The position numbers and the translations under genes were made by a program. Positions 1 to 64,000 of a stretch of 64,000 bases of DNA are shown here, piece by piece. Source of the stretch: Halomonas sp. I5-271120. GTDB lineage: Bacteria; Pseudomonadota; Gammaproteobacteria; Pseudomonadales; Halomonadaceae. Location: the NCBI RefSeq assembly GCF_030553075.1, contig NZ_CP130701.1, positions 496,001 to 560,000 on the forward strand, read 5' to 3'. Within the stretch, counting starts at the first letter, position 1, and every line of letters starts with the position of its first letter. Below the pieces are notes generated by a model. It saw only the letters and a program-made list of their open reading frames with translations, was not told where the DNA came from and did no database searches.

Positions 1-523
1 CCTGGCGAAAATCTACGAGCGCCATCTCGGTGTCGTCCCACACCAGCGGCTCGCAGCCCTCACGCACCCTGGCCAGACGGGCCTGGGGTTCCGACAGGCC
101 GGTCAGCGACATGATCTCGTCGATGCTGAGTTCACCCATGCTGCGAAAGCGAACGCCGAGGCGCTCGCGCATCACGCCCAGCCGAGTGCGCAGGAAACTG
201 ATATCGATGCCCGGCGTCTTGACCGCCAGGCCATCGACAAAGTTCGGATCACGATCCAGGCGGGCGTGCTGCCAGGCGGGTGGCAGGCCAATCACCGCAC
301 CGTTTTCGGCAATGAAGGGAGTATCTTTCAGGCCCAGCTCCCGACGCAGCGGCATGAGCTCGGCTCGCGTCTTGCTGGTAACCGGAATCACCGCCACTCC
401 AGCGTGACGGAGACGCTCAAGCCAGGGTACGGCCGGCTGCCACTCGTAGCTGTCGTGGTCGAGCAGGGTGCCGTCGAGGTCGGTGAAGACCAGGCGAGGC
501 AGGGAGGGCGTGGCAGAGGACAT
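1..523 (-). CDS. HAD-superfamily phosphatase, mannosyl-3-phosphoglycerate phosphatase-like (3' end cut by window)
   Basis: About 174 codons are visible and the gene runs off the left edge, so the C-terminal catalytic part is missing. The N-terminus carries the HAD motif I FTDLDGTLLDH (two catalytic Asp), then motif II PVTSKT, followed by FIAENGAVI. This set is typical of the HAD-IIB branch that holds mannosyl-3-phosphoglycerate phosphatase and YedP. Family knowledge: MpgP removes phosphate to give mannosylglycerate, a compatible solute; related enzymes act on glucosyl-3-phosphoglycerate. The start at 523 is preferred over the ATG at 529 because the AGG at 532-534 sits 8 nt upstream of it but only 2 nt from the other. 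The substrate is inferred, and no synthase gene is visible in the window. Confidence 0.8.
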   Translation of the reverse strand, partial: MSSATPSLPRLVFTDLDGTLLDHDSYEWQPAVPWLERLRHAGVAVIPVTSKTRAELMPLRRELGLKDTPFIAENGAVIGLPPAWQHARLDRDPNFVDGLAVKTPGIDISFLRTRLGVMRERLGVRFRSMGELSIDEIMSLTGLSEPQARLARVREGCEPLVWDDTEMALVDFRQ

Positions 524-884
524 GGGCATTACCTGCTGGCTGGCATGAGCGTGCCAATATGAAAAAACCCTAGCACGCAGCGTGCCAGACTACTGCATTC
601 GCCATGACGCGTGGCGCAACGCTGGGTGTTGTGGGTCCTGACAGAGGCCTTTAGCACCACGATGAGGCATTCTTTCAGCAACACACCGCCACCTTGCACC
701 ATTTTAGGTCAGGATATACCTGAGCGCCGTTGGTCGACACAAAAGACGCCTACATGACGAGCTGAATGGCCATCATAACGCCACCACATTGATACAATAT
801 ATCGCCATATTATTACTGGCCATCAATGGCTTATTTTCGCTATTATCCCCTGAAGTTCACTGTTCTATTTATCGAGAAAAACGC
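524..884. other. Divergent intergenic region between phosphatase and gntK
   Basis: This 361-bp stretch has no convincing gene. It must hold the promoters for the minus-strand phosphatase and plus-strand gntK. It becomes AT-rich toward gntK. Two structures are visible: a GCACG/CGTGC hairpin at 573-585 next to an A-run at 562-567 (reads as stem plus U-run on the minus strand, inside the phosphatase leader), and a small palindrome at 709-723. An in-frame extension of gntK back to 789 is hydrophobic but looks fortuitous. Confidence 0.5.
709..723. promoter_or_regulatory. Small palindrome upstream of gntK, possible operator
   Basis: TCAGG, five bases, CCTGA: a perfect 5-bp inverted repeat with an AT-only-type spacer, about 160 nt upstream of gntK. 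It is of operator size but no regulator can be assigned; it does not match the E. coli GntR box. Weak call based on symmetry alone. Confidence 0.25.
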
Positions 885-1400
885 ATGAATACCTCGCCAC
901 TCACTCTACTCGTCATGGGCGTTTCCGGCTCGGGTAAATCGCATATCGGACACCTGCTTGCCCAGGCAATCCATGCCGACTTCATTGATGCCGACGACCA
1001 TCACAGCGAGAACAGTATCGCCAAGATGGCGCGAGGAGAGCCGCTGAATGATAACGATCGTCAAGGCTGGCTGCTGACGCTTGCGAATCTTTACCGCGAC
1101 TATCGCGAACAGGGGAAAGATGTCGTCATCGGCTGCTCGGCACTGAAACACCGCTACCGTGACGTGCTGCGCCAAGGCGCTCCCGAACTGAAAATCCTTT
1201 ATCTTCATGGCTCACGGGAAGTATTGATGGAGCGCTTGGGCGGTCGTAGCGGCCACTTCTTTACCGGTGAACACATGCTGAACAGCCAGCTTGCCGATCT
1301 CGAGATGCCGGAAGAAGCCGAGGCCGTTCGCCTGGATATCCGTCAGTCGCCTGAAGGCATTGTGACGGACTTTCTGTCGCGATCCGGCATTCAGCGCTGA
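885..1400 (+). CDS. gntK: Gluconate kinase (gluconokinase)
   Basis: 171 aa, the usual GntK length. It phosphorylates D-gluconate with ATP to 6-phosphogluconate, the substrate of Edd in the ED pathway encoded further along this window. Visible motifs: P-loop GVSGSGKS near residue 11-18, DADDHH and the hallmark GEPLNDNDRQGWL, then GCSALKHRYRD and the GHFF motif. The ATG at 885 follows GAGA at about 8 nt; the longer in-frame start at 789 would add 32 unrelated residues and is rejected. It converges with the TRAP operon, and a terminator follows at 1473-1513. Cytoplasmic. The link with the neighbouring TRAP importer (gluconate or a related sugar acid as its substrate) is inference. Confidence 0.95.
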   Translation: MNTSPLTLLVMGVSGSGKSHIGHLLAQAIHADFIDADDHHSENSIAKMARGEPLNDNDRQGWLLTLANLYRDYREQGKDVVIGCSALKHRYRDVLRQGAPELKILYLHGSREVLMERLGGRSGHFFTGEHMLNSQLADLEMPEEAEAVRLDIRQSPEGIVTDFLSRSGIQR

Positions 1401-1472
1401 GCGAGCACTTCGAAAGAAGAACCTCAAAAGAAAATCCTCGAAACAAGCACCTCGAAAGACAACCTCAAGCCC

Positions 1473-1513
1473 AAGTGCCATGAGTCTCGACATGGCGCTT
1501 ACCTTCAATTTTT
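1473..1513 (+). terminator. Rho-independent terminator of gntK
   Basis: A 10-bp stem (1473-1482 with 1491-1500, one G-U pair) with an 8-nt loop is followed after eight bases by five T (1509-1513). It lies 73 nt past the gntK stop. The gap before the T run makes it moderate rather than strong. Confidence 0.6.
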
Positions 1514-1750
1514 GGCATCAACTCCCTACTCTTTTTCACCTCCCACCTGATATTTTCCTCATAGATCTGCACCCTCTTAGGCAATACGTCTCTATCGGCA
1601 CGCTGCTTTGCCTTATTCTTAATAATCGTTCCTGATTTCACTCTTTATGTGGCTCTTCATTCTGTGCTTAATATCATGCCATCGACGCTTCACCAGGCAT
1701 GAATTTTCGCTGCCCAACTGATGCACCTTCGGCTAATCAACTTGGTTTTT

Positions 1751-1771
1751 TGTTATCACTGATTGATAACA
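1751..1771. promoter_or_regulatory. Perfect palindrome TGTTATCA-N5-TGATAACA
   Basis: An 8-bp inverted repeat with 5-nt spacer in the AT-rich convergent region. It has the size and symmetry of a repressor operator, but no gene on either strand starts nearby, and the A/T runs are on the wrong side for a terminator. Function unknown. Confidence 0.3.
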
Positions 1772-1790
1772 GCGCCCCCCGCAGAGCCTT

Positions 1791-1828
1791 AAATGAAAAA
1801 CGCCCCGACCATTCGCATGGTCGGGACG
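1791..1828 (-). terminator. Rho-independent terminator of the TRAP operon
   Basis: Minus-strand reading gives a 12-bp stem with one mismatch (1801-1812 with 1817-1828) and a 4-nt loop, followed by five T and an AT-rich tail. It lies 46 nt past the dctM stop. Confidence 0.85.
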
Positions 1829-1874
1829 TTCGGTCAGGCGTATTCCATGGCGATCACGAACGAAGTGTCGTGAA

Positions 1875-3176
1875 TCAGACCAGCCACATGGCCAGATCGG
1901 GGAAGAACAGCAGCAGGAACAGCACGCACAGCTGAATGGCGATAAACGGCAGCAGCGATACGAAGATGTCCTTGAGGCTGATGCTGGGCGGCGCCACCCC
2001 CTTCAGATAGAAGGCAGCTGGGCCGAACGGTGGCGACAGGAAGGAGACCTGCATGTTGACCGCGAACAGGATGCCGAACCAGATCGGGCTATAGCCCAAC
2101 TGCTCGACGATCGGCACGAAGATCGGCAGGGCCAGCATCGCCACCCCGATCCAGTCGAGGAACATGCCCAGCACCAGCAGGATCGCCATCATCACCAGCA
2201 GGATCACGATCGGCTCAACGTCCATGCCGAGGATCACCTGCGAGATGAAACGGTTACCGCCCATCAGGTTATAGACCCCAACCAGCGCCGCGGCACCGAT
2301 ACCGATCCAGATGATCATGCCACAGGTGGTCATGGTCTGGCCGAGGCTTGCATGCAAGGTCTTGAAGGAAAACTCACCGCGCAGCACGATCGCCAGCAGC
2401 ACCCCGAACACGCCCATCGCCGCCGCTTCGGTGACCGAGGCCACACCGCCGTAGATCGTGCCCAGCACCATGAAGGCGATCAGCCCCGGCACCATGATGG
2501 CCCTGAGTGCCTGCCAACGATTGGAGAAGCCGTCTTCACGATCAGCATCGGTCATCGGTGGCCCCATCGCCGGGTTGCGCATGCAGCGCACCAGCACATA
2601 GGCGATGTAGGAGCCCATCAGGATCACCGCGGGCGTGATCGCGGCGGTAAACAGATCGGCGATCGATACGCTGGCAATCAGGCCATAGATGATCAGCACG
2701 ATCGAGGGCGGCATCATGGTGCCGAGGGCACCGCCCGCACAGACCACACCGATCGACAGGTGCTTGTCATAGCCCAGTCGCAGCATCTGCGGCAAGGCCA
2801 GAATACCCAGCAGCACGATCTCGCCGCCGATAATGCCGGACAGCGCCGCCAGGAAGAAAGCCACCACGATGGTCTGAACGGCGACCCCGCCAGGCAGGCG
2901 GCCGGCAAAGACCCGCATGGCGTTGAAGAGATCCTTGGCTATCCCCGATCGGTCAAGTAACGAGGCCATCAACACGAACATCGGCACTGCCACCAGCGAA
3001 TACTCGGTAACGAAGCCAAATACCCGGCTGGTGACCAGCGGCAAGGCGTTGCCGCCGAACCAGCCGAAGGTGAAAACGAGGGCCACCAGGCCAGTGATGA
3101 AGGCCAGCGGCAGGCCCGTCACCAGCAGCGCAAAGATGGCGGTAACCAATAACAGCGTTCCGTCGGCGATATCCAT
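1875..3176 (-). CDS. dctM: TRAP transporter large membrane subunit (DctM family)
   Basis: 433 aa, a normal DctM length, with about a dozen hydrophobic segments throughout and the family's PGGVAVQT, SGIIGGEI and MMPPSIVLIIYG stretches. It forms the sodium-driven import channel together with DctQ and receives substrate from the periplasmic DctP. Its ATG shares a base with the dctQ stop (TAATG at 3174-3178), so translation is probably coupled. It is the last gene of the operon and is followed by a strong terminator. The C-terminal half contains LSPPFGPAAFYLKG, typical of this family. Substrate not readable from the sequence. Confidence 0.93.
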   Translation of the reverse strand: MDIADGTLLLVTAIFALLVTGLPLAFITGLVALVFTFGWFGGNALPLVTSRVFGFVTEYSLVAVPMFVLMASLLDRSGIAKDLFNAMRVFAGRLPGGVAVQTIVVAFFLAALSGIIGGEIVLLGILALPQMLRLGYDKHLSIGVVCAGGALGTMMPPSIVLIIYGLIASVSIADLFTAAITPAVILMGSYIAYVLVRCMRNPAMGPPMTDADREDGFSNRWQALRAIMVPGLIAFMVLGTIYGGVASVTEAAAMGVFGVLLAIVLRGEFSFKTLHASLGQTMTTCGMIIWIGIGAAALVGVYNLMGGNRFISQVILGMDVEPIVILLVMMAILLVLGMFLDWIGVAMLALPIFVPIVEQLGYSPIWFGILFAVNMQVSFLSPPFGPAAFYLKGVAPPSISLKDIFVSLLPFIAIQLCVLFLLLFFPDLAMWLV

Positions 3177-3793
3177 TACCGGCTCCCCTCAGCGTTCGTG
3201 GTCGGCTTGGCGCGCAGCGACTGGATGCTATGAATCAACGCCTGAATGCTCATGACAATCAGCGAGACCATGATGATGCCCTTGACGAAGGCCGGAAACG
3301 GCGGGTTCCAGGAGGTGCCCGAACGCTCCAGCGACCAGTCGCCAAACGGATTGTGGGAGGCATCCCAGAACATCACGAAGGCGGCGTAGCTCATCGCTAG
3401 GCAGAAGCCCAGCGTCACCAGATCATTGAAGCGATCCAGCCAGACCTTGAGCCGCGGACCGGCGTGGTCGTAGAGCACGCGTACGCGAATATGCTGGTTG
3501 CCGGCCAATGCCGCGGGGCCACCCAGGGCAAAGCTCACGGCCACCAGCATGACCACGCTCTCATGCACCCAGGAGGTCGGCGAATCGAAGCCGTAGCGCA
3601 TGATGACCTCGAAGACGCTGATGCCCATGGCGATGAATACCAGCCAGGCGGCACCTCGGGCACACCAGGTCACTCCGTGATCGAAGGCGCTGCGCGTCGG
3701 ATCACTCGGCTCAGGCTCCCCCGCGGTGGCGGCGACCAGCTCGTCGTCGCGCGTCACGCCGGCCGCCTCGTGGCGTTGGGATTGTCGAGACAT
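3176..3793 (-). CDS. dctQ: TRAP transporter small membrane subunit (DctQ family)
   Basis: 205 aa with four hydrophobic helices, preceded by a soluble N-terminus of about 45 residues that is longer than in many DctQ proteins. The characteristic region is EVIMRYGFDSPTSWVHE followed by GGPAALAGNQHIRV. DctQ scaffolds DctM in the inner membrane. The ATG at 3793 has GAGAGG 7 nt upstream; an upstream TTG in the same frame at 3808 overlaps that Shine-Dalgarno and is rejected. The stop overlaps the start of dctM by one base. Confidence 0.9.
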   Translation of the reverse strand: MSRQSQRHEAAGVTRDDELVAATAGEPEPSDPTRSAFDHGVTWCARGAAWLVFIAMGISVFEVIMRYGFDSPTSWVHESVVMLVAVSFALGGPAALAGNQHIRVRVLYDHAGPRLKVWLDRFNDLVTLGFCLAMSYAAFVMFWDASHNPFGDWSLERSGTSWNPPFPAFVKGIIMVSLIVMSIQALIHSIQSLRAKPTTNAEGSR

Positions 3794-3862
3794 GACGTTT
3801 CCTCTCAAATGAACAGGGACGACGGCACCACCACCGGGCGCTCGGTGACGGTGCCGTCGACG

Positions 3863-3890
3863 CGGGGCCGGAATCCAGGTCCCGGCCCCG
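3863..3890 (-). other. GC-rich hairpin between dctP and dctQ
   Basis: A perfect 9-bp stem (3863-3871 with 3882-3890) lies 7 nt past the dctP stop, with no U-run. Such stem-loops after the first gene of binding-protein operons often protect the upstream mRNA and give more binding protein than membrane subunit. That role is inferred. Confidence 0.55.
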
Positions 3891-3896
3891 GGCGGG

Positions 3897-4946
3897 TTAC
3901 ATCAGGTTATGGTCCTGCAGATAGCTGACCACGGAGTCGTAGTACTTCTGGGTGATCTCGTTCTTCTCGGCCCAGACCGCCCACTCTTCCTTGGCGATAT
4001 TGCGGAACTTGGCACGCTCTTCGGCCGGCATGTCGATAATCTCGATGTTCGGATCCTCGTTCACCTTCTTCACCGCCGCGAGATCCCGCGCCTTGAGCAT
4101 GGCCACCATTTCATAGGACATGCTGTCGACGGAGGTCTCGAGGATGGCCTTCAGATCAGCCGGCAGGCCGTCCCAGATGTCCTTGTTGAGCGAAATCGCC
4201 ACCATCGGCAGCGAGTGGAAGCCCGGATAGTTCGGATAAGGCGCGAACTCGTAGAGACCCTGGTCGTAGTTGGTGGCAAAGACCGTGTAGTCGGCGGCGT
4301 CGATCACGCCCTTCTCGAGAGCGGTATAAACCTCGGACCCCGGCAGGTTGACCGGCGTGGCGCCGGCCTTCTCGAAGATGTTGTAAACCATCCCCTGAGG
4401 CGCACGCAGCTTGAGACCTTCGAGGTCTTCGACGGAGCGAATCGGGCGCTTGGAGGGCAGTGCCTCGAGGCCAGTGGCAGCCGCACCAATCAGGTGCACA
4501 CCGTAGGGCTCGGCCAACTCGTTGTAGATGTCCTCGCCGCCGGCGTAATTCATGTAGTCAAGAAACTCCACCGGGTCGCCCCAGGCGCCCACCAGATTGC
4601 CCATCATGCCGAAGGCCGGGTTCTGACCGGAGAAGTAGCTCGGGTCGGTCATGTGGCCCTGGAGGATGTTGGCACTCACCGCCTGCAGGGTTTCGGTCGC
4701 CCCGACCACGGCGTTGACCGGCAGAATCTCGATCTCGATACGACCGCCGGACATGGTGTTGACGTTCTCGGCCCAGGCCTTCTTGAGCTCGAACTGCGGC
4801 TCACCGGAGGTCTCCGAGGTCTGGAAGGTCCATTCGTATTCTGCCGCCTGGGCGCCGAAAGCCATGGAGCCGAGCACGGCCGCCGTCAGGGCCTTGAGGG
4901 CGAAAGGCTTGAGAGCGGAAGACTTGATAGGCGTGACGTTTTTCAT
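3897..4946 (-). CDS. dctP: TRAP transporter periplasmic solute-binding protein (DctP family, keto-acid/sugar-acid branch)
   Basis: 349 aa. A signal peptide of about 34 residues ends in FGAQA before AEYEW. The mature protein has SGGRIEIEILP and ILQGHMTDPSYFSGQNPAF early on, LKLRAPQGM in the middle, then LPGSEVYTALEKGVIDAADY, a block typical of the TakP/keto-acid-lactate type of DctP (family knowledge). The ATG at 4946 has GAGG 9 nt upstream; an in-frame ATG at 4964 has no ribosome site. It lies 81 bp after the regulator gene and is probably co-transcribed with it. Since gntK is adjacent, gluconate or another sugar acid is a plausible ligand, but this is inference. Confidence 0.9.
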   Translation of the reverse strand: MKNVTPIKSSALKPFALKALTAAVLGSMAFGAQAAEYEWTFQTSETSGEPQFELKKAWAENVNTMSGGRIEIEILPVNAVVGATETLQAVSANILQGHMTDPSYFSGQNPAFGMMGNLVGAWGDPVEFLDYMNYAGGEDIYNELAEPYGVHLIGAAATGLEALPSKRPIRSVEDLEGLKLRAPQGMVYNIFEKAGATPVNLPGSEVYTALEKGVIDAADYTVFATNYDQGLYEFAPYPNYPGFHSLPMVAISLNKDIWDGLPADLKAILETSVDSMSYEMVAMLKARDLAAVKKVNEDPNIEIIDMPAEERAKFRNIAKEEWAVWAEKNEITQKYYDSVVSYLQDHNLM

Positions 4947-5027
4947 GGTGCGTTTCCTCGTCATCGGTTGAGAGTGAGGTTGTTGTTACCGGTACGCGAA
5001 GGCACCGCGGACGGCCCGATCACATCG

Positions 5028-5816
5028 TCATGACGCGGGCGGCAATGCACCCGGAAGGCGCAAATGAGAAAGCGGCGTGGCAAAGATGCTATCGATGCCC
5101 AGATCCAGCCCGGTGCGTTCGAGAACGCGCAGAGCGGCCTGCTCGGCCTCTTCGGGGCGACGCAGACGAATGGCCTCCATCAGTTGACGATGGCGTTCCA
5201 TGCTGTCCTGCAACTCGTCGGCGCTGTGGTTCGAGGTCTCGACCAGTAGCGCAATCGCCGGCTTGAGCACATGGCTGATCTGAGACCACAGCAGGTTGTG
5301 TGTGGCCGCGAAGATCGCTTCATGGAAGGCCACGTCGTGATCGTCATGACTGACGTCCTGATGGCAATGGTCGGGCGACTCCAGCGCCTTGATCATGCCC
5401 AGATAAGCGGTCTCGATCTCGTTCAGATCGGCGGCAGTGGCATGCTCCGCTGCCAGGCGAGCCACGAAAGGCTCCACCGCTACCCGGAAAGCGAAAATCT
5501 CCTGACGGATGCGCGGGTTCGGCTGGGCGAACCGCGCCATCCAGTCGCTGACCCTTGGATCCAGCAGATGCCACTGCGCCAGCTCCTGGACGCGACTACC
5601 CTGCCCCGAGATGCGCTTGATCATGCCGGCGGCTACCAGAGACTGCAGAGCGCTGCGCACGGTACTGCGGCTCACGCCATAGGTCGCGCAGAGGTCGAGC
5701 TCCTTGGGCACGAAGTCGCCCGGCGCATAGACACCGCCGAAGATGGCCTCGGCCAGCTGTTCGGCGATATCCGGCCGCGTGGCGCGACTGCTTGTAGTGG
5801 AAGGTGCTTGGCCCAT
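5028..5816 (-). CDS. GntR-family transcriptional regulator, FadR (FCD) subfamily
   Basis: 262 aa. An N-terminal winged helix-turn-helix (about residues 15-80; ELDLCATYGVSRSTVRSALQSL, shown here as ELDLCATYGVSRSTVR in part) is followed by QWHLLDPRVSDWM, a linker block common in sugar-acid regulators such as DgoR, and then an all-helical FCD ligand domain with metal-type His residues (DHDVAFHEAIF, RHRQLMEAI). It heads the TRAP operon (stop 81 nt before dctP) and a palindromic site lies 37 nt upstream of its start, so it is likely an autoregulated local repressor of uptake. Ligand unknown; a sugar acid is likely. Confidence 0.88.
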   Translation of the reverse strand: MGQAPSTTSSRATRPDIAEQLAEAIFGGVYAPGDFVPKELDLCATYGVSRSTVRSALQSLVAAGMIKRISGQGSRVQELAQWHLLDPRVSDWMARFAQPNPRIRQEIFAFRVAVEPFVARLAAEHATAADLNEIETAYLGMIKALESPDHCHQDVSHDDHDVAFHEAIFAATHNLLWSQISHVLKPAIALLVETSNHSADELQDSMERHRQLMEAIRLRRPEEAEQAALRVLERTGLDLGIDSIFATPLSHLRLPGALPPAS

Positions 5817-5852
5817 GAGGGAACCTGCCCGGCGTGTCTGTTTGTTGAATCG

Positions 5853-5889
5853 CTATGTCTGACATAGGATCAACCAACAACGGACATAG
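5853..5889 (-). promoter_or_regulatory. Candidate operator of the FadR-type regulator
   Basis: CTATGTCTGACATAG (5853-5867) is a near-perfect 15-bp palindrome with core GTC-T-GAC, fitting the GT-N3-AC core bound by many FadR-subfamily proteins (family knowledge). A further half-site GACATAG follows at 5883-5889. It lies just upstream of the regulator and so of the whole regulator-TRAP operon. Assignment is by position and symmetry. Confidence 0.6.
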
Positions 5890-5950
5890 CGCCTTTAGAC
5901 CATGGTCGCGTTTTCAACATCGGAATCGCCCAGAAGCGACTCGCAGCCAC

Positions 5951-5984
5951 AAAAAAACGCCCCAGCCAGTGTGGCCGGGGCGTT
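5951..5984 (-). terminator. Rho-independent terminator of glyA
   Basis: On the minus strand a 13-bp stem with one mismatch (5956-5968 with 5972-5984) and a 3-nt loop is followed by a run of seven T. It lies 39 nt past the glyA stop and separates glyA from the regulator-TRAP operon. Confidence 0.9.
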
Positions 5985-6023
5985 GTCATGTACCGCCAGG
6001 AAATCAGGCGGTCGGAATCAGGC

Positions 6024-7289
6024 TCAGTCGCGATAGACCGGGAAACGGGCGCAAACCGCTTCGACCTTGGCCTGAACCTCGGATTCGACGGCGCTGGAAT
6101 CACCGCTGACCATGGCGTCTAGGATGTCACAGATCCAAGTGGCTAGATCACGGCATTCGGTCTCACCAAAGCCGCGGGTAGTGACAGCCGGCGTGCCGAT
6201 GCGCAGGCCGGACGTGACGAACGGGCTCTGCGGGTCGCCCGGCACGGCGTTCTTGTTGACGGTGATATGGGCACGGCCCAGAGCGGCGTCCGCGTCCTTG
6301 CCGGTCAGGCCCTGCTTGATCAGCGACAGCAGGAAAAGGTGATCCTCGGTGCCGCCGGACACGATGTCGAAGCCGCGCTCGATGAAGACCTTGGCCATGA
6401 CCTGGGCGTTCTTGACCACCTGTTGCTGGTAGGCCTTGAAGCCCGGCTCCATGGCTTCCTTGAAGCAGATCGCTTTGGCGGCGATGACGTGCTCGAGCGG
6501 GCCACCCTGGCCGCCCGGGAAGACGGCAGACTGCAGCTTCTTCTCGATATCGGCATTGCCTTCGGCGGACAGGATCAGGCCGCCGCGCGGGCCGCGCAGG
6601 GTCTTGTGGGTGGTGGTGGTAACCACGTGGGCATGCGGCAGCGGCGTCGGGTAGACACCGGCAGCGACCAGGCCAGCCACGTGGGCCATATCGACCAACA
6701 GGTAGGCGCCCACTTCGTCGGCGATCTCGCGGAACTTGGCCCAGTCGATGATCTGGGAATAGGCGGAGAAGCCGGCGATGATCATCTTCGGCTTGTGCTC
6801 GCGCGCCAGGCGCGCGACCTCCTCGTAATCGATCAGGCCGCTGTCGTCGAGACCGTACTGGATGGCTTCGTAGTGCTTGCCCGAGAAGTTCGGCTTGGCA
6901 CCGTGAGTCAGGTGACCACCGGCGTCGAGGCTCATGCCGAGGATGGTATCACCCGGCTTGACCAACGCTTGGAAGACTGCGCCGTTGGCCTGGGAGCCGG
7001 AGTGCGGCTGAACGTTGGCATAGCTTGCCCCGAACAGCTCCTTGGCGTAATCGATGGCCAACTGCTCGACGATGTCGACATACTCGCAGCCGCCGTAGTA
7101 GCGCTTGCCCGGATAGCCTTCCGCATACTTGTTGGTCAGCTGCGAGCCCTGCGCTTCCATCACTCGCGGGCTGGCGTAGTTTTCGGAAGCGATCAGTTCG
7201 ATATGCGCTTCCTGGCGAGCAGTTTCCTTCTGCATCGCCTCAAGCAGAGCATCATCGAATCCGGCAATCTGCATGTCACGGCTGAACAT
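6024..7289 (-). CDS. glyA: Serine hydroxymethyltransferase
   Basis: 421 aa, the usual bacterial length. It converts serine and tetrahydrofolate to glycine and 5,10-methylene-THF, the main source of one-carbon units. The PLP lysine is K229 in [23 protein letters not shown] (about 34-40) and [11 protein letters not shown] (197-207) are also diagnostic. The ATG at 7289 ([10 protein letters not shown]) matches the family N-terminus and has GAGG 10 nt upstream; the in-frame extension back to 7412 is not conserved and is rejected. Single-gene unit with its own terminator. Confidence 0.98.
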
Positions 7290-7392
7290 CGTCGTTGGTC
7301 CTCGAGCTAGGGGGGGTGAAACGATGCCGTCATAATACCGCAGCCAAGGGCGCCTTTCACATGAAAGCCGGTCATCCCGTGCTCGATAATTT

Positions 7393-7429
7393 CTCACCTT
7401 GGCTTTAGTCACGCTAAAGCCAAGGTGAG
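7393..7429. other. Perfect 16-bp inverted repeat between PPK2 gene and glyA
   Basis: Arms 7393-7408 and 7414-7429 are exact complements with a 5-nt loop. No T run of useful length follows on either strand (on the minus strand GAAATTAT). It lies after the PPK2 stop and about 105 bp before glyA, so it could end the PPK2 transcript or act in the glyA leader or promoter. Confidence 0.6.
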
Positions 7430-7474
7430 CCCCACGGAGAAGACAGCCATGCGACGCGCCCCTATCGGCCGACC

Positions 7475-8914
7475 TCAGATATCGCCGTCCAAGCGACGCT
7501 CAAGCAACCCATTGACCCGCTCGATCACCTCGAGACGCGCCTGGCGCTTGTCATCACAAGTGATCAATGACCAGGGGGCATGCGTCCGGTGGGTCTGGGC
7601 GAACATCTCATTGATGGCGACCTCGTAGTCATCCCAGCGAGCGCGGTTTCGCCAGTCTTCCTCGGTCAGCTTGTATTGCTTGCGAGGGGTGTTGGCTCGC
7701 GCCTCGAAACGCTTGAGCTGCTCATCCTTGCTGATCGACAGAAAGAACTTGCCAAGCACCGTGCCGTGTTCGAGCAAGCGCTTCTCGAAATGGCGAATCT
7801 CACCATAGGCGCGCCGCCATTGAGCCGGGGCGGCAAAGCCCTCCACCCGCTCGACCAGCACTCGCCCGTACCAGGAGCGATCAAAGATCGCGAAGCGCCC
7901 ATCGGCGGGAAGTCGTCGCCAGAAACGCCACGCCCAGGGGTGGAGACGCTCCTCATCGTTAGGCGCAGCGATACTGTGCACGCGATAGTGCCGTGCATCC
8001 AGCGCCGAGGTCACCCGGTGAATACTGCCGCCCTTGCCGGCGGCGTCATGGCCCTCGAAGACCAGCACCACCGGAATGCCGCGTCGGGCCGCCTCGCGGC
8101 TGTTATGCGACAGCCGCGCCTGCTGCTCGACCAGCCGCTGCTGATAGTCGTCCTTGTCCAGGCGCCCGGCCGACTGATGGTCGGAATCAGGCTTGGTCAC
8201 CGAGGGTGCATCCTTGGCCGGCGGCGCTAGGTGACAGCTTGCCCAGGGCGCTTCGGGATCGACCGTCGGCTGGTTCGCAGTGTCGAGCAGTCGCTCGGCC
8301 ACCTGGTGGATCAAGTCTTCCGGGTCGTCACCGGAAATGCAGTGCCAGGGCGCCCAGTCGGTATGAGTAGTCTCGCGTAGCGGCTTGCCGAGCGCCTTGA
8401 TCAGCGGATGCTGGAGATGGCGTTGCCAGTCAGCGGGATCAAGCTGCCATGCCCGACTCGGATCCTCCTGCATGGCGGTCAGCCGCTCGCCTTGAGTTTT
8501 TCGGTCGATGTCCAGCCAAATCTTGACCAGCGCCACGTTCTCGGCGGCGAGTTCGGCCTCGAAATCGCGGATCATCGCCAGGCGATCCTCGAAAGCGCCG
8601 GCGCCGATGCGCCGCTCGGCGCGAGCGAAGAGCGCATCGCCATACCAGCCGTGGACGAAGATACCGGTAGTGCCGCGGGCCGGGATACGCCGCCAGTAGC
8701 GCCACAGTGCCGGCCGCTTGGCATCCTCGCTGCTGGGCTCCAGAGCGTGCACCTCAGTACGGCGGTTCTCCAGCCAGTGATTGAGCATGTTGAGCATGGG
8801 ATGCATGTAGCTCGCCGCCTGGCCGCTGAGCATCAGCACCACGGCCCGGTTCTCGCGCTTGGCCATCTCCAGCTGGGCTTCCAGCAGCTGATAGCGCAGT
8901 GTCTCTGTCTTCAT
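7475..8914 (-). CDS. Polyphosphate kinase 2 family, two-domain class II (polyphosphate:AMP phosphotransferase type)
   Basis: 479 aa built from two tandem PPK2 domains. The C-terminal domain has an intact P-loop [12 protein letters not shown] (near 287-297) and Walker B/lid [17 protein letters not shown]. The N-terminal copy has lost these: [12 protein letters not shown] replaces the P-loop and [11 protein letters not shown] replaces the Walker B, so it is probably non-catalytic. Class II enzymes with this architecture phosphorylate AMP to ADP using polyphosphate (Acinetobacter PAP; family knowledge). Cytoplasmic energy and stress metabolism. The gene stands alone, 111 bp after the FtsX-like gene's stop. 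Confidence 0.9.
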
Positions 8915-9025
8915 CTGTCGGCCTTCATCCGTGTGTTTCTATCCATCTGGCCTGGTTGTCCCTTGCCAGTTCTTTACCAGTACCGGGACTGCCGGACGAC
9001 TGCGGATTGCCACATGGGTCCTGCC

Positions 9026-11686
9026 TCACGCCTCGCCGAGCAGGCCAAGGCTCGCCATGGGGGTCTGGCGGCGCAGGCTGCGCGACAGACCATGACCGAT
9101 CACCCCGACCAGCAGGGCGCCACCCAGCGGCAGCCCTATCCACAGCCAGGGGTGCAGGCGCGGGGCAAGATCCAGCCAGCCGGCATAGATCCCTGCGGCG
9201 GCAAGCTCGGCGAGCAACGCGCCCATCAGACCACTCGCCAGGCCTAGAATGGCAAACTCGGCCCCCTGCACCCGGGATATCAGGCGATCGCCGGCACCGA
9301 AGACCCGCAGCAGACCACTCTCATGGGCACGCAGCGGACGGCTGGCGATCAGCGCCGCATAGAGCACACTGATGCCGGCCAATAGCACGAAGCCAAGCAC
9401 CAGCTCCACCGAGCGGGTGACCTGAGTCAACAGCTCGCGCACCTGACCGAGGATCGCCTCGACGTTGAGCAGCGATACCGCCGGGAAATTCTTGACGATC
9501 TGGCCGGGCAGCGGGCTCTGGGCATCGCCCAAGTGGAAGGCGGTGATATAAGTGTGGCCGAAGCGCTCCAGCACGCCAGGGGGGAAGATCACATAGAAGT
9601 TGGGGCGGAAGCTGTCCCAGTCGAGATCGCGAAGACTGGTGATACGCCCGGTGAGCGTATCGGCGCCAATGGTGAAGCTCATGGTGTCGCCAAGCGCCAG
9701 GCCTAGACGGCCGGCCAGTTCAGCTTCAAGCGATATCGGCACGATCTTGTCGGACGGCTCCGTGGCCGTCCCGCCGCCGGCACTCGATGCATCACCGGAA
9801 GACTTTCCTGCAGCCGACGCCGTAGCGTCCGGCCCGGCGCCGCCTGTCCCGAACCATTCCCCCGCCAACAGGCGGTTGCCCTCTGGGAGGGTGTCGCGCC
9901 AGGTCAGATTGAGCTCGCGCCGCAGGGCATTGCTGCCCCGGCCGCTCTCGGGCACCGCCTCCAGGGGCGGCTGGCCGTTGAGCGCGGTGATGCGCCCACG
10001 CACCATCGGATAGAGCGCGGTGCGATCATCTACCGTTCCGGCCAGGGTCTCGATGAAGGCGTCACGTTCCTGAGGCTGGATGTTGATGGCGAAGTAGTTG
10101 GGGGTATCCTCGGGCAGTTGGTCCTGCCAGGCCGTGAGCAGGTCGCCGCGCACCAGGCCGATCATCGCCATCGCCGCAAACGTCACCGCGAAGGCCAGTA
10201 GCTGACCGAGACTCGCCTGACGACGGCGGCCGAGCTGACGGGCGCCGAGCCGCAGTGCCCGGGTCGGTGAGGAGGCATGCAGGCCCTGTGGCAGCAGCGC
10301 GGCCAGGCGCAGTACCCCGCTTAGCAGCAGCGTGCCGACCCCACCAAGCATGACCAGCATCACCAGCCCTCCGACGAGCAGTGCCGCAGACAGCCAAAGA
10401 TCGCCGGAGTAGAGCCACATCAGACCGCCGAACACCAGACTCGCCATCGCCACCACCAGCCAGGCCGAGGCCGGCAGCGGGTCGAGTTCACGCCGCAGCA
10501 CCTTGAGGGCACTGACCCGCTTCAGGCGCAGCAGCGTCGGGCCGGCAAAGCCGACCAGCACGGCAAGCGCCGTGAGCACCCCGAGCGCCAGAGGCAGAGG
10601 GCCAGGCGGCGGCAGCTCGAGCGGCAGGAAGGCCGTCAGCAACGCCAGAAGCCCTGCCTGGCCAGCCAAGCCCAGCAGCGCCCCGCACACCGAGGCCGCC
10701 AGCGCCAGCCAGCCGAGCTGCAGCGCGAACAGTCGAGTCAGCTGTCGCTGGGAGGCGCCAAAGCAACGCAGCAGTGCAGCGGTATCCAGGTGGCGATCCA
10801 CATAGCGCCGGGTCGCCATGGCCACCGCCACCCCGGCCAGCAGCACCGCGGCGAGGCCGGCCAGCGCCAGGTACTTCTCGGCACGCTCCAGGGCTCGCCC
10901 GAGGCCCGGTCGGTCGACCCGCACATCCCGCACCTCGACGCCATCGCGCCTGAGCGCTTCAAGGCGGGCATCGAGGCTCGACACTGCCTCCGGCGGGCCG
11001 GCAGCGAGAATCTCGTATTCGACCCGCGAGCCCGGCTGCACCAGGCCGGTGGCCGCCAGATCATCGACGTGCATCATCAGCCGCGGATTGAAGCTCGAAA
11101 AGCCCCCGGACTGGTCGGCCTCGCGCTCGATGATACCGCTCACGGTCAGGGTGGCTCGCCCCACTCTGACCTCATCGCCAATCTTCAGATCGATCAGCGA
11201 CTCGAGCCTGGGGTCGACCCAGGCCTCGCTCGGCGCGGGGCCGCGAGCCAGCGGCTCGACGCCGTTGCCGACATCGACCCGTGACGCGCCATACAGCGGG
11301 TAGGCGCTGTCGACCACCTTGAGGCTCGCCGGTTGGAAACGCTCGCCGCGGCTGATCATCGATACCAGATCGACCTGATCCGAGAGGGTCATGCCGGCCT
11401 CTCGCAGCGTGCTTTTTAGCTCGCTGGAGAAGGGCTCGCCCTGCTCGAGCACCAGGTCTCCCCCCAGCATCTGCCCCGCCTGACGGGTCAGGCCGCGTTC
11501 GAGACGATCGAGGAAGAAGCCGATCATGGTCGAGGCCGCCACCGCCAGCGCCAGCGCCACGAACAGCGCCCTCACGTCGGCAGCGCGCAGATCCCGCTTG
11601 AGGCCGCGGGCCGCGAGCCCCAGCCAGTGCAGGCCGTTGCCCGAGGCTCGTCGGGTATCGCGCCGTGAGTCACCGCTTGCCATCAT
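9026..11686 (-). CDS. ybbP: ABC transporter permease, FtsX/YbbP family
   Basis: 886 aa. One N-terminal helix (about 40-62) is followed by a large periplasmic domain, then three helices, a long hydrophobic central region, a second large periplasmic domain and three C-terminal helices: the MacB/FtsX-type duplicated layout of YbbP. The second periplasmic loop carries an Ala/Gly/Ser-rich stretch (about 635-665, TASAAGKSSGDASSAGGG) that looks like a low-complexity insertion. Start at 11686 overlaps the ybbA stop by 4 bp (ATGA) with GAGG 7 nt upstream. With YbbA it forms an inner-membrane ABC complex; YbbAP systems are associated with the esterase TesA in many proteobacteria, as here. Substrate unknown, perhaps hydrophobic compounds. 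Confidence 0.9.
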   Translation of the reverse strand: MMASGDSRRDTRRASGNGLHWLGLAARGLKRDLRAADVRALFVALALAVAASTMIGFFLDRLERGLTRQAGQMLGGDLVLEQGEPFSSELKSTLREAGMTLSDQVDLVSMISRGERFQPASLKVVDSAYPLYGASRVDVGNGVEPLARGPAPSEAWVDPRLESLIDLKIGDEVRVGRATLTVSGIIEREADQSGGFSSFNPRLMMHVDDLAATGLVQPGSRVEYEILAAGPPEAVSSLDARLEALRRDGVEVRDVRVDRPGLGRALERAEKYLALAGLAAVLLAGVAVAMATRRYVDRHLDTAALLRCFGASQRQLTRLFALQLGWLALAASVCGALLGLAGQAGLLALLTAFLPLELPPPGPLPLALGVLTALAVLVGFAGPTLLRLKRVSALKVLRRELDPLPASAWLVVAMASLVFGGLMWLYSGDLWLSAALLVGGLVMLVMLGGVGTLLLSGVLRLAALLPQGLHASSPTRALRLGARQLGRRRQASLGQLLAFAVTFAAMAMIGLVRGDLLTAWQDQLPEDTPNYFAINIQPQERDAFIETLAGTVDDRTALYPMVRGRITALNGQPPLEAVPESGRGSNALRRELNLTWRDTLPEGNRLLAGEWFGTGGAGPDATASAAGKSSGDASSAGGGTATEPSDKIVPISLEAELAGRLGLALGDTMSFTIGADTLTGRITSLRDLDWDSFRPNFYVIFPPGVLERFGHTYITAFHLGDAQSPLPGQIVKNFPAVSLLNVEAILGQVRELLTQVTRSVELVLGFVLLAGISVLYAALIASRPLRAHESGLLRVFGAGDRLISRVQGAEFAILGLASGLMGALLAELAAAGIYAGWLDLAPRLHPWLWIGLPLGGALLVGVIGHGLSRSLRRQTPMASLGLLGEA

Positions 11687-12435
11687 GCGCCCACCTCCTC
11701 TCGGGTCATGTCCACCAGCTGGCCGTCGATGAGCCGCAGGCAGCGATCGCAGCGGCGCGCCAGCGCATGGTCGTGGGTAACCAGCATCAGGGTAGTGCCG
11801 GCTTCGCGGTTGAGGGCGAACAGTCGCTCGATGATGCGCTCGCCGGTGGCCGGGTCCAGATTGCCGGTCGGCTCGTCGGCGAACACCAGCTCGGCCCCGG
11901 TGACGAAGGCGCGGGCCAGGGCGACCCGCTGCTGTTCGCCGCCGGATAGCTGCTTGGGCAGGTGGTCGAGGCGCTCGCCAAGCCCTACACGCGTCAACCA
12001 GTCGCGGGCCCGGGCATCGTTGTCGGCGGCAGGCGCCAGCTCCAGCGGCAGTAGCACATTTTCAAGCGCGGTGAGAGTCGGCAGCAGCTGGAAGTTCTGG
12101 AACACGAACCCTACCCGGCCGGCACGCAGCTGGGCGCGTCCGTCCTCGTCCAGCGCGGCCAGCGACTCGCCAAACAGGGTGAGTTCACCGCTGCTTGGCG
12201 CATCGAGTCCGGCCAGCAATCCCAACAGGGTAGACTTGCCAGCACCGCTCTCGCCGAGGATCGCCACCGTTTCTCCGGGGAACACCGTGAGCGAGAGATC
12301 ACTCAGAATGGTCAACGACCGATCGCCACTCCTGACCTGCTTGCCGAGCTGGCGAGCCTGTAGGATAGGCGCAAGATCATGATCCGAGGAGGTGGACGTA
12401 GTGTTGGAAAAAGTGGTGGACATAGTGGTGGACAT
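11683..12435 (-). CDS. ybbA: ABC transporter ATPase, LolD/YbbA family
   Basis: 250 aa. Walker A GESGAGKST (61-69), Q-loop FVFQNFQLLPTLT, signature LSGGEQQRVALARA, Walker B ELVFADEPTGNLD and switch MLVTHDH are all intact. A Ser/Thr-rich N-terminal tail (MSTTMSTTF then NTTSTSS) precedes the conserved ATPase. An open frame continues upstream for another 119 codons but is low-complexity and runs through the divergent promoter region, so the ATG at 12435 is preferred (AGGA upstream, slightly distant); 12423 is an alternative. Coupled to ybbP by a 4-bp overlap. Confidence 0.9.
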   Translation of the reverse strand: MSTTMSTTFSNTTSTSSDHDLAPILQARQLGKQVRSGDRSLTILSDLSLTVFPGETVAILGESGAGKSTLLGLLAGLDAPSSGELTLFGESLAALDEDGRAQLRAGRVGFVFQNFQLLPTLTALENVLLPLELAPAADNDARARDWLTRVGLGERLDHLPKQLSGGEQQRVALARAFVTGAELVFADEPTGNLDPATGERIIERLFALNREAGTTLMLVTHDHALARRCDRCLRLIDGQLVDMTREEVGA

Positions 12436-12643
12436 AGCGACTGGATTTCCTGTTGGCCTGAGAAGGTCGAAACGCGGTGCCAGAGGCCCCGCCGGGCGAA
12501 AAGCTGCGCTGAGTGCTGATCCACGCGCGGTGGCGAGGGCTGAGCCCCGTGTCGGGCTGAGCGTCGGACCGGGCGCTTGGGGTGCGCGGTGCGCCCGACA
12601 CGCAAGACATCTGGTGCAAACGTTCGGCCGGTGCCTGCTGGGG

Positions 12644-13399
12644 GTGGCTCCAGTCAAGAAACCCGCTGCGACCCCCACCCTGACAATACGTCGAGGGTCA
12701 CTCGCAGGACTGACAGCTGGCCTGAGCCTGGCCGCGCTTGCAATGGCGACGCCCGCCCTGGCTGCCTCGCCCTCAGCCACCGATGATCGCCCCACCCTGT
12801 TGGTGATGGGCGATAGCCTGAGCGCCGCCTATGGCCTCGAGCGGCCGGAGGACGGCTGGGTCAGTCTGCTGGCCGCAAGGCTCGACGACGAGGCCCGGGT
12901 AGTGAATGCCAGCATCAGCGGCGAGACTTCCGCCGGCGGCGCCACACGCCTGCCTGAGCTGTTACGACAGCATTCCCCTGAAATCGTGCTATTGGAACTG
13001 GGCGCCAACGATGGCCTGCGCGGCCTGGCGCCTGGCCAGATGCGCACCAACCTCGAGTCGATGATCGAGAAAAGTCAGGCCAGCGGCGCCCAAGTGGTAC
13101 TGCTCGGCATCGATATTCCGCCCAATTACGGCGACGCCTACCGGGCTGCCTTCACTGGCGTTTTTGAAGACTTGGCCGAGCGCTATGAGCTGCCGCTGGT
13201 GCCCTTCCTGCTCGAGGGTGTCGCTCTGGAAGATGGGCTGATGCAGGACGACGGCCTGCATCCCACCGCCGAGGCCCAGCCACTGATCCTTGAAAATGTA
13301 TGGACGACCCTGGCGCCGCTGCTCGATCAGGCGGCGACAGGGTCAGAGATCACTTCCCAAACGACCTCCCTATCCAACTCATTATCCGCTCAGACCTGA
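12644..13399 (+). CDS. tesA: Periplasmic multifunctional acyl-CoA thioesterase I / arylesterase, SGNH family
   Basis: About 251 aa including a signal peptide ending TPALA before ASPS. SGNH blocks: LLVMGDSLSAAYG (catalytic Ser), ISGETSAGG, ELGANDGLRG and DDGLHP (catalytic Asp and His). TesA hydrolyses acyl thioesters and esters in the periplasm. The start is uncertain: GTG at 12644 gives a reasonable signal peptide, while no ATG in a suitable place exists upstream except within a non-conserved extension reaching 12392. The C-terminal Ser/Thr-rich tail of about 20 residues is not typical. Divergent from ybbAP; its 3' end overlaps the convergent EamA gene by 10 bp. Confidence 0.88.
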   Translation: MAPVKKPAATPTLTIRRGSLAGLTAGLSLAALAMATPALAASPSATDDRPTLLVMGDSLSAAYGLERPEDGWVSLLAARLDDEARVVNASISGETSAGGATRLPELLRQHSPEIVLLELGANDGLRGLAPGQMRTNLESMIEKSQASGAQVVLLGIDIPPNYGDAYRAAFTGVFEDLAERYELPLVPFLLEGVALEDGLMQDDGLHPTAEAQPLILENVWTTLAPLLDQAATGSEITSQTTSLSNSLSAQT

Positions 13400-14280
13400 G
13401 GGGCCGGCTCGGCGGTCTTCTGCCACTGCTGAAGGCCCAGGCCGCCTAGAATCAGCACCAGGCCAGCCAGCGTCGAGATCAGGATCGGCTCGCCGACCAC
13501 CAGGTGCAGCAGCAACAGGGAAATCGGCGGCGACAGAAAGATCAGATTGGCCACCTTGGCCGTGCGCGAAATGCCGCGCACGGCCAGTTGCCAGAGCACG
13601 AAGGCGATGCCCATCTCGAAAAGCCCCACATAGATGCCGGCGCCAACGCCTTTCCAGCCATACCACTCGAAGCCCGGTCCCAGTGCGATCAGCACCGTGA
13701 ACACCGGCAGGCCAACGCTGAAGTTCTGCCACTGTGCGACCAGCGGGGGACGGCTATCGCGAGCATTGAGCAGCCAGTAGAGCGCCCAGAGCAGAGTCGA
13801 GGCCAGCGCCAGCCCTACGCCCAGCGGGTCGGCGAAGGCCACGTCGAGCACTGCGCCGCGGGTGGCGATGGTCCAGACACCGGCATAGGCAATCAAACCG
13901 GCGAGTATATCGATGCGGGTCAACCGCTGGCCGAGAATCGGCACGGCGAGAAAGGCCATGGCCAGGGCCCAGGTGTAGTTGAGTGCCATCGCCTCCTGCC
14001 CCGGCAGTCGATCATAGGCAGCGAACAGCACCAGGTAGTAGGCCACCGGGTTCATCAGCCCGGCCCACAGCGCGGTGCGCCAGCCCTGCACCAGCGCCTG
14101 GCGCAAGAGCCCCTTTCGCCATACCAGAATGCCCATCAGCGCCCAGGAGACCAAGGCAGCGATCCACATCAGTTCCAGCGGCGACATTTCGCCAAGCGCG
14201 ACCTTGAAGGCCGTTGCCACCGTGGACCAGAGCCCCACGGCGCCCAGGCCGCAAAGCATGGCGTGACGTTCCTGTGTCAT
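13390..14280 (-). CDS. EamA/RhaT-family drug-metabolite transporter
   Basis: 296 aa with about ten hydrophobic helices arranged as two EamA repeats (residues about 5-135 and 150-285), for example MALNYTWALAMAFL in the first and FLSPPISLLLLHLVVGEP in the second. These inner-membrane carriers export or import small metabolites; the substrate cannot be read. The ATG at 14280 has AAGGAGA about 5 nt upstream and fits the family N-terminus; the in-frame start at 14361 adds 27 unrelated residues. It lies downstream of the SelW-like gene, with a 21-bp tandem repeat between them. Confidence 0.88.
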   Translation of the reverse strand: MTQERHAMLCGLGAVGLWSTVATAFKVALGEMSPLELMWIAALVSWALMGILVWRKGLLRQALVQGWRTALWAGLMNPVAYYLVLFAAYDRLPGQEAMALNYTWALAMAFLAVPILGQRLTRIDILAGLIAYAGVWTIATRGAVLDVAFADPLGVGLALASTLLWALYWLLNARDSRPPLVAQWQNFSVGLPVFTVLIALGPGFEWYGWKGVGAGIYVGLFEMGIAFVLWQLAVRGISRTAKVANLIFLSPPISLLLLHLVVGEPILISTLAGLVLILGGLGLQQWQKTAEPAPQV

Positions 14281-14347
14281 GCGCTCTCCTTTGTGTGTGA
14301 TGTGCCATGAGCGGGCAGCATCGGCGTTGCTGACGGTCAGCGATGCA

Positions 14348-14440
14348 GAGCCATCAGCCATTCATTACGAGCCATCAGCCATTCATCAAGAGCCATCAGC
14401 CGTTCATTAAGAGCCATCAGTTATTCATTACAAGCCCTCA
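14348..14440. repeat. Tandem repeat, 21-bp unit, about 4.4 copies
   Basis: The unit GAGCCATCAGCCATTCATTA recurs with small changes at about 14348, 14369, 14390 and 14411, then a partial copy. The period of 21 is a multiple of 3, but it lies between two minus-strand genes and no gene using it is convincing. Could vary in copy number between strains. Confidence 0.85.
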
Positions 14441-14707
14441 GCGGTCCAGATGCCCCAGGTCTCGCGAGGGGTCAAGCCGATCCCGCACTCGCTGCTTGAG
14501 CAGCTTGATGTCAGGGAAGCCGTCATCGCGCTTGCGCTCCCAGAGTCGCTCGCCGTCAAAGGTGATCTCGAAGTGCCCACCGTGGCTTGGCACCAGCGCG
14601 ACCTCATCGAGGTCCTCGCCGAAGGTCGACAGCAGTTCCTGCGCATACCAGCCGGCGCGCAGCAGCCAGTGGCACTGGGTACAGAAGTGGATACGCACGC
14701 TTGCCAT
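14438..14707 (-). CDS. SelT/SelW/SelH-family (Rdx) selenoprotein-like protein, Cys form
   Basis: 89 aa, the full length of the family. The N-terminal redox motif is CTQC in VRIHFCTQCHWLLRAGWYAQ, i.e. Cys-x-x-Cys where animal homologues have Cys-x-x-Sec. The later GGHFEITFDGERLWERK and DGFPDIKLLKQRVRD are family signatures. It is a small thioredoxin-like cytoplasmic protein of unknown function, presumed redox. Another frame gives a 100-aa reading that is a shadow. Divergent from the MFS gene. Confidence 0.9.
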   Translation of the reverse strand: MASVRIHFCTQCHWLLRAGWYAQELLSTFGEDLDEVALVPSHGGHFEITFDGERLWERKRDDGFPDIKLLKQRVRDRLDPSRDLGHLDR

Positions 14708-14793
14708 GAGGCCCTCTCCTTGTTGGACATTTGCCAGGCATCATAACTGAGGCATCATGGCTGCTGGAATGCGCGCACAGGGAGCCCCACTGC

Positions 14794-16110
14794 ATGCCAC
14801 CAACCGAGATTTCACAGACCCGCCTCTACGAGTGGCTGACCGGCGATGACGACAGCCGGATGTGTAAGGATATTCCCGACTCCGCCTGCGAGGTGCAACC
14901 CACGAACTTCCTGCGCCATCTGATCGCCTCGCTCGGCAACAAGCTGGCCGACGAGCTGTCCAGTGCCCGCCTGGTGCTGCCCTGGCTGATGGGGGCGATC
15001 GGTGCACCGCTATGGATGGTGGGTCTGCTGGTCCCGATCCGCGAGGCCGGCGCCCTGCTGCCTCAGGTGTTCGTGGCCGGTTTCATACGCCATCAGGCGC
15101 AGCGCAAATGGACCTGGGTAGCCGGCGGGCTGATTCAGGCCGTGGCCGCTCTGCTGCTAGTCGCCCTCGCCCTGCTGGGTCAGGGCGGCCTTGGCGGCAG
15201 CCTGGTGCTGTTAGTGCTGATCGTGCTGTCACTGGCCCGCGGCCTGTCGTCGATCGCCACCAAGGACGTGCTGGGCAAGACCATCGCCAAGCAGCGCCGC
15301 GGCACCCTGATGGGCTGGAGCGGCAGCATCGCCGGCGGCGTGACCCTGGCCGCCGGTATCGTGCTAATGCTCTTCGATGACCGCCCCAGTGAGCTGGCCC
15401 TGGCGGTACTGATGGGCGTGGCGGCGCTTGGCTGGGGCCTGAACGCATTTTGCGCGGCCCTCATCGAGGAGGCGCCTGGTGCCGTGGAAGGCGGTGAGAA
15501 CGCCTGGGACAGCGTGCGTCAGGGCCTGCACCTGCTGCGCGAAGACCCGGCCTTCCTGCGCTTCAACCTGGCCCGCGCCCTACTGCTCTCCAGCGCCCTG
15601 GCCCTGCCCTACATCGCGCTACTGGCTCAGCAACGCAACGGCTCGGCCCTTGGCGACCTGGGCCTTCTGATCATCGTCTCGGGGCTTGCCAGCATGCTGG
15701 CAAGCCCGGTGTGGGGCAAGCGTGCCGATGCCTCGAGCCGGCGTGTGATGCGTGACGCCGGCCTCGCTGCCGCCATTTGCTGTGCCCTGGCGGCGCTGGC
15801 GGGCGGTCTTCCCGGCGCCTGGACGGCGACCCCCTGGCCCTACGCCCTGCTCTACGGGCTGTTGGTGATCGCCCATGCCGGGGTGCGCCTGGGCCGCAAG
15901 ACCTACGTGGTAGATCTCGCCGGTAGCGATCGACGTGCCCTTTATGTGGCGTTGTCCAATACGCTGACCGGCTTTTTGATGCTGCTGGTCGGTGGTCTGG
16001 TCGGCGCGCTCGCCCAATGGTTCGGCAGCGCCGTGCTGCTTGGGTTGCTTGCTGCCTGCGCGCTTGCCGCCGCGCTAACCGCTCAGGGCCTGCCCGAGGT
16101 CGAGGAGTGA
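14794..16110 (+). CDS. Major facilitator superfamily transporter
   Basis: 438 aa. A soluble N-terminus of about 50 residues precedes around 12 hydrophobic helices. Recognisable elements are the loop with RHQAQRKWTWV, GLSSIATKDVLGKTIAKQRRGTLMGW and ASPVWGKRADASSRRVM. The start at 14794 has GGGAG 9 nt upstream; the in-frame extension to 14731 crosses the divergent promoter region. Substrate unknown. The nearest neighbour on the same strand is the short LOV gene 108 bp downstream, but an inverted repeat between them suggests a separate promoter. Confidence 0.85.
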   Translation: MPPTEISQTRLYEWLTGDDDSRMCKDIPDSACEVQPTNFLRHLIASLGNKLADELSSARLVLPWLMGAIGAPLWMVGLLVPIREAGALLPQVFVAGFIRHQAQRKWTWVAGGLIQAVAALLLVALALLGQGGLGGSLVLLVLIVLSLARGLSSIATKDVLGKTIAKQRRGTLMGWSGSIAGGVTLAAGIVLMLFDDRPSELALAVLMGVAALGWGLNAFCAALIEEAPGAVEGGENAWDSVRQGLHLLREDPAFLRFNLARALLLSSALALPYIALLAQQRNGSALGDLGLLIIVSGLASMLASPVWGKRADASSRRVMRDAGLAAAICCALAALAGGLPGAWTATPWPYALLYGLLVIAHAGVRLGRKTYVVDLAGSDRRALYVALSNTLTGFLMLLVGGLVGALAQWFGSAVLLGLLAACALAAALTAQGLPEVEE

Positions 16111-16137
16111 ACGCAACACATTGAAATCTGGCAACCG

Positions 16138-16173
16138 CCTAGCCATGATAGAGCGATATACACCGTGGCTAGG
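16138..16173. promoter_or_regulatory. Inverted repeat upstream of the LOV gene
   Basis: CCTAGCCA (16138-16145) and TGGCTAGG (16166-16173) form an exact 8-bp inverted repeat with a 20-nt spacer containing an AT-rich GATATACAC, a possible -10 region. It lies 45 bp before the LOV gene. It may be an operator pair or a weak terminator of the MFS gene; there is no U-run. Confidence 0.4.
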
Positions 16174-16217
16174 CCATACCTACCCACACCCATAGGGTCG
16201 CGACAGGAACGCTTCGC

Positions 16218-16649
16218 ATGAAAAGACCGCCCATGATCAGCCCCGAGCTTCTGGAACGCATCATCGACGCCTCGGAGGACGGTATTGTCGTTGCCGAACG
16301 CGAGGGTGAGGAACACATCCTGATTTACGTCAATCAGGGGTTCGAACGGCTGACCGGCTATAGCACCGATGAGATCCTCTACCGTGACTGCCGCTTCCTG
16401 CAGAACGACGACCGCGATCAGCCCGGCCTCGCCCGCATACGCGATGCCATGATCGAGGATCGGCCCTGCCGCGAGATCCTGCGCAACTACAAGAAGGACG
16501 GCACCCTCTTCTATAACGAGCTGTCGATCACGCCGATGTACGACGAGCAGGAAGACATTACCTACTACCTTGGCGTGCAGAAGGATGTCACCGAGCGAGT
16601 CGAGGCCATCGCCGAGCTCGAACGCGTCAAGGGCACGGCCAAAGACTGA
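16218..16649 (+). CDS. Short LOV-domain blue-light photoreceptor-like protein
   Basis: 143 aa, consisting of a single PAS/LOV core (about 8-120) with short N- and C-terminal helices and no effector domain. The photoactive-site motif is ILYRDCRFLQNDDRDQ, with C58 at the position of the cysteine that forms the flavin adduct, and further LOV features IYVNQGFERLTGY, NYKKDGTLFYNELSITP and YLGVQKDVTERV. By memory this closely resembles the short LOV proteins of Pseudomonas putida (PpSB1/PpSB2), which also have YQDCRFLQ rather than GRNCRFLQ. Start 16218 has AGGAA 8 nt upstream. It probably senses blue light through FMN and acts through a partner; the partner is not apparent from the neighbours. Confidence 0.9.
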   Translation: MKRPPMISPELLERIIDASEDGIVVAEREGEEHILIYVNQGFERLTGYSTDEILYRDCRFLQNDDRDQPGLARIRDAMIEDRPCREILRNYKKDGTLFYNELSITPMYDEQEDITYYLGVQKDVTERVEAIAELERVKGTAKD

Positions 16650-16667
16650 TTTTTTCCCTTCCCCCTC

Positions 16668-16696
16668 TTGTCCTCACCCGCAACTGGCGTTATATA
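16668..16696 (+). promoter_or_regulatory. Sigma-70-type promoter for the PA3496-family gene
   Basis: TTGTCC (-35, 16668-16673), a 17-bp spacer and TATATA (-10, 16691-16696). It lies 85 bp before the small gene at 16782, and a perfect hairpin occurs in the predicted leader. Confidence 0.6.
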
Positions 16697-16720
16697 GCCA
16701 GCTACGCACCCGCGTTGCCC

Positions 16721-16743
16721 GATGCTCGCCCAAGGCGAGCATC
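16721..16743 (+). other. Perfect 10-bp hairpin in the leader of the PA3496-family gene
   Basis: GATGCTCGCC, loop CAA, GGCGAGCATC. No U-run follows, so a terminator is unlikely; it sits between the predicted promoter and the ribosome-binding site and may stabilise the 5' end of the mRNA. Confidence 0.5.
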
Positions 16744-16781
16744 CGTTGCCATCTCTACATGGGGTCATGGGAGGACATCAC

Positions 16782-17024
16782 ATGAGCCGCAAACACCAAG
16801 TACACGACACGTCCGACGATGCCAATGATGATGTGATCTATGATGGGGATGTCGACGCGTTCATGGACGCCGTGAACGACAGTCAGTACACCCCCAGTCG
16901 TTCCTCACGCGCTGAAAACCTTCAGGCACGGCGCCGTCTCGAGAGCCTCTTGGAAGAACGTCGCCTCAAGCAGGTCATCGACGATGACTGGGGACTCGAC
17001 GCCGAGGAAGAAGAAGAAGAGTAA
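16782..17024 (+). CDS. Small acidic protein, PA3496 family
   Basis: 80 aa, strongly acidic, ending in a run of six Glu after WGLDAEE. The C-terminal block ARRRLESLLEERRLKQVIDD matches the conserved part of the PA3496 family of Pseudomonas-type proteobacteria (putative envelope-integrity proteins; from memory). The start at 16782 has GGGAGG 7 nt upstream; a longer in-frame reading from 16722 overlaps the leader hairpin. No signal peptide or membrane segment. Biochemical function unknown. Confidence 0.75.
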   Translation: MSRKHQVHDTSDDANDDVIYDGDVDAFMDAVNDSQYTPSRSSRAENLQARRRLESLLEERRLKQVIDDDWGLDAEEEEEE

Positions 17025-17095
17025 CCCCCGGCTAACTCCAATATCCATCTGCAGGACAGCCACCTGCATGACAGCCAACTTCGGAACGAGCATCA

Positions 17096-17127
17096 GGATG
17101 GTGCGGGCACTGCCGGCCGCGCCATCC
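17096..17127 (+). terminator. Possible terminator after the PA3496-family gene
   Basis: An 11-bp stem including one G-U pair (17096-17106 with 17117-17127) with a 10-nt loop, 72 nt past the stop. It lacks a clear U-run, so it may be only a transcript-stabilising hairpin. Confidence 0.35.
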
Positions 17128-17265
17128 TGAACTTCTCTGGTGGCCATTCACCTCCCGCCACCCTCCGCCATCGCTCATCTCCTCGGCTCAATCACCGCCC
17201 AGCGCTGGCCTTTCGCGGGTGCGGCCACTATCATCGTGCCGAAACCCTCAACCCAATGGATATCC

Positions 17266-18927
<1,662 letters not shown>

Positions 18928-18954
18928 AGCAAAAGGCATTTGCGCGATGATCCG

Positions 18955-18981
18955 ACGGGCGGTGGCGACACCGCCCGTTTT
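18955..18981 (+). terminator. Rho-independent terminator of ettA
   Basis: A perfect 10-bp stem (18955-18964 with 18969-18978), 4-nt loop, followed by TTT-C. 28 nt past the ettA stop. Short U-run but very stable stem. Confidence 0.75.
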
Positions 18982-19134
18982 CATGCTGAGGTGACGGCTC
19001 CGCCGTCATCCTTAACGCCCCCTCGACCTAACGCCCTTTCGATCTAGCCCCCTACCGACCACCTGACGCGTCGCTCCCATGCTTGATGCCACGGGTCGCG
19101 TTGCCTCTTGGCGCCTTCGAACGCCTCACCGACC

Positions 19135-19163
19135 TTGCATGGCAGGCCCACACGGGGGATAAA
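19135..19163 (+). promoter_or_regulatory. Possible promoter of the DUF2254 gene
   Basis: TTGCAT, 17 bp, GATAAA, ending 29 bp before the start codon. Both hexamers are reasonable sigma-70 matches, but the call rests only on consensus and spacing. Confidence 0.35.
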
Positions 19164-19192
19164 GCAGGCATGATCTTCACAAGGATGTGCTC

Positions 19193-20545
19193 ATGACGAA
19201 CCCCATACGCTGGCTGATAAATCGCGTTCTGAGCTTTCGACAGAGCATTGCCTTCCTGCCTAGCCTGCTGGCCATGCTCTACCTGGTGCTAGGGCTCTTG
19301 GCCGTTCTCCCGCTGGGCGAGCGCCTGCCGCTGCCGGGCTTTCTGGCAGGCATTCGGTTCACAGATATAGAAACGCCGCGAACCCTGCTGTCGACGCTGA
19401 TCGCCGCCATGATCTCACTGGCCGTGTTCAGTTTTTCCATGGTGATGTCGGTGCTGACCCAGGCCGGCGGCAACTTTTCCCATAAACTGGTCTTCGGGCT
19501 GATCACAGAGCGTCATCATCAGCGAGTCCTGGGCCACTACCTGGGTACCATCCTGTTCATCCTGATGCTGCTGATGGTCCCGGTGAGCGGTGAGGTACCC
19601 AGCACCTGGCGTTCGCTGAGCACCTACCTGGGCGTGGCCATGGTCACCCACTGTCTGGCGCTGTTTGTCTACTTCATTCACAACGCCTCCCAATCAGTGC
19701 AGATCAATGCCGTGAATCGCGGCCTGCACCAGGCCACCCGCAAGTCGCTTGCCAAGCTAGAGACCCGACAGCAACGCCCGGGATGGTGTCACCGGCCGAC
19801 GTCACAGCCAGTACAGGCTCACTGGCCGCAGATCAAGGCACGCCGCAGCGGCTATATCCAGAATGCCGACATCGAGGCGCTGGGCCGCCTGGCCATTGAG
19901 GCCGATGTCGTGGTGCATATGAATTTCAGCTTCGGCGACTTCACGGTGGAAGGCTTTCCCTTGTTCACGATCGAGGCCGCCGAAGCCCCCGGAGAGCGCT
20001 TCGAAACATCGGCGCTGGGGCTGCTGGTCTATGTGGAGGGGGAAGTCGCGGAGGATCTCTACGTCAACGGGATGACGCAGCTAATGGAGGTCGCCGTCAA
20101 AGCGCTGTCGCCGGGCATCAATGACCCGGGCACGGCTCGACTCTGCCTGCACCAGCTGACCGAACTGCTGTGCCGGCGCCTGGAGTTTCATCCCTGTAAC
20201 ACCTTCACCGATCGGCAGGGAAAGCGGCGGGTGATCTGGAAGACCGAACGCTTCGACAGCCTGCTGTACCGGCTGGTCAATCCGATCCTGCACTACGGCA
20301 AGGATGATGTAAGCATCGGCCTTGCCCTGCTCAAGTCGCTGAAGACGCTTTCGCTGTTCGCCGAAGAAGCCGAGCTCACCACCATCCAACGTCATGCCGA
20401 GCGGGTGATTGCCACCCTCGCCGAGCGCGACACCCACGCCCTGGATCGGCAGTTCATCGGCGAGCGGCTGGCCAGCGGCGAGCACCGCCTGACGCTTCCC
20501 GCCGAGCTGCCGACGCCGGGGGCGAGACCGGTAACGGCGCCTTGA
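19193..20545 (+). CDS. DUF2254 predicted membrane protein
   Basis: 450 aa. Four N-terminal transmembrane helices (about 18-45, 62-92, 112-135, 145-168) are followed by a cytoplasmic domain of about 250 residues containing KALSPGINDPGTA, the hallmark of DUF2254. The ATG at 19193 has AAGGA 7 nt upstream; an in-frame GTG two codons earlier overlaps the spacer. Function unknown in the family. Convergent with the LpxL-like gene; nothing in the neighbourhood defines its role. Confidence 0.88.
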   Translation: MTNPIRWLINRVLSFRQSIAFLPSLLAMLYLVLGLLAVLPLGERLPLPGFLAGIRFTDIETPRTLLSTLIAAMISLAVFSFSMVMSVLTQAGGNFSHKLVFGLITERHHQRVLGHYLGTILFILMLLMVPVSGEVPSTWRSLSTYLGVAMVTHCLALFVYFIHNASQSVQINAVNRGLHQATRKSLAKLETRQQRPGWCHRPTSQPVQAHWPQIKARRSGYIQNADIEALGRLAIEADVVVHMNFSFGDFTVEGFPLFTIEAAEAPGERFETSALGLLVYVEGEVAEDLYVNGMTQLMEVAVKALSPGINDPGTARLCLHQLTELLCRRLEFHPCNTFTDRQGKRRVIWKTERFDSLLYRLVNPILHYGKDDVSIGLALLKSLKTLSLFAEEAELTTIQRHAERVIATLAERDTHALDRQFIGERLASGEHRLTLPAELPTPGARPVTAP

Positions 20546-20626
20546 GGCGCTTTCTGGGTGGGCATCCGTCGATCTGCATAAGTCAGGCTCTGAATCACTT
20601 CCGCCACTAGGCGAGCCGCAAAGCAC

Positions 20627-21553
20627 TCAGTAGAAGCCCGGCTCGCCCTGAGGGCGGGTCTTGAAGCGGCGATGCAGCCACAGATACTGCTCGGGATGGC
20701 GACGGATCGCCGCCTCGATGACCGCATTGACCTGAGCCGCATCGGCCACCTCGTCGCCGCTCGGGAAGTGCTCCAATGCCGGCAGGTATTCGAGGGTGTA
20801 AGTGCGGTTGTCGGGGTTGCGGTGGAAAATCAGCGGCATGACCGGCGCGCCGGTCATGCGCGCGATCTTGGCGGTCAGCTTGATGGTCGCGGCATTGATA
20901 CCGAAGAACGGCGCGAAGACACTGACGTCACGCCCAAAATCCTGATCCGGAGAATACCAGACGTTGTTCCCGGCCTTGATCCGGCGCACCACGCCACGCA
21001 GGTCGTGTCGATCGATGGCTCGGCCGAAGATCCGGTTGCGAGCCTTGGTCATGAAGCGCTCGAAGAGCGGATTATCATGAGGGCGATAGACCACGTCTGC
21101 GGGGAAGAACAGCGAGTGCAGGGCCCCTCCCAGGTCGAGGGTCGAGAAGTGAACGCCGATGATCAGCACCCCCTTGCCCTGTGCCTGTGCACGCACCATG
21201 TGCTCCTGACCCTTGAAGGTGACCCGGTGGCGCAGATGTTCCGGGTCCCTGCACCAGCCGGTGGCGGTCTCAACCAACCCCATGCCATTGGCGATGAAGG
21301 CCTCGCGCACCAGCCGGGCCCGGGCCTTTTCATCCCGCTCGGGAAAGCACAGCCGGATGTTGGTCTCGGTGATGTGCCGGCGGCGCTTGGCAAAACGCCA
21401 GGCCAAGAGACCTATCAGGCGACCGATGCCGAGCTTGAGGCGCCAGGGCAGCCATGCAATAAGGCGCATCAGCCCAATCGATAGCCAGGTCGGCCAGTAC
21501 CGAGGATGGGCGAAGGAAGTCTGGGTGTCAGTCTTGGTGTCGTCCTGTGACAT
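20627..21553 (-). CDS. lpxL: LpxL/HtrB-family lipid A biosynthesis lauroyl acyltransferase
   Basis: 308 aa, full length. One N-terminal membrane helix (about 22-52) is followed by the acyltransferase domain. The catalytic HX4D motif is HFSTLD (H135, D140) within IIGVHFSTLDLGG, and VVYRPHDNP, YSPDQDFGR and YLWLHRRFKTRP are typical later motifs. It adds a secondary acyl chain to Kdo2-lipid IVA at the inner membrane during lipopolysaccharide assembly. It ends 24 bp downstream of the alr gene on the same strand and may be co-transcribed. LpxL versus LpxM/LpxP type is not distinguishable with certainty; LpxL is the best fit. Confidence 0.88.
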   Translation of the reverse strand: MSQDDTKTDTQTSFAHPRYWPTWLSIGLMRLIAWLPWRLKLGIGRLIGLLAWRFAKRRRHITETNIRLCFPERDEKARARLVREAFIANGMGLVETATGWCRDPEHLRHRVTFKGQEHMVRAQAQGKGVLIIGVHFSTLDLGGALHSLFFPADVVYRPHDNPLFERFMTKARNRIFGRAIDRHDLRGVVRRIKAGNNVWYSPDQDFGRDVSVFAPFFGINAATIKLTAKIARMTGAPVMPLIFHRNPDNRTYTLEYLPALEHFPSGDEVADAAQVNAVIEAAIRRHPEQYLWLHRRFKTRPQGEPGFY

Positions 21554-21577
21554 GCATTTCTCTAGTTCAGGGTCGGA

Positions 21578-22678
21578 TCAGCCACCATGATACCGCCTTG
21601 GCACCCGCGGCAGCACCCCGGTAAGCAGGGTATAGCTGATGGTGTCGCAGTAGCGGGCGACCTCATCGACCGACAGCACCTCGCCGTTGGCCGCTTGCCC
21701 CCATAGCACCACTTCGCTGCCGATATCGGCAGCCGGCAGCTCGGTAATATCCACGATCAGCATGTCCATCGACACCTTGCCGGCCAGCCCCGCACGCTGG
21801 CCGTCCACCAGTAGCGGCGTGCCATCCACCGCATGGCGGTCATAGCCATCCCCATAGCCACAGGCCACCACGCCGACGCGACTAGGGCGCGGCGCCTTGA
21901 AACGACCGCCATAGCCCACCGGCTCGCCGGCGGCGATCTCGCGCACGGCGATGATCTCGGAGCGCAGCGTCATCACCGGCACCAATGACCGGCTGGCGTC
22001 ATTGGCGCCCTCCAGGGGGTCGCTTCCATAGAGCATCACCCCGGGGCGGTTCCAGGCACCATGGGCCTCGGGCCAGGCCAGGGTGGCCGGCGAATTGGCC
22101 AGACACGTTGGGGCGTCAAGGGATTGGGCAAGCTCATTGAGCAGCCCGAGCTGGCGGCGGAAGTAGCCCGGCTCGAGGGCGTCGGCGGTCGCGAAATGGC
22201 TCATCAGGTGGAGATCGGCGACGTGATCGGGCGCTGCCTGTAGACGCGCCCAGATATCGGCGGCCTGAGCCGGGGGAAAGCCCAGGCGGTGCATGCCGGA
22301 ATCGACCTTTAACCAGGCGGGAATGGGGCGACGAGGCGTGAAAGACAGCAGCGCCTCGACCTGCCACTCGCTATGCACCGCCACCCACAGGCCGAGGGCC
22401 TCCACTCGCTCAAGCTCCGCGGCCTCGAAGATGCCCTCGAGCAGCACGACCGGCGCCTCGATGCCCGCCGCGCGCAGCGTTTCCGCCTCTTCGAGGCAGG
22501 CCACCGCAAAGGCTGGCGCCAGATCCTCGAGCGCCCGCGCACAGGCCACGGCGCCGTGCCCGTAGGCATCGGCCTTGAGCACCGCCACCGACTGGCTATG
22601 CGGCGCCAGGTCCCTTGCCAGGCAATAGTTGTGGCGCAAGGCATTGAGGTCGATGTCGGCGATCAGGGGACGAGCCAT
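21578..22678 (-). CDS. alr: Alanine racemase
   Basis: 366 aa. PLP-dependent interconversion of L- and D-alanine, supplying D-Ala for peptidoglycan. The PLP lysine is K35 in VAVLKADAYGHG; the TIM-barrel ends with VDSGMHRLGF and the C-terminal barrel holds YGDGYDRHA and GKVSMDMLIVDIT. The second catalytic Tyr is in PVGYGGRF. ATG 22678 has GGAG 6 nt upstream; ten extra in-frame codons upstream are not conserved. Upstream lies an AT-rich promoter region. Confidence 0.96.
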   Translation of the reverse strand: MARPLIADIDLNALRHNYCLARDLAPHSQSVAVLKADAYGHGAVACARALEDLAPAFAVACLEEAETLRAAGIEAPVVLLEGIFEAAELERVEALGLWVAVHSEWQVEALLSFTPRRPIPAWLKVDSGMHRLGFPPAQAADIWARLQAAPDHVADLHLMSHFATADALEPGYFRRQLGLLNELAQSLDAPTCLANSPATLAWPEAHGAWNRPGVMLYGSDPLEGANDASRSLVPVMTLRSEIIAVREIAAGEPVGYGGRFKAPRPSRVGVVACGYGDGYDRHAVDGTPLLVDGQRAGLAGKVSMDMLIVDITELPAADIGSEVVLWGQAANGEVLSVDEVARYCDTISYTLLTGVLPRVPRRYHGG

Positions 22679-23005
22679 GGAGGTCTCCGGCCAGATTGGA
22701 GAGGACAAAAAAGAGCCTAAGATTATTTGTCATCTGGCGCGCTTTTTCACGAAACTTTTAACCGATTTTAGTTAAAAATACATTCTAAAAGACTATCAAG
22801 AATATTTATTTAAGATTATTCGACTACCAATCGCACGCTCGGGTCTTCCACCCTCCATAGCACCCTCGACCCGCACGCGATGATCGGCAGGGAGAGAGGT
22901 TTGAGAACGCACAGAGGGGCAATGCCAGCAGCAACGGCGATTATGCCGGCGCACAGCAGTCGCAAAAACGCCGCGATGCAGTCATCGCGGCGTATATGGG
23001 GTAGA
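22679..23005. other. Intergenic region between rpoS and alr, AT-rich
   Basis: No gene is supported in these 327 bp. The part from about 22700 to 22835 is very AT-rich for this genome and probably holds the alr promoter (minus strand; several TATT/TAAAT-type boxes, none decisive). The far end holds the rpoS terminator at 22964-22992. Confidence 0.6.
22964..22992 (-). terminator. Rho-independent terminator of rpoS
   Basis: Minus strand: perfect 10-bp stem (22983-22992 with 22969-22978), 4-nt loop, then five T. It lies 14 nt past the rpoS stop codon and ends the surE-to-rpoS gene string. Confidence 0.92.
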
Positions 23006-23980
23006 TCACTCGAAAATGGCGTCCAGCGATAGGCCCTGCTTCTCGAGGACGCGCCGCAGCTTCTTTAGTGCCTCTACTTGAATCTGGCGAACTCGCTCAC
23101 GGGTCAGGCCAATTTCTTCACCGACCTCCTCGAGCGTGGCCGCCTCATGGCCGCGCAGGCCAAAACGCCTGACCACCACTTCCATCTGTTTCTCGGTGAG
23201 TTCGGCCAGCCAATCGTCAACGTGCTGTTTTACATCGCCGTCGACCAGCGAGGACTCGGGGCCATGGTCATTGTCATCGGCCAACGTCTCGATCAGCGGC
23301 TTGTCGCTCTCGCCACCCATCGGGTAATCCACCGATGATACCCGTTCATTGAGCCCCATCATCTTCTTGACCGTCGCCACCGGCTTATCGAGGAAGTCAG
23401 CAATTTCCTCGGCGGTGGCCTCGTGGTCGAGTTTCTGGGTCAGCTCACGGGCCGCACGCAGATAGATGTTGAGTTCCTTGACCACGTGAATGGGCAGTCG
23501 AATGGTACGCGTCTGATTCATCAGCGCACGCTCGATGGTCTGACGAATCCACCAGGTTGCATAGGTAGAGAAGCGAAATCCACGCTCGGGGTCGAATTTC
23601 TCCACGGCGCGAATGAGACCAAGGTTGCCCTCCTCGATCAGGTCAAGCAGCGACAGCCCCCTGTTCAGGTAGCGCCTGGCGATCTTGACCACCAGGCGGA
23701 GATTGGACTCGATCATCCGCGAGCGCCCGGCAGGGGCGCCGGCCTGGGCGAGGCGACCAAAGTGCACTTCTTCCTCGGGACTCAGCAGCGGCGAGAAACC
23801 GATTTCGTTGAGATAGATCTGGGTGGCATCGAGACTGTGATGATAGGTGTTCTCTTCCCGGTTCAGGGCCTTCTCGAACGCCCTTTCATCTTTCTCTTGT
23901 GCCTCTTCGACCTCATCGCCACCTGTCGTTTCGACATCCTCTATCTCGACATCCTGAATATCCCGTTCAAGCATGCTCAT
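23006..23980 (-). CDS. rpoS: RNA polymerase sigma factor RpoS (sigma-38)
   Basis: 324 aa. Regions in order: acidic N-terminus, 1.2 ([17 protein letters not shown]), 2 ([20 protein letters not shown] and [17 protein letters not shown]), 3 (HVVKELN...), and 4 with the helix-turn-helix [20 protein letters not shown]. Directs general stress and stationary-phase transcription. Gene order nlpD-rpoS is the classical gammaproteobacterial one, in which rpoS is often also transcribed from a promoter inside nlpD. Two possible starts, 23980 and 23974, differ by two residues; GGGG lies 7 nt before the first. Strong terminator immediately downstream. Confidence 0.97.
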
Positions 23981-24100
23981 CTCGCTACCCCACTATCTGC
24001 TTAGCCATGGCCAGGTCGCCCCCAGCGCTTATACTGCGATAGCGAAGGCCTGGCCATTAGGCTTCTGTCGTAGGCTCCCGCCTACGTCAAGCGCTGCGGG

Positions 24101-25285
24101 TCAACGCCCAGGGAGAAAATCCAGGGGATCCTTGGGCTGCCCATCCTTGCGCACCTCGAAGTGCAGTTTGACGGCATCGGCGTCGGTGTCTCCCATGGTG
24201 GCGATCACTTCACCGGCTTCGACCACGTCGTTTTCCTTCACCTGTAGACTGTCATTGTGGGCATAGGCACTCAGGAACTGATTATTGTGCTTGAGCAGGA
24301 TCAGGTTGCCGTATCCCCGTACGCCATCCCCTGCATAGACCACGATTCCTGGGCCGGCCGCCTTGACAGACTGCCCCTTTTGACCTCCGATATCAATGCC
24401 TGCGGTAATGCTCGATCCTTCACCGAAGCCGTTAATCACCTCGCCGTCAGCAGGCCACTGCCAAGGCACCTCATCGACAGGCTGATAAGTGCGTCGCTCG
24501 GAAGCCGGTTCACTTTCCCCGGCTACTGCAGCGCCAGCGTCAGCCTGCTGAGATGGCGTCTTGCTTTGCTCGGACGACGGGGCTGAAGCCGTTTCAGATT
24601 TGGCCTCCGTCGTGCCCGCTTCCTGTTGTTGCTGCTCGGCGGCGTGAGCCTTCTCACGGGCTTCCCGCTCAGCGCGGTCGGCCGCACTCAGTTCGCCATC
24701 GGCGCCTGGGCTTTCGTAGTTGTAGACCGGGCCCGGCGCTTGCTCGCCACCAGCAACCGCTGTGCCGCCTTGGTCAGCTCCCTGATTGGCTGCTTGGCCA
24801 GTGTCGGCCGCTGACGCCTGGGTCTGTTGACCGGCCTGCTCACCGGAAGAGTCGGGTAACGGCGCGGAGGTAAGCCGGCGATTACGCTCGATGGCCGAGG
24901 TATCCGGCTCCAGCCAGTCCGGGCTTTCACCGCCACCGCTGCGGGCCGCGCTGGCCTGGGCCCCACCAGCCGTTTCGGCCTGAGCAATGGCGGTTCCCTG
25001 CAAACTCCCGCCCTGGCCGCCTGACAGGCTCAACTGCTGGCCTGGCTTAATGCGATAGGGCGGAGTAATGCCGTTGAGCTGGGCCAGATCGCGGAAATCC
25101 ATCTCATAACGCCAGGCGATGCCGTAGAGCGTATCGCCGGGTTCGACGGTATAGGTGCCGGTAGTCGCCTGCTTACGGGTCAACGAGAGATCCTGTACCT
25201 GTATGCCATTCGCCCCTTCCGGGGGCTGGGCCGCACAGGCGGCCAGGGACAACGTCACGGCAGAGGCCAACAGAGCCTTGCGCAT
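24101..25285 (-). CDS. nlpD: Murein hydrolase activator lipoprotein NlpD
   Basis: 394 aa. Lipoprotein signal peptide with lipobox LAAC (Cys near residue 18), a LysM domain (about 44-88, YTVEPGDTLYGIAWRYEMD), a long Gln/Ala/Glu-rich linker (about 90-265), and a C-terminal LytM (M23) domain. Two zinc ligands are lost: the usual HxGID reads AGID and HLHFE reads KLHFE, so like E. coli NlpD it should act as an activator of amidase AmiC rather than as a hydrolase. ATG 25285 has GGAGGAA 7 nt upstream; the preceding GTG codon is unlikely. Anchored in the outer membrane. Upstream of rpoS as usual. Confidence 0.93.
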   Translation of the reverse strand: MRKALLASAVTLSLAACAAQPPEGANGIQVQDLSLTRKQATTGTYTVEPGDTLYGIAWRYEMDFRDLAQLNGITPPYRIKPGQQLSLSGGQGGSLQGTAIAQAETAGGAQASAARSGGGESPDWLEPDTSAIERNRRLTSAPLPDSSGEQAGQQTQASAADTGQAANQGADQGGTAVAGGEQAPGPVYNYESPGADGELSAADRAEREAREKAHAAEQQQQEAGTTEAKSETASAPSSEQSKTPSQQADAGAAVAGESEPASERRTYQPVDEVPWQWPADGEVINGFGEGSSITAGIDIGGQKGQSVKAAGPGIVVYAGDGVRGYGNLILLKHNNQFLSAYAHNDSLQVKENDVVEAGEVIATMGDTDADAVKLHFEVRKDGQPKDPLDFLPGR

Positions 25286-25302
25286 CACAAACTTCCTCCT
25301 TG

Positions 25303-26235
25303 TCAGTGGCTGTCGGTCGGCGAAGCAAAACGCCCCACCGCCAGCACCAGAATCAGGCCGGCCAGCATCAGAGCCACGGCCGGGAACAGAGCCGACGGAT
25401 CACCCGTCAGCTGGGCATAGTCATTAGGTAGCAGATACCGGTATTCCATCGGGATGATCTGCTCATCGGGCCCCAGACGGTAGCTGACCAATTCCCGCCA
25501 GGGCCACAACAACGGCAAGGACCCGAGAATGAAGCCGATCAGCAGCTGCAGGGTCGCGGTATGAAAACGCGAAAGCAACCAGGATAGCAGCCGCGAAAAG
25601 GTCACCAGCCCCACCAGGCACCCCAACCCAAACTGCGCCATCAGCACCACGTCGAAGGCCTTGAGGCCCTCCATCACGCTGCTATAGAGCCCCATGGTCA
25701 GCAGCAGGAAGCTGCCCGAAATGCCCGGCAGGAGCATGGCACTGATGGCGATCGCACCCGCCACGCCAAGCATCAGACCCTCGCTGCCCAACCCGCTGAC
25801 CAGCGGCATCAGCGCTGGCAGACCGTCCGCCAGCAAGAGGCCGGCAGCCAACGGCAGCACATGCCAGATTCGCCAGTCGGTCAGCCGACGGCTCACGACC
25901 CAGGCCGAGGCAGCGACCAGGCCGAAGAAGAAGGCGTCGAGCAGCAACCGCTGGTTTTCGAGCAGGTAGGTAACCAGGTGAGCAACGCTTACCAGGCTGA
26001 CGCCGATCCCCAGTACCAGAGGAATCACGAAACCGAGATTGAGATGAACCGCCACTCCCTTGAGGCCACCACGCCGCCAGGCACCCCAGGCACTGGGCCC
26101 GAAGTTCTTGATGGAATAGATCAATTCCTCGTAGATGCCGGTGATAAAGGCAATGGTACCGCCGGAGACGCCGGGCACCGCATCGGCGGCCCCCATGCCG
26201 GCACCCTTGAGGAAAACTGAATAGGACCGCTTCAA
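25303..26235 (-). CDS. DUF368 membrane protein, polyprenyl-phosphate transporter family (PopT-like)
   Basis: 310 aa, about eight to nine membrane helices. The two family hallmarks are AADAVPGVSGGTIAFITGIYEEL (quoted here in part, PGVSGGTIAFITGIYEEL) at the N-terminus and LLPGISGSFLLLTMGLY in the middle. DUF368 proteins were recently shown in other bacteria to recycle undecaprenyl phosphate across the inner membrane (established for PopT; transfer to this protein is inference). The start is a TTG at 26235 overlapping the pcm stop (TTGA), with GGGAG 7 nt upstream, implying translational coupling. It lies between pcm and nlpD, as in some vibrios. Confidence 0.88.
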   Translation of the reverse strand: MKRSYSVFLKGAGMGAADAVPGVSGGTIAFITGIYEELIYSIKNFGPSAWGAWRRGGLKGVAVHLNLGFVIPLVLGIGVSLVSVAHLVTYLLENQRLLLDAFFFGLVAASAWVVSRRLTDWRIWHVLPLAAGLLLADGLPALMPLVSGLGSEGLMLGVAGAIAISAMLLPGISGSFLLLTMGLYSSVMEGLKAFDVVLMAQFGLGCLVGLVTFSRLLSWLLSRFHTATLQLLIGFILGSLPLLWPWRELVSYRLGPDEQIIPMEYRYLLPNDYAQLTGDPSALFPAVALMLAGLILVLAVGRFASPTDSH

Positions 26236-26912
26236 CGTATGACTCCCTGTAATAGCGGCACGAAGCGCACGGGCTCCAGCCGCTGGTATTCAAAATGCTG
26301 ACCCTGTCGGCGCACCCGCGTCAGCCATTGATGGCCGGCATCATCCTCAAGCGGCGTGATCAGGACACCGCCCTGTGCCAGCTGATCGAGCAGCGCCGGC
26401 GGCAGTTCGCTGGCGCAGGCTGTTAGCAGAATCACGTCGAAGGGCGCGGCCTCGCGCCAGCCGTGCCCGCCGTCGGCCAGGCGCAGCGTGACGTTATGCA
26501 CCAACAGGCGACGAAGCCGCTCGGCGGCCCGTTCCTTGAGCGCGGCGATACGCTCGACAGAAAACACCCGCGGCACCAGCCGCGAGAGTATCAGGGTCTG
26601 ATAGCCAGAGCCGGTTCCGACCTCAAGCACCCGCTGCGGCGCCTCGGCCACCACCAGCTCGCTCATCCGCGCCACTATCCACGGCTGAGACAGGGTCTGG
26701 CCATGCCCGATCGGCAGAGAGCTGTCCTCGTAGGCCCGATGCGACAGAGCCTCGTCGAGAAACAGGTGACGAGGCTCCCGGCGCAGGGTATCCAGCACCC
26801 GCTCATCGGCGATGCCGGCCTCTTCCAGGCGCCCTACCAGACGATCCCGGGTGCGCTGAGAGGTCATGCCGACACCGATCAACGCCGGATCTTTCAACTC
26901 ACGCAAAGGCAT
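26232..26912 (-). CDS. pcm: Protein-L-isoaspartate O-methyltransferase
   Basis: 226 aa. It methylates isoaspartyl residues with S-adenosylmethionine to start repair of aged proteins. Motifs: [18 protein letters not shown], the SAM-binding [12 protein letters not shown] and [10 protein letters not shown] 26912 lies inside the end of surE, overlapping it by 14 bp, which is the common surE-pcm arrangement; in-frame extension to 26945 would lengthen the overlap without conserved sequence. Cytoplasmic stationary-phase repair enzyme, fitting its place in the rpoS gene string. Confidence 0.95.
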
Positions 26913-27645
26913 CCAGCCACCCCTGTACGTCTCCCAACGCGGCATGGCGCGTCAGGTCGGTTTGCAATGGCGTGATCGACACGAACCCCGCCTCCACGGC
27001 GGCGAAGTCGGTATCCGGGCCATCATCGGCGTTCTCACCAACGGCGGCGATCCAATAACGCTCGCGGCCACGCGGGTCGAGCACTTTCATCGGCTTGGCG
27101 GCGGGGCCACGATAACCCATCCTTGTGACCTTGAAGCCACGGATCTGGTCCCAGGGCAGGTCCGGCACATTGACGTTGAGCAGGCTGCGGGGCGGCAGTG
27201 ACAGGGAGGACGCAGCACCGACCAGGCTTGCCGCCACGCGCCCGGCGGTTTCGAAATAGCGCTGACCGACCAGCGACATGGCGATCGCCGACATGCCCAG
27301 GTTGCGCCCCTCCATGGCTGCGGCTACGGTGCCGGAGTAGAGAACGTCATCACCCAGGTTGGCGCCATGGTTGATGCCCGATATGACCAGGTCCGGACGC
27401 TCTTCCCAGACCCCATTGACGCCGAGGTAGACGCAGTCGGCTGGCGTGCCATCAACGCTGTAGAAACCGTTATCCAGCCCCGACAGCATCAGCGGCCGAT
27501 TCAGGGTCAGCGAATTGCTGGCCCCGCTCTTGTCACGGTCAGGCGCCACCACCCGCAGGTGGGCATGATCACTCAGGGCGTCATACAGCGCCCGAAGCCC
27601 CGGGGCATGGACGCCATCATCATTGGACAGCAACAAACGGTGCAT
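26899..27645 (-). CDS. surE: 5'/3'-nucleotidase SurE
   Basis: 248 aa. Metal-binding [13 protein letters not shown] (Asp pair at the N-terminus), [19 protein letters not shown] and [19 protein letters not shown] are all intact. Survival protein with nucleotidase and exopolyphosphatase activity. ATG 27645 has AAGGAG 5 nt upstream; the in-frame codons back to 27669 are not conserved. It overlaps pcm downstream and follows truD by 87 bp. Confidence 0.96.
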
Positions 27646-27732
27646 CCGATCTCCTTGCCTTCCCAACATCCGGCCGGCAATCGCCGGCGGAAGGACAGCC
27701 GCCCAACGGCTGCCCCTGTTCTATGGCCCGCC

Positions 27733-28848
27733 CTATAGGGTCGGGTGTGTCATCAACTCACGCAGCACCGCGGTGGCGAAGGCGCCCCGCGGCAGGCCGA
27801 AGGCCAGCCGAAGCTCATGACCATCCCGGGCCAGGCGCGGTGCGTCGAGACGCAGACGCAGCGGGCGGCGCCCCATGCGCACCTCGGCCGCCTCGAGCCC
27901 GGCAGCAAGCTCGGGCTCGGAGGCGATCATCGCACGCTCCCGTTCTGCCGCCTGGTCCTGACTGGCCAGGCGGCCACTACCCCACAGCACGCCGCTGGGA
28001 TGGACATCCAGACGCGCCGCACGTTCCCGCAGCTCGTCGTCGACGTCATCGACCAGAAACTGGCTGGCGGTGCCCTCGAGCATGACAAGCTCGCCCGGCA
28101 GCGGAGTGGCCCAGCTATTATCCACGATGCGCGCGGCCAGGAGTTGGTTGAACAGGTAACTGCGCGCCGCCGACAGCAACATGCCCTGGCGATCATCCCG
28201 CTTGCGCCAGCCCCGCGCCAGCAGCGCTCGCGCCCTGGCCAGATTGCGTCCGTCGGGACCGAAACGCTGCGGGCCGAAATAGTTGGGCACTCCGCCTTCG
28301 ATCAGCCTCTGCCAGCGTGACTCGAGCATGGGGTCGTCGACGACATCGCCGCTCAGGCGCAGCAGGAAGTGGTTGCCCCGATGCACGCCCCGCTTGAGCT
28401 TGCGCGGGTGGCGGGCCTGATCGAGCAGGCGCACCGAGCGGGCATCATCGCTTGCAAGCCGTGCATCCAGCGCCGCCTGGATATCCTCGGGGGCTTCACG
28501 GCCAGGAAGATGCACCGAGAGCCACTGGCGTGTCACCGCCTGGCGATCCTTCATGCCCGCATAGCCGATATCGCGCTCCCGCACGCCGCACACCTGGGCC
28601 AGCATCCGGGCCAGCTCGTGAGTCGTCAGCGCACGCTTTTCGACCCACAGCCAGAGATGTTCACCGCTGCCTTCCGGGCTGAACCCCAGACACTCCTCGA
28701 CCACGAAATCCTCGGGCACGGCCCGGTAATCCCCGGCCGGCAGCGCCTCGTGTGATCCCATGCCCGACACCCTGTCCGGTGCCATGTCCGATGTTAAGCC
28801 CAGTGCCCTCGGCCAGGCCGGGGGCCAGGGTGTCGCTTCAGCCGTCAT
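27733..28848 (-). CDS. truD: tRNA pseudouridine(13) synthase TruD
   Basis: 371 aa. Catalytic Asp is D101 in [14 protein letters not shown]; other signatures are [22 protein letters not shown] and [12 protein letters not shown]. Modifies U13 in tRNA-Glu. ATG 28848 lies in the end of ispF with an 11-bp overlap; the open frame continues upstream for 27 codons, but those are the shadow of ispF. Gene order ispD-ispF-truD-surE-pcm is typical for gammaproteobacteria. Confidence 0.95.
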
Positions 28849-29344
28849 GGCGGGCTCCCAACGGTGGACGCGCCTCGAGCAGCACCACCGCCTCGGCGGC
28901 GATGCCCTCGCCGCGACCGGTAAAGCCAAGCTTTTCCGTGGTGGTGGCCTTGACGTTGACGGCGCCTGACGCGACCTCGAGATCAGCGGCCAGGTGCTCG
29001 ATCATGGCCATCAGGTGAGGCGCCATCTTCGGCGCCTGGGCGATAAGCGTGACGTCCAGATTACCGACCCGCAGGCCCTTGCCCTGCACCAGACGCATCA
29101 CGTGGCGCAGCAGCGCACGACTGTCGGCCCCCGCCCAGGCCTGGTCGGTGTCGGGGAAGTGGCGGCCGATATCGCCAAGGGCACAGGCGCCGAGCAGGGC
29201 ATCACAAACGGCATGCAGCAGCACGTCGCCGTCGGAGTGGGCGACGAAGCCGCGTTCGAAGGGAACCCGCACCCCGCCTAGCATCAGGTGGTCGCCCTCG
29301 CCGAAGCGATGAACGTCGAAACCGTGGCCGATCCGCAGCGTCAT
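28838..29344 (-). CDS. ispF: 2-C-methyl-D-erythritol 2,4-cyclodiphosphate synthase
   Basis: 168 aa. Zinc ligands D10 and H12 in GHGFDVHRF and the later His of [17 protein letters not shown]; the C-terminal [20 protein letters not shown] is canonical. Non-mevalonate isoprenoid pathway, forming the cyclodiphosphate from the IspE product. Overlaps ispD by 4 bp (ATGA) and truD by 11 bp, so the three are translated from one message. Confidence 0.97.
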
Positions 29345-30063
29345 GTGGTGCTATTCCCGAAAGCTTGCGAAGACGCGGCCTGGGCGGCCAGCACATGAGC
29401 CGCCAGCGCCAGGTCTTCGGGATGAGTGATCTTGAGATTATCGCGACGCCCCACCACCAGGCACGGCGCGAAGCCCAGTGCCTCGACGGCGGAAGCCTCG
29501 TCGGTGACGGCCACGCCCTGCAAGCGTGCTGCCTCAAGGGCCTCGCGCAGGAGACCGACGCGAAAGCCCTGGGGCGTCTGGGCATGCCACAGGCCGCTGC
29601 GTGGCTCGGTGGTGGCGACCCGCCCGGCGGCATCGGCGCGCTTCATGGTGTCGGCCACCGGCGTCGCCAGCAGCGCTCCTGCCGGTTCTTCCTCGATAGC
29701 AGCCCGCAACCGCGCTAGATCCCCGAGGGACACACAGGGCCTGGCCACGTCATGCACCAGCACCAGGTCATCGTCGCCGGCCTGCTCACCGAGCATAGCA
29801 AGCGCCCGGCTCACGGTATCGGCCCGCTCCGCGCCGCCCGAGCTGCGTCGCCAGTCGGCAAAGGGCACCCAGGCCGGATCGAACCAGCGGTCATCGTCAT
29901 CCAGGCACAGGCAGAGGCCGGCCTCGGGAAAGGCCTGATACAGGCGTGACAGGGTGTGTGCCAATACCGGACGACCGCCGAGCTCCAGGTACTGCTTGGG
30001 GCGGTCGGCCCCCATGCGCCGTCCCTGGCCGGCGGCCGGCACGATCAGCCACAGACGGCTCAT
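29341..30063 (-). CDS. ispD: 2-C-methyl-D-erythritol 4-phosphate cytidylyltransferase
   Basis: 240 aa. The nucleotide-binding [20 protein letters not shown] lies at the N-terminus, followed by [11 protein letters not shown] and the catalytic-site [13 protein letters not shown] region ([12 protein letters not shown]), and [12 protein letters not shown]. Transfers CMP to methylerythritol phosphate in the MEP pathway. Overlaps both ftsB and ispF by 4 bp. Confidence 0.97.
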
Positions 30064-30356
30064 GGGCTCTCCTTGTCGGCGTTGACATCCGGCACCCAGT
30101 AGAACTGCTCGTCGCGACGCACCATACCGATGTCGCTCCGCGCTCGCTCTTCGATGGCATCGAGACCGTTCTTGAGGTCGACCACCTCGGCGGCAAGCCG
30201 CTCGTTACGCGCCCGCATCGGCTGGTTCTCGTTTTCCATGGCATCGGCTCGAGCGCGGATCTGAGAGTACTCCTTGAGCCCGCCCTCGCCGAACCACAGC
30301 CGGTACTGCAGCAGCATAATCAGGGCAACCAGCACGATGGCCAACCACTTGAGCAT
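30060..30356 (-). CDS. ftsB: Cell division protein FtsB
   Basis: 98 aa, slightly shorter than E. coli FtsB. One N-terminal transmembrane helix (about 3-20) is followed by YRLWFGEGGL, a family signature, a coiled-coil (about 28-72) and RSDIGMVRRDEQFYWV. Forms the FtsQLB complex that activates septal wall synthesis. Overlaps ispD by 4 bp. In many gammaproteobacteria enolase precedes ftsB; here a FemAB-like gene does. Confidence 0.93.
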   Translation of the reverse strand: MLKWLAIVLVALIMLLQYRLWFGEGGLKEYSQIRARADAMENENQPMRARNERLAAEVVDLKNGLDAIEERARSDIGMVRRDEQFYWVPDVNADKESP

Positions 30357-30442
30357 GAAGGGTCCTGTCAGGGGATTTCGATGGCACGCATTATGCCATC
30401 ATCTCTCGACCAGCGGCGAGCGGTGCCATCCGTCTACGGTGA

Positions 30443-31600
30443 TCAATGCTTGAACGGCAGCGACGCCTCGGCCTGCTGACAGTAGGCCTCGACCTGGGCG
30501 CCTTCCTCGTGGCAGAAGCGGGCCACGGCATCATGCAGGCGAGGATCAGCGATGTGATGCAGCGAGCGCAGTCGGCGCGGCGAGAACCCCCGGGTAAGTT
30601 TGTGCTCACCCTGGGTGCCGGGATCGAAGCGACTGAGCCCTCGCTCCAGGCAGTGCTCGATGCCCTGGTAGTAGCAGGCTTCGAAGTGCAGGCAGTCAGC
30701 CATGACCTCACTCCCCCAGTAGCGCCCGTAGAGGGTATGACGCCCCTGCAGACAGAGTGCTGCCGCTACCGGCTTGCCTTGTAACCGGGCCTGAATCAGC
30801 ACCAGAGCCTCGGGCAGGCTTTCCCGCAGGCGCTGGAAGAACTCGACATTCAGATAGCCCTGTCGGCCACGCTCCAGGTAGGTGATCTGGTAGCAGCGAT
30901 AGAAGTGCTCGAGGGCATCCGCGTCGATAGCCTCGCCTTCCAGGCGGTGCAGGCTGAGCCCCTGATCGGCAACGATGCGACGCTCGCGGCGAATCTCCTT
31001 GCGCCGGCGCGACGTCATGGCCATCAGGAAACCGTCGAAGTCCCCGTAGCCCGCGTCCTGCCACTGGAATTGCACGCCCCGTCTCTCGATGAGCCCGGGA
31101 CGAGCGGTGCACCAGTCATCGACTTCGGCGTCTTCGGCAAACAGCAGGTGCCAGGTGAGAATGTCGCGACCTTCCCAACTGCCCGCCAGCAGCTGCATGG
31201 CCGCCAACCGATCCTCGCCGGGCGCCAGGGCCAGCCGAGGGCCCGGAGCCGGCGTAAAGGGAATGGCCGACAGCGCCTTGGGGTAATACTCCCCGCCGGC
31301 ACGCTCCCAGGCATCCGCCCACCCCCAATCGAAGACGTACTCCCCGTAGGAGTGTGTCTTGTCATAGCTGGGTAGCACGCCGACCAGCACGCCGCCCCGC
31401 CATAGCGTCAGGTGCCTGGGCGCCCAGCCGGTGTCAGGCGCCACCGCGCCGCTGGCTTCCAGGGCATGCAGAAACTCGTGACGCAGGAAGGGATGATCAT
31501 CCCCTACCAGGGCATTCCACTCATCACGCGGGATAGCGGCAACGGCATCGACACAGGAAATCGACAGACCCGTCTGATCGGGCCGGGAAGGAGCGGTCAT
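30443..31600 (-). CDS. GNAT/FemAB-like protein (PF04339, DUF482 family)
   Basis: 385 aa. The family block HPFLRHEFLHALEASGAV lies near the N-terminus, then HLTLWRGGVLVGVLPSYDKTHSYGEYVFDWGWADAW (positions about 62-98), TSRRRKEIRRERR (about 195-207) and near the end FDPGTQGEHKLTRGF. The fold is a double acetyltransferase-like one related to FemX aminoacyl transferases, sometimes annotated as peptidoglycan biosynthesis protein, but no activity is established. ATG 31600 has GAGG 5 nt upstream. Cytoplasmic. It ends 87 bp before ftsB on the same strand. Confidence 0.88.
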   Translation of the reverse strand: MTAPSRPDQTGLSISCVDAVAAIPRDEWNALVGDDHPFLRHEFLHALEASGAVAPDTGWAPRHLTLWRGGVLVGVLPSYDKTHSYGEYVFDWGWADAWERAGGEYYPKALSAIPFTPAPGPRLALAPGEDRLAAMQLLAGSWEGRDILTWHLLFAEDAEVDDWCTARPGLIERRGVQFQWQDAGYGDFDGFLMAMTSRRRKEIRRERRIVADQGLSLHRLEGEAIDADALEHFYRCYQITYLERGRQGYLNVEFFQRLRESLPEALVLIQARLQGKPVAAALCLQGRHTLYGRYWGSEVMADCLHFEACYYQGIEHCLERGLSRFDPGTQGEHKLTRGFSPRRLRSLHHIADPRLHDAVARFCHEEGAQVEAYCQQAEASLPFKH

Positions 31601-31891
31601 CGCGACCTCAGAGATCAAAAGAGTGACGAGTGGACGACTGGAAGGCCATTGAGCGGATGACTCAGGCGTGGACGAGCTTGCGTCGCTGATACCTGAACCT
31701 GATGGCCAACGCCAACACTTGGATCTGACGTCCAGATCTAATAGCTAGAACTAAAATTAAACCTAGAATCAAGCGCGCTCAACGTGCCCGACTCAAATAT
31801 TTCTGACTCAAAATACGATAAATAACTACGATTAAACCCGGCGGCAGTCAACGCCCACTCTCACCCAGGTGACGGCTAAGCAGCCCTGTCC

Positions 31892-32308
31892 TCAGCGGCG
31901 ACCATCGCTGCCGGTCGCCAGGGGGCGATAGTCGACCGCCCCGGTCGCTGCCGATGAGGAGACATTGGGTGCAGCTTCGTCATCTCGAGCGCGACCCGCT
32001 GGCTGGTCTCTGCGCGTGCGCTCGTGGGCCTGCTCAGCGGCGCGGGAAGGCTGGCGTTCCGAGACGGTCCTGTCTTCGCGAACGTTTTCACGCACATTGC
32101 GCTCATGGGCAAGGCTTGCCGTTACCAGATCAGACAGCTCGGTGACGCTGAGCGCCACTCGTTCTACGCCCGACTGGCCCCAGTTGACCAGCAGTGCCGG
32201 GGCCTCGCGGGACTGATCGATGCCCACGATACGCCCCAGGCGCCCGCTGTCCGGATCACGCAGCTGTGACCCCAAGAGGCAATGTGTGTCTGCTACTGCC
32301 TTGTCCAT
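31892..32308 (-). CDS. Hypothetical protein, PRC-barrel-like N-terminus
   Basis: 138 aa. Residues about 10-60 (LLGSQLRDPDSGRLGRIVGI then APALLVNWG) look like a small beta-barrel of PRC type, a weak resemblance. The rest is charged and disordered (VRENVREDRTVSERQ and following). Start 32308 has AGGA about 11 nt upstream. Codon composition fits the neighbours and it is flanked by an AT-rich 290-bp gap (31601-31891) containing a perfect GATCTG-N5-CAGATC repeat at 31722-31738. Function unknown. Confidence 0.6.
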   Translation of the reverse strand: MDKAVADTHCLLGSQLRDPDSGRLGRIVGIDQSREAPALLVNWGQSGVERVALSVTELSDLVTASLAHERNVRENVREDRTVSERQPSRAAEQAHERTRRDQPAGRARDDEAAPNVSSSAATGAVDYRPLATGSDGRR

Positions 32309-32420
32309 GATGGCTGGCTTCCTGAAGCTGAGGAAGATGATTGACCTTGATAAGTGAGAGCTTAGCAGCTAAGCCGCCAGTGCGAGACCCCATTAGCGCC
32401 AAGTCATGAAGAAAGGCAAC

Positions 32421-32445
32421 AAAAAAGGGTGCCTATCGGCACCCT
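32421..32445 (-). terminator. Rho-independent terminator downstream of gap
   Basis: Minus strand: GGGTGCC, loop GATA, GGCACCC (32444-32438 with 32433-32427) followed by six T. It lies about 100 nt past the gap stop codon, leaving an unusually long structured 3' untranslated segment. Confidence 0.9.
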
Positions 32446-32543
32446 CTGCTGCAAGTAGGACATCCCGCCGGCCTGCGAACACGAGCGGAGCCGTGAGATC
32501 GCCGGAACCGCAGGATGACGCGATGTCCGTACCCTTTACCGCC

Positions 32544-33545
32544 TCAGGAGGCGGCGTGCATGGCCAGCGCTGTGTCCAGCATGCGATTGGAGAAGCCCCA
32601 CTCGTTGTCATACCAGGCCATCACCTTGACCAGGCGACCGTTGACCCGCGTGTGGTTGGCATCGAAGGTGGAGGAATTGGGATCATGATTGAAGTCAATC
32701 GACACCAGCGGCTGGGCGTTGACGGCCAGCACCTTGGAGCCTTCCGCCGCCTTGGCGACGATCTCGTTGATCTCTTCCTTGGTGGTGTCGCGACTGGCGT
32801 TGAACACCAGATCGACCAGCGACACGTTGATCACCGGCACGCGCACCGCCAGGCCGTCGAACTTGCCTTCGAGCTCCGGCAGCACCAGTCCCACCGCCGC
32901 AGCGGCACCGGTCTTGGTCGGGATCATCGACTGGGTCGCGCTGCGCGCCCGGTACGGGTCCTTGTGGTAGACGTCAGACAGATTCTGGTCGTTGGTATAG
33001 GCATGAACGGTGGTCATCAGGCCGTTCTCGATGCCTACAGCATCGTTCAGGGCCTTGGCCACCGGCGCCAGACAGTTGGTAGTGCAGGAGGCATTGGACA
33101 CGACCTTGTGTTCGGCAGTCAGCACGTCGTCGTTGACGCCAAACACCACGGTGGCGTCGGCATCCGGGCTCGGCGCGGAAATCAGCACGCGACCGGCACC
33201 GGCCTCAAGGTGTTTGCCGGCATCGGCCTTCTTGACGAAAAGACCGGTGCACTCCATGACCAGATCGACGTTCAGGGATTTCCACGGCAGCTGTGCCGGA
33301 TCTCGCTGAGCGTAGATGCTGATGCGCTGACCATCGATGCTGATGCTCTCGTCATCGTGCTCGACCCGATGCGGGAAATGCCCATGCACGCTATCGTGCT
33401 TGAGCAGGTGAGCATTGAGCGACGGATCGCCCAGGTCATTGATGGCAACGACCTCGATCCGGTCGCTGTAACCGTTTTCGTAGAGTGCTCGCAGCACATT
33501 GCGGCCGATGCGGCCGAAACCATTGATAGCTACTCGTAACGTCAT
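32544..33545 (-). CDS. gap: Glyceraldehyde-3-phosphate dehydrogenase (type I)
   Basis: 333 aa. N-terminal NAD-binding [18 protein letters not shown], catalytic C154 in [12 protein letters not shown], and the C-terminal [12 protein letters not shown]. Converts glyceraldehyde 3-phosphate and phosphate to 1,3-bisphosphoglycerate. It is divergent from edd, as gap-1 is in pseudomonads where both belong to the HexR regulon. ATG 33545 matches the family start; 25 upstream in-frame codons are rejected. Followed by a 3' untranslated segment with strong terminator. Confidence 0.96.
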
Positions 33546-33662
33546 GACGGCATCCTCACGCTGATTCTGCTGGCGTCTGCTTGAATCGAGGGTCATATGC
33601 AGGAACATTGCCCGAAGCATACGAGAGACGGTCGAAATACCGCCGCGACCCCCAGTGAAATA

Positions 33663-33692
33663 ATCTTACATTTGCGCCCCAATTTGGCCCAA
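33663..33692 (-). promoter_or_regulatory. Candidate gap promoter
   Basis: Minus strand TTGGGC (33692-33687), 18 bp, TAAGAT (33668-33663), about 118 bp before the gap start. Moderate consensus match within the AT-rich divergent gap/edd control region. Confidence 0.4.
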
Positions 33693-33718
33693 AGCATGAC
33701 GACATTCAAGGCAATTTT

Positions 33719-33733
33719 TTGCTAAATTTACAA
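33719..33733. promoter_or_regulatory. Candidate HexR operator in the gap/edd control region
   Basis: TTGTAAATTTAGCAA (minus strand) matches the pseudomonad HexR pattern TTGT-N7-ACAA at seven of eight fixed positions. It lies 35 bp before edd and between the divergent gap and edd genes. HexR releases such sites when it binds the ED intermediate KDPG (family knowledge). Confidence 0.5.
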
Positions 33734-33768
33734 ACATTGCCACCCACCACCCCTCAGCGAGGCTGCCC

Positions 33769-35655
33769 ATGGCTACACAAGATACCCCTCTGAACGACGT
33801 CGTCCGCCAGGTCACCGAACGCATTCGCGAACGCTCCCAGGAGCGGCGGGCTCTCTATGAACGCCGCATGGCCGACCAGCATGGCCGCGGTGTGCATCGC
33901 GGCGAGCTGTCCTGCGGCAACCTGGCTCACGGCTTCGCCGCGTGCGGCGATACCGACAAGGGTCGGCTCAAGATGATGAACAGTGCCAACCTCGGCATCA
34001 TTTCGTCATATAACGACATGCTGTCGGCGCACCAGCCGCTGGAATCCTTCCCGGAAACCATCAAGGATGCCGCCCGCGCCATGGGCTCGACCGCCCAGTT
34101 CGCCGGCGGCGTACCGGCCATGTGCGACGGCGTCACACAGGGCCAGCCTGGCATGGAGCTGTCGCTTTACTCCCGCGAGGTGATCGCAATGGCCGCCGCC
34201 GTGGGGCTATCGCACAACATGTTCGACGGTGCGATCTTCCTCGGTGTATGTGACAAGATCGTGCCAGGACTGTTCATCAGCGCCGCGCGCTTCGGCCACC
34301 TGCCGTCGACCTTCGTGCCGGCCGGCCCTATGACCAGTGGCCTCCCCAACAAGGAAAAGGCCCGTATCCGCCAGCTGTTCGCCGAAGGCAAAGTCGGCCG
34401 CGAAGATCTCCTGCAGGCCGAGTCCGATTCTTACCATGGCCCGGGCACCTGCACCTTCTATGGCACTGCCAACTCCAACCAGTTGATGATGGAGATCATG
34501 GGTCTGCACCTGCCCGGCGCTTCATTCATCAACCCGGGCACCCCGCTGCGCGAGGCACTGACCCGCTACGCGGCCGAACAGACGATCCGCAACACAGAGG
34601 CCGGCGGCGACTATCGTCCCTTCTACAAGCAAGTCGATGAGAAGGCGATTGTCAACGCCATGGTCGGCCTGCTGGCCTCCGGCGGCTCGACCAACCACAC
34701 CCTGCATCTGGTGGCCATGGCCGCCGCGGCGGGGCTGACCATCACCTGGGACGACTTCACTGCCCTTTCCGCCGTGGTGCCGAGCATGACGCGCATCTAC
34801 CCCAACGGTCAGGCCGACATCAACCATTTCCAGGCCGCCGGCGGCATGAGCCTGCTGATTCGCGAACTGCTCGGCGCCGGGCTGATCCACCAGGATATCG
34901 CTACCGTCTTCGGCACCGACATGAGCGCCTACACCCAGGAGCCCTTCCTCGAGGACGGCAAGCTGGTCTGGCACGAGGGCCCCACCGAGAGCCTCGACCG
35001 CGATGTGCTGCGTCCGGTATCTGAGGCCTTCGCCCCGACCGGCGGCCTGACCGTACTTGACGGCAATCTGGGCCGCGGGGTGATCAAGGTCTCTGCCGTG
35101 GAAGCCGAGCACCGGCTGGTGGAAGCGCCGGTGCGGATCTTCGATGATCAGAATCAGCTCAAGGCCGCCTTCGAAGCCGGCGAGCTCGACCGAGACGTGG
35201 TGGTCGTGGTGCGCTTCCAGGGGCCAAAGGCCAACGGCATGCCGGAACTGCACAAGCTCACGCCTTTCCTCGGCGTGCTGCAGGATCGTGGTTTCAAGGT
35301 CGCCCTGGTCACCGACGGGCGCATGTCAGGCGCCTCGGGCAAGGTGCCGGCGGCCATCCACATGACTCCGGAAGCCATCGACGGCGGCCCACTGGCCAAG
35401 CTCAAGGAAGGCGACGTGGTGCGCCTTGACGCCAACCGCGGCGAGCTCAGCGTACTCGTCAAGGCCGATGAGTGGGCCAAGCGCTCCCTGGCTGACGCCA
35501 ACCTGGAGCACTACCACTCTGGGCTTGGCCGCGAGCTCTTTGCCGGCTTCCGCCATCTGGCCATGGGCGCCGAAGAAGGTGCCGGCGTGTTCGGCGGCTT
35601 CGAAGCCGACGACCTGGCGCGCCAGCAACAGCAGATTCAGGAAGAGGACGCCTAG
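33769..35655 (+). CDS. edd: 6-Phosphogluconate dehydratase
   Basis: 628 aa, normal for Edd/IlvD-family enzymes. Iron-sulfur cysteines appear in LSCGNLAHG (C49), [16 protein letters not shown] and [22 protein letters not shown] and [15 protein letters not shown] are the family signatures. Dehydrates 6-phosphogluconate to 2-keto-3-deoxy-6-phosphogluconate, the first committed ED step. Heads the edd-glk-yeaD-akr string, with a terminator-like hairpin between edd and glk. Probably HexR-controlled. Confidence 0.98.
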
Positions 35656-35674
35656 TGACCCGCCCCGCTCTGAT

Positions 35675-35708
35675 GGGTGCCGCCGCCGAAAGCGGCGGCG
35701 CCCTTTTT
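35675..35708 (+). terminator. Terminator or attenuator between edd and glk
   Basis: A 12-bp GC-rich stem (35675-35686 with 35692-35703, one G-U) with a 5-nt loop and five T. It is only 20 nt past the edd stop and 21 nt before the glk start, so it should make edd expression exceed that of glk if read-through is partial; no separate glk promoter can fit comfortably. Confidence 0.85.
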
Positions 35709-35728
35709 CGAACGCCGGAGGCAGATAC

Positions 35729-36697
35729 ATGACCCGCCCTGCCCTGATTGGTGATATTGGTGGCACCAACGCACGCTTTGCGCTGGTGACGCCGGGGAGT
35801 TTCGCGCCCCACGACATCCTGAGCCTGCCCTGCGCCGACTATCCGAGCCTGGTGGACGCCGTCGATGATTATCTGGTGCGGGTCGGCCATGGTGGCGAGC
35901 GCGCCCCGCGGGAAGCCTGCCTGGCCTTCGCCTGCCCGGTACACGACGACTGGGTCAAGATGACCAACAATGCCTGGGCCTTCTCGAAAGCCGAGGTACA
36001 GCAGTCGCTCAACCTCAAGCTATTCAAAGTCATCAACGACTTCACCGCCCAGGCGCTGGGCGTGCCTCATGTCGCCACCGAGGATCTCGTCCCGGTGGGC
36101 GGCGGCTCGGCCCAGGCACACAGCATCCGCCTGGTGATCGGCCCCGGCACCGGCCTCGGCGTAGCCGGGGTCTTCCCCGGTCAGCACGCCTGGATTCCGC
36201 TGCCTACCGAGGGGGGACATGTGACCTTCGCGCCCACCGACGAGCGAGAACAGAACCTGCTGCGCTATTTCCATTCACGCTATGGCCGCGTTTCGGTGGA
36301 GCGCATCCTCTGCGGGCAGGGGCTTCTGGACCTTTACTGCGCCCATGCCTCCCTGAAGGGCGTCAACCCGCACTATCAGAGCCCCGCCGAGGTCACGGCC
36401 GGTGCCGCCGAAAGCGATGCCATCGCGGTGGACACCGTGCAGCGCTTCCTCAAGATCCTCGGAGACGTGTGCGGCGATGCGGCCCTGACCATCGGTGCCC
36501 GTGGCGGTGTCTACCTGTGCGGTGGCATCCTGCCACGGCTGATTGACTGGCTGCCGGATAGCCGCTTTCGTGCTGCCTTTGCCGACAAGGGCCGGATGAG
36601 CGCTTACAATGCCGACATCCCGAGCTGGGTGGTGACCGCACCCTGGACGGGGCTGCTGGGCGCCGCCGAGGCATTGCACAACGAGGAGGTCGAATGA
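35729..36697 (+). CDS. glk: Glucokinase
   Basis: 322 aa. Phosphate loop LIGDIGGTNARFAL at the N-terminus, FINDFTAQALG-type motif (VINDFTAQALGVP), GPGTGLGVAG and TEGGHVTFAP are the signatures of bacterial Glk family. Phosphorylates glucose with ATP. ATG 35729 follows GGAGG at 7 nt; a longer frame to 35426 is a shadow of edd. Overlaps the epimerase gene by 4 bp. Confidence 0.96.
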   Translation: MTRPALIGDIGGTNARFALVTPGSFAPHDILSLPCADYPSLVDAVDDYLVRVGHGGERAPREACLAFACPVHDDWVKMTNNAWAFSKAEVQQSLNLKLFKVINDFTAQALGVPHVATEDLVPVGGGSAQAHSIRLVIGPGTGLGVAGVFPGQHAWIPLPTEGGHVTFAPTDEREQNLLRYFHSRYGRVSVERILCGQGLLDLYCAHASLKGVNPHYQSPAEVTAGAAESDAIAVDTVQRFLKILGDVCGDAALTIGARGGVYLCGGILPRLIDWLPDSRFRAAFADKGRMSAYNADIPSWVVTAPWTGLLGAAEALHNEEVE

Positions 36698-37740
36698 TTC
36701 CAAGGTCCCTGCGCGAACTGCTGGATTCCACTCATGGACAGCGCCAAGCCGAATGGCAGGGGCGCACCCTGTGGCTGGCCCGTGAGCCCTGGGGGGAGCT
36801 TGTGGTATCGCTGCAAGGCGCCCAGGTGCTGCACTTCTTAACCGCGCCCGATGCCGCGCGAAAAGCACCCGCCACTCAGACGCCCGAAACCGGGCGAGCC
36901 GCAGGCGCTTCACCCGCGCCCAATGCCGCACGAAAAGCGCCCGCCACTCAGACGCCCGATGCTGCGCTAGAAGCAGCGGAATCTCCGGCGGCGGACGCCG
37001 ATGAAAGCGGCCTTGTGCCCGGTGGCTGGCTTTGGGTCACCCCTACGCCACAGCAGCGGCCGGGCGCGATTCGCGGGGGTATCCCGCTATGCTGGCCCTG
37101 GTTCGCCGACGAGCATACCGCCGATGAGTCGCCGGACCGTTCCGGCCCCATGCATGGCCCGGCACGCCTGACGGACTGGCACCTGGACGCCGTGGACGAG
37201 CATGAGGAAGGCGTCGAGCTGCACCTCTCGCCTACTCAGCGCCTGCACTCTCAGCTGCTGGTGCGAGCGGTGATCCAGGCCAATGCCCAGCGCCTGCACG
37301 TGGAGCTGATCAGCGAGCATGTCGGTGAAACGCCGGTCAAGCTGACCGCCGCCCTGCACAGCTACCTGGCCGTGGCCAACGTACAGGGCTGCCGCCTTAC
37401 TGGCCTTGCGGGTGCTCGCTATCTCGACAAACGCGCCGGCTTCGCCGAACGTGAGCAGCAGGGCGAGCTTGGCATCCGTGGTCCTCTGGATCGCATCTAT
37501 CATTCCAACCGGCCACTGGTATTGGATGACGGCGAGCGCCAGCTCACTATCGCCAAGCAGGGCAGCGACTCGACGGTGGTCTGGCATCCGGGCGATGACC
37601 TGCCGGCCGACACCTCAGCGCAGGCCGGTCGCCACTTCCTGTGCGTCGAGTCAGCCTTCACGCGCCTCGATCCGGTCTGGCTGGTTCCCGGTGCCCAGCA
37701 CCTGCTGGGCACTACCCTGTCACGTGCGGAGAGCGATTGA
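36694..37740 (+). CDS. Glucose-6-phosphate 1-epimerase-like protein (YeaD family)
   Basis: 348 aa, about 50 longer than usual. Aldose-1-epimerase fold: SLQGAQVLHF, GAIRGGIPLCWPWF (the family hallmark), PMHGPARLTDW, TAALHSYLAVANV and later CVESAF. Interconverts alpha and beta hexose-6-phosphates. A Pro/Ala-rich insertion of about 55 residues (about 51-107), built from two 24-residue repeats, sits in a loop before GGWLWVTP. The gene overlaps glk by 4 bp and its stop shares a base with the next start (TGATG), so it is translated as part of the hexose operon. Confidence 0.9.
   Translation: MIPRSLRELLDSTHGQRQAEWQGRTLWLAREPWGELVVSLQGAQVLHFLTAPDAARKAPATQTPETGRAAGASPAPNAARKAPATQTPDAALEAAESPAADADESGLVPGGWLWVTPTPQQRPGAIRGGIPLCWPWFADEHTADESPDRSGPMHGPARLTDWHLDAVDEHEEGVELHLSPTQRLHSQLLVRAVIQANAQRLHVELISEHVGETPVKLTAALHSYLAVANVQGCRLTGLAGARYLDKRAGFAEREQQGELGIRGPLDRIYHSNRPLVLDDGERQLTIAKQGSDSTVVWHPGDDLPADTSAQAGRHFLCVESAFTRLDPVWLVPGAQHLLGTTLSRAESD
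36844..36959 (+). repeat. 72-bp-period direct repeat inside the epimerase gene
   Basis: Two copies of a 44-bp block (36844-36887 and 36916-36959) differing at only a few positions, spaced 72 bp apart, exactly 24 codons. Each encodes a version of DAARKAPATQTP. The duplication is in frame and accounts for much of the Pro/Ala-rich insertion. Confidence 0.9.
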
Positions 37741-38615
37741 TGAGCACCGAGCTTTTTCGCGATGCCCCCTTCCTGCTGGGCATGATGCGGTTGCATGAAG
37801 ACGAGGCGTTGCACCAGCCGAACGCCATGGCCGACTGGATCGAGGCGCGCCTCGACCAGGGCCTCAACTGGTTCGACCATGCCGACATCTACGGCGACCG
37901 TCAGGGCGAAACCCTGTTCGGGCAGGCGCTGCGCGCCCGCCCGGAGCTCGCCAAGCGAGTCAAGATCGTCACCAAGGCAAGCATCGTCACCCCCGGGCGC
38001 GATCTCTCGCCGATGGGCGTCAAGCACTACGACAGCTCGCCTGAGTACATCACCCAGGCCATCGACGACGCCCTGGATCGTCTCGGCGTCGAGCGCCTCG
38101 AGCACTTCCTGCTCCACCGCCCCGACCCGCTGATGAATGCCGAGGACACCGCCCGCGCACTGGACGCCGCCATTGACGCCGGCAAGATCGGCGCCGCTGG
38201 GGTCTCGAACTTCCTGCCCGAACAGTGGCGTCGACTGCAGCACGCCATGCAGCACAAGCTGGTCGGCCACCAGCTGCAGCTGTCGCTGGCCTACCCTGAC
38301 CCGCTGTTCGACGGACGCTATGACGCTCTGATCGCCGATAACCTGCAGCCCATGGCATGGTCGCCGCTGGGCGGAGGCATCGTCTTCGAGGACGTTCTCG
38401 GCGAATCGCTCTCAAGGATCGCGGAGGACCTCGAGACCAGTTCCGCCGGCCTCGCCCTCGCCTGGCTCAGGGCCCTGCCCCAGCGCCCGGTGCCGGTGAT
38501 TGGCACCCTGAGGCCCAGCCGCATCGATGAATTGCTGACCGGCGCCAACCTGAACCTGGAGCGCCCCACCTGGTTTGCCCTGCTCGAGGAGGCTCGCAGC
38601 CACCGCGTCGCCTGA
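37740..38615 (+). CDS. Aldo/keto reductase (YdhF-like)
   Basis: 291 aa. The catalytic tetrad is visible: D46 in FDHADIYG, Y51, the Lys of IVTKAS and the His of LLHRPDPL; the NADPH-binding end includes PVPVIGTLRPSRI. Closest remembered relative is E. coli YdhF (HYDSSPEYI and HRPDPLM segments). Reduces a carbonyl with NADPH; natural substrate unknown. Start 37740 overlaps the preceding stop by one base. The context suggests a role in hexose or triose aldehyde handling. Confidence 0.88.
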   Translation: MSTELFRDAPFLLGMMRLHEDEALHQPNAMADWIEARLDQGLNWFDHADIYGDRQGETLFGQALRARPELAKRVKIVTKASIVTPGRDLSPMGVKHYDSSPEYITQAIDDALDRLGVERLEHFLLHRPDPLMNAEDTARALDAAIDAGKIGAAGVSNFLPEQWRRLQHAMQHKLVGHQLQLSLAYPDPLFDGRYDALIADNLQPMAWSPLGGGIVFEDVLGESLSRIAEDLETSSAGLALAWLRALPQRPVPVIGTLRPSRIDELLTGANLNLERPTWFALLEEARSHRVA

Positions 38616-38745
38616 GCGGTCTGGGTGCCGATACGAGCGCTGACAGAGAAACATCCGCCACGGGTGACTCGATTCATCCAATCGACGACCATGATAACAA
38701 GCAACCACCACAACAATGACGCCACCCACGATCCCGGAGGACGGC

Positions 38746-40440
38746 ATGTTCCAACTGACCCGCAGCGTCACCTGGCAGGCCCTCGAGCGCCTGCACCAGC
38801 AGACCGCCAATGATCGCATCAGCGACTACTTCACGGCTGACCCCGAGCGCTTCGAGAAGATGAGCCTGCGCGTCGGTGGACTCTTCCTCGACTACTCCAA
38901 GCATCAGGTGTCCGACGAGGTGCTCAAGACGCTGCTCGAGCTTGCCGACCATTCTGCCCTGGTACAGCGCCGCGCGCAGATGTTCTCCGGCGACATCATC
39001 AACGTCACCGAAGATCGCCCGGTGCTGCACACCGCCCTGCGCAATCTGAGTGACGAGCCGGTCTACGTGGATGGCAAGAACGTGATGCCTGAGATTCACC
39101 AGACCCGCGAGCAGATCAAGCGTTTCTCGGAAGAGGTGCGCAGCGGCGAGTGGAAAGGCTACAGCGGCGAGCGGATCAAGGACGTGGTCAACATCGGCAT
39201 CGGCGGCTCGGACCTCGGCCCCAACATGGCCTGCCGGGCGCTGCTCAAGCATCGTCACCCGGAACTCAACTTCCACTTCGTTTCCAACGTCGATGGCACC
39301 CATATCCAGAAGGTGCTGAAGCGCCTCGACCCGGCGACCACGCTGTTCATCGTCTCGACCAAGACGTTCTCGACGCAGGAGACGCTGCTCAACGCCAAGA
39401 CCGCACGGCGCTGGTTCCTCGACGGTGCAGGCGAGGACGCCGATGTGGGCGCTCACTTCATCGCCGCCTCGACCAACCGCAAGGCGGCGATGGAGTTTGG
39501 CATCCGTGAAGAGAACGTCTTCGAGTTCTGGGCCTGGGTCGGCGGGCGTTATTCGATGTGGTCATCGATCGGCTTACCCATCGCGCTGTCCATTGGTTTC
39601 GAGGGCTTCATCGAGCTGCTCGAAGGCGCTCAGGAGATGGACAAGCACTTCATCGAGGCCCCCTTCGCCGAGAACATGCCGGTGCTGATGGCGCTGATCG
39701 GCATCTGGTACATCAATTTCCACGGTGCCGAGACTCAGGCCATCGTGCCCTACGACCAGGCGCTGCATCAGCTGCCCGCCTTCCTGCAGCAGCTCGACAT
39801 GGAGTCCAACGGCAAGTCGGTGGATATCTTCGGCCAGCCGGTCAACTACAAGACCGGGCCGATCGTCTGGGGCGAGACCGGCTCCAACGGGCAGCACGCT
39901 TTCTTCCAGCTGCTGCACCAGGGCACACGCTTCGTGCCGATCGACTTCATCGCTTCGCTGAAGCCCGAGTCCGGCTTCGAGGATCACCACTTCGCTCTGC
40001 TGACCAACATGCTCGCCCAGGCCAATGCCTTCATGGAAGGCAGCCAGGACAGCAGCCAGCTAGATCCCTACAGCTGCCCGGGTAACCGTCCGTCGAGCAC
40101 CCTGTTGCTGGATGAACTGACGCCGAAGAACCTGGGCGCGCTGATCGCGCTCTACGAACACAAGGTGTTCGTGCAGGGCGTGATCTGGAACATCAATTCC
40201 TTCGATCAGTGGGGCGTTCAGCTCGGCAAGCGCATCGCCGGCGAGATCAGCGAGCGCATCGACGAGAACAGCCAGGACTTCGATGCCTCGACCCAGGGGC
40301 TGCTGGCCCTGGTACGCGGCCACTTCGGCGAGCGCCAGAGCGGTACCGCCGCAAAGACCAAGGCTGCTGAAGGCACCAAGAAGAATACCGCCAAGGCCAA
40401 AGCCACCCAGTCACCGGCCAAGCAGGATACTTCCTCATGA
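38746..40440 (+). CDS. pgi: Glucose-6-phosphate isomerase
   Basis: 564 aa. Signatures NIGIGGSDLGPNMA, FVSNVDGTHI, the active-site VGGRYSMWSSIGLPI, and GSNGQHAFFQLLHQG are intact. Interconverts glucose-6-P and fructose-6-P, linking fructose to the ED route. ATG 38746 has GGAGG 5 nt upstream, so the longer frame from 38716 is not favoured. The C-terminus after HFGERQSG carries an extra tail of about 30 residues rich in Lys, Ala and Thr (AAKTKAAEG, KKNTAKAKATQ), unusual for the family and basic in an otherwise acidic proteome. Overlaps the next gene by 4 bp. Confidence 0.96.
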   Translation: MFQLTRSVTWQALERLHQQTANDRISDYFTADPERFEKMSLRVGGLFLDYSKHQVSDEVLKTLLELADHSALVQRRAQMFSGDIINVTEDRPVLHTALRNLSDEPVYVDGKNVMPEIHQTREQIKRFSEEVRSGEWKGYSGERIKDVVNIGIGGSDLGPNMACRALLKHRHPELNFHFVSNVDGTHIQKVLKRLDPATTLFIVSTKTFSTQETLLNAKTARRWFLDGAGEDADVGAHFIAASTNRKAAMEFGIREENVFEFWAWVGGRYSMWSSIGLPIALSIGFEGFIELLEGAQEMDKHFIEAPFAENMPVLMALIGIWYINFHGAETQAIVPYDQALHQLPAFLQQLDMESNGKSVDIFGQPVNYKTGPIVWGETGSNGQHAFFQLLHQGTRFVPIDFIASLKPESGFEDHHFALLTNMLAQANAFMEGSQDSSQLDPYSCPGNRPSSTLLLDELTPKNLGALIALYEHKVFVQGVIWNINSFDQWGVQLGKRIAGEISERIDENSQDFDASTQGLLALVRGHFGERQSGTAAKTKAAEGTKKNTAKAKATQSPAKQDTSS

Positions 40441-41411
40441 CGCCCATCATTGCCTTCGGCGAGGCCCTCGTCGATATGCTCTCCAACCGTCTAGGCGACG
40501 ATGCCCAGGGCCCCGAGACCTTCACCCCCTACGCCGGCGGTGCGCCGGCCAATGTCGCCGTGGCCTGCGCCCGTCTGGGCGTGCCCAGCCGCTTTCTCGG
40601 CATGCTCGGCGACGACCACTTCGGCGACTTCCTGGCCGACGAACTCGAGTCCCATGGGGTCGATACCTCGGGCGTGGTGCGCACGCGTGAAGCGCGCACC
40701 GCGCTTGCCTTCGTCTCTCGTGACGCGGCAGGCGAGCGCACCTTCGACTTCTATCGCCCACCGGCGGCGGACCTGCTGTATCGCCTCGAACACCTGCCTG
40801 CCGGCGTTTTCGAATCTCCGGCAATCCTGCATTTGTGCAGCAACAGCCTGACCGAAGACGGCATCGCCGAGACGACCCTGAGTCTCGCCGACATGGCGGC
40901 CAAGAGCGGAAGCCTGGTCAGCGTCGATGCCAACCTGCGACACAACCTGTGGTCGACCGGCCAGGCCGAGGTCGGACCGGTGACGCAGCTGATCGAGCGT
41001 GCCGCCCTGCTCAAGCTGGCCCGCGAGGAACTCGATTTCCTGCGCGGGGACCACCCCGCCGAGGACTGGCTGGCCGAGCGCCTGACCGCCGGCGTACGCC
41101 TGATCCTGATCACCGATGGTCCTGGCGCGGTCGAAGTGCGCACCGTGAATGGCTATTTCACGGTCACCCCGCCTCGCGTCACCGCGGTAGACACTACCGC
41201 CGGCGGCGATGCCTTCATCGGGGGGCTGCTGGCCACTCTTGCCAATCAGGACCTGTCTGCCCAACAAGCCGGCAACGACTGGTGGCACGATGAAGCCATG
41301 CTGCGCCGCGCCGTGGATGTCGCCTGCCGCTGCGGTGCCCACGCGGTCACCCGCCCCGGCTCCTATGAGGCCCTGCCGGGGCGCAGAGAGCTCGACGCCT
41401 GGCAACCCTGA
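40437..41411 (+). CDS. PfkB-family carbohydrate kinase, probable fructokinase
   Basis: 324 aa. Ribokinase fold: IAFGEALVDML, YAGGAPANVAVACARLG near the N-terminus and the C-terminal anion-hole/catalytic motif DTTAGGDAFIGGLL with the catalytic Asp. NLWSTGQAEVG and ALAFVSRDAAGERTF resemble fructokinases. It would phosphorylate fructose to fructose-6-phosphate; 2-keto-3-deoxygluconate kinase is an alternative. Overlap of 4 bp with pgi supports the fructose role since Pgi takes the product. Last gene of the hexose string. Confidence 0.85.
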   Translation: MTPIIAFGEALVDMLSNRLGDDAQGPETFTPYAGGAPANVAVACARLGVPSRFLGMLGDDHFGDFLADELESHGVDTSGVVRTREARTALAFVSRDAAGERTFDFYRPPAADLLYRLEHLPAGVFESPAILHLCSNSLTEDGIAETTLSLADMAAKSGSLVSVDANLRHNLWSTGQAEVGPVTQLIERAALLKLAREELDFLRGDHPAEDWLAERLTAGVRLILITDGPGAVEVRTVNGYFTVTPPRVTAVDTTAGGDAFIGGLLATLANQDLSAQQAGNDWWHDEAMLRRAVDVACRCGAHAVTRPGSYEALPGRRELDAWQP

Positions 41412-41536
41412 ATCCTGGGAAGCCGCACACATGCATTGTTTGCGCTAGACAAACGACCTAAAGTATTTCGCGGCGCCTCCGATATATCGTCGCTAGGGGG
41501 TTTTTGCCCTTGGCGACTATTGCTCGGAGCAGGGCC

Positions 41537-44101
41537 ATGAAAATACCCGGTAAACATCCTGAAGAAACTCGTCGGCTGGCCGCCCTACAGGCACTGCAGA
41601 TCCTTGACACCCCCGCCGAAGATGGCCTGGATGGTCTGACGCGCCTGGCACAGGAACTCTTCGACGTCCCTATCGCCTTGATCTCGCTGGTCGACGACAA
41701 GCGTCAGTGGTTCAAATCATGCCACGGCCTCGATATCCGCGAAACGCACCGCGATGTTTCCTTCTGTGGCCATGCCGTCGCCAATGACGCTCCCTTTGTC
41801 ATCGAAGACACTGCCAGTGACCCCGCCTTTGTCGATCACCCCCTGGTCACCGGCCCCCCGAATATCCGCTTCTACGCCGGTCACCCGCTACGCCCTCAGG
41901 ATGCCCTGCCGATCGGCACTCTGTGTTTGATCGACACCCGTCCACGCACGTTCGGTCCCAACGAGCACCTTCGCTTGGCCATGCTAGCCGCCCAAGCCGA
42001 AGAGTTGCTGCGCTTGCACCTGCTCCGCGTCGAGGAGGCCGAGAAAAAGGCCGAAATCAAGCACCTCAGCAGCCTGTTGCAAGGCGTCCTCGACAGCAGC
42101 CGGGACCCCATCTACGCCCGCAGCACTGGGGGACGCTATCTGACGGCCAACCGTGCCTGCCTGGATAAGCTGGGACTCGATGACGTTCCGTTAGATCCCC
42201 TCAAAGTCGAGGAGCACCTGCCTGCCCCCATCGCCGAGCGTCTGGCCGCCGCGGAGCAGCTGGTCATACGCCAAGGCGTGCCCGAGCGCTTCATTCTGCC
42301 CCCGCTCAACGACACCGTGTTCGATGTGACCGTATCGCCACTGCGCGATGCACAGGGCAACATTCGCGGCACCGTCGGCGTCGCCCACGACATCACCTCT
42401 GCTCAGCGACAAGCGGCACTGCTCAAGGTGCTTCATCAGGGAATCACCGACTATCAGGCCCTGATGTCGGGAGAGCACCTCTGGGAGTTCCTGATGGAAG
42501 GTCTGCAAGTGCTCACCGGCAGCGATTACGCGCTGATCGGCGAAGTCATCAAGGTCGAGGGACATCCCGCGCTGAAGATTCATGCCATCACCGACCTGAG
42601 CTGGAGCGAGGAATCCCGTAAATTGATGTTGCGGCTACGCAGTGGTGACATGACGCTGGATAATCCCAACAGCCTGCTTGGCCGGGTGTTCGCCCACGGC
42701 GAAACGGTGATGACCAATGACGTCGCTTCACACCCAAATCGCAGCGGCTTTCCTTCCGGTCATCCCGCCATCCACAACTATCTGGGCGTACCGATTCACG
42801 ACGGCGACCAGGTGATCGGCATGTACGCCATCGCCAACAGCCCCCAGCGCTTCAACAAGGCGCTGCTTGACTGGATCGAGCCCTTTACGGCGACCTGTGC
42901 CCTCTTGATCAACTTCTATCGTCAGCGAGCACAGCGCGAGAACATCATCGCCGAACTGGCTGCCGCAAGAGACCAGGCGGAAAAGGCCAACTTGGCCAAG
43001 AGCGACTTTCTTTCCTCGATGAGTCATGAGCTGCGCACCCCGCTCAACGCGATTCTCGGCTTCGCCCAGTTGCTTGCCAACAGCCGCAAAGCACCGCTCA
43101 ACGAACGCCAGCAGCGCCAGGTCCACCAGATCGAAAAGAGCGGCCATCATCTGCTCGGCTTGATCAATGAGGTACTGGATCTCGCCAAGATCGAGGCCGG
43201 GCACCTGCAACTCTCTCTGGAGCCTCTGCTGCTGGGTAGCCTTATCAAGGATGCCAGTGACACCCTGGCCGGCATCGCCGAGAATGCCGGCATCAAACTG
43301 ATGGCCAGGTCACCCGAGCCGGATATTGCCGTGATTGCCGACTACACCCGCACCAAGCAGGTGTTGTTGAACCTGATGTCCAACGCCATCAAGTACAACC
43401 GTGAAGCCGGGCACGTGAAGCTGTACGTCACGCTAATCGACTCTCGCGTGCGCGTCACCGTCAGTGACACCGGCCATGGAATTCCTACCGAGCATCAGGC
43501 AGAGCTGTTCGAGCCCTTTCAACGACTTACCGCCGAACACAGTGCTATCGAGGGCACCGGAATTGGCCTGGCCATCACCCGCGAGCTGGTTGTGCACATG
43601 CAGGGCTCCATCGGCGTCGACAGCACCCCCGGCGAAGGCAGCGACTTCTGGTTCGAACTGCCGCTGGCCGTTAATGGCGCAGCCAAGGAACATGACGCCT
43701 CGCCGGATGCAAATGAGACGAACACCCGCCTGACGGGTCATCGACTGCTCTACATCGAAGACAACCCCGCCAATCAGCGTCTCATGGAGGACATCATCGA
43801 GGATCTCGAAGGTTTCAGCCTGCAGGTGGTGCCCAGTGCTGAAGTCGGCCTCGAGCTGATCCGCCACTGCCCTCCGGATCTGGTGCTAATGGACCTGCAC
43901 CTACCGGGCATGGACGGCTATCAGGCATTGGCCGTGCTGCGCCAATCCACCGAGCATGCCGATCTGCCGGTGATCGCCCTGTCGGCCAATGCCATGGCCT
44001 GCGACCAGCAACCCGGCCAAAAGGCCGGTTTCGATGCCTATCTCACCAAGCCGCTAGATCTAGGCACATTTAGCGAGACGCTGGCTCGCCTGCTGTCCTG
44101 A
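41537..44101 (+). CDS. Hybrid sensor histidine kinase (GAF-PAS-GAF-HisKA-HATPase-REC)
   Basis: 854 aa, no membrane segment, so cytoplasmic. Domains: GAF (about 10-160, with [12 protein letters not shown] and DVSFCGHAV), PAS (about 175-290), second GAF (about 300-460), HisKA with H497 in [13 protein letters not shown], HATPase with N616 (N box), DTGHGIP (G1) and GTGIGLAI (G2), and a C-terminal receiver with D786 in [16 protein letters not shown] 41537 has GGAG 7 nt upstream; a TTG start at 41504 is less likely. Followed after 50 bp by a receiver-GGDEF-EAL gene, with which it probably forms a phosphorelay controlling c-di-GMP. Ligands of the GAF/PAS domains unknown. Confidence 0.92.
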
Positions 44102-44151
44102 TGCTCGATACCTGATGCTCACATGATGCCCGCGATTCAAGGAGCCCTACG

Positions 44152-45900
44152 TTGACGGATGACACCGCCCTGACCCATAAGCGCCTGCTGGTGGTTGACG
44201 ATAATCCGGCAAACGTCGAGCTGCTGCTCGATCTGCTCGACGATCACGGCTTCGAAAACGTCACCAGCACCAGCGACAGCAGTCGCGTGGTGTCGCTCTG
44301 CGAGGCCGATTGCCCGGATCTTATCCTCCTCGACATCCGCATGCCGGGCCTTGACGGCCATGGCGTCATGAGTGCTCTCACGGAACGCTTCGACTCCCAG
44401 GCGCCACCGGTGATCGTGCTCACCGCCCAGCACGATCATGAGACCCGGCAAACAGCCCTGTCTCTAGGCGCGCGTGACTTCCTGACCAAGCCCTTTCGCC
44501 ACGATGAGGTCTTGCAGCGCATCAATAATGTCCTTTCGGTGCAACACCGCTTCGAGGTCCGAGATCAGCAGGCGGAAGCCCTCGAACACCTGGTGTCATT
44601 GCGCACCCAGGCGCTCGAACGCCAAACGCGCACCGATCCGACGACCGATCTGCCCAACCGCCATGGATTGAGTGAGGTGCTAGAACAGCGCGCAACGCTT
44701 AGCGACCCCACCGGCATCCTCTTCATCGCCCTGGACGAGCTGGATGACATCGTGCGCCTGCATGGCTACAGCGCCATCGAAGGGCTGCTCAAACAGCTCG
44801 GCCAGCGACTCGCGGCCAAGCTGCCGCCCTCGCATGTCGTCGGTCCCTGGGGAGGCACTGAGTGGCTGGTGATCTGCCCCGATCCCGTGGATACCGCAAC
44901 CCTCGTTGAGCTGGCCAACTGTCTGTGTCGCCTGATTCATCAGGACCACCCCGTGGGCGACCTGCTGCTGTCCATCAAGGCGCGAGTCGGCATCTGCCAG
45001 GCCAGCCGCTTCGAACCCGAGCGTCTGATCCACCAGGCCGCACTGGCCCTTCCTCATGGTTACTCGCCGATGGTGCAGTACTATTCCGAGACCCTTGAGC
45101 AGCAACAGCGCCGTCGCCTAAGGCTGCAACAGGCTCTGCGCGGTGCAGGAGAACGGGGCGAGCTCGAGCTGGCCTTCCAGCCCAAGGTCGATCTTGCCAG
45201 CGGACGAGCAGTCGGTGCCGAGGCGCTGCTGCGCTGGCATCATCCCGACTTCGGAACGGTCTCGCCGGCCGACTTCATCCCTCTGGCCGAAGCCAGCGGC
45301 GATATCCTCGCCATCGGCGACTGGGTCATCGATGCGGCGCTCGATCAGCTCAAGGCGTGGCGCCAGGAAGCCTGGATCAATGAGGACTTCCACCTGGCCA
45401 TCAACGTGGCGGCCCGCCAACTGTCGCGACAGGATTTCGCCGAGCGGCTGCTGGAACGTCTGCGCTGGTACGACCTGCCCGGCTCCAGCCTGGGACTCGA
45501 AGTCACCGAATCGGGGCTGATGGTGGATGTCGGCCTGGCCCGCGAGCAGCTCACCATCCTCGCTCGCGCCGGCACTCGTATCGCCATCGATGACTTCGGC
45601 ACCGGCTACTCGTCGCTTGCCTACTTGAAGACCCTGCCGGTCAGCACCCTGAAGATTGATCGCGCCTTCGTCAGTCCTCTTCCGGATAGCGAAGAGGACC
45701 GCAATCTGGCCGCCACCGTCATCGCCATGGCGCACAGCTTCTGTTGCGACGTGGTCGCCGAAGGCATCGAGCAAGCCTCCCAGGCGACCCTGCTCCGCGA
45801 GCTGGGCTTTGAGACCGCTCAGGGCTACTACTATTCCCGCCCGCTGCCGCCTGAGGCCTTCGCCGACTGGCATCGCCAGCAGCAAGCGGCGATGGCCTAG
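44152..45900 (+). CDS. Response regulator with degenerate GGDEF and intact EAL domain (probable c-di-GMP phosphodiesterase)
   Basis: 582 aa. Receiver (about 10-125; D61 in LILLDIRMPG), a GGDEF domain whose signature is degenerate (GGTEW; about 160-305), and EAL (about 325-575) with all catalytic elements: AEALLRW, NVAARQL, LEVTES, IDDFGTGYSS, LKIDRAF, AEGIEQ. It should hydrolyse c-di-GMP when phosphorylated or released by its receiver. Start is a TTG at 44152 with AAGGAG 7 nt upstream, which may limit its translation. Lies just after the hybrid kinase, the likely phosphate donor. Confidence 0.92.
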   Translation: MTDDTALTHKRLLVVDDNPANVELLLDLLDDHGFENVTSTSDSSRVVSLCEADCPDLILLDIRMPGLDGHGVMSALTERFDSQAPPVIVLTAQHDHETRQTALSLGARDFLTKPFRHDEVLQRINNVLSVQHRFEVRDQQAEALEHLVSLRTQALERQTRTDPTTDLPNRHGLSEVLEQRATLSDPTGILFIALDELDDIVRLHGYSAIEGLLKQLGQRLAAKLPPSHVVGPWGGTEWLVICPDPVDTATLVELANCLCRLIHQDHPVGDLLLSIKARVGICQASRFEPERLIHQAALALPHGYSPMVQYYSETLEQQQRRRLRLQQALRGAGERGELELAFQPKVDLASGRAVGAEALLRWHHPDFGTVSPADFIPLAEASGDILAIGDWVIDAALDQLKAWRQEAWINEDFHLAINVAARQLSRQDFAERLLERLRWYDLPGSSLGLEVTESGLMVDVGLAREQLTILARAGTRIAIDDFGTGYSSLAYLKTLPVSTLKIDRAFVSPLPDSEEDRNLAATVIAMAHSFCCDVVAEGIEQASQATLLRELGFETAQGYYYSRPLPPEAFADWHRQQQAAMA

Positions 45901-45971
45901 CGCCTGCCCAGATAGCCTTACGGCAGGGAGTACCGCCGGTAGCGATAGCGATGGGAAGCGACTCGGCAGGT

Positions 45972-45997
45972 AAAAAAAGACCCGCCAGCGGCGGGTC
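45972..45997 (-). terminator. Rho-independent terminator of the zwf-pgl-eda operon
   Basis: Minus strand: GACCCGCC, loop GCT, GGCGGGTC (8-bp perfect stem) followed by seven T. It lies 64 nt past the eda stop and between convergent gene sets. Confidence 0.9.
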
Positions 45998-46060
45998 GAA
46001 CAACAGCAGAGCTGTCGAGAGAGAAACGTTTAGCGATGAAGCACTCTGCCGGCGGCCGGT

Positions 46061-46723
46061 TCAGTGGTGGAAACGCTCGGCGGCCTGGCGTGCCAGCTCG
46101 CGGATGCCGTCCCAGTCCTCGGCCTCGACCAGCGCCTGGGGCGTCAGCCAGGAGCCGCCCACACACATCACGTTAGGCAGCTTGAGGTAGTCTTCGGCAT
46201 TGTCGACGGTGATGCCGCCGGTCGGGCAGAAGCGCGCCTCGGGAATCGGGCCGCCGAAGGACTTGATGGCCTTGGCACCGCCACTGGATTCCGCCGGGAA
46301 GAACTTGAAGCGACGATAGCCATACTGCCAGCCGGTCATCAGCTCAGAGATGGTAGAGATACCGGGCAGCATGGGCACCGGGCTCTCGACCCCATAGCGA
46401 TACAGCGCCTCGGTCGCCCCGGGAGTCACCACAAAATCGGCCCCGACCTGTTCGGCCTGACGGTACTGAGCCGGCGTCAGCACGGTGCCAACGCCGATGC
46501 TGGCGCCGGGCAGGGCTTCGCGCATGCGGCGGATGGCCTCAAGCGCACAGTCGGTTCGCAGGGTGATCTCCAGCACCGGCAGGCCGCCCTCGACCAAAGC
46601 GCGTGCCAGAGGGACTGCATCCTCGATCCGTTCGATGGTGATCACCGGAATCACCTCGGCCTTGAGACAGATACTGTCGAGTTCGGTCGTGCGGGTGGAA
46701 GGCAGCTGCTTGTCGATGGTCAT
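46061..46723 (-). CDS. eda: KDPG aldolase (2-keto-3-deoxy-6-phosphogluconate aldolase)
   Basis: 220 aa. Class I aldolase: catalytic Glu in GLPVLEITLRT, Schiff-base Lys in FKFFPAE, and PGISTISELM, FCPTGGI. Cleaves KDPG to pyruvate and glyceraldehyde-3-phosphate, the last specific ED step. ATG 46723 has GGAG 6 nt upstream; 12 extra upstream codons are not conserved. Downstream of pgl on the same strand, separated by a 160-bp structured spacer. Confidence 0.96.
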   Translation of the reverse strand: MTIDKQLPSTRTTELDSICLKAEVIPVITIERIEDAVPLARALVEGGLPVLEITLRTDCALEAIRRMREALPGASIGVGTVLTPAQYRQAEQVGADFVVTPGATEALYRYGVESPVPMLPGISTISELMTGWQYGYRRFKFFPAESSGGAKAIKSFGGPIPEARFCPTGGITVDNAEDYLKLPNVMCVGGSWLTPQALVEAEDWDGIRELARQAAERFHH

Positions 46724-46748
46724 GATGGTCTCCAAAAAGTCAAGGAAG

Positions 46749-46879
46749 CGCTGAATCAATCGTCGAGCGGTTCAAGCACAAGGCGCACGGAGCACAGGAA
46801 CCGGAGCATATGCGGTATATGTGAGGATTCCGAGCACCGCGCAACGCAGTGATTGAAACGCGCAGGCATTCATTCAGTG
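46749..46879 (-). other. Structured intergenic element between pgl and eda
   Basis: A compound imperfect hairpin: outer arms 46749-46756 and 46872-46879 (8 bp, one G-U), inner GCGC/CCGCGC arms near 46783-46790 and 46837-46842, GGAA/TTCC, and an apical CATAT-N5-ATATG. It fills the gap between pgl and eda, both minus strand, with no T run. It may be a processing or stability element in the operon mRNA or a dispersed intergenic repeat. Not assigned to any known family by me. Confidence 0.5.
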
Positions 46880-46883
46880 TTTC

Positions 46884-47549
46884 CTAGGGCGCCCAGTAGA
46901 TCGCCAGCGGGCAAGCGAGGAAGGCGCGAATCGGCAGCGCTTGCACGTCATCGCCGCCCAGGGCCGCGGCCAGCTTGGAACGCTTGCCCTCGCCGTTGAG
47001 ATGTAGCACATGGCGCTTGGCCTGATGCAGCCGGTCGGCGCTCAGAGTAATCCGCGCCTGGGGCTGGCTGGGGGTACGCACCGCAACGACCGTCGCTTCG
47101 GTACTCAGCGCCAGCGGCAGTTCCTGGCTATCCGGGAACAGCGAGGCCGTGTGGCCATCGTCGCCCATGCCGAGAATGACCATGCTTGCCGGCCAGCTAA
47201 GCCCCGCCAGACGCTCGCCGACGGCCGCCGCGCCCTGCTCCGGGGTGGCATCGTCGGTGGTCAGAGGCACGAAATTGGCGGCAGCCGCTTCTGCCGTCAG
47301 CAAGTGCTCGCGCACCAGCCGGGCATTGCTGTCATCGGCGTCCTCGGCGACCCAGCGCTCGTCGGCCAGGGTCACGTCGATGCGCGACCAGGGCAGCGAC
47401 TTGGCGGCCAGAGCATGGAAGAACGGCACCGGGGTGGAACCGCCGGAGACCACCAGCAAGGCCCTGTCCTGATGTGCGAGATCGGCGCGCAGTGCTTCGG
47501 CCACGGCCTCAGCCAGCTGGTGGGCCAAATGTTCGCGACTGGTGCTCAT
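46884..47549 (-). CDS. pgl: 6-Phosphogluconolactonase
   Basis: 221 aa, DevB-type. Motifs LLVVSGGSTPVPFFHAL, VTLADERWV, SNARLVREHLL, LGMGDDGHTASLFP, and a late RITLSADRLHQAK. Hydrolyses 6-phosphogluconolactone made by Zwf. ATG 47549 with GAGG 7 nt upstream; 15 upstream in-frame codons overlap the zwf end region and are rejected. Middle gene of zwf-pgl-eda. Confidence 0.95.
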   Translation of the reverse strand: MSTSREHLAHQLAEAVAEALRADLAHQDRALLVVSGGSTPVPFFHALAAKSLPWSRIDVTLADERWVAEDADDSNARLVREHLLTAEAAAANFVPLTTDDATPEQGAAAVGERLAGLSWPASMVILGMGDDGHTASLFPDSQELPLALSTEATVVAVRTPSQPQARITLSADRLHQAKRHVLHLNGEGKRSKLAAALGGDDVQALPIRAFLACPLAIYWAP

Positions 47550-47598
47550 GTTGCATCCTCGTGCAGTTATCGTGGTGCCCCGCTCGCGGGGCACCGGG

Positions 47599-49092
47599 TC
47601 AATAGTCTTCGTACCAGCTACGGCCGTCCTGGGTGATCATGGCGATCGAGGCCACCGGCCCCCAGGACCCCGCCGGGTAGCGCCGTGGCGGCGTACCACG
47701 ATCGTCCCAGCCGGCGATCAGCTGATCGCACCAGCGCCAGGCATATTCAATCTCGTCGCGACGCACGAACAGGTACTGCTGCCCCTTCATTACCTCGAGC
47801 AGCAGACGCTCGTAGGCATCGGGAATCCGCGTCTTGGGGAAGGCGCTGTTGAAATCCAGATGCAGTGGGCCGGTGCGCAGGCGCATGCCCTTGTCGAGCC
47901 CTGCATCTTTGGTCAACACCTGCAAGGCAATGCCTTCTTCAGGCTGCAGGCGGATGACCAGCTTGTTGGCCGCCAGGCTGCGCTGGTCCGGATCGAAGAT
48001 ATAATGCGGCTGCTGGCGGAAATGAATGACGATCTGCGACAGCTTGTCCGGCAAGCGCTTGCCGGTGCGCAGATAGAACGGCACCCCTGCCCAGCGCCAG
48101 TTGGCCACTTCGGTCTTCATGGCCACGAAGGTCTCGGTATGGCTCTCGGTATTGGCACCCTCTTCCTCGAGATAGCCAGGCACCGCCTGACCGGCGCTGG
48201 TGCCGGCGGTGTACTGACCGCGCACCACGTCCCTGTCCAGTGACTCATGGGTGAAGGGTTTCAGGGCCTTGAGCACCTTGACCTTCTCGTCACGGATAGC
48301 ATCGGCGTCAAGATTCGAGGGCGGATCCATGGCCGTCAGGCAGAGCAGCTGCAGCAAGTGGTTCTGCACCATGTCGCGCAGCTGGCCTGCCTGGTCGAAG
48401 TAGCCCCAGCGCCCTTCGATACCCACTTCCTCGGCCACGGTGATTTCAACGTGGGAGATATGGTTCTGGTTCCACTGGGTGCCGAACAGCGGGTTGGCGA
48501 AACGCAGCGCGATCAGGTTCTGAACGGTTTCCTTGCCCAGGTAGTGATCGATGCGATAGATCCGCGATTCCGGGAACACTTCGCCGATGACGTCATTGAT
48601 TTCCTGAGACGAGATCAGGTCATAGCCGATCGGCTTTTCGACCACCACCCGCGACTCGTCATCGAGGCTGCCGCTGGTGTCGAGGTTGCGGCAGATGTCG
48701 CCATAGATTTTCGCCGGCACCGACAGATAGACCACCATCGGCCGTGGCGACCCCTCTCGCCAGGCGCGCACGGCCTGATAATCGTCGGGCTTGGCGAAGT
48801 CGACCTTGGCGTAGTCGATACGCTCGAGGAAGCGAGCCAGACTCTCGGCGTCCTGCTCCTTGGGCTTGACCCGTTTCTTCAGGGCCTCGGCCACCTTGTC
48901 GCGAAAGTCGCTGACATCCAGCTCGTGACGCGCCAGACCGAGCACGCGGGTATCGGCGGGCATCAGCCCTTCGCGATCAAGCTGATAAAGCGCTGGAAAC
49001 AGCTTGCGCAGGGCCAGATCGCCCAAAGCACCGAACAGGGCCAGGTCGACATCCAGGTGGCCAGTGTTCTGAGAACGGGTATCGCGGGTCAT
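47599..49092 (-). CDS. zwf: Glucose-6-phosphate 1-dehydrogenase
   Basis: 497 aa. Coenzyme-binding GALGDLA (21-27) near the N-terminus, the substrate-site RIDHYLGKE (about 180-188), VEKPIGYDL and [10 protein letters not shown]. Oxidises glucose-6-phosphate to the lactone with NADP or NAD. First gene of the operon, divergent from hexR with a 268-bp control region containing a HexR-like palindrome. GGGAG lies 6 nt upstream of ATG 49092. Confidence 0.97.
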
Positions 49093-49244
49093 GCCTCGCT
49101 CCCTGAAATATGGTTAACTTACGCACAAAATACGTTATTCGCGCGACAAAAAGCAATATTTATAAGTAACTTTACCACTTGCTCGGCATGGCAATGGCGT
49201 TGATTTGGCGCACACCTGCCGCTCACGCTAGCATATCCTGCATA

Positions 49245-49264
49245 ATGTAGTTAAATCACTACAT
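49245..49264. promoter_or_regulatory. HexR operator in the zwf/hexR control region
   Basis: ATGTAGTTAAATCACTACAT: perfect 7-bp inverted repeat with 6-nt spacer. Its core agrees at 13 of 15 positions with the gammaproteobacterial HexR consensus TGTARTTWAATTACA as I remember it. It lies about 96 bp before hexR and overlaps the downstream edge of a CATAAT -10-like box, consistent with repression of hexR and possibly of zwf. Confidence 0.75.
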
Positions 49265-49360
49265 GACGAGGACCGCGCCGCGGATCGCTCCGCGAGTGCG
49301 GCACAGCCTGCCCATCATGCCGCCTCGTCATGTTCGTCGCTACGGAGACTTTCCCTCAGC

Positions 49361-50227
49361 ATGGCCAGTCACGATCTGATCGCCCGCATCCGCGCTCGTC
49401 TGGACGAGCTCAATCGCTCCGAGCGCAAGGTGGCCGACGTCATCCTGCAGGACCCGGCATCTGCCACCGGCATGAGCATCGCCACCCTGGCACAAGCGGC
49501 CTCGGTCAGCGAACCGACCGTCAACCGTTTCTGCCGTAACTTCGAGGCCAAGGGTTACCCGGATTTCAAGATCAAGCTGGCACAGAGTCTGGCCGGTGGT
49601 ACACCCTACGTCAGTCGAAACGTCGAGCGCGACGACGATGCCGCCCACTACGGTGACAAGATCTTCGGCGCCACCATCGCCGCCCTCGACGAGGCCCGCC
49701 GCGAGCTGGATGCCAAGCGCGTCGAGCGAGCCGTCGATTACCTGATTCAGGCCAAGCAGATTCACTTCTTCGGCCTCGGGGCCTCGGGGCCGGTGGCCCA
49801 GGATGCCCAGCACAAGTTCTTTCGCTTCAACCTGCCGGTGATGGCCTACGAGGACGTGCTGATGCAGCGCATGGTCGCCGCCTCCTGCCATACCGGCGAC
49901 GTGGTGGTGATCATCTCCTATACCGGACGTACCCGAGAGCTGGTCGAGATCGCCCGGCTGGCCCGTGACAACAGCGCCGTGGTGCTGGGTATCACCGCCC
50001 CTGACTCGCCGCTGGCCAGGGAATGCACCGAGACCCTTGAGGTCACGACGCCAGAAGATACCGATGTCTACATGCCGATGACCTCGCGCATGATCCACCT
50101 GGCACTGATCGACGTGCTGGCCACCGGCGTGACCCTGCGCCGCGGCGAGGATTTCCTCGACCACCTGAAGAAGATCAAGGAAAGCCTGCAGCCGACCCGC
50201 TTCCCGACCGATTCGGATGCATCCTGA
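49361..50227 (+). CDS. hexR: Transcriptional regulator HexR (RpiR family)
   Basis: 288 aa. N-terminal RpiR-type helix-turn-helix (about 1-77; [19 protein letters not shown]) and a C-terminal sugar-phosphate SIS domain (about 120-265; [33 protein letters not shown]). In other gammaproteobacteria HexR represses zwf, edd, glk, gap and related genes and is released by KDPG. Its placement opposite zwf and the palindrome between them fit exactly. Confidence 0.96.
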
Positions 50228-50354
50228 GGGCTGCACGGAACGCCTGCAGTAGCCGAGGGCAGCTGTCGGTCACCTGCTGCGTTACACTGACGGCCCTCCC
50301 GCATACAGAAGCAAGAGAACGCCCGATGAACTACGCCGCGCCCCGGAAGAGATC

Positions 50355-51110
50355 ATGAACGCCAGAGTGCTCGCCCTGCTGCTGCCTCTGGTGCTTGCAA
50401 GCCTGCCGGCTCATGCCTTCGATCTCGATGAACTGGAGACACGTCTGGCCACTCCCGAACGGATGCAAGGCCACTTTCGCCAACTCCACTGGCTGGCCGA
50501 ACGAGAAGTCCGCCTGCACAGCCAAGGCCGCTTCCTGTATCAGCGTGACCGACAGCTGATCTGGCTCTTCGAGTCGCCCAGTCGTCAGGTACTGAGCTTC
50601 ACGCCGGGCCAGGTGGCATATGGGCCAACTGCCGACGCAAACGACGTAGAAACCGACATCGAGGCACTGTTACCCGAGCGCGAGACCTTTCAGCGCCACA
50701 TGGTCGATCTAATCGGCGGGCACTTTTCAGCGCTCGATGAGGACTACCGGCTCGACCTTTCCGGTGACAGCGACGCATGGCAAGTATCGCTTCACCCTAG
50801 GGCTTTGGGCCTGGAGCTGCCGCTGACAACCCTGACCCTTTCTGGCGGCGAGCGAATCGAGCGCCTGGACATGGCCATCGCCAATGGCGACACCCTCACC
50901 ATCCAGCTGACTGATAGCGAAGAAGTGATCAACGAGAGCCTGGTGCCCTGGCTGGTGAACTGGCTGACCGGCGAGCCCCTGGCAACGGGGCAAACGCCCG
51001 CCTCGGAACCCCTGGAGGATACCGCGACCGGTTCGGCAATGGAGCAGGAGCACAAGGCGGGGAGCGAAGAAGACGCTCCCCGGAAGGGTGAGACGTCGCT
51101 CAGCCCTTGA
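50355..51110 (+). CDS. LolA-related outer-membrane lipoprotein carrier-like protein
   Basis: 251 aa. Signal peptide ends PAHA before FDLDELE. The body has the LolA-like features [26 protein letters not shown] and [11 protein letters not shown], then a loosely conserved beta-rich half. The C-terminal 45 residues are acidic and low-complexity. LolA-related proteins of this group are thought to shuttle lipids or lipoproteins in the periplasm; they often accompany envelope lipid genes, but none is adjacent. A 10-codon mini-ORF (50326-50358) overlaps its start. Its 3' end overlaps ridA by 11 bp. Confidence 0.75.
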
Positions 51111-51459
51111 TGGCGCAGGTAACGGTGATCTCGACCTTGAGCTCATCGGCTGGCATCGGTGCGGTGATGCAAGTCCGCGCCGGGGCATGCCCTTCGGGCA
51201 CCCAGGCGTCCCAGACCTCGTTCATGGCGGCAAAATCGTGGCCTTCCTTGAGATAAATGGTCGCCGAGAGCAGGTGCTCGCGGTTGGAACCGACTTCCTC
51301 GAGCAGCGCTTCGACACGCTCTAGCATGCTGCGGGTCTGCTCGGCGATATCGCCGTGACGTGCTTCGGGGCCGGCCACCTGGCCACACAGATAGCCCACT
51401 CCGTTGTGGATCACGGCGCGGCTCATGCGTGCCTTGGTATCATGTCGAACGATGGTCAT
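51100..51459 (-). CDS. ridA: RidA/YjgF/YER057c-family protein (reactive enamine/imine deaminase)
   Basis: 119 aa. RidA fold with [44 protein letters not shown] and the ligand-contacting [18 protein letters not shown], where the Arg binds the substrate carboxylate. Removes 2-aminoacrylate-type intermediates of PLP enzymes. Some subfamily members have lost this activity, so the precise member is not certain. ATG 51459 chosen by the conserved start; an extension to 51531 lies in the divergent promoter region. Confidence 0.88.
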
Positions 51460-51591
51460 GAGTGTCTCGCTGCTTGAGTGAGTGGCAAATCCAAACGGCA
51501 TCCTAATACAGCGCAACAGGGCGGAAAACACTTTACTTCAGCACGGCCCTGCGACGCGGCGCCGTGCCAGCCGATAGGGACGTTGGCCATT

Positions 51592-52785
51592 ATGGCGGGA
51601 TATCGAGACTTGCTGCGTCATCATCGCGGCTTACTGTCCATCGCCTTTCTGGCGATGTTCTCATCAAGCTTCGGGCAGAGCTTCTTCGTCGGGCTCTTCC
51701 AGGCGCCCATCAGTGATCGACTAGGCCTAACGGCCGGCGAATTCGGCAGTGCCTATGCACTGGTCACGCTGTTCGCGGGCTTCGCCATGCTGAGACTGGG
51801 CCCAAGCATCGACTGGATCCCGCCGCGCCGCTTCGCCATTCTCGTGCTGGCGAGCCTGGCACTTGGCGTTACGCTGCTCACCCTCGCTCCCTGGTGGCTC
51901 CTGGGCCTGCTGGGCCTGGGTCTGGTGCGCCTATGCGGCCAGGGCATGATGACTCACCTGGGCAACACCCTGGCCGGTCGCGAATTCGTGGCCGAGCGCG
52001 GGCGCGCGCTAGGGCTGATCAGCCTGGGAGTAATGCTGGGTGAGAGTGCCCTGCCACCGCTGATCGCCATGCTGCTGGTATGGTTCGGCTGGCGGGAGCT
52101 GTGGTGGCTGTTTGGCCTGGTACTTGCCACCCTGTGGCTGCCGCTGCTCTTGCGCGGTCCCTGGCCGCAGGCGCCGGGCATGCGGCCGGCCTCTCACGAG
52201 GGCCGCCAAGGACCGCGCCCGTTCCGCGAGACGCGTTTCTGGCGGCTGCTGCCATTGCTGATGACCCTGCCGGTCTCGATGACCGGCCTGTTCATCTACC
52301 AGGCGCGCATGACCGAAGATCTCGGCAGCACCCTGGCGACCTATGCCCTGGCGTTGACCGGCATGGGGCTCGCCAAGCTGCCTGGCGCCCTGCTGGGTGG
52401 ACGCCTGGTCGATCATATCGGTCCCATGCTACTGGCCCGCCTCTACCTGCTGCCATTCGCTATCGCGCTACTGCTGGCCATGCTGATAGGGGGCGATCTC
52501 GGGGTATGGGCGCTGATGGTCGGCGGAGGCCTGGCGATGGGCACTCAGGAGCCGATCGCCACCAGCCTGCTGGTCAGGATATGGGGCAGCGAACACCTGG
52601 GCACGGTCCGCTCGACGCTGAGTGCCGCCATGGTGTTTTCCACCGGCATCGCCCCGGCCCTGCTGGGCATCGCGCTGGACGCCGGCATCACTTTCGAGGG
52701 CGTACTGGGTGGCATGCTGGTCCTGCTGATAGTCGGCTGGTGGCTGGCTCAGGGCGCCCTTCCGGCAGATGCCGACACGCCCTGA
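51592..52785 (+). CDS. Major facilitator superfamily transporter
   Basis: 397 aa with 12 predicted helices; RLGPSIDWIPPRRFAI is the typical loop between helices 2 and 3, and GRLVDHIGPMLLARLYL the equivalent in the second half. Substrate unknown. The ATG at 51592 fits; upstream codons to 51478 form no conserved part. Divergent from ridA and convergent with the Usp gene. Nothing in the context points to a substrate. Confidence 0.85.
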   Translation: MAGYRDLLRHHRGLLSIAFLAMFSSSFGQSFFVGLFQAPISDRLGLTAGEFGSAYALVTLFAGFAMLRLGPSIDWIPPRRFAILVLASLALGVTLLTLAPWWLLGLLGLGLVRLCGQGMMTHLGNTLAGREFVAERGRALGLISLGVMLGESALPPLIAMLLVWFGWRELWWLFGLVLATLWLPLLLRGPWPQAPGMRPASHEGRQGPRPFRETRFWRLLPLLMTLPVSMTGLFIYQARMTEDLGSTLATYALALTGMGLAKLPGALLGGRLVDHIGPMLLARLYLLPFAIALLLAMLIGGDLGVWALMVGGGLAMGTQEPIATSLLVRIWGSEHLGTVRSTLSAAMVFSTGIAPALLGIALDAGITFEGVLGGMLVLLIVGWWLAQGALPADADTP

Positions 52786-52808
52786 GATCCTCGTTCAGCC
52801 GAACACCG

Positions 52809-53663
52809 TTAGCGCAACAGCAGCACCGGCAGGCTGGCCCGGCGCAGCATGGTGGTAGTCGTGCTACCCACCAGCAGGTGGCGCACCCGCGAGTGGCCAT
52901 AGGCGCCCATCACCAGCATATCGATGTCATGCTCTTCGGCGTAGCCTCGCAGGCTCGCTTCCACCTCACCGGCGCGGATCTCGCCGTGGGCTTCGAAGCC
53001 GGCGTCCGTGAGGGTCTTCAAGGCCCAGTCGAGCTGCGAGCGCACATCGGCCACCTCGGCTCCGACCATCACCACATGACAGTCGATTCCCTTGAACAGC
53101 GGGCTCTGGGCGATCATTTCGACGCCCTTGCGGGTGGTCTTGCTGCCGTCAAAGGCAATCATCACTCGCTTGGGGGCGCGAAACTCATCGGGCACCATCA
53201 GAATCGGACGATGCAGGCTGCGCACCACTCGCTCGAGGTTGGACCCCAGGTGCTCGGGCGCCTGATGAGCGGCTTCGCCACGCTTGCCAATTACCAGCAA
53301 GCGGATGTCGTTCTCGAGTTCGGTCAGGGTCTCGACCAGCTCGCCGTTGCGCTGGCGTGAGGAAGGCTCCGTCACGCCATCTTCGATGGCACGGGCCTTG
53401 GCGGCATCGAGCGTCACACGGCCGTGCTCCTGAGCCAGCCGCGCTCGCTGTTCATCCAGTGTCGTGAGTTCCTCGAGCAGGTGCTCCCGGGAGCCCAGTC
53501 CGATGTTGCCGGTCAGGTTGGCTTCGGCCACCTGTGGGTGGTTGTCGACCACATGCAGGAAGGTCAGTGGCGCAGCCATGGCAAGGCTCGCCCAGGCAGC
53601 GTAATCGCATACGCCGGTGGAGAAGTGAGAGCCGTCGATGGCTGCCATCACTTGATCGGTCAT
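52809..53663 (-). CDS. Tandem-domain universal stress protein (UspA/UspE-type)
   Basis: 284 aa made of two Usp domains (about 1-148 and 150-284). The ATP-binding G-2x-G-9x-G-S pattern is intact in the second (GAYGHSRVRHLLVGSTTTTML, quoted in part as GAYGHSRVRHLLVGST) and recognisable in the first (GKRGEAAHQAPEHLGS). Cytoplasmic. The gene follows the SulP transporter 125 bp downstream on the same strand, a pairing common among halophiles, so the Usp may modulate the transporter (by analogy with TeaD and the ectoine TRAP system; inference). Confidence 0.88.
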   Translation of the reverse strand: MTDQVMAAIDGSHFSTGVCDYAAWASLAMAAPLTFLHVVDNHPQVAEANLTGNIGLGSREHLLEELTTLDEQRARLAQEHGRVTLDAAKARAIEDGVTEPSSRQRNGELVETLTELENDIRLLVIGKRGEAAHQAPEHLGSNLERVVRSLHRPILMVPDEFRAPKRVMIAFDGSKTTRKGVEMIAQSPLFKGIDCHVVMVGAEVADVRSQLDWALKTLTDAGFEAHGEIRAGEVEASLRGYAEEHDIDMLVMGAYGHSRVRHLLVGSTTTTMLRRASLPVLLLR

Positions 53664-53751
53664 GGTGCAGGTCCTTGGCAGGTGGGTGGCGTCTCTGCTG
53701 TTGCCGTTCCAGGTTTTCTTCTTTCCTGGTTTATCGCCTTTCTACCGCAAT

Positions 53752-53777
53752 GCGCCGGCGCTGAATAGCACCGGCGC
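53752..53777 (-). other. GC-rich hairpin between sulP and usp
   Basis: A 10-bp stem with one G-U position (53752-53761 with 53768-53777), 6-nt loop. No T run follows on the minus strand, so it may attenuate or stabilise rather than terminate between the transporter and Usp genes. Confidence 0.5.
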
Positions 53778-53787
53778 GCTTCGCGGC

Positions 53788-55278
53788 TCAGTGGCCGCCC
53801 ATCAGCTTGTCCACGGCGTCCGGCTTGTCGTGGACCGCGAAGCGGTCGACGATGGTCGCACTGGCTTCGTTGAGGCCAATCACCTCGACCTCGGTGCCTT
53901 CACGGCGGAACTTGAGCACCGCCTTGTCCAGCGCTTCGACGGCCGTGATATCCCAGAAATGCGCCCGGGACAGGTCGATCACCACTCGCTCGACGCTTTC
54001 CTTGAAGTCGAAGGCATCCATGAAGCGCTCGCCGGAGGCGAAGAACACCTGCCCGACGACCTGATAACGACGACCGCGGCCATCTTCGGTGGCCTCGGTA
54101 CCGATGTAGAGAATGTTGCCGACCTTGTTGGCGAAGAACAGCGAGGCCAGCAGCACGCCGACAAAGACACCCATCGCCAGGTTATGAGTGCTGACGGTCA
54201 CCACCACGGTCGTCAGCATCACGATATTGGTGCTCAGCGGATGCTTCTTCAGATCACGGATCGAGGTCCAACTGAAGGTACCGATGGAGACCATGATCAT
54301 CACGGCCACCAGCGCCGCCATGGGAATCTGGGAGACCCAATCGGACAGGAAGACGACCATCATCAGCAGCACCACGCCGGCGACCAGCGTCGACAGGCGC
54401 CCACGCCCGCCGGATTTGATGTTGATCACCGACTGACCGATCATCGCGCAGCCCGCCATGCCGCCGAGCAGGCCGGCACCAATGTTGGCGATACCCTGGC
54501 CCTTGCACTCGCGGTTCTTGTTGGAAGGCGTATCGGTCAGGTCGTCGACGATGGTGGCGGTCATCATCGATTCCAGCAGGCCCACCACGGTCAGCATCAC
54601 CGAGTAGGGCAGGATGATCCAGAGCGTCTCGAGGTTCAGCGGCACTTCCGGCCACAGGAACACCGGCAGGGTATCCGGCAGATCCCCCATGTCACCGACG
54701 GTGCGAATATCCATGCCCGAGACCATATACACCACGGTCAGCACCAGGATGCAGACCAGCGGAGACGGCAGGGTCTTGCCGATCACCGGGATCAGCGGGA
54801 ACAGGTAGATAATGCCGAGCCCCGCGGCCGTCATGGCGTAGACATGCCAGGTCACGTCGGTGAGCTCAGGCAGCTGCGCCATGAAGATCAGGATCGCCAG
54901 GGCGTTGACGAAGCCGGTGACCACCGAACGCGACACGAAGCGCATCAGATCGGCGAGCCGTAAATAGCCGGCCACGATCTGCAGCACCCCGGTCAGCAGG
55001 GTCGCCGCCAGCAGGTACTCAAGGCCATGCTCCTTGACCAGCGTCACCATCAGCAGCGCCATGGCGCCAGTCGCCGCCGAGATCATGCCCGGCCGACCGC
55101 CGGTGAAGGCGATGATCACGGCAATACAGAAGGAGGCGTAGAGGCCGACCTTGGGGTCGACGCCGGCAATGATCGAGAAGGCAATGGCCTCCGGAATCAG
55201 CGCCAGCGCCACCACGATTCCCGATAGCGAATCGCCCTTGATGTTGGAAAACCAGTCTTGCTTGATTGATCGGATCAT
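53788..55278 (-). CDS. SulP-family anion transporter with STAS domain
   Basis: About 496 aa. N-terminal SulP signature region [22 protein letters not shown] followed by ten or more helices, and a cytoplasmic STAS domain (about 400-490; [20 protein letters not shown]). SulP proteins carry sulfate, bicarbonate or other anions; this branch is often annotated as a bicarbonate or sulfate transporter, and the ion cannot be read. ATG 55278 (MIRSIKQDW) matches homologues; 55302 would add eight residues without a ribosome site. A 560-bp upstream region contains two strong hairpins. Confidence 0.88.
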
Positions 55279-55839
55279 TCTGCGGTCCAGTCGTGGGTCC
55301 ATGTCATGCCCGAAGGCGCGAAGCGCGTGGCGCGCGGTGGCGTCGAAATATGGGAGCCGCCTGAAGCGCGACGCTAAGCTCGGCCTGCCAGCAAAGGCAG
55401 GCCGGAGACGCGGCGGAGCGTGTCGCTAATCAGCACGCTTGGCGTCAGGATGACGCCAAGCGATGACGCTGCCATGAAGACAGCGACAGGATGGGAAAGG
55501 GAACGCTAGGGCGGGGTGCTGCCAGTGGCTGGCAGGCTATGCCAAGTAGTAACTATCGTATCTGCTGTCACAGTGAATCATCCCGTCACTCGCAGGCAAG
55601 GACCGTCACGGCGACCCTCGACCCTGGTGTTATCAACGTCTGTTTTGACAAGCGGCGGATTCTACCAGCTGACTGCGCGACCTGCACCCTAGGAGAAGTG
55701 ACGACCTGGGCTAACGTGACAGCCGAGGGGCTCGCCACACCGGCCGCTTAGCTCACGGTTGACTCAACACTTACTCAATACCTACTCAACACTTGCTCAA
55801 AATTTTGCCCGCCACTCACTGACTGCCGACCTCGCTTGT
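55279..55839. other. Intergenic region upstream of sulP with two strong hairpins and a short tandem repeat
   Basis: No gene is supported. Features on reading: a 9-bp hairpin at 55381-55404, a perfect 12-bp hairpin at 55436-55462 (3-nt loop), and an 11-bp tandem repeat of ACTCAACACTT type at about 55761-55803. Hairpins lie in the probable sulP leader (minus strand). Reading frames here are short and lack conserved features. Confidence 0.5.
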
Positions 55840-56619
55840 TTAGTCGGACCGGGGCGGTGCCGGGGGCTTCCGGTACTCACCCATGTCCCGGAAGGCCTGC
55901 ATGACATCCATGGGCAGCGGGAAGAAGATGGTCGAGGCATTCTTGTTGCTCATGTCGCTCATGGTCTGCAGGTAGCGCAGTTGCAACGCTGCCGAGTTTT
56001 CAGACATCACATTGGCGGCTTCGACCAGTTTCTTCGAGGCCTGCAGCTCGCCCTCGGCATGGATGACCTTGGCGCGCCGTTCGCGCTCCGCCTCAGCCTG
56101 GCGGGCGATGGCGCGGATCATGCTCTCGTCGAGATCCACGTGCTTGATCTCGACGTTGGCGACCTTGATGCCCCACCCCTCGGCGGAGCTGTCGATGATC
56201 TCCTGAATGTCCTTATTGAGCTTGTCGCGCTCGGAAAGCATTTCGTCGAGTTCGTGCTTGCCAAGCACCGAGCGCAGGGTGGTCTGGGCCAGCTGGCTGG
56301 TGGCATTGACATAGTGCTCGACCTGGATGATGGCCTTCTCCGGATCGACTACCCGGAAGTACAGCACCGCATTGACCCTGACGGTGACGTTGTCCTGAGA
56401 AATCACGTCCTGCTCCGGCACATCCATGGTGATCAACCGGAGATCGACCACCTGCATCCGCTGGACAGCGGGGATAATGAATAACAGCCCCGGCCCCATG
56501 ACCCGTTGGAAGCGCCCCAGGAAGAACACCACACCACGCTTGTATTCCGGCAGGATGCGAATCGATGCCGCCAGCAGCATGATCAGCAGCACCACCGGCA
56601 CTAGATAGGAAATCCACAT
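55840..56619 (-). CDS. Slipin (stomatin/prohibitin/SPFH-domain) membrane protein
   Basis: 259 aa. N-terminal hairpin-type membrane segment (about 3-20), SPFH domain ([20 protein letters not shown], then [20 protein letters not shown]), and a coiled C-terminal helix ([18 protein letters not shown]). Strong RBS AAGGAGG 8 nt before ATG 56619. The gene immediately follows nfeD, the classical NfeD-slipin operon; such pairs are thought to make membrane-associated protease or quality-control complexes. Terminator not obvious downstream. Confidence 0.92.
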
Positions 56620-56704
56620 GGCTCACACCTCCTTGGATGAAACCGGCCGCAATGGCTCGGCTCCATCTGATAAATGCCCAGGCTCGCCGTCCCTGAGACG
56701 ACAC

Positions 56705-58309
56705 CTAGGTCTCGGATGATGATTCCTTGATCGGCTCGACCTCGACGGTCAGGCCGTCAAGGCGCACCACCCTGAGCGACTGCCCCTTACGCACCGGCTC
56801 GCCTGCATGAGCCCGCCAGCGTTCGTTATGCAGCCACACATGACCGTCGCCATCGAAGTCCTCCAGCGCCCTGGCCTCGGCGTCCAACATCTCTTCCTTT
56901 CCGGTCCGCGCAGGGCGTCGGCGCAGACGCATGAAATGGATCATCATCCACAGCAAAAGGGCCGCGGCGAGCCCTGCCACACCGCCGATCAGCGGCAGCG
57001 AAACACTCAGGTTCTCGGCATCCATCAGAATCACCGAGCCAATCACGAAGGCCACGATGCCGCCGATGCCGAGAATGCCAAAACTGGGCATCAACGCCTC
57101 CCCGGCGATCAGCCCCAGACCGACCAGGATCAGCGCCAGGCCGGCAAAGTTGACCGGCAGCACCTGAAAGGCGAACAGCGCCAGCAACAGCGAGATCACG
57201 CCGATGGTGCCGGGCACCAGGCTGCCAGGGTTGGCGAGTTCGAAGATCAGCCCGTAGAAACCGATAATCAGCAGGAAGTAGGCAACGTTGGGATCGCTGA
57301 TCACCGACAAGAGCTCGGTACGCCAGTCCGGATCAAAGCGCTCAAGGGTCAGGCCGGCGCTGTCCAGTACCCGCTCGCCGTTGGCCATGATCACGGTCCG
57401 ACCATCGATCTGCACCAGCAGGTCGTCGAGGTCGCGGGCCAGCACATCGATCACGCCCTGCTCGAGAGCCTCTTGGGAGGTCAGGGTGCGAGCCTCGCGC
57501 ACGGCGAGTTCGGCCCAGTCGGCGTTGCGCCCGTGTCGCCCGGCGAGGCTGCGGATATAGGCCACCGCATCCTCGAGCACCTTGCGTTCCATGGCGGTGG
57601 TACCCCGTCGTTTCGGAGCGTCGGCGGCGGAGTCCTCTGCCGGCTGAGAGCCTGAGCCCTGAGAGCCTGAGCCCTGAGAGTCTGAGCCCTGAGAGTCTGA
57701 AGCCCGGGCGTCTAAAACCTGGGTATCGGCACTCTTGGCAGCGCCGGTACCGCCCGACGCACCGACGCTCGTCGCGGCTTCACCGCCCTTGGCCTTGCCC
57801 GGCGCCGCATTCCCTGCATCTTCCTCACCGGTCGCGGGGGCCTCGTCGCCAAGGCCGGGCAGACCGCCGCCGCCCATACTCACCGGAGTGGCCGACCCCA
57901 GATGCGTCGAGGGCGCCATGGCCGCCACATGGCTGGCATACAAGAGATAAGTGCCGGCACTGGCCGCTCGCGCGCCGTCGGGTGCAACATAGACCACCAC
58001 CGGGACCGGTGAGGCGAGCATCTCGCTGATCATGTCGCGCATCGAAGCATCGAGCCCGCCGGGCGTATCCAGGATAAGAATCGCCAGTTCCGCCTGAGCG
58101 TCCCGGGCCCGGTGCAGGCCACGAATGAAGTAGTCGGCGGTGGCGGGGCCAACGGCGCCATCCAGGGTCATCACCAGGCCCAGACGATCACGCGCATCCT
58201 GCTGGGCAAGAACCGGCCCCAGCCAGGCAAGCATCGCCCCGAGCAGCAGAGCCGTGAGGCTCGGCCACAGCCAACGGCGTCGTATGCGATGGGATGTGAT
58301 GACCTGCAT
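56705..58309 (-). CDS. NfeD1b-type membrane serine protease (ClpP-like domain plus NfeD domain)
   Basis: 534 aa. Signal/TM at about 14-36, ClpP-class protease domain (about 40-290), four helices (about 330-440), and a C-terminal OB-fold NfeD domain. The catalytic Ser is in GARAASAGTYLLYAS (near S117) and the Lys is probably K243 in MERKVLEDAVAYI, by analogy with Pyrococcus PH1510. A Gly/Ser/Ala-rich insertion of about 90 residues (about 146-238) with SDSQG repeats lies between them. ATG 58309 has GGGGG 8 nt upstream. Proposed to cleave membrane proteins such as the slipin encoded next. Confidence 0.9.
   Translation of the reverse strand: MQVITSHRIRRRWLWPSLTALLLGAMLAWLGPVLAQQDARDRLGLVMTLDGAVGPATADYFIRGLHRARDAQAELAILILDTPGGLDASMRDMISEMLASPVPVVVYVAPDGARAASAGTYLLYASHVAAMAPSTHLGSATPVSMGGGGLPGLGDEAPATGEEDAGNAAPGKAKGGEAATSVGASGGTGAAKSADTQVLDARASDSQGSDSQGSGSQGSGSQPAEDSAADAPKRRGTTAMERKVLEDAVAYIRSLAGRHGRNADWAELAVREARTLTSQEALEQGVIDVLARDLDDLLVQIDGRTVIMANGERVLDSAGLTLERFDPDWRTELLSVISDPNVAYFLLIIGFYGLIFELANPGSLVPGTIGVISLLLALFAFQVLPVNFAGLALILVGLGLIAGEALMPSFGILGIGGIVAFVIGSVILMDAENLSVSLPLIGGVAGLAAALLLWMMIHFMRLRRRPARTGKEEMLDAEARALEDFDGDGHVWLHNERWRAHAGEPVRKGQSLRVVRLDGLTVEVEPIKESSSET
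57643..57700 (-). repeat. 15-bp tandem repeats within nfeD
   Basis: Four copies of a 15-bp unit encoding SDSQG or SGSQG, lying in the low-complexity insertion of the protease domain. Period preserves the frame. Possible copy-number variation. Confidence 0.85.
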
Positions 58310-58576
58310 GACATCTGCCCCCTTCCCTGCTCCCTGGCATCCAGCGGCTCCGGTCCAGGCGAAGGCTTCCTTCACCGTCTGCCTGTACCGCACATCCGGC
58401 TAGCCCCCCTTACAACATAGTCAAGATAACCCCGACCCGGGCCGAATAGTCAGGCTCAGAGCCGCGCGATGCCCGCCGTCCTCATGCCTCTCTCTTGCAT
58501 AGACTCCTCCTCATAGCCTCGCCTTCATCTACTTTCATAACCCTGCTTTCAGATCCCTACTTCCATATCCCTACTT

Positions 58577-59374
58577 TCAAACTCCAGCCAAAAGCCGGCC
58601 GAAACCCGCCTGGCAGGTAGGCCGGCCGGCGATCCATCGAGCATGCCAATAGAGCGCTTGATTGCTGGAGACGCAGGGCACGCCGAAGCGCTGCTCGAGT
58701 TCGTCGAGCACATCCAGCGCGCGCAGGTTGGTACAGGGCAGAACCACCGCATCTACTGGCCCCGCGCCGTCGAGCAGCGTCGCCAGGGCATCGCCCAGGC
58801 AGGCGGGGTCCACCGCCGGAATGTCCGGATCATGATCAAGACGGAAACCGCCGATGGCCGCGACCTCGATTCCCAGCGCCGTGAAGGCGTCAAGGAAGGC
58901 GTCATCGACCTCCCGCACATAGGGCGTCAGCACGGCGATGCGTCGGGCCTCCAGGGCCTCCAGGGCGGCACGGATGGCGAGCCAGGGATGAGTAACAGCC
59001 ACTTCCGGGCGCACTGCATGCAGGCGCTCGGCGATCGGCACATCGCCAATCAACAGCCCCGCCGAGGTGCAGCCAAATGCCAGGGTGTGCAGCGGCAGCC
59101 CCGGCACCAGAGTCGCCGCCGCCGGGGTAATGCCCGCCTCGAGCGCCTTGAGGGCGGCTGGGGTAACCTCGGCGTGGGTGGGCATGCGAGTGCAGAACAG
59201 CTCCATGTCGTCACCGACCAGCCGATGCCAGTCACGCTCCAGGGTGTAGTCGGTATCGAGCAGTACCAGGCCGATGCGCAAAAGCTCCGGTCGGTTATAG
59301 CGCTGAAAGGCCAGCGCGCGATCATCTGCAACGGCAACGTGAGGTAGTGAGGACACTGAAGAGACAGACGACAT
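58577..59374 (-). CDS. Asp/Glu racemase-superfamily protein (maleate isomerase / arylmalonate decarboxylase-like)
   Basis: About 265 aa. Two active-site cysteines are seen in the typical pairs FGCTSAG and LPCTNLRA, with LRIGLVLLDTDYTLE, CTRMP-type motif (LFCTRMPTHAEVTP) and IAVLTPYVREVDDAFLDAF. The family catalyses cis-trans isomerisation, decarboxylation or racemisation through thiol chemistry. Related proteins occur in ectoine degradation (EutA) in other bacteria, but no other such gene is nearby. Start 59374 has GGA 7 nt upstream; 59386 is an alternative. Stands alone. Confidence 0.82.
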   Translation of the reverse strand: MSSVSSVSSLPHVAVADDRALAFQRYNRPELLRIGLVLLDTDYTLERDWHRLVGDDMELFCTRMPTHAEVTPAALKALEAGITPAAATLVPGLPLHTLAFGCTSAGLLIGDVPIAERLHAVRPEVAVTHPWLAIRAALEALEARRIAVLTPYVREVDDAFLDAFTALGIEVAAIGGFRLDHDPDIPAVDPACLGDALATLLDGAGPVDAVVLPCTNLRALDVLDELEQRFGVPCVSSNQALYWHARWIAGRPTCQAGFGRLLAGV

Positions 59375-59386
59375 GGCGACATCCAT

Positions 59387-59800
59387 GAACCGGGGGTGAT
59401 GCCATTACCTTAGTCGCTTCACGCGGCTCAAGCTTGGATCATCATGCCGTCGCGGCGCTTATTTCCATGCGCCAGATTTTCATGCAGCGGCTTTCTATGC
59501 AGGACGACCGCGCTGTCCTGCGGTCTGGTGATCGCTCACTGTCTTCTATCCACTACCTATCCACTACCTACATTACCTACCACTGCCCACCACTACCTAT
59601 CCACGACCAGCGGGCCTTCCCGCATCGCCCGGCAAGCATCGTGAACAACACCGGTCCGGGGCCTCACCTCAGACGGCGCCAAGATTATGTGATTCACTCC
59701 GCTGGCATGGGGTAAGGTCCTGTGACAAAAAGATTGTAAGCTTGCCCGACGACGGCCGACCAAGTGCCATTACCCGTTCTTTTCCCGACCCGAGACCGCT
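59387..59800. other. Intergenic region with CCACTACCTAT-type repeats
   Basis: No gene is supported in these 414 bp. A run of short imperfect repeats of about 10-11 bp (CTATCCACTAC and variants) spans roughly 59545-59610. The rest should hold divergent promoters for the racemase-like gene and the kinase gene. No hairpin with a U-run was seen. Confidence 0.5.
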
Positions 59801-60901
59801 ATGCTCGACACGGACACCGCTGCCTCGACACAGGCCATCGCCTCGCTGTGCCAGCCGCTGCGTCAGGCGCTCATCGAGGCGGGCCTCAATGGTGAGCTAA
59901 CGGCGCTGACCCCGATGGCCGACACCGGCCTGGCTCACGCCCACCTGTGGCTCTCCCGCCAGAACGGCGAGGACTGGGTGGCGCGGCTGCCCAAGCAGAG
60001 CCAGATGCGCCTTGCCGCCGATGACAACCTCGCCTATCAGGCGGCCTGCTTCACCCGGGCGAGCCAGGGCGGCCACACTCCGGCTCTGAAGGCCGTGCTC
60101 CCCGTAAGCGACGCCTTGCCGCGAGGCGGCCTGCTGGTGTCGGCGATCCGCGGCCGCCACGCCCGGCTGCCCGAGGACCTGCCGGCGATCGCCAAGGCCC
60201 TGGCCAGCCTGCATGCACAGCCGCTGCCACCGGCCGCAAAGCGGACACCCTTGCAGGCACCGACCGACCCCTGGGCGGCCATGCTCACGGAACTTCATCA
60301 GCAGGCGGCGTATCTTGATCGAGCCAAGATCACCCCCGAGGTTCGCCGTCAGCTCTCTGATGATCTGGCAGACCTTGAGCAATGGTGCCGCCGGGCACCG
60401 CCAGCCAGTCAGTCGCTGATCAGCTTCGATGCCCACCCCGGCAACTTCCTGATCCAGGACGACGGCCGCGCGATGCTCGTCGATCTGGAAAAATGCCGCT
60501 ACAGCCTGCCCGGCTTCGACCTGGCCCATGCGAGCCTCTACACCTCGACCACCTGGGACCCGCACAGCTATGCCGAACTGAGCCTTGGCGAGGTGCGCGC
60601 TTTCCACCGTGCCTGGGCTGCCGCCATGGCCGAGCACGGCGCCCGCATCGACGCCGACGAGCTGTTGCAGTGTCGCCGCGCCATGTGGCTGTGGTCGGTG
60701 ACCTGGTGCGCCAAGTGGCAGGCCGAGCAGCGAAGGGCCCGAGACGCCAGCGCTGCGGGTGAAGACTGGTCATCGGAACTCAGTGATCCAGCGCTGATCG
60801 CCCATGTCGCCGACCGGGTCGAGCACTATCTGTCGCCGCCGGTCATTGCCCAGGTTCGCCATGAATGGCGGTCACTGGCCGGTGATAGCGGCCTGGCCTG
60901 A
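59801..60901 (+). CDS. Aminoglycoside phosphotransferase-fold kinase, probable small-molecule or cofactor kinase
   Basis: 366 aa. The APH/choline-kinase fold: catalytic-loop FDAHPGNFLIQDD (HxDxxxxN variant, with Asp and Asn present) and metal-binding VDLEKCRY. N-terminal lobe lacks a clear P-loop as usual in this family. Start 59801 follows GAG at a suitable distance. Substrate unknown; its position 96 bp before ynjB suggests that it phosphorylates the compound imported by YnjBCD, for instance a thiamine- or choline-like molecule, but this is inference. Confidence 0.75.
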   Translation: MLDTDTAASTQAIASLCQPLRQALIEAGLNGELTALTPMADTGLAHAHLWLSRQNGEDWVARLPKQSQMRLAADDNLAYQAACFTRASQGGHTPALKAVLPVSDALPRGGLLVSAIRGRHARLPEDLPAIAKALASLHAQPLPPAAKRTPLQAPTDPWAAMLTELHQQAAYLDRAKITPEVRRQLSDDLADLEQWCRRAPPASQSLISFDAHPGNFLIQDDGRAMLVDLEKCRYSLPGFDLAHASLYTSTTWDPHSYAELSLGEVRAFHRAWAAAMAEHGARIDADELLQCRRAMWLWSVTWCAKWQAEQRRARDASAAGEDWSSELSDPALIAHVADRVEHYLSPPVIAQVRHEWRSLAGDSGLA

Positions 60902-60997
60902 CGCGCCTTCTCAAGCGCCTGACCAAGCGCCTTACTGTGCAATGCTCATCACCGTAAAAGATCATCGCCGTATCAGTTCAACACAAGGACTCTCGCC

Positions 60998-62269
60998 ATG
61001 CACCGGATTGCCCCCCTTGCCCGCTCGCGCTCGTTCACTGGCTATTTCGGCCGCTCGATTGCCGTGGCTACTCTATCTGCCACTGCCCTCGCCACCGCCT
61101 TGCCGAGCCTCGCCCAGGACGACGCGCTGGCGCTGGATGACTGGACCGCCATCGAACAGGCCGCCCAGGGACAGACGGTCTACTGGAACGCCTGGGGCGG
61201 AGATAGCCGCACCAACGACTACCTGTCCTGGGTCGCCGACGAGCTCGAGGCACGCCACGACATCGAACTGGTACACGTCAAGCTCAGCGATACCGGCACG
61301 GCAGTCTCGCGGGTCATCGCGGAGAAGGCCGCTGGCAACCTCGATGAGGGTGCCATCGATCTGATCTGGATCAACGGCGAGAATTTCGCCGCCATGAAGG
61401 ACAACGACCTGCTGTTTGGCCCCTTCGCCGAGGCCCTGCCTCATTACGCCCTGACTCGTGCCGATGCCAACCCGGAAGTGCGCGTCGACTTCACGGTGCC
61501 CACCGAAGGCTTCGAGGCGCCCTGGGGCAAGGCGCAGTTGACCTTCTACTACGACAGCGCCCGCGTCGAGAGCCCGCCGAGCTCCATGGCAGAACTGCTC
61601 GACTGGGCTCGCGCCCACCCGGGTCGCTTCACCTATCCCCTGGTGCCCGACTTCACCGGCAGCACCTTCCTCAAACAAGCCCTGATCGAGCTGACCCCGG
61701 ACACCGCGCCGCTCTATCAGCCGGTAGAGGAGAGCGACTTCGCCACCGTCACCGCCCCGCTGTGGGACTATCTCAACGCTCTGCACCCCTATCTGTGGCG
61801 CGAGGGACGCAACTTCCCGACCAGCGGCCCCGAAATGAAGCGCCTGATGGGCGACGGCGAGCTGAGCCTGGCCTTTACCTTCATCCCCTCCGAGCCGGCC
61901 GCGGCCGTGGCCGACTTCCAGCTGCCGCCCACCACCCGCAGCTACGTGCTCGACGCTGGCACCCTGGGCAATGTGCACTTCGTCGCCATTCCCTTCAATG
62001 CAAGCCATAAGGCCGGCGCCCTGGTGACCGCCAACTTCCTGCTCTCGCCGGAAGCACAGGCACACAAGCAGGACCCGGCCGTGTGGGGCGATCGCACGGT
62101 ACTCGATATGGACGCAGTGAGCGACGAGGTGCGCGCGACCTTCATCGACGACAGTGACAACCCGGCCGCCCTGCCCGCCGGCGCCTTGTCGAAGACGGTT
62201 CCCGAGCCGCACCCGAGCTGGATGGAACGCCTCGAGGCGGCCTGGCTCGAGCGTTACGGCAGCCAGTGA
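60998..62269 (+). CDS. ynjB: ABC transporter periplasmic substrate-binding protein (YnjB family)
   Basis: 423 aa. Signal peptide of about 40 residues ends SLAQ before DDALALDD. The YnjB signature blocks are VYWNAWGGDSRTNDYL, LVHVKLSDTGTAVSRVIAEK, DLIWINGENFAAMK and FTGSTFLKQ. Binds an unidentified solute for the YnjCD importer. AAGGA lies 8 nt upstream of the start. Followed by ynjC after 4 bp and then ynjD by overlap, so one operon. Its E. coli homologue is uncharacterised. Confidence 0.9.
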   Translation: MHRIAPLARSRSFTGYFGRSIAVATLSATALATALPSLAQDDALALDDWTAIEQAAQGQTVYWNAWGGDSRTNDYLSWVADELEARHDIELVHVKLSDTGTAVSRVIAEKAAGNLDEGAIDLIWINGENFAAMKDNDLLFGPFAEALPHYALTRADANPEVRVDFTVPTEGFEAPWGKAQLTFYYDSARVESPPSSMAELLDWARAHPGRFTYPLVPDFTGSTFLKQALIELTPDTAPLYQPVEESDFATVTAPLWDYLNALHPYLWREGRNFPTSGPEMKRLMGDGELSLAFTFIPSEPAAAVADFQLPPTTRSYVLDAGTLGNVHFVAIPFNASHKAGALVTANFLLSPEAQAHKQDPAVWGDRTVLDMDAVSDEVRATFIDDSDNPAALPAGALSKTVPEPHPSWMERLEAAWLERYGSQ

Positions 62270-62273
62270 CCCG

Positions 62274-63971
62274 ATGCGCCTCTTCTCACCGACCATTCGC
62301 ACCATCCCCTGGCTCGCCATGGCCCTGCTCAGCCTGCCGGTGGCCGGGGGACTCGCCGGGATTCTAGCCCCGGCGCTGGGCTGGCTGCCGGCTCTCGGCG
62401 GCGATGAACTGACCCTTGAGCACTGGCGGACCCTGGTGGCGACGCCGGGACTTGCCGACATGGTGCGCCTGAGCCTGAGCGCCGGGCTTGCCAGTTCGCT
62501 GATCTCGCTGGCCATCGTCATGCTGTTTCTCGGCGCCTTCGCCGAGACACGGGCCCTGGCCCTGGTGCGGCGACTGCTGTCGCCCCTGCTGGCGGTGCCG
62601 CATGCTGCTGCCGCCATCGGCATCGCCTTCCTGCTCACCCCCTCGGGGCTCGCCAGCCGTATGATCTCCCCCTGGCCCAGCGGCTGGGACACGCCGCCGG
62701 ACTATCTCTTCCCCGGCGACCCCTGGGGCCTGGGCCTCACCATCGGCCTGGTCATCAAGGAAGTGCCCTTCCTGTTACTGATGAGCCTGGCCGCCCTGCC
62801 CCAGTGTCAGGCCCAGGCACGGCTGCGGCTGGCCCGATCGCTGGGCTATGCGCCAGTCACCGCCTTCGCCAAGGCGGTGCTGCCGGGGCTCTACCCGCTG
62901 ATTCGCCTGCCGATCTATGCGGTAATCGCCTTCGCCTCCGCCAATGTCGAAGTGGCCATGATCCTCGGCCCCACCACCCCGCCGCCGCTCGCAGTGGCGG
63001 TGGTGCGCTGGATCAACGACCCGGACCTTTCCATGCGCTTCGTCGCCTCGGCGGCGGCCCTGTTGCAGCTCGGCGTGACCCTGGCGGCGCTCGGCCTGTG
63101 GTGGCTCGGCGAACGACTGGTCGCACGCCTGACCCGGACCGCCCTGTCCAGCGGCCGCCGCCAGGCCGGCGACCGTCTGTGGGCCGGCGCCGGCGGGCTC
63201 ACCACCCTGCTGGCCGTCCTGCTGCTCGGCGGCAGCCTCGTGGGGTTGGTGCTGTGGTCACTGGCCGCCTGGTGGCCCTTCCCGGCAGCGCTGCCAAACC
63301 CCTTGAGCCTGCACGCCTGGCAGGGGGCGCTGCCCGGCCTCAAGGACCCGCTGGCACAGACGGCGCTGATCGGCCTGGCCGCCACCGGGCTGTCGCTGGT
63401 ATTGACCGTCGGCGCTCTGGAGGCCGAGCATCTGCGCAACCGTGGCATGGCCGCCTGGGCAGAACTGGTGCTGTATCTGCCGTTAGTCGTACCGCCGGTC
63501 GCCTTCCTGTTCGGTCTGGTCCAGCTGCAGGTTCAGGCCGGCCTGGCCCCGGGAGCATTGGCCGTGATTCTGGCCCATAGCCTCTTCGTGCTGCCCTATG
63601 TCTTCCTGTCGCTTGCCGAGAGCTATCGGCGTCTGGACCCTCGCTGGGCACAGGTGGCGGCGAGCCTCGGCCATTCCCCGGCCAGCCTCTTTGTGCGCGT
63701 ACGCCTGCCGCTGCTGACGGTTCCGATCCTGACCGCCGCGGCGGTCGGCTTCTCGGTAAGCGTCGGCCAGTATCTGCCGACTCTGCTGATGAGCGCCGGT
63801 CGCCTGTCCACGCTGACTACCGAGGCGGTAAGCCTGGCAAGCGGTGGCGACCGCCGCCTGACCGCCGTCTATGCACTGATGCAGCTGCTGCTGCCGGCCC
63901 TGGGCTTCACCCTGGCCCTGGCCCTGCCCCGCCTGCTGATGCGTCACCGAAGTGGAGTACTCAATCCGTGA
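62274..63971 (+). CDS. ynjC: ABC transporter permease (YnjC family, fused two-domain)
   Basis: 565 aa with about twelve helices. Two permease repeats each carry an EAA-type loop: LAALPQCQAQARLRLARSLG in the first half, and SYRRLDPRWAQVAASLGHSP in the second. Both halves of the channel are fused in one chain, as in the YnjC family. ATG 62274 comes 4 bp after the ynjB stop; the in-frame extension to 62154 overlaps ynjB in another frame. The stop overlaps a GTG that probably starts ynjD. Confidence 0.9.
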   Translation: MRLFSPTIRTIPWLAMALLSLPVAGGLAGILAPALGWLPALGGDELTLEHWRTLVATPGLADMVRLSLSAGLASSLISLAIVMLFLGAFAETRALALVRRLLSPLLAVPHAAAAIGIAFLLTPSGLASRMISPWPSGWDTPPDYLFPGDPWGLGLTIGLVIKEVPFLLLMSLAALPQCQAQARLRLARSLGYAPVTAFAKAVLPGLYPLIRLPIYAVIAFASANVEVAMILGPTTPPPLAVAVVRWINDPDLSMRFVASAAALLQLGVTLAALGLWWLGERLVARLTRTALSSGRRQAGDRLWAGAGGLTTLLAVLLLGGSLVGLVLWSLAAWWPFPAALPNPLSLHAWQGALPGLKDPLAQTALIGLAATGLSLVLTVGALEAEHLRNRGMAAWAELVLYLPLVVPPVAFLFGLVQLQVQAGLAPGALAVILAHSLFVLPYVFLSLAESYRRLDPRWAQVAASLGHSPASLFVRVRLPLLTVPILTAAAVGFSVSVGQYLPTLLMSAGRLSTLTTEAVSLASGGDRRLTAVYALMQLLLPALGFTLALALPRLLMRHRSGVLNP

Positions 63972-64000
63972 CCCCTCTCGATACCCTTTCCCCTAGCGGG
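63968..64000 (+). CDS. ynjD: Start of the ABC transporter ATPase (YnjD family), cut by window end
   Basis: GTG 63968 overlaps the ynjC stop (GTGA) and opens a frame to the edge, giving MTPLDTLSPSG in eleven codons. The call rests on position in the ynjBCD operon, since no ATPase motif is yet visible. Confidence 0.45.
   Translation, partial: MTPLDTLSPSG

Follow-up and report, generated by a model that had tools for sequence, protein, structure and literature searches.

A short LOV photoreceptor of Halomonas sp. I5-271120 and a LitR-like MerR regulator as its candidate partner

Background

The closest described relatives of the protein reported here are PpSB1-LOV of Pseudomonas putida (3sw1, 5j3w) and its relatives, which share with it a single LOV domain, an N-cap, a J-alpha segment and the motif DCRFLQ. 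Short LOV proteins more than 63% identical to PpSB1-LOV are also reported, with one strain excepted, from marine strains of the P. pertucinogena lineage (excerpts of PMC6922532). The closest regulatory system is that of P. mendocina, where, according to excerpts of PMC9758184, the lit protein PmSB-LOV binds the class II LitR regulator PmlR2 and inhibits its binding to DNA. In the same excerpts, the sites of PplR1 and PmlR2 follow the pattern T(G/A)TACA-N12-TGTA(C/T)A, the pmlR1 cluster holds genes for a photolyase, a short-chain dehydrogenase, an FAD oxidoreductase and UfaM, folE lies in the pmlR2 region, and a weak B12-binding_2 match is reported in both PmlR1 and PmlR2. The role of B12 is a matter of disagreement, class II LitR being stated as B12-dependent in excerpts of PMC11417400, contrary to PMC9758184. 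Our search of the open-licence PubMed Central literature, with subscription papers outside its scope, found no halomonad paper on a LOV/LitR system.

Here we analyzed a window of 64,000 nucleotides (the whole stretch of DNA under study, positions 496,001 to 560,000 of contig NZ_CP130701.1) from Halomonas sp. I5-271120, and followed a short LOV gene found in it through the rest of the genome and through 275 Halomonadaceae genomes. Through this comparison, a light sensor that seemed to be an orphan gains a definite candidate regulon (photolyase, folE, fasciclin) across halomonads. What emerges looks less like a novel type of switch than like a familiar, Pseudomonas-like LOV-LitR system, here in a halophile.

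Results and discussion

A Pseudomonas-type short LOV protein in a halomonad

An earlier note on this DNA had described a stand-alone LOV/PAS reading frame of 143 aa, with the motif ILYRDCRFLQ, no effector domain and a likeness to the short LOV proteins of Pseudomonas, in a halophilic host. The ORF translation agrees with the note in coordinates, length and motif, and the gene is the following:

16218..16649, + strand: short LOV protein gene, ATG start, 143 aa, identified by PAS models, solved relatives and flavin-site residues

A Pfam search of the product gave PAS models alone (five, the best being PAS_9 at E=2.4e-20), and the absence of an effector domain holds on that search. The best NCBIfam match is to the YtvA blue-light receptor family (E=1.1e-42), at 146 bits, which is under the cut-off of 250. 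Among solved structures, the top matches are Pseudomonas-type short LOV chains named 'Sensory box protein' (7r5n, E=4.2e-54; 3sw1, E=1.5e-53); PDB chains of the short LOV kind span 4e-54 to 4e-47, and the first other LOV protein, 8c05, follows at E=3.1e-30. Two Pseudomonas short LOV proteins with known structures are 63 and 64% identical to the query, and the alignment with the Pseudomonas chains runs end-to-end, the flanks being the N-cap and J-alpha only. Compared with PpSB1-LOV the query has five extra N-terminal residues, and its residue numbers equal those of PpSB1-LOV plus five; the adduct cysteine is Cys58, with its codon at 16389-16391. With match strength far above chance, the LOV assignment is confirmed, and by the E-values of the PDB matches the protein appears to have the Pseudomonas short LOVs, not other LOV proteins, as its nearest kin, which bears out the type proposed in the note. 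The supposed halophile does belong to the Halomonadaceae, and its nearest named relatives are of the genus Onishia, with the LOV proteins of O. taeanensis and O. niordana being 97% identical to the query. In short, the gene adds an unexceptional member to an established family of photoreceptors, from a bacterial group that has been little described.

Matches to the short LOV protein at E<=1e-30 were found in 237 of the 275 Halomonadaceae genomes. Five of these are atypical, comprising large LOV proteins in G132, G133 and G246 and divergent short frames in G097 and G250, and clear short LOV relatives are present in 232 genomes. A short LOV sequence split over two frames was seen at G266:C1:2730428-2730840, in a genome that is 74% complete, and represents either a broken gene or a sequencing error.

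A LitR-like regulator outside the window

A light switch with no evident partner nearby was the picture drawn at first, and locally it stands, as no LitR gene was found near LOV at any of 80 named halomonad loci (up to 6 kb on each side, some clipped at contig ends). Genome-wide it does not stand, because a LitR-like gene, together with an apparent regulon, is encoded 1.49 Mb from the LOV gene:

G000:C1:1999673-2000581, - strand: LitR-like MerR regulator, 303 aa, matched by MerR Pfam models only

Behind this gene, on the same strand, lie genes for a photolyase (an NCBIfam equivalog above cut-off) and for SnoaL-like, SDR, FAD oxidoreductase, DUF1365 and cyclopropane-synthase-like proteins, and an exact operator stands 92-115 bp upstream. 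Because the gene shares its operator and gene cluster with the Pseudomonas system, we describe the 303-aa protein as resembling class II LitR. Like the PmSB-LOV/PmlR2 system, as excerpts of its description present it, the present one combines a short LOV and a LitR-like MerR protein within one genome, has the same operator consensus and appears to target folE and a photolyase cluster. The two systems differ in number, with one LitR-like protein here and two or three in the P. mendocina comparison (same excerpts), and in arrangement, since the LOV and LitR genes are adjacent in P. mendocina, whereas they are far apart here and linked at none of the 80 named loci. We do not regard adjacency as defining, because the P. 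mendocina photolyase cluster likewise lies at a distance from the LOV gene (excerpts of PMC9758184).

The candidate partner shares the MerR DNA-binding domain with CarH / class I LitR, but gave no Pfam B12-binding match. Similarity to the CarH structure 5c8d extends across residues 4-243 (E=3.6e-18), the CarH model scores 93.6 bits, far under its cut-off of 400, and no B12-binding_2 match was returned by Pfam even though the CarH alignment crosses that region. B12-binding_2 is the four-helix bundle part of the B12 module, whose retention alongside a lost cobalamin-binding part marks class II. The loop histidine of CarH is found in 3 of 52 aligned rows. B12 binding by the LitR-like protein was rejected on these two grounds, the missing Pfam match and the unconserved histidine. 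A MerR-type LitR homologue that appears to have no working B12 site is encoded in this LOV-bearing genome, and its sequence would side with the view of PMC9758184 over that of PMC11417400 on B12, as far as the excerpts of both state it.

Operators and predicted regulon

This genome holds three exact matches to the operator, and none was found for the reversed-pattern control. One-mismatch operators number nine, barely higher than the six in the reversed control, and a lone weak operator therefore means little. Of the nine, one is followed by folE after 34 bp, and another separates a fasciclin gene from a gene for a 103-aa protein with no Pfam hit. Among 20 operator stretches (18 from relatives and two from this genome), hand-chosen from the matches listed and partly for similar-looking letters, the 18 exact sites of relatives fall at folE (7), at the fasciclin pair (8) and elsewhere (3). 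The operator between the fasciclin-domain gene and the divergent 103-aa gene recurs at L052, L182, L185-L189, L195 and L196, and the pair is an apparent conserved light target. A fasciclin operator is a feature of the present system that receives no mention for P. mendocina in the excerpts of PMC9758184. The other two exact sites in this genome (646738-646761 and 1697845-1697868 of G000:C1; L047 and L048) precede a chemoreceptor-type gene with an MCP signalling domain and an EI24/CysZ-type gene, respectively; neither recurs among the 18 sites of relatives, and each could be either a target particular to this strain or a coincidence.

Proposed mechanism and an alternative partner

We consider it probable that the short LOV protein, a predicted FMN binder, when lit, binds the LitR-like MerR protein and lifts repression of litR, the photolyase cluster, folE and the fasciclin gene. 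The LitR-like protein outside the window is, on its sequence features, a convincing candidate for the LOV partner, and the most likely function of the LOV protein, by analogy, would be that of a blue-light anti-repressor of the LitR-like regulon. Blue light would produce a cysteinyl-flavin adduct in the LOV protein, and the adduct would cause the helical ends of the LOV dimer to move. The lit protein would then bind the repressor encoded 1.49 Mb away, which, once LOV-bound, would leave its TRTACA-N12-TGTAYA operators, and the freed operators would allow litR itself, the photolyase cluster, folE and the fasciclin gene to be switched on, as a light-triggered photoprotection programme. What the genome itself contributes to this reading is the LOV family membership and key residues, the LitR-like gene, the predicted operators and the putative target genes. 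The rest would carry over from Pseudomonas: flavin binding, photocycle and dimer, the contact of LOV with LitR, and the direction in which regulation runs.

It is unlikely, in our judgment, that the LOV protein signals instead to a sensor kinase, a diguanylate cyclase or another MerR protein, with the LitR-like regulon being lit from elsewhere. Such a partner would fit the 29 of 275 genomes with a LitR match and without a LOV match, and this genome harbors additional LOV-type domains, of which two retain the cysteine, and seven MerR matches in all; against it, the biochemistry of P. mendocina and the genetics of P. putida indicate LitR (excerpts of PMC9758184), and the operator is found at the same targets here. 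The further LOV-like domains lie at 436218-436601 (L003), 327769-328140 (L004) and 2208306-2208680 (L002) of G000:C1, within frames of 717, 1335 and 935 aa. The first has both Cys and Gln, the second has Cys (in GRNCRFLQ) with Val at the Gln position, and adduct formation is not expected of the third, in which Cys is missing.

LitR persists in genomes without LOV

Returning to a LOV-LitR partnership, the co-occurrence of the two proteins was assessed with thresholds of E<=1e-30 for LOV and E<=1e-25 for LitR. Across the 275 genomes, 233 have both, 4 have LOV only, 29 have LitR only and 9 have neither (Fisher p=3.5e-6, ignoring descent), in a table that counts G132, G133, G246, G097 and G250 as LOV matches, includes distant LitR matches (33-40% identity in five LOV-less g16 genomes) and contains 18 LOV-less genomes identified by elimination. 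The surroundings of litR (13 kb, in one case 11.5 kb, and 20 kb for this genome) were compared between 24 LOV-less and 28 LOV-bearing genomes. The former are 24 of the 29 LitR-only genomes, with G140, G243, G257, G264 and G266 (66-79% complete) left out, and setting the five g16 genomes aside brings the LOV-less counts to n=19; the latter consist of this genome, 20 genomes of genus code g8 and seven from across genera, chosen from listed coordinates.

The SDR-to-CMAS block lies near litR in 3/19 LOV-less vs 21/28 LOV-bearing genomes, and a photolyase gene lies near it in 14/19 vs 28/28. Allowing one mismatch at most, an operator lies no more than about 350 bp from litR in 16 of the 28 LOV-bearing genomes, being absent from that interval in the remaining 12, and in 12 of the 19 LOV-less ones. 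The LitR tree requires a minimum of 10 changes in LOV presence, and among six independent pairs drawn from its well-supported branches, the block varies with LOV in 3.3 on average and against it in 0.0 (median p 0.25); the correlation between block and LOV is not significant on independent pairs and is no more than suggestive. Columns of the LitR alignment also differ between LOV-bearing and LOV-less genomes, these being groups related by descent.

LOV is dispensable to the LitR-like regulator, given the LitR-only genomes and an operator still upstream in 12 of the 19 examined, and this weighs against a simple obligate pair. Because LitR persists without LOV, there is room for a second input to the regulator, and we put forward, tentatively and as a possibility we ourselves find doubtful, that the LitR-like regulator may be the lasting core of a halomonad light/DNA-repair regulon, with the short LOV protein as a removable input and a second signal reaching the regulator, to which LOV would add. 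On this view LOV has disappeared time and again, in some cases with remnants left behind, whereas litR has remained, in many cases together with its operator and photolyase. Genomes that naturally lack LOV are a convenient place to look for such an input.

BLUF proteins, which occur in 13 of the 275 genomes, were considered as a substitute sensor and rejected, as only three LitR-only genomes have one (G157, G161 and G162, all of g16) and the LitR matches in these are the distant ones. In the g16 genomes (L239-L243), the LitR-like gene of 33-40% identity lies near a photolyase-like gene, without a short LOV and with BLUF in 3/5, and BLUF input to that distant regulator is conceivable.

Neighboring genes and the promoter of the LOV gene

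The genes around the LOV gene in the window are the following:

14731..16110, + strand: MFS-type transporter gene, start codon uncertain, PF07690 above cut-off
16722..17024, + strand: PA3496-family small protein gene, start codon uncertain, NF046101 above cut-off
17266..18927, + strand: ettA, translational throttle ABC-F protein, NCBIfam equivalog above cut-off

That the LOV protein is a local light switch acting on these neighbors, i.e. the MFS transporter, the PA3496-family protein and EttA, seems very unlikely to us. The order MFS - LOV - PA3496 - ettA is mostly kept in the 80 named halomonad loci, with an MFS gene ending at most 400 bp upstream on the same strand in 66, and the PA3496-family gene and ettA downstream in 69 and 73, respectively, which is what a local switch would favor, but shared gene order may be plain inheritance and the LOV gene has a predicted promoter of its own. 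Moreover, 11 of the 19 LOV-less, LitR-bearing genomes have lost LOV but retain MFS near ettA, as seen in the ettA surroundings, which covered 1.5 kb upstream and are thus uninformative on MFS-ettA order in the other eight. Two genomes carry remnants of the LOV gene, both between the MFS and PA3496-family genes. The one in G203 covers residues 102-130 and lies at 820-906 of L335, on the ettA strand, and the one in G190 covers residues 1-18 and lies at 913-966 of L342; they appear to mark LOV loss in place. The LOV gene can disappear by itself, and its neighbors apparently need no LOV.

Two features were recognized directly upstream of the LOV gene:

16121..16149, + strand: predicted sigma-70-like promoter of the LOV gene, TTGAAA-N17-CATGAT, pattern conserved in relatives
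16137..16174, no strand: inverted repeat with 9-bp arms (16137-16145 and 16166-16174), judged incidental

Of 30 relatives, 29 have a loose -35/-10 pattern with a spacer of 16-18 upstream of LOV, and with a 17-base spacer the pattern is present at 60/80 named loci vs 66/4000 random windows. The repeat had been noted previously as an 8-bp one; it is indeed there, with arms of 9 bp rather than 8. Repeats of this sort abound: the window has 61 perfect 9-bp inverted pairs with a loop of 3-40, and 10 mononucleotide shuffles average 16.7. Among same-genus sequences the left arm is kept in 7/7 and the right arm in 4/7, with no compensating change, and the left arm overlaps the -10 element of the predicted LOV promoter. 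For these reasons a role as hairpin or operator was rejected, and we read the repeat as probably incidental, rather than a maintained operator. No LitR operator (<=1 mismatch) was found within 300 bp before the LOV gene at any of the 80 named loci. A 3-mismatch site here was likewise discarded as a LitR operator; it is present in two of seven same-genus sequences, with a third having a 2-mismatch site.

Flavin site and expected dark recovery

Of 2299 homologues, 120 were listed, and in all of these C58, Q62, N90, N100 and Q121 are invariant; the latter four align with Q57, N85, N95 and Q116 of PpSB1-LOV, which are flavin contacts according to excerpts of PMC5314338. The four-arginine FMN-phosphate cluster of PpSB1-LOV is incomplete in the query, which keeps three of the four (R54, R61 and R70 in PpSB1 numbering) and has Leu in place of R66. 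Position 66 is Leu in 118 of the 120 listed homologues, and likewise in the solved chain 7r5n; position 61 is Arg in 110/120. We take the four-arginine cluster to be a trait of slow-recovering members, rather than of the whole short LOV family. It is hardly credible that the LOV protein is a poor flavin binder or without a working photocycle, for which one could point to the replacement of a phosphate-binding arginine by Leu and to W619_1-LOV, a close PpSB1-LOV relative that is only about 10% flavin-loaded (excerpts of PMC5314338), as the cysteine and flavin contacts are invariant in all 120 listed homologues, just as selection for photochemistry predicts.

The substitution R66I shortens the recovery of PpSB1-LOV from 2471 to 23 min (excerpts of PMC6047819), and because R66 is Leu in the query, we expect that its dark recovery would be quick, in the range of tens of minutes or less. 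The wide variation of adduct lifetimes among short LOV homologues, as asserted in the earlier note, is correct, and PpSB1-LOV and W619_1-LOV, which have all four arginines, nevertheless recover in 40 h and 7.7 h, respectively (excerpts of PMC5314338).
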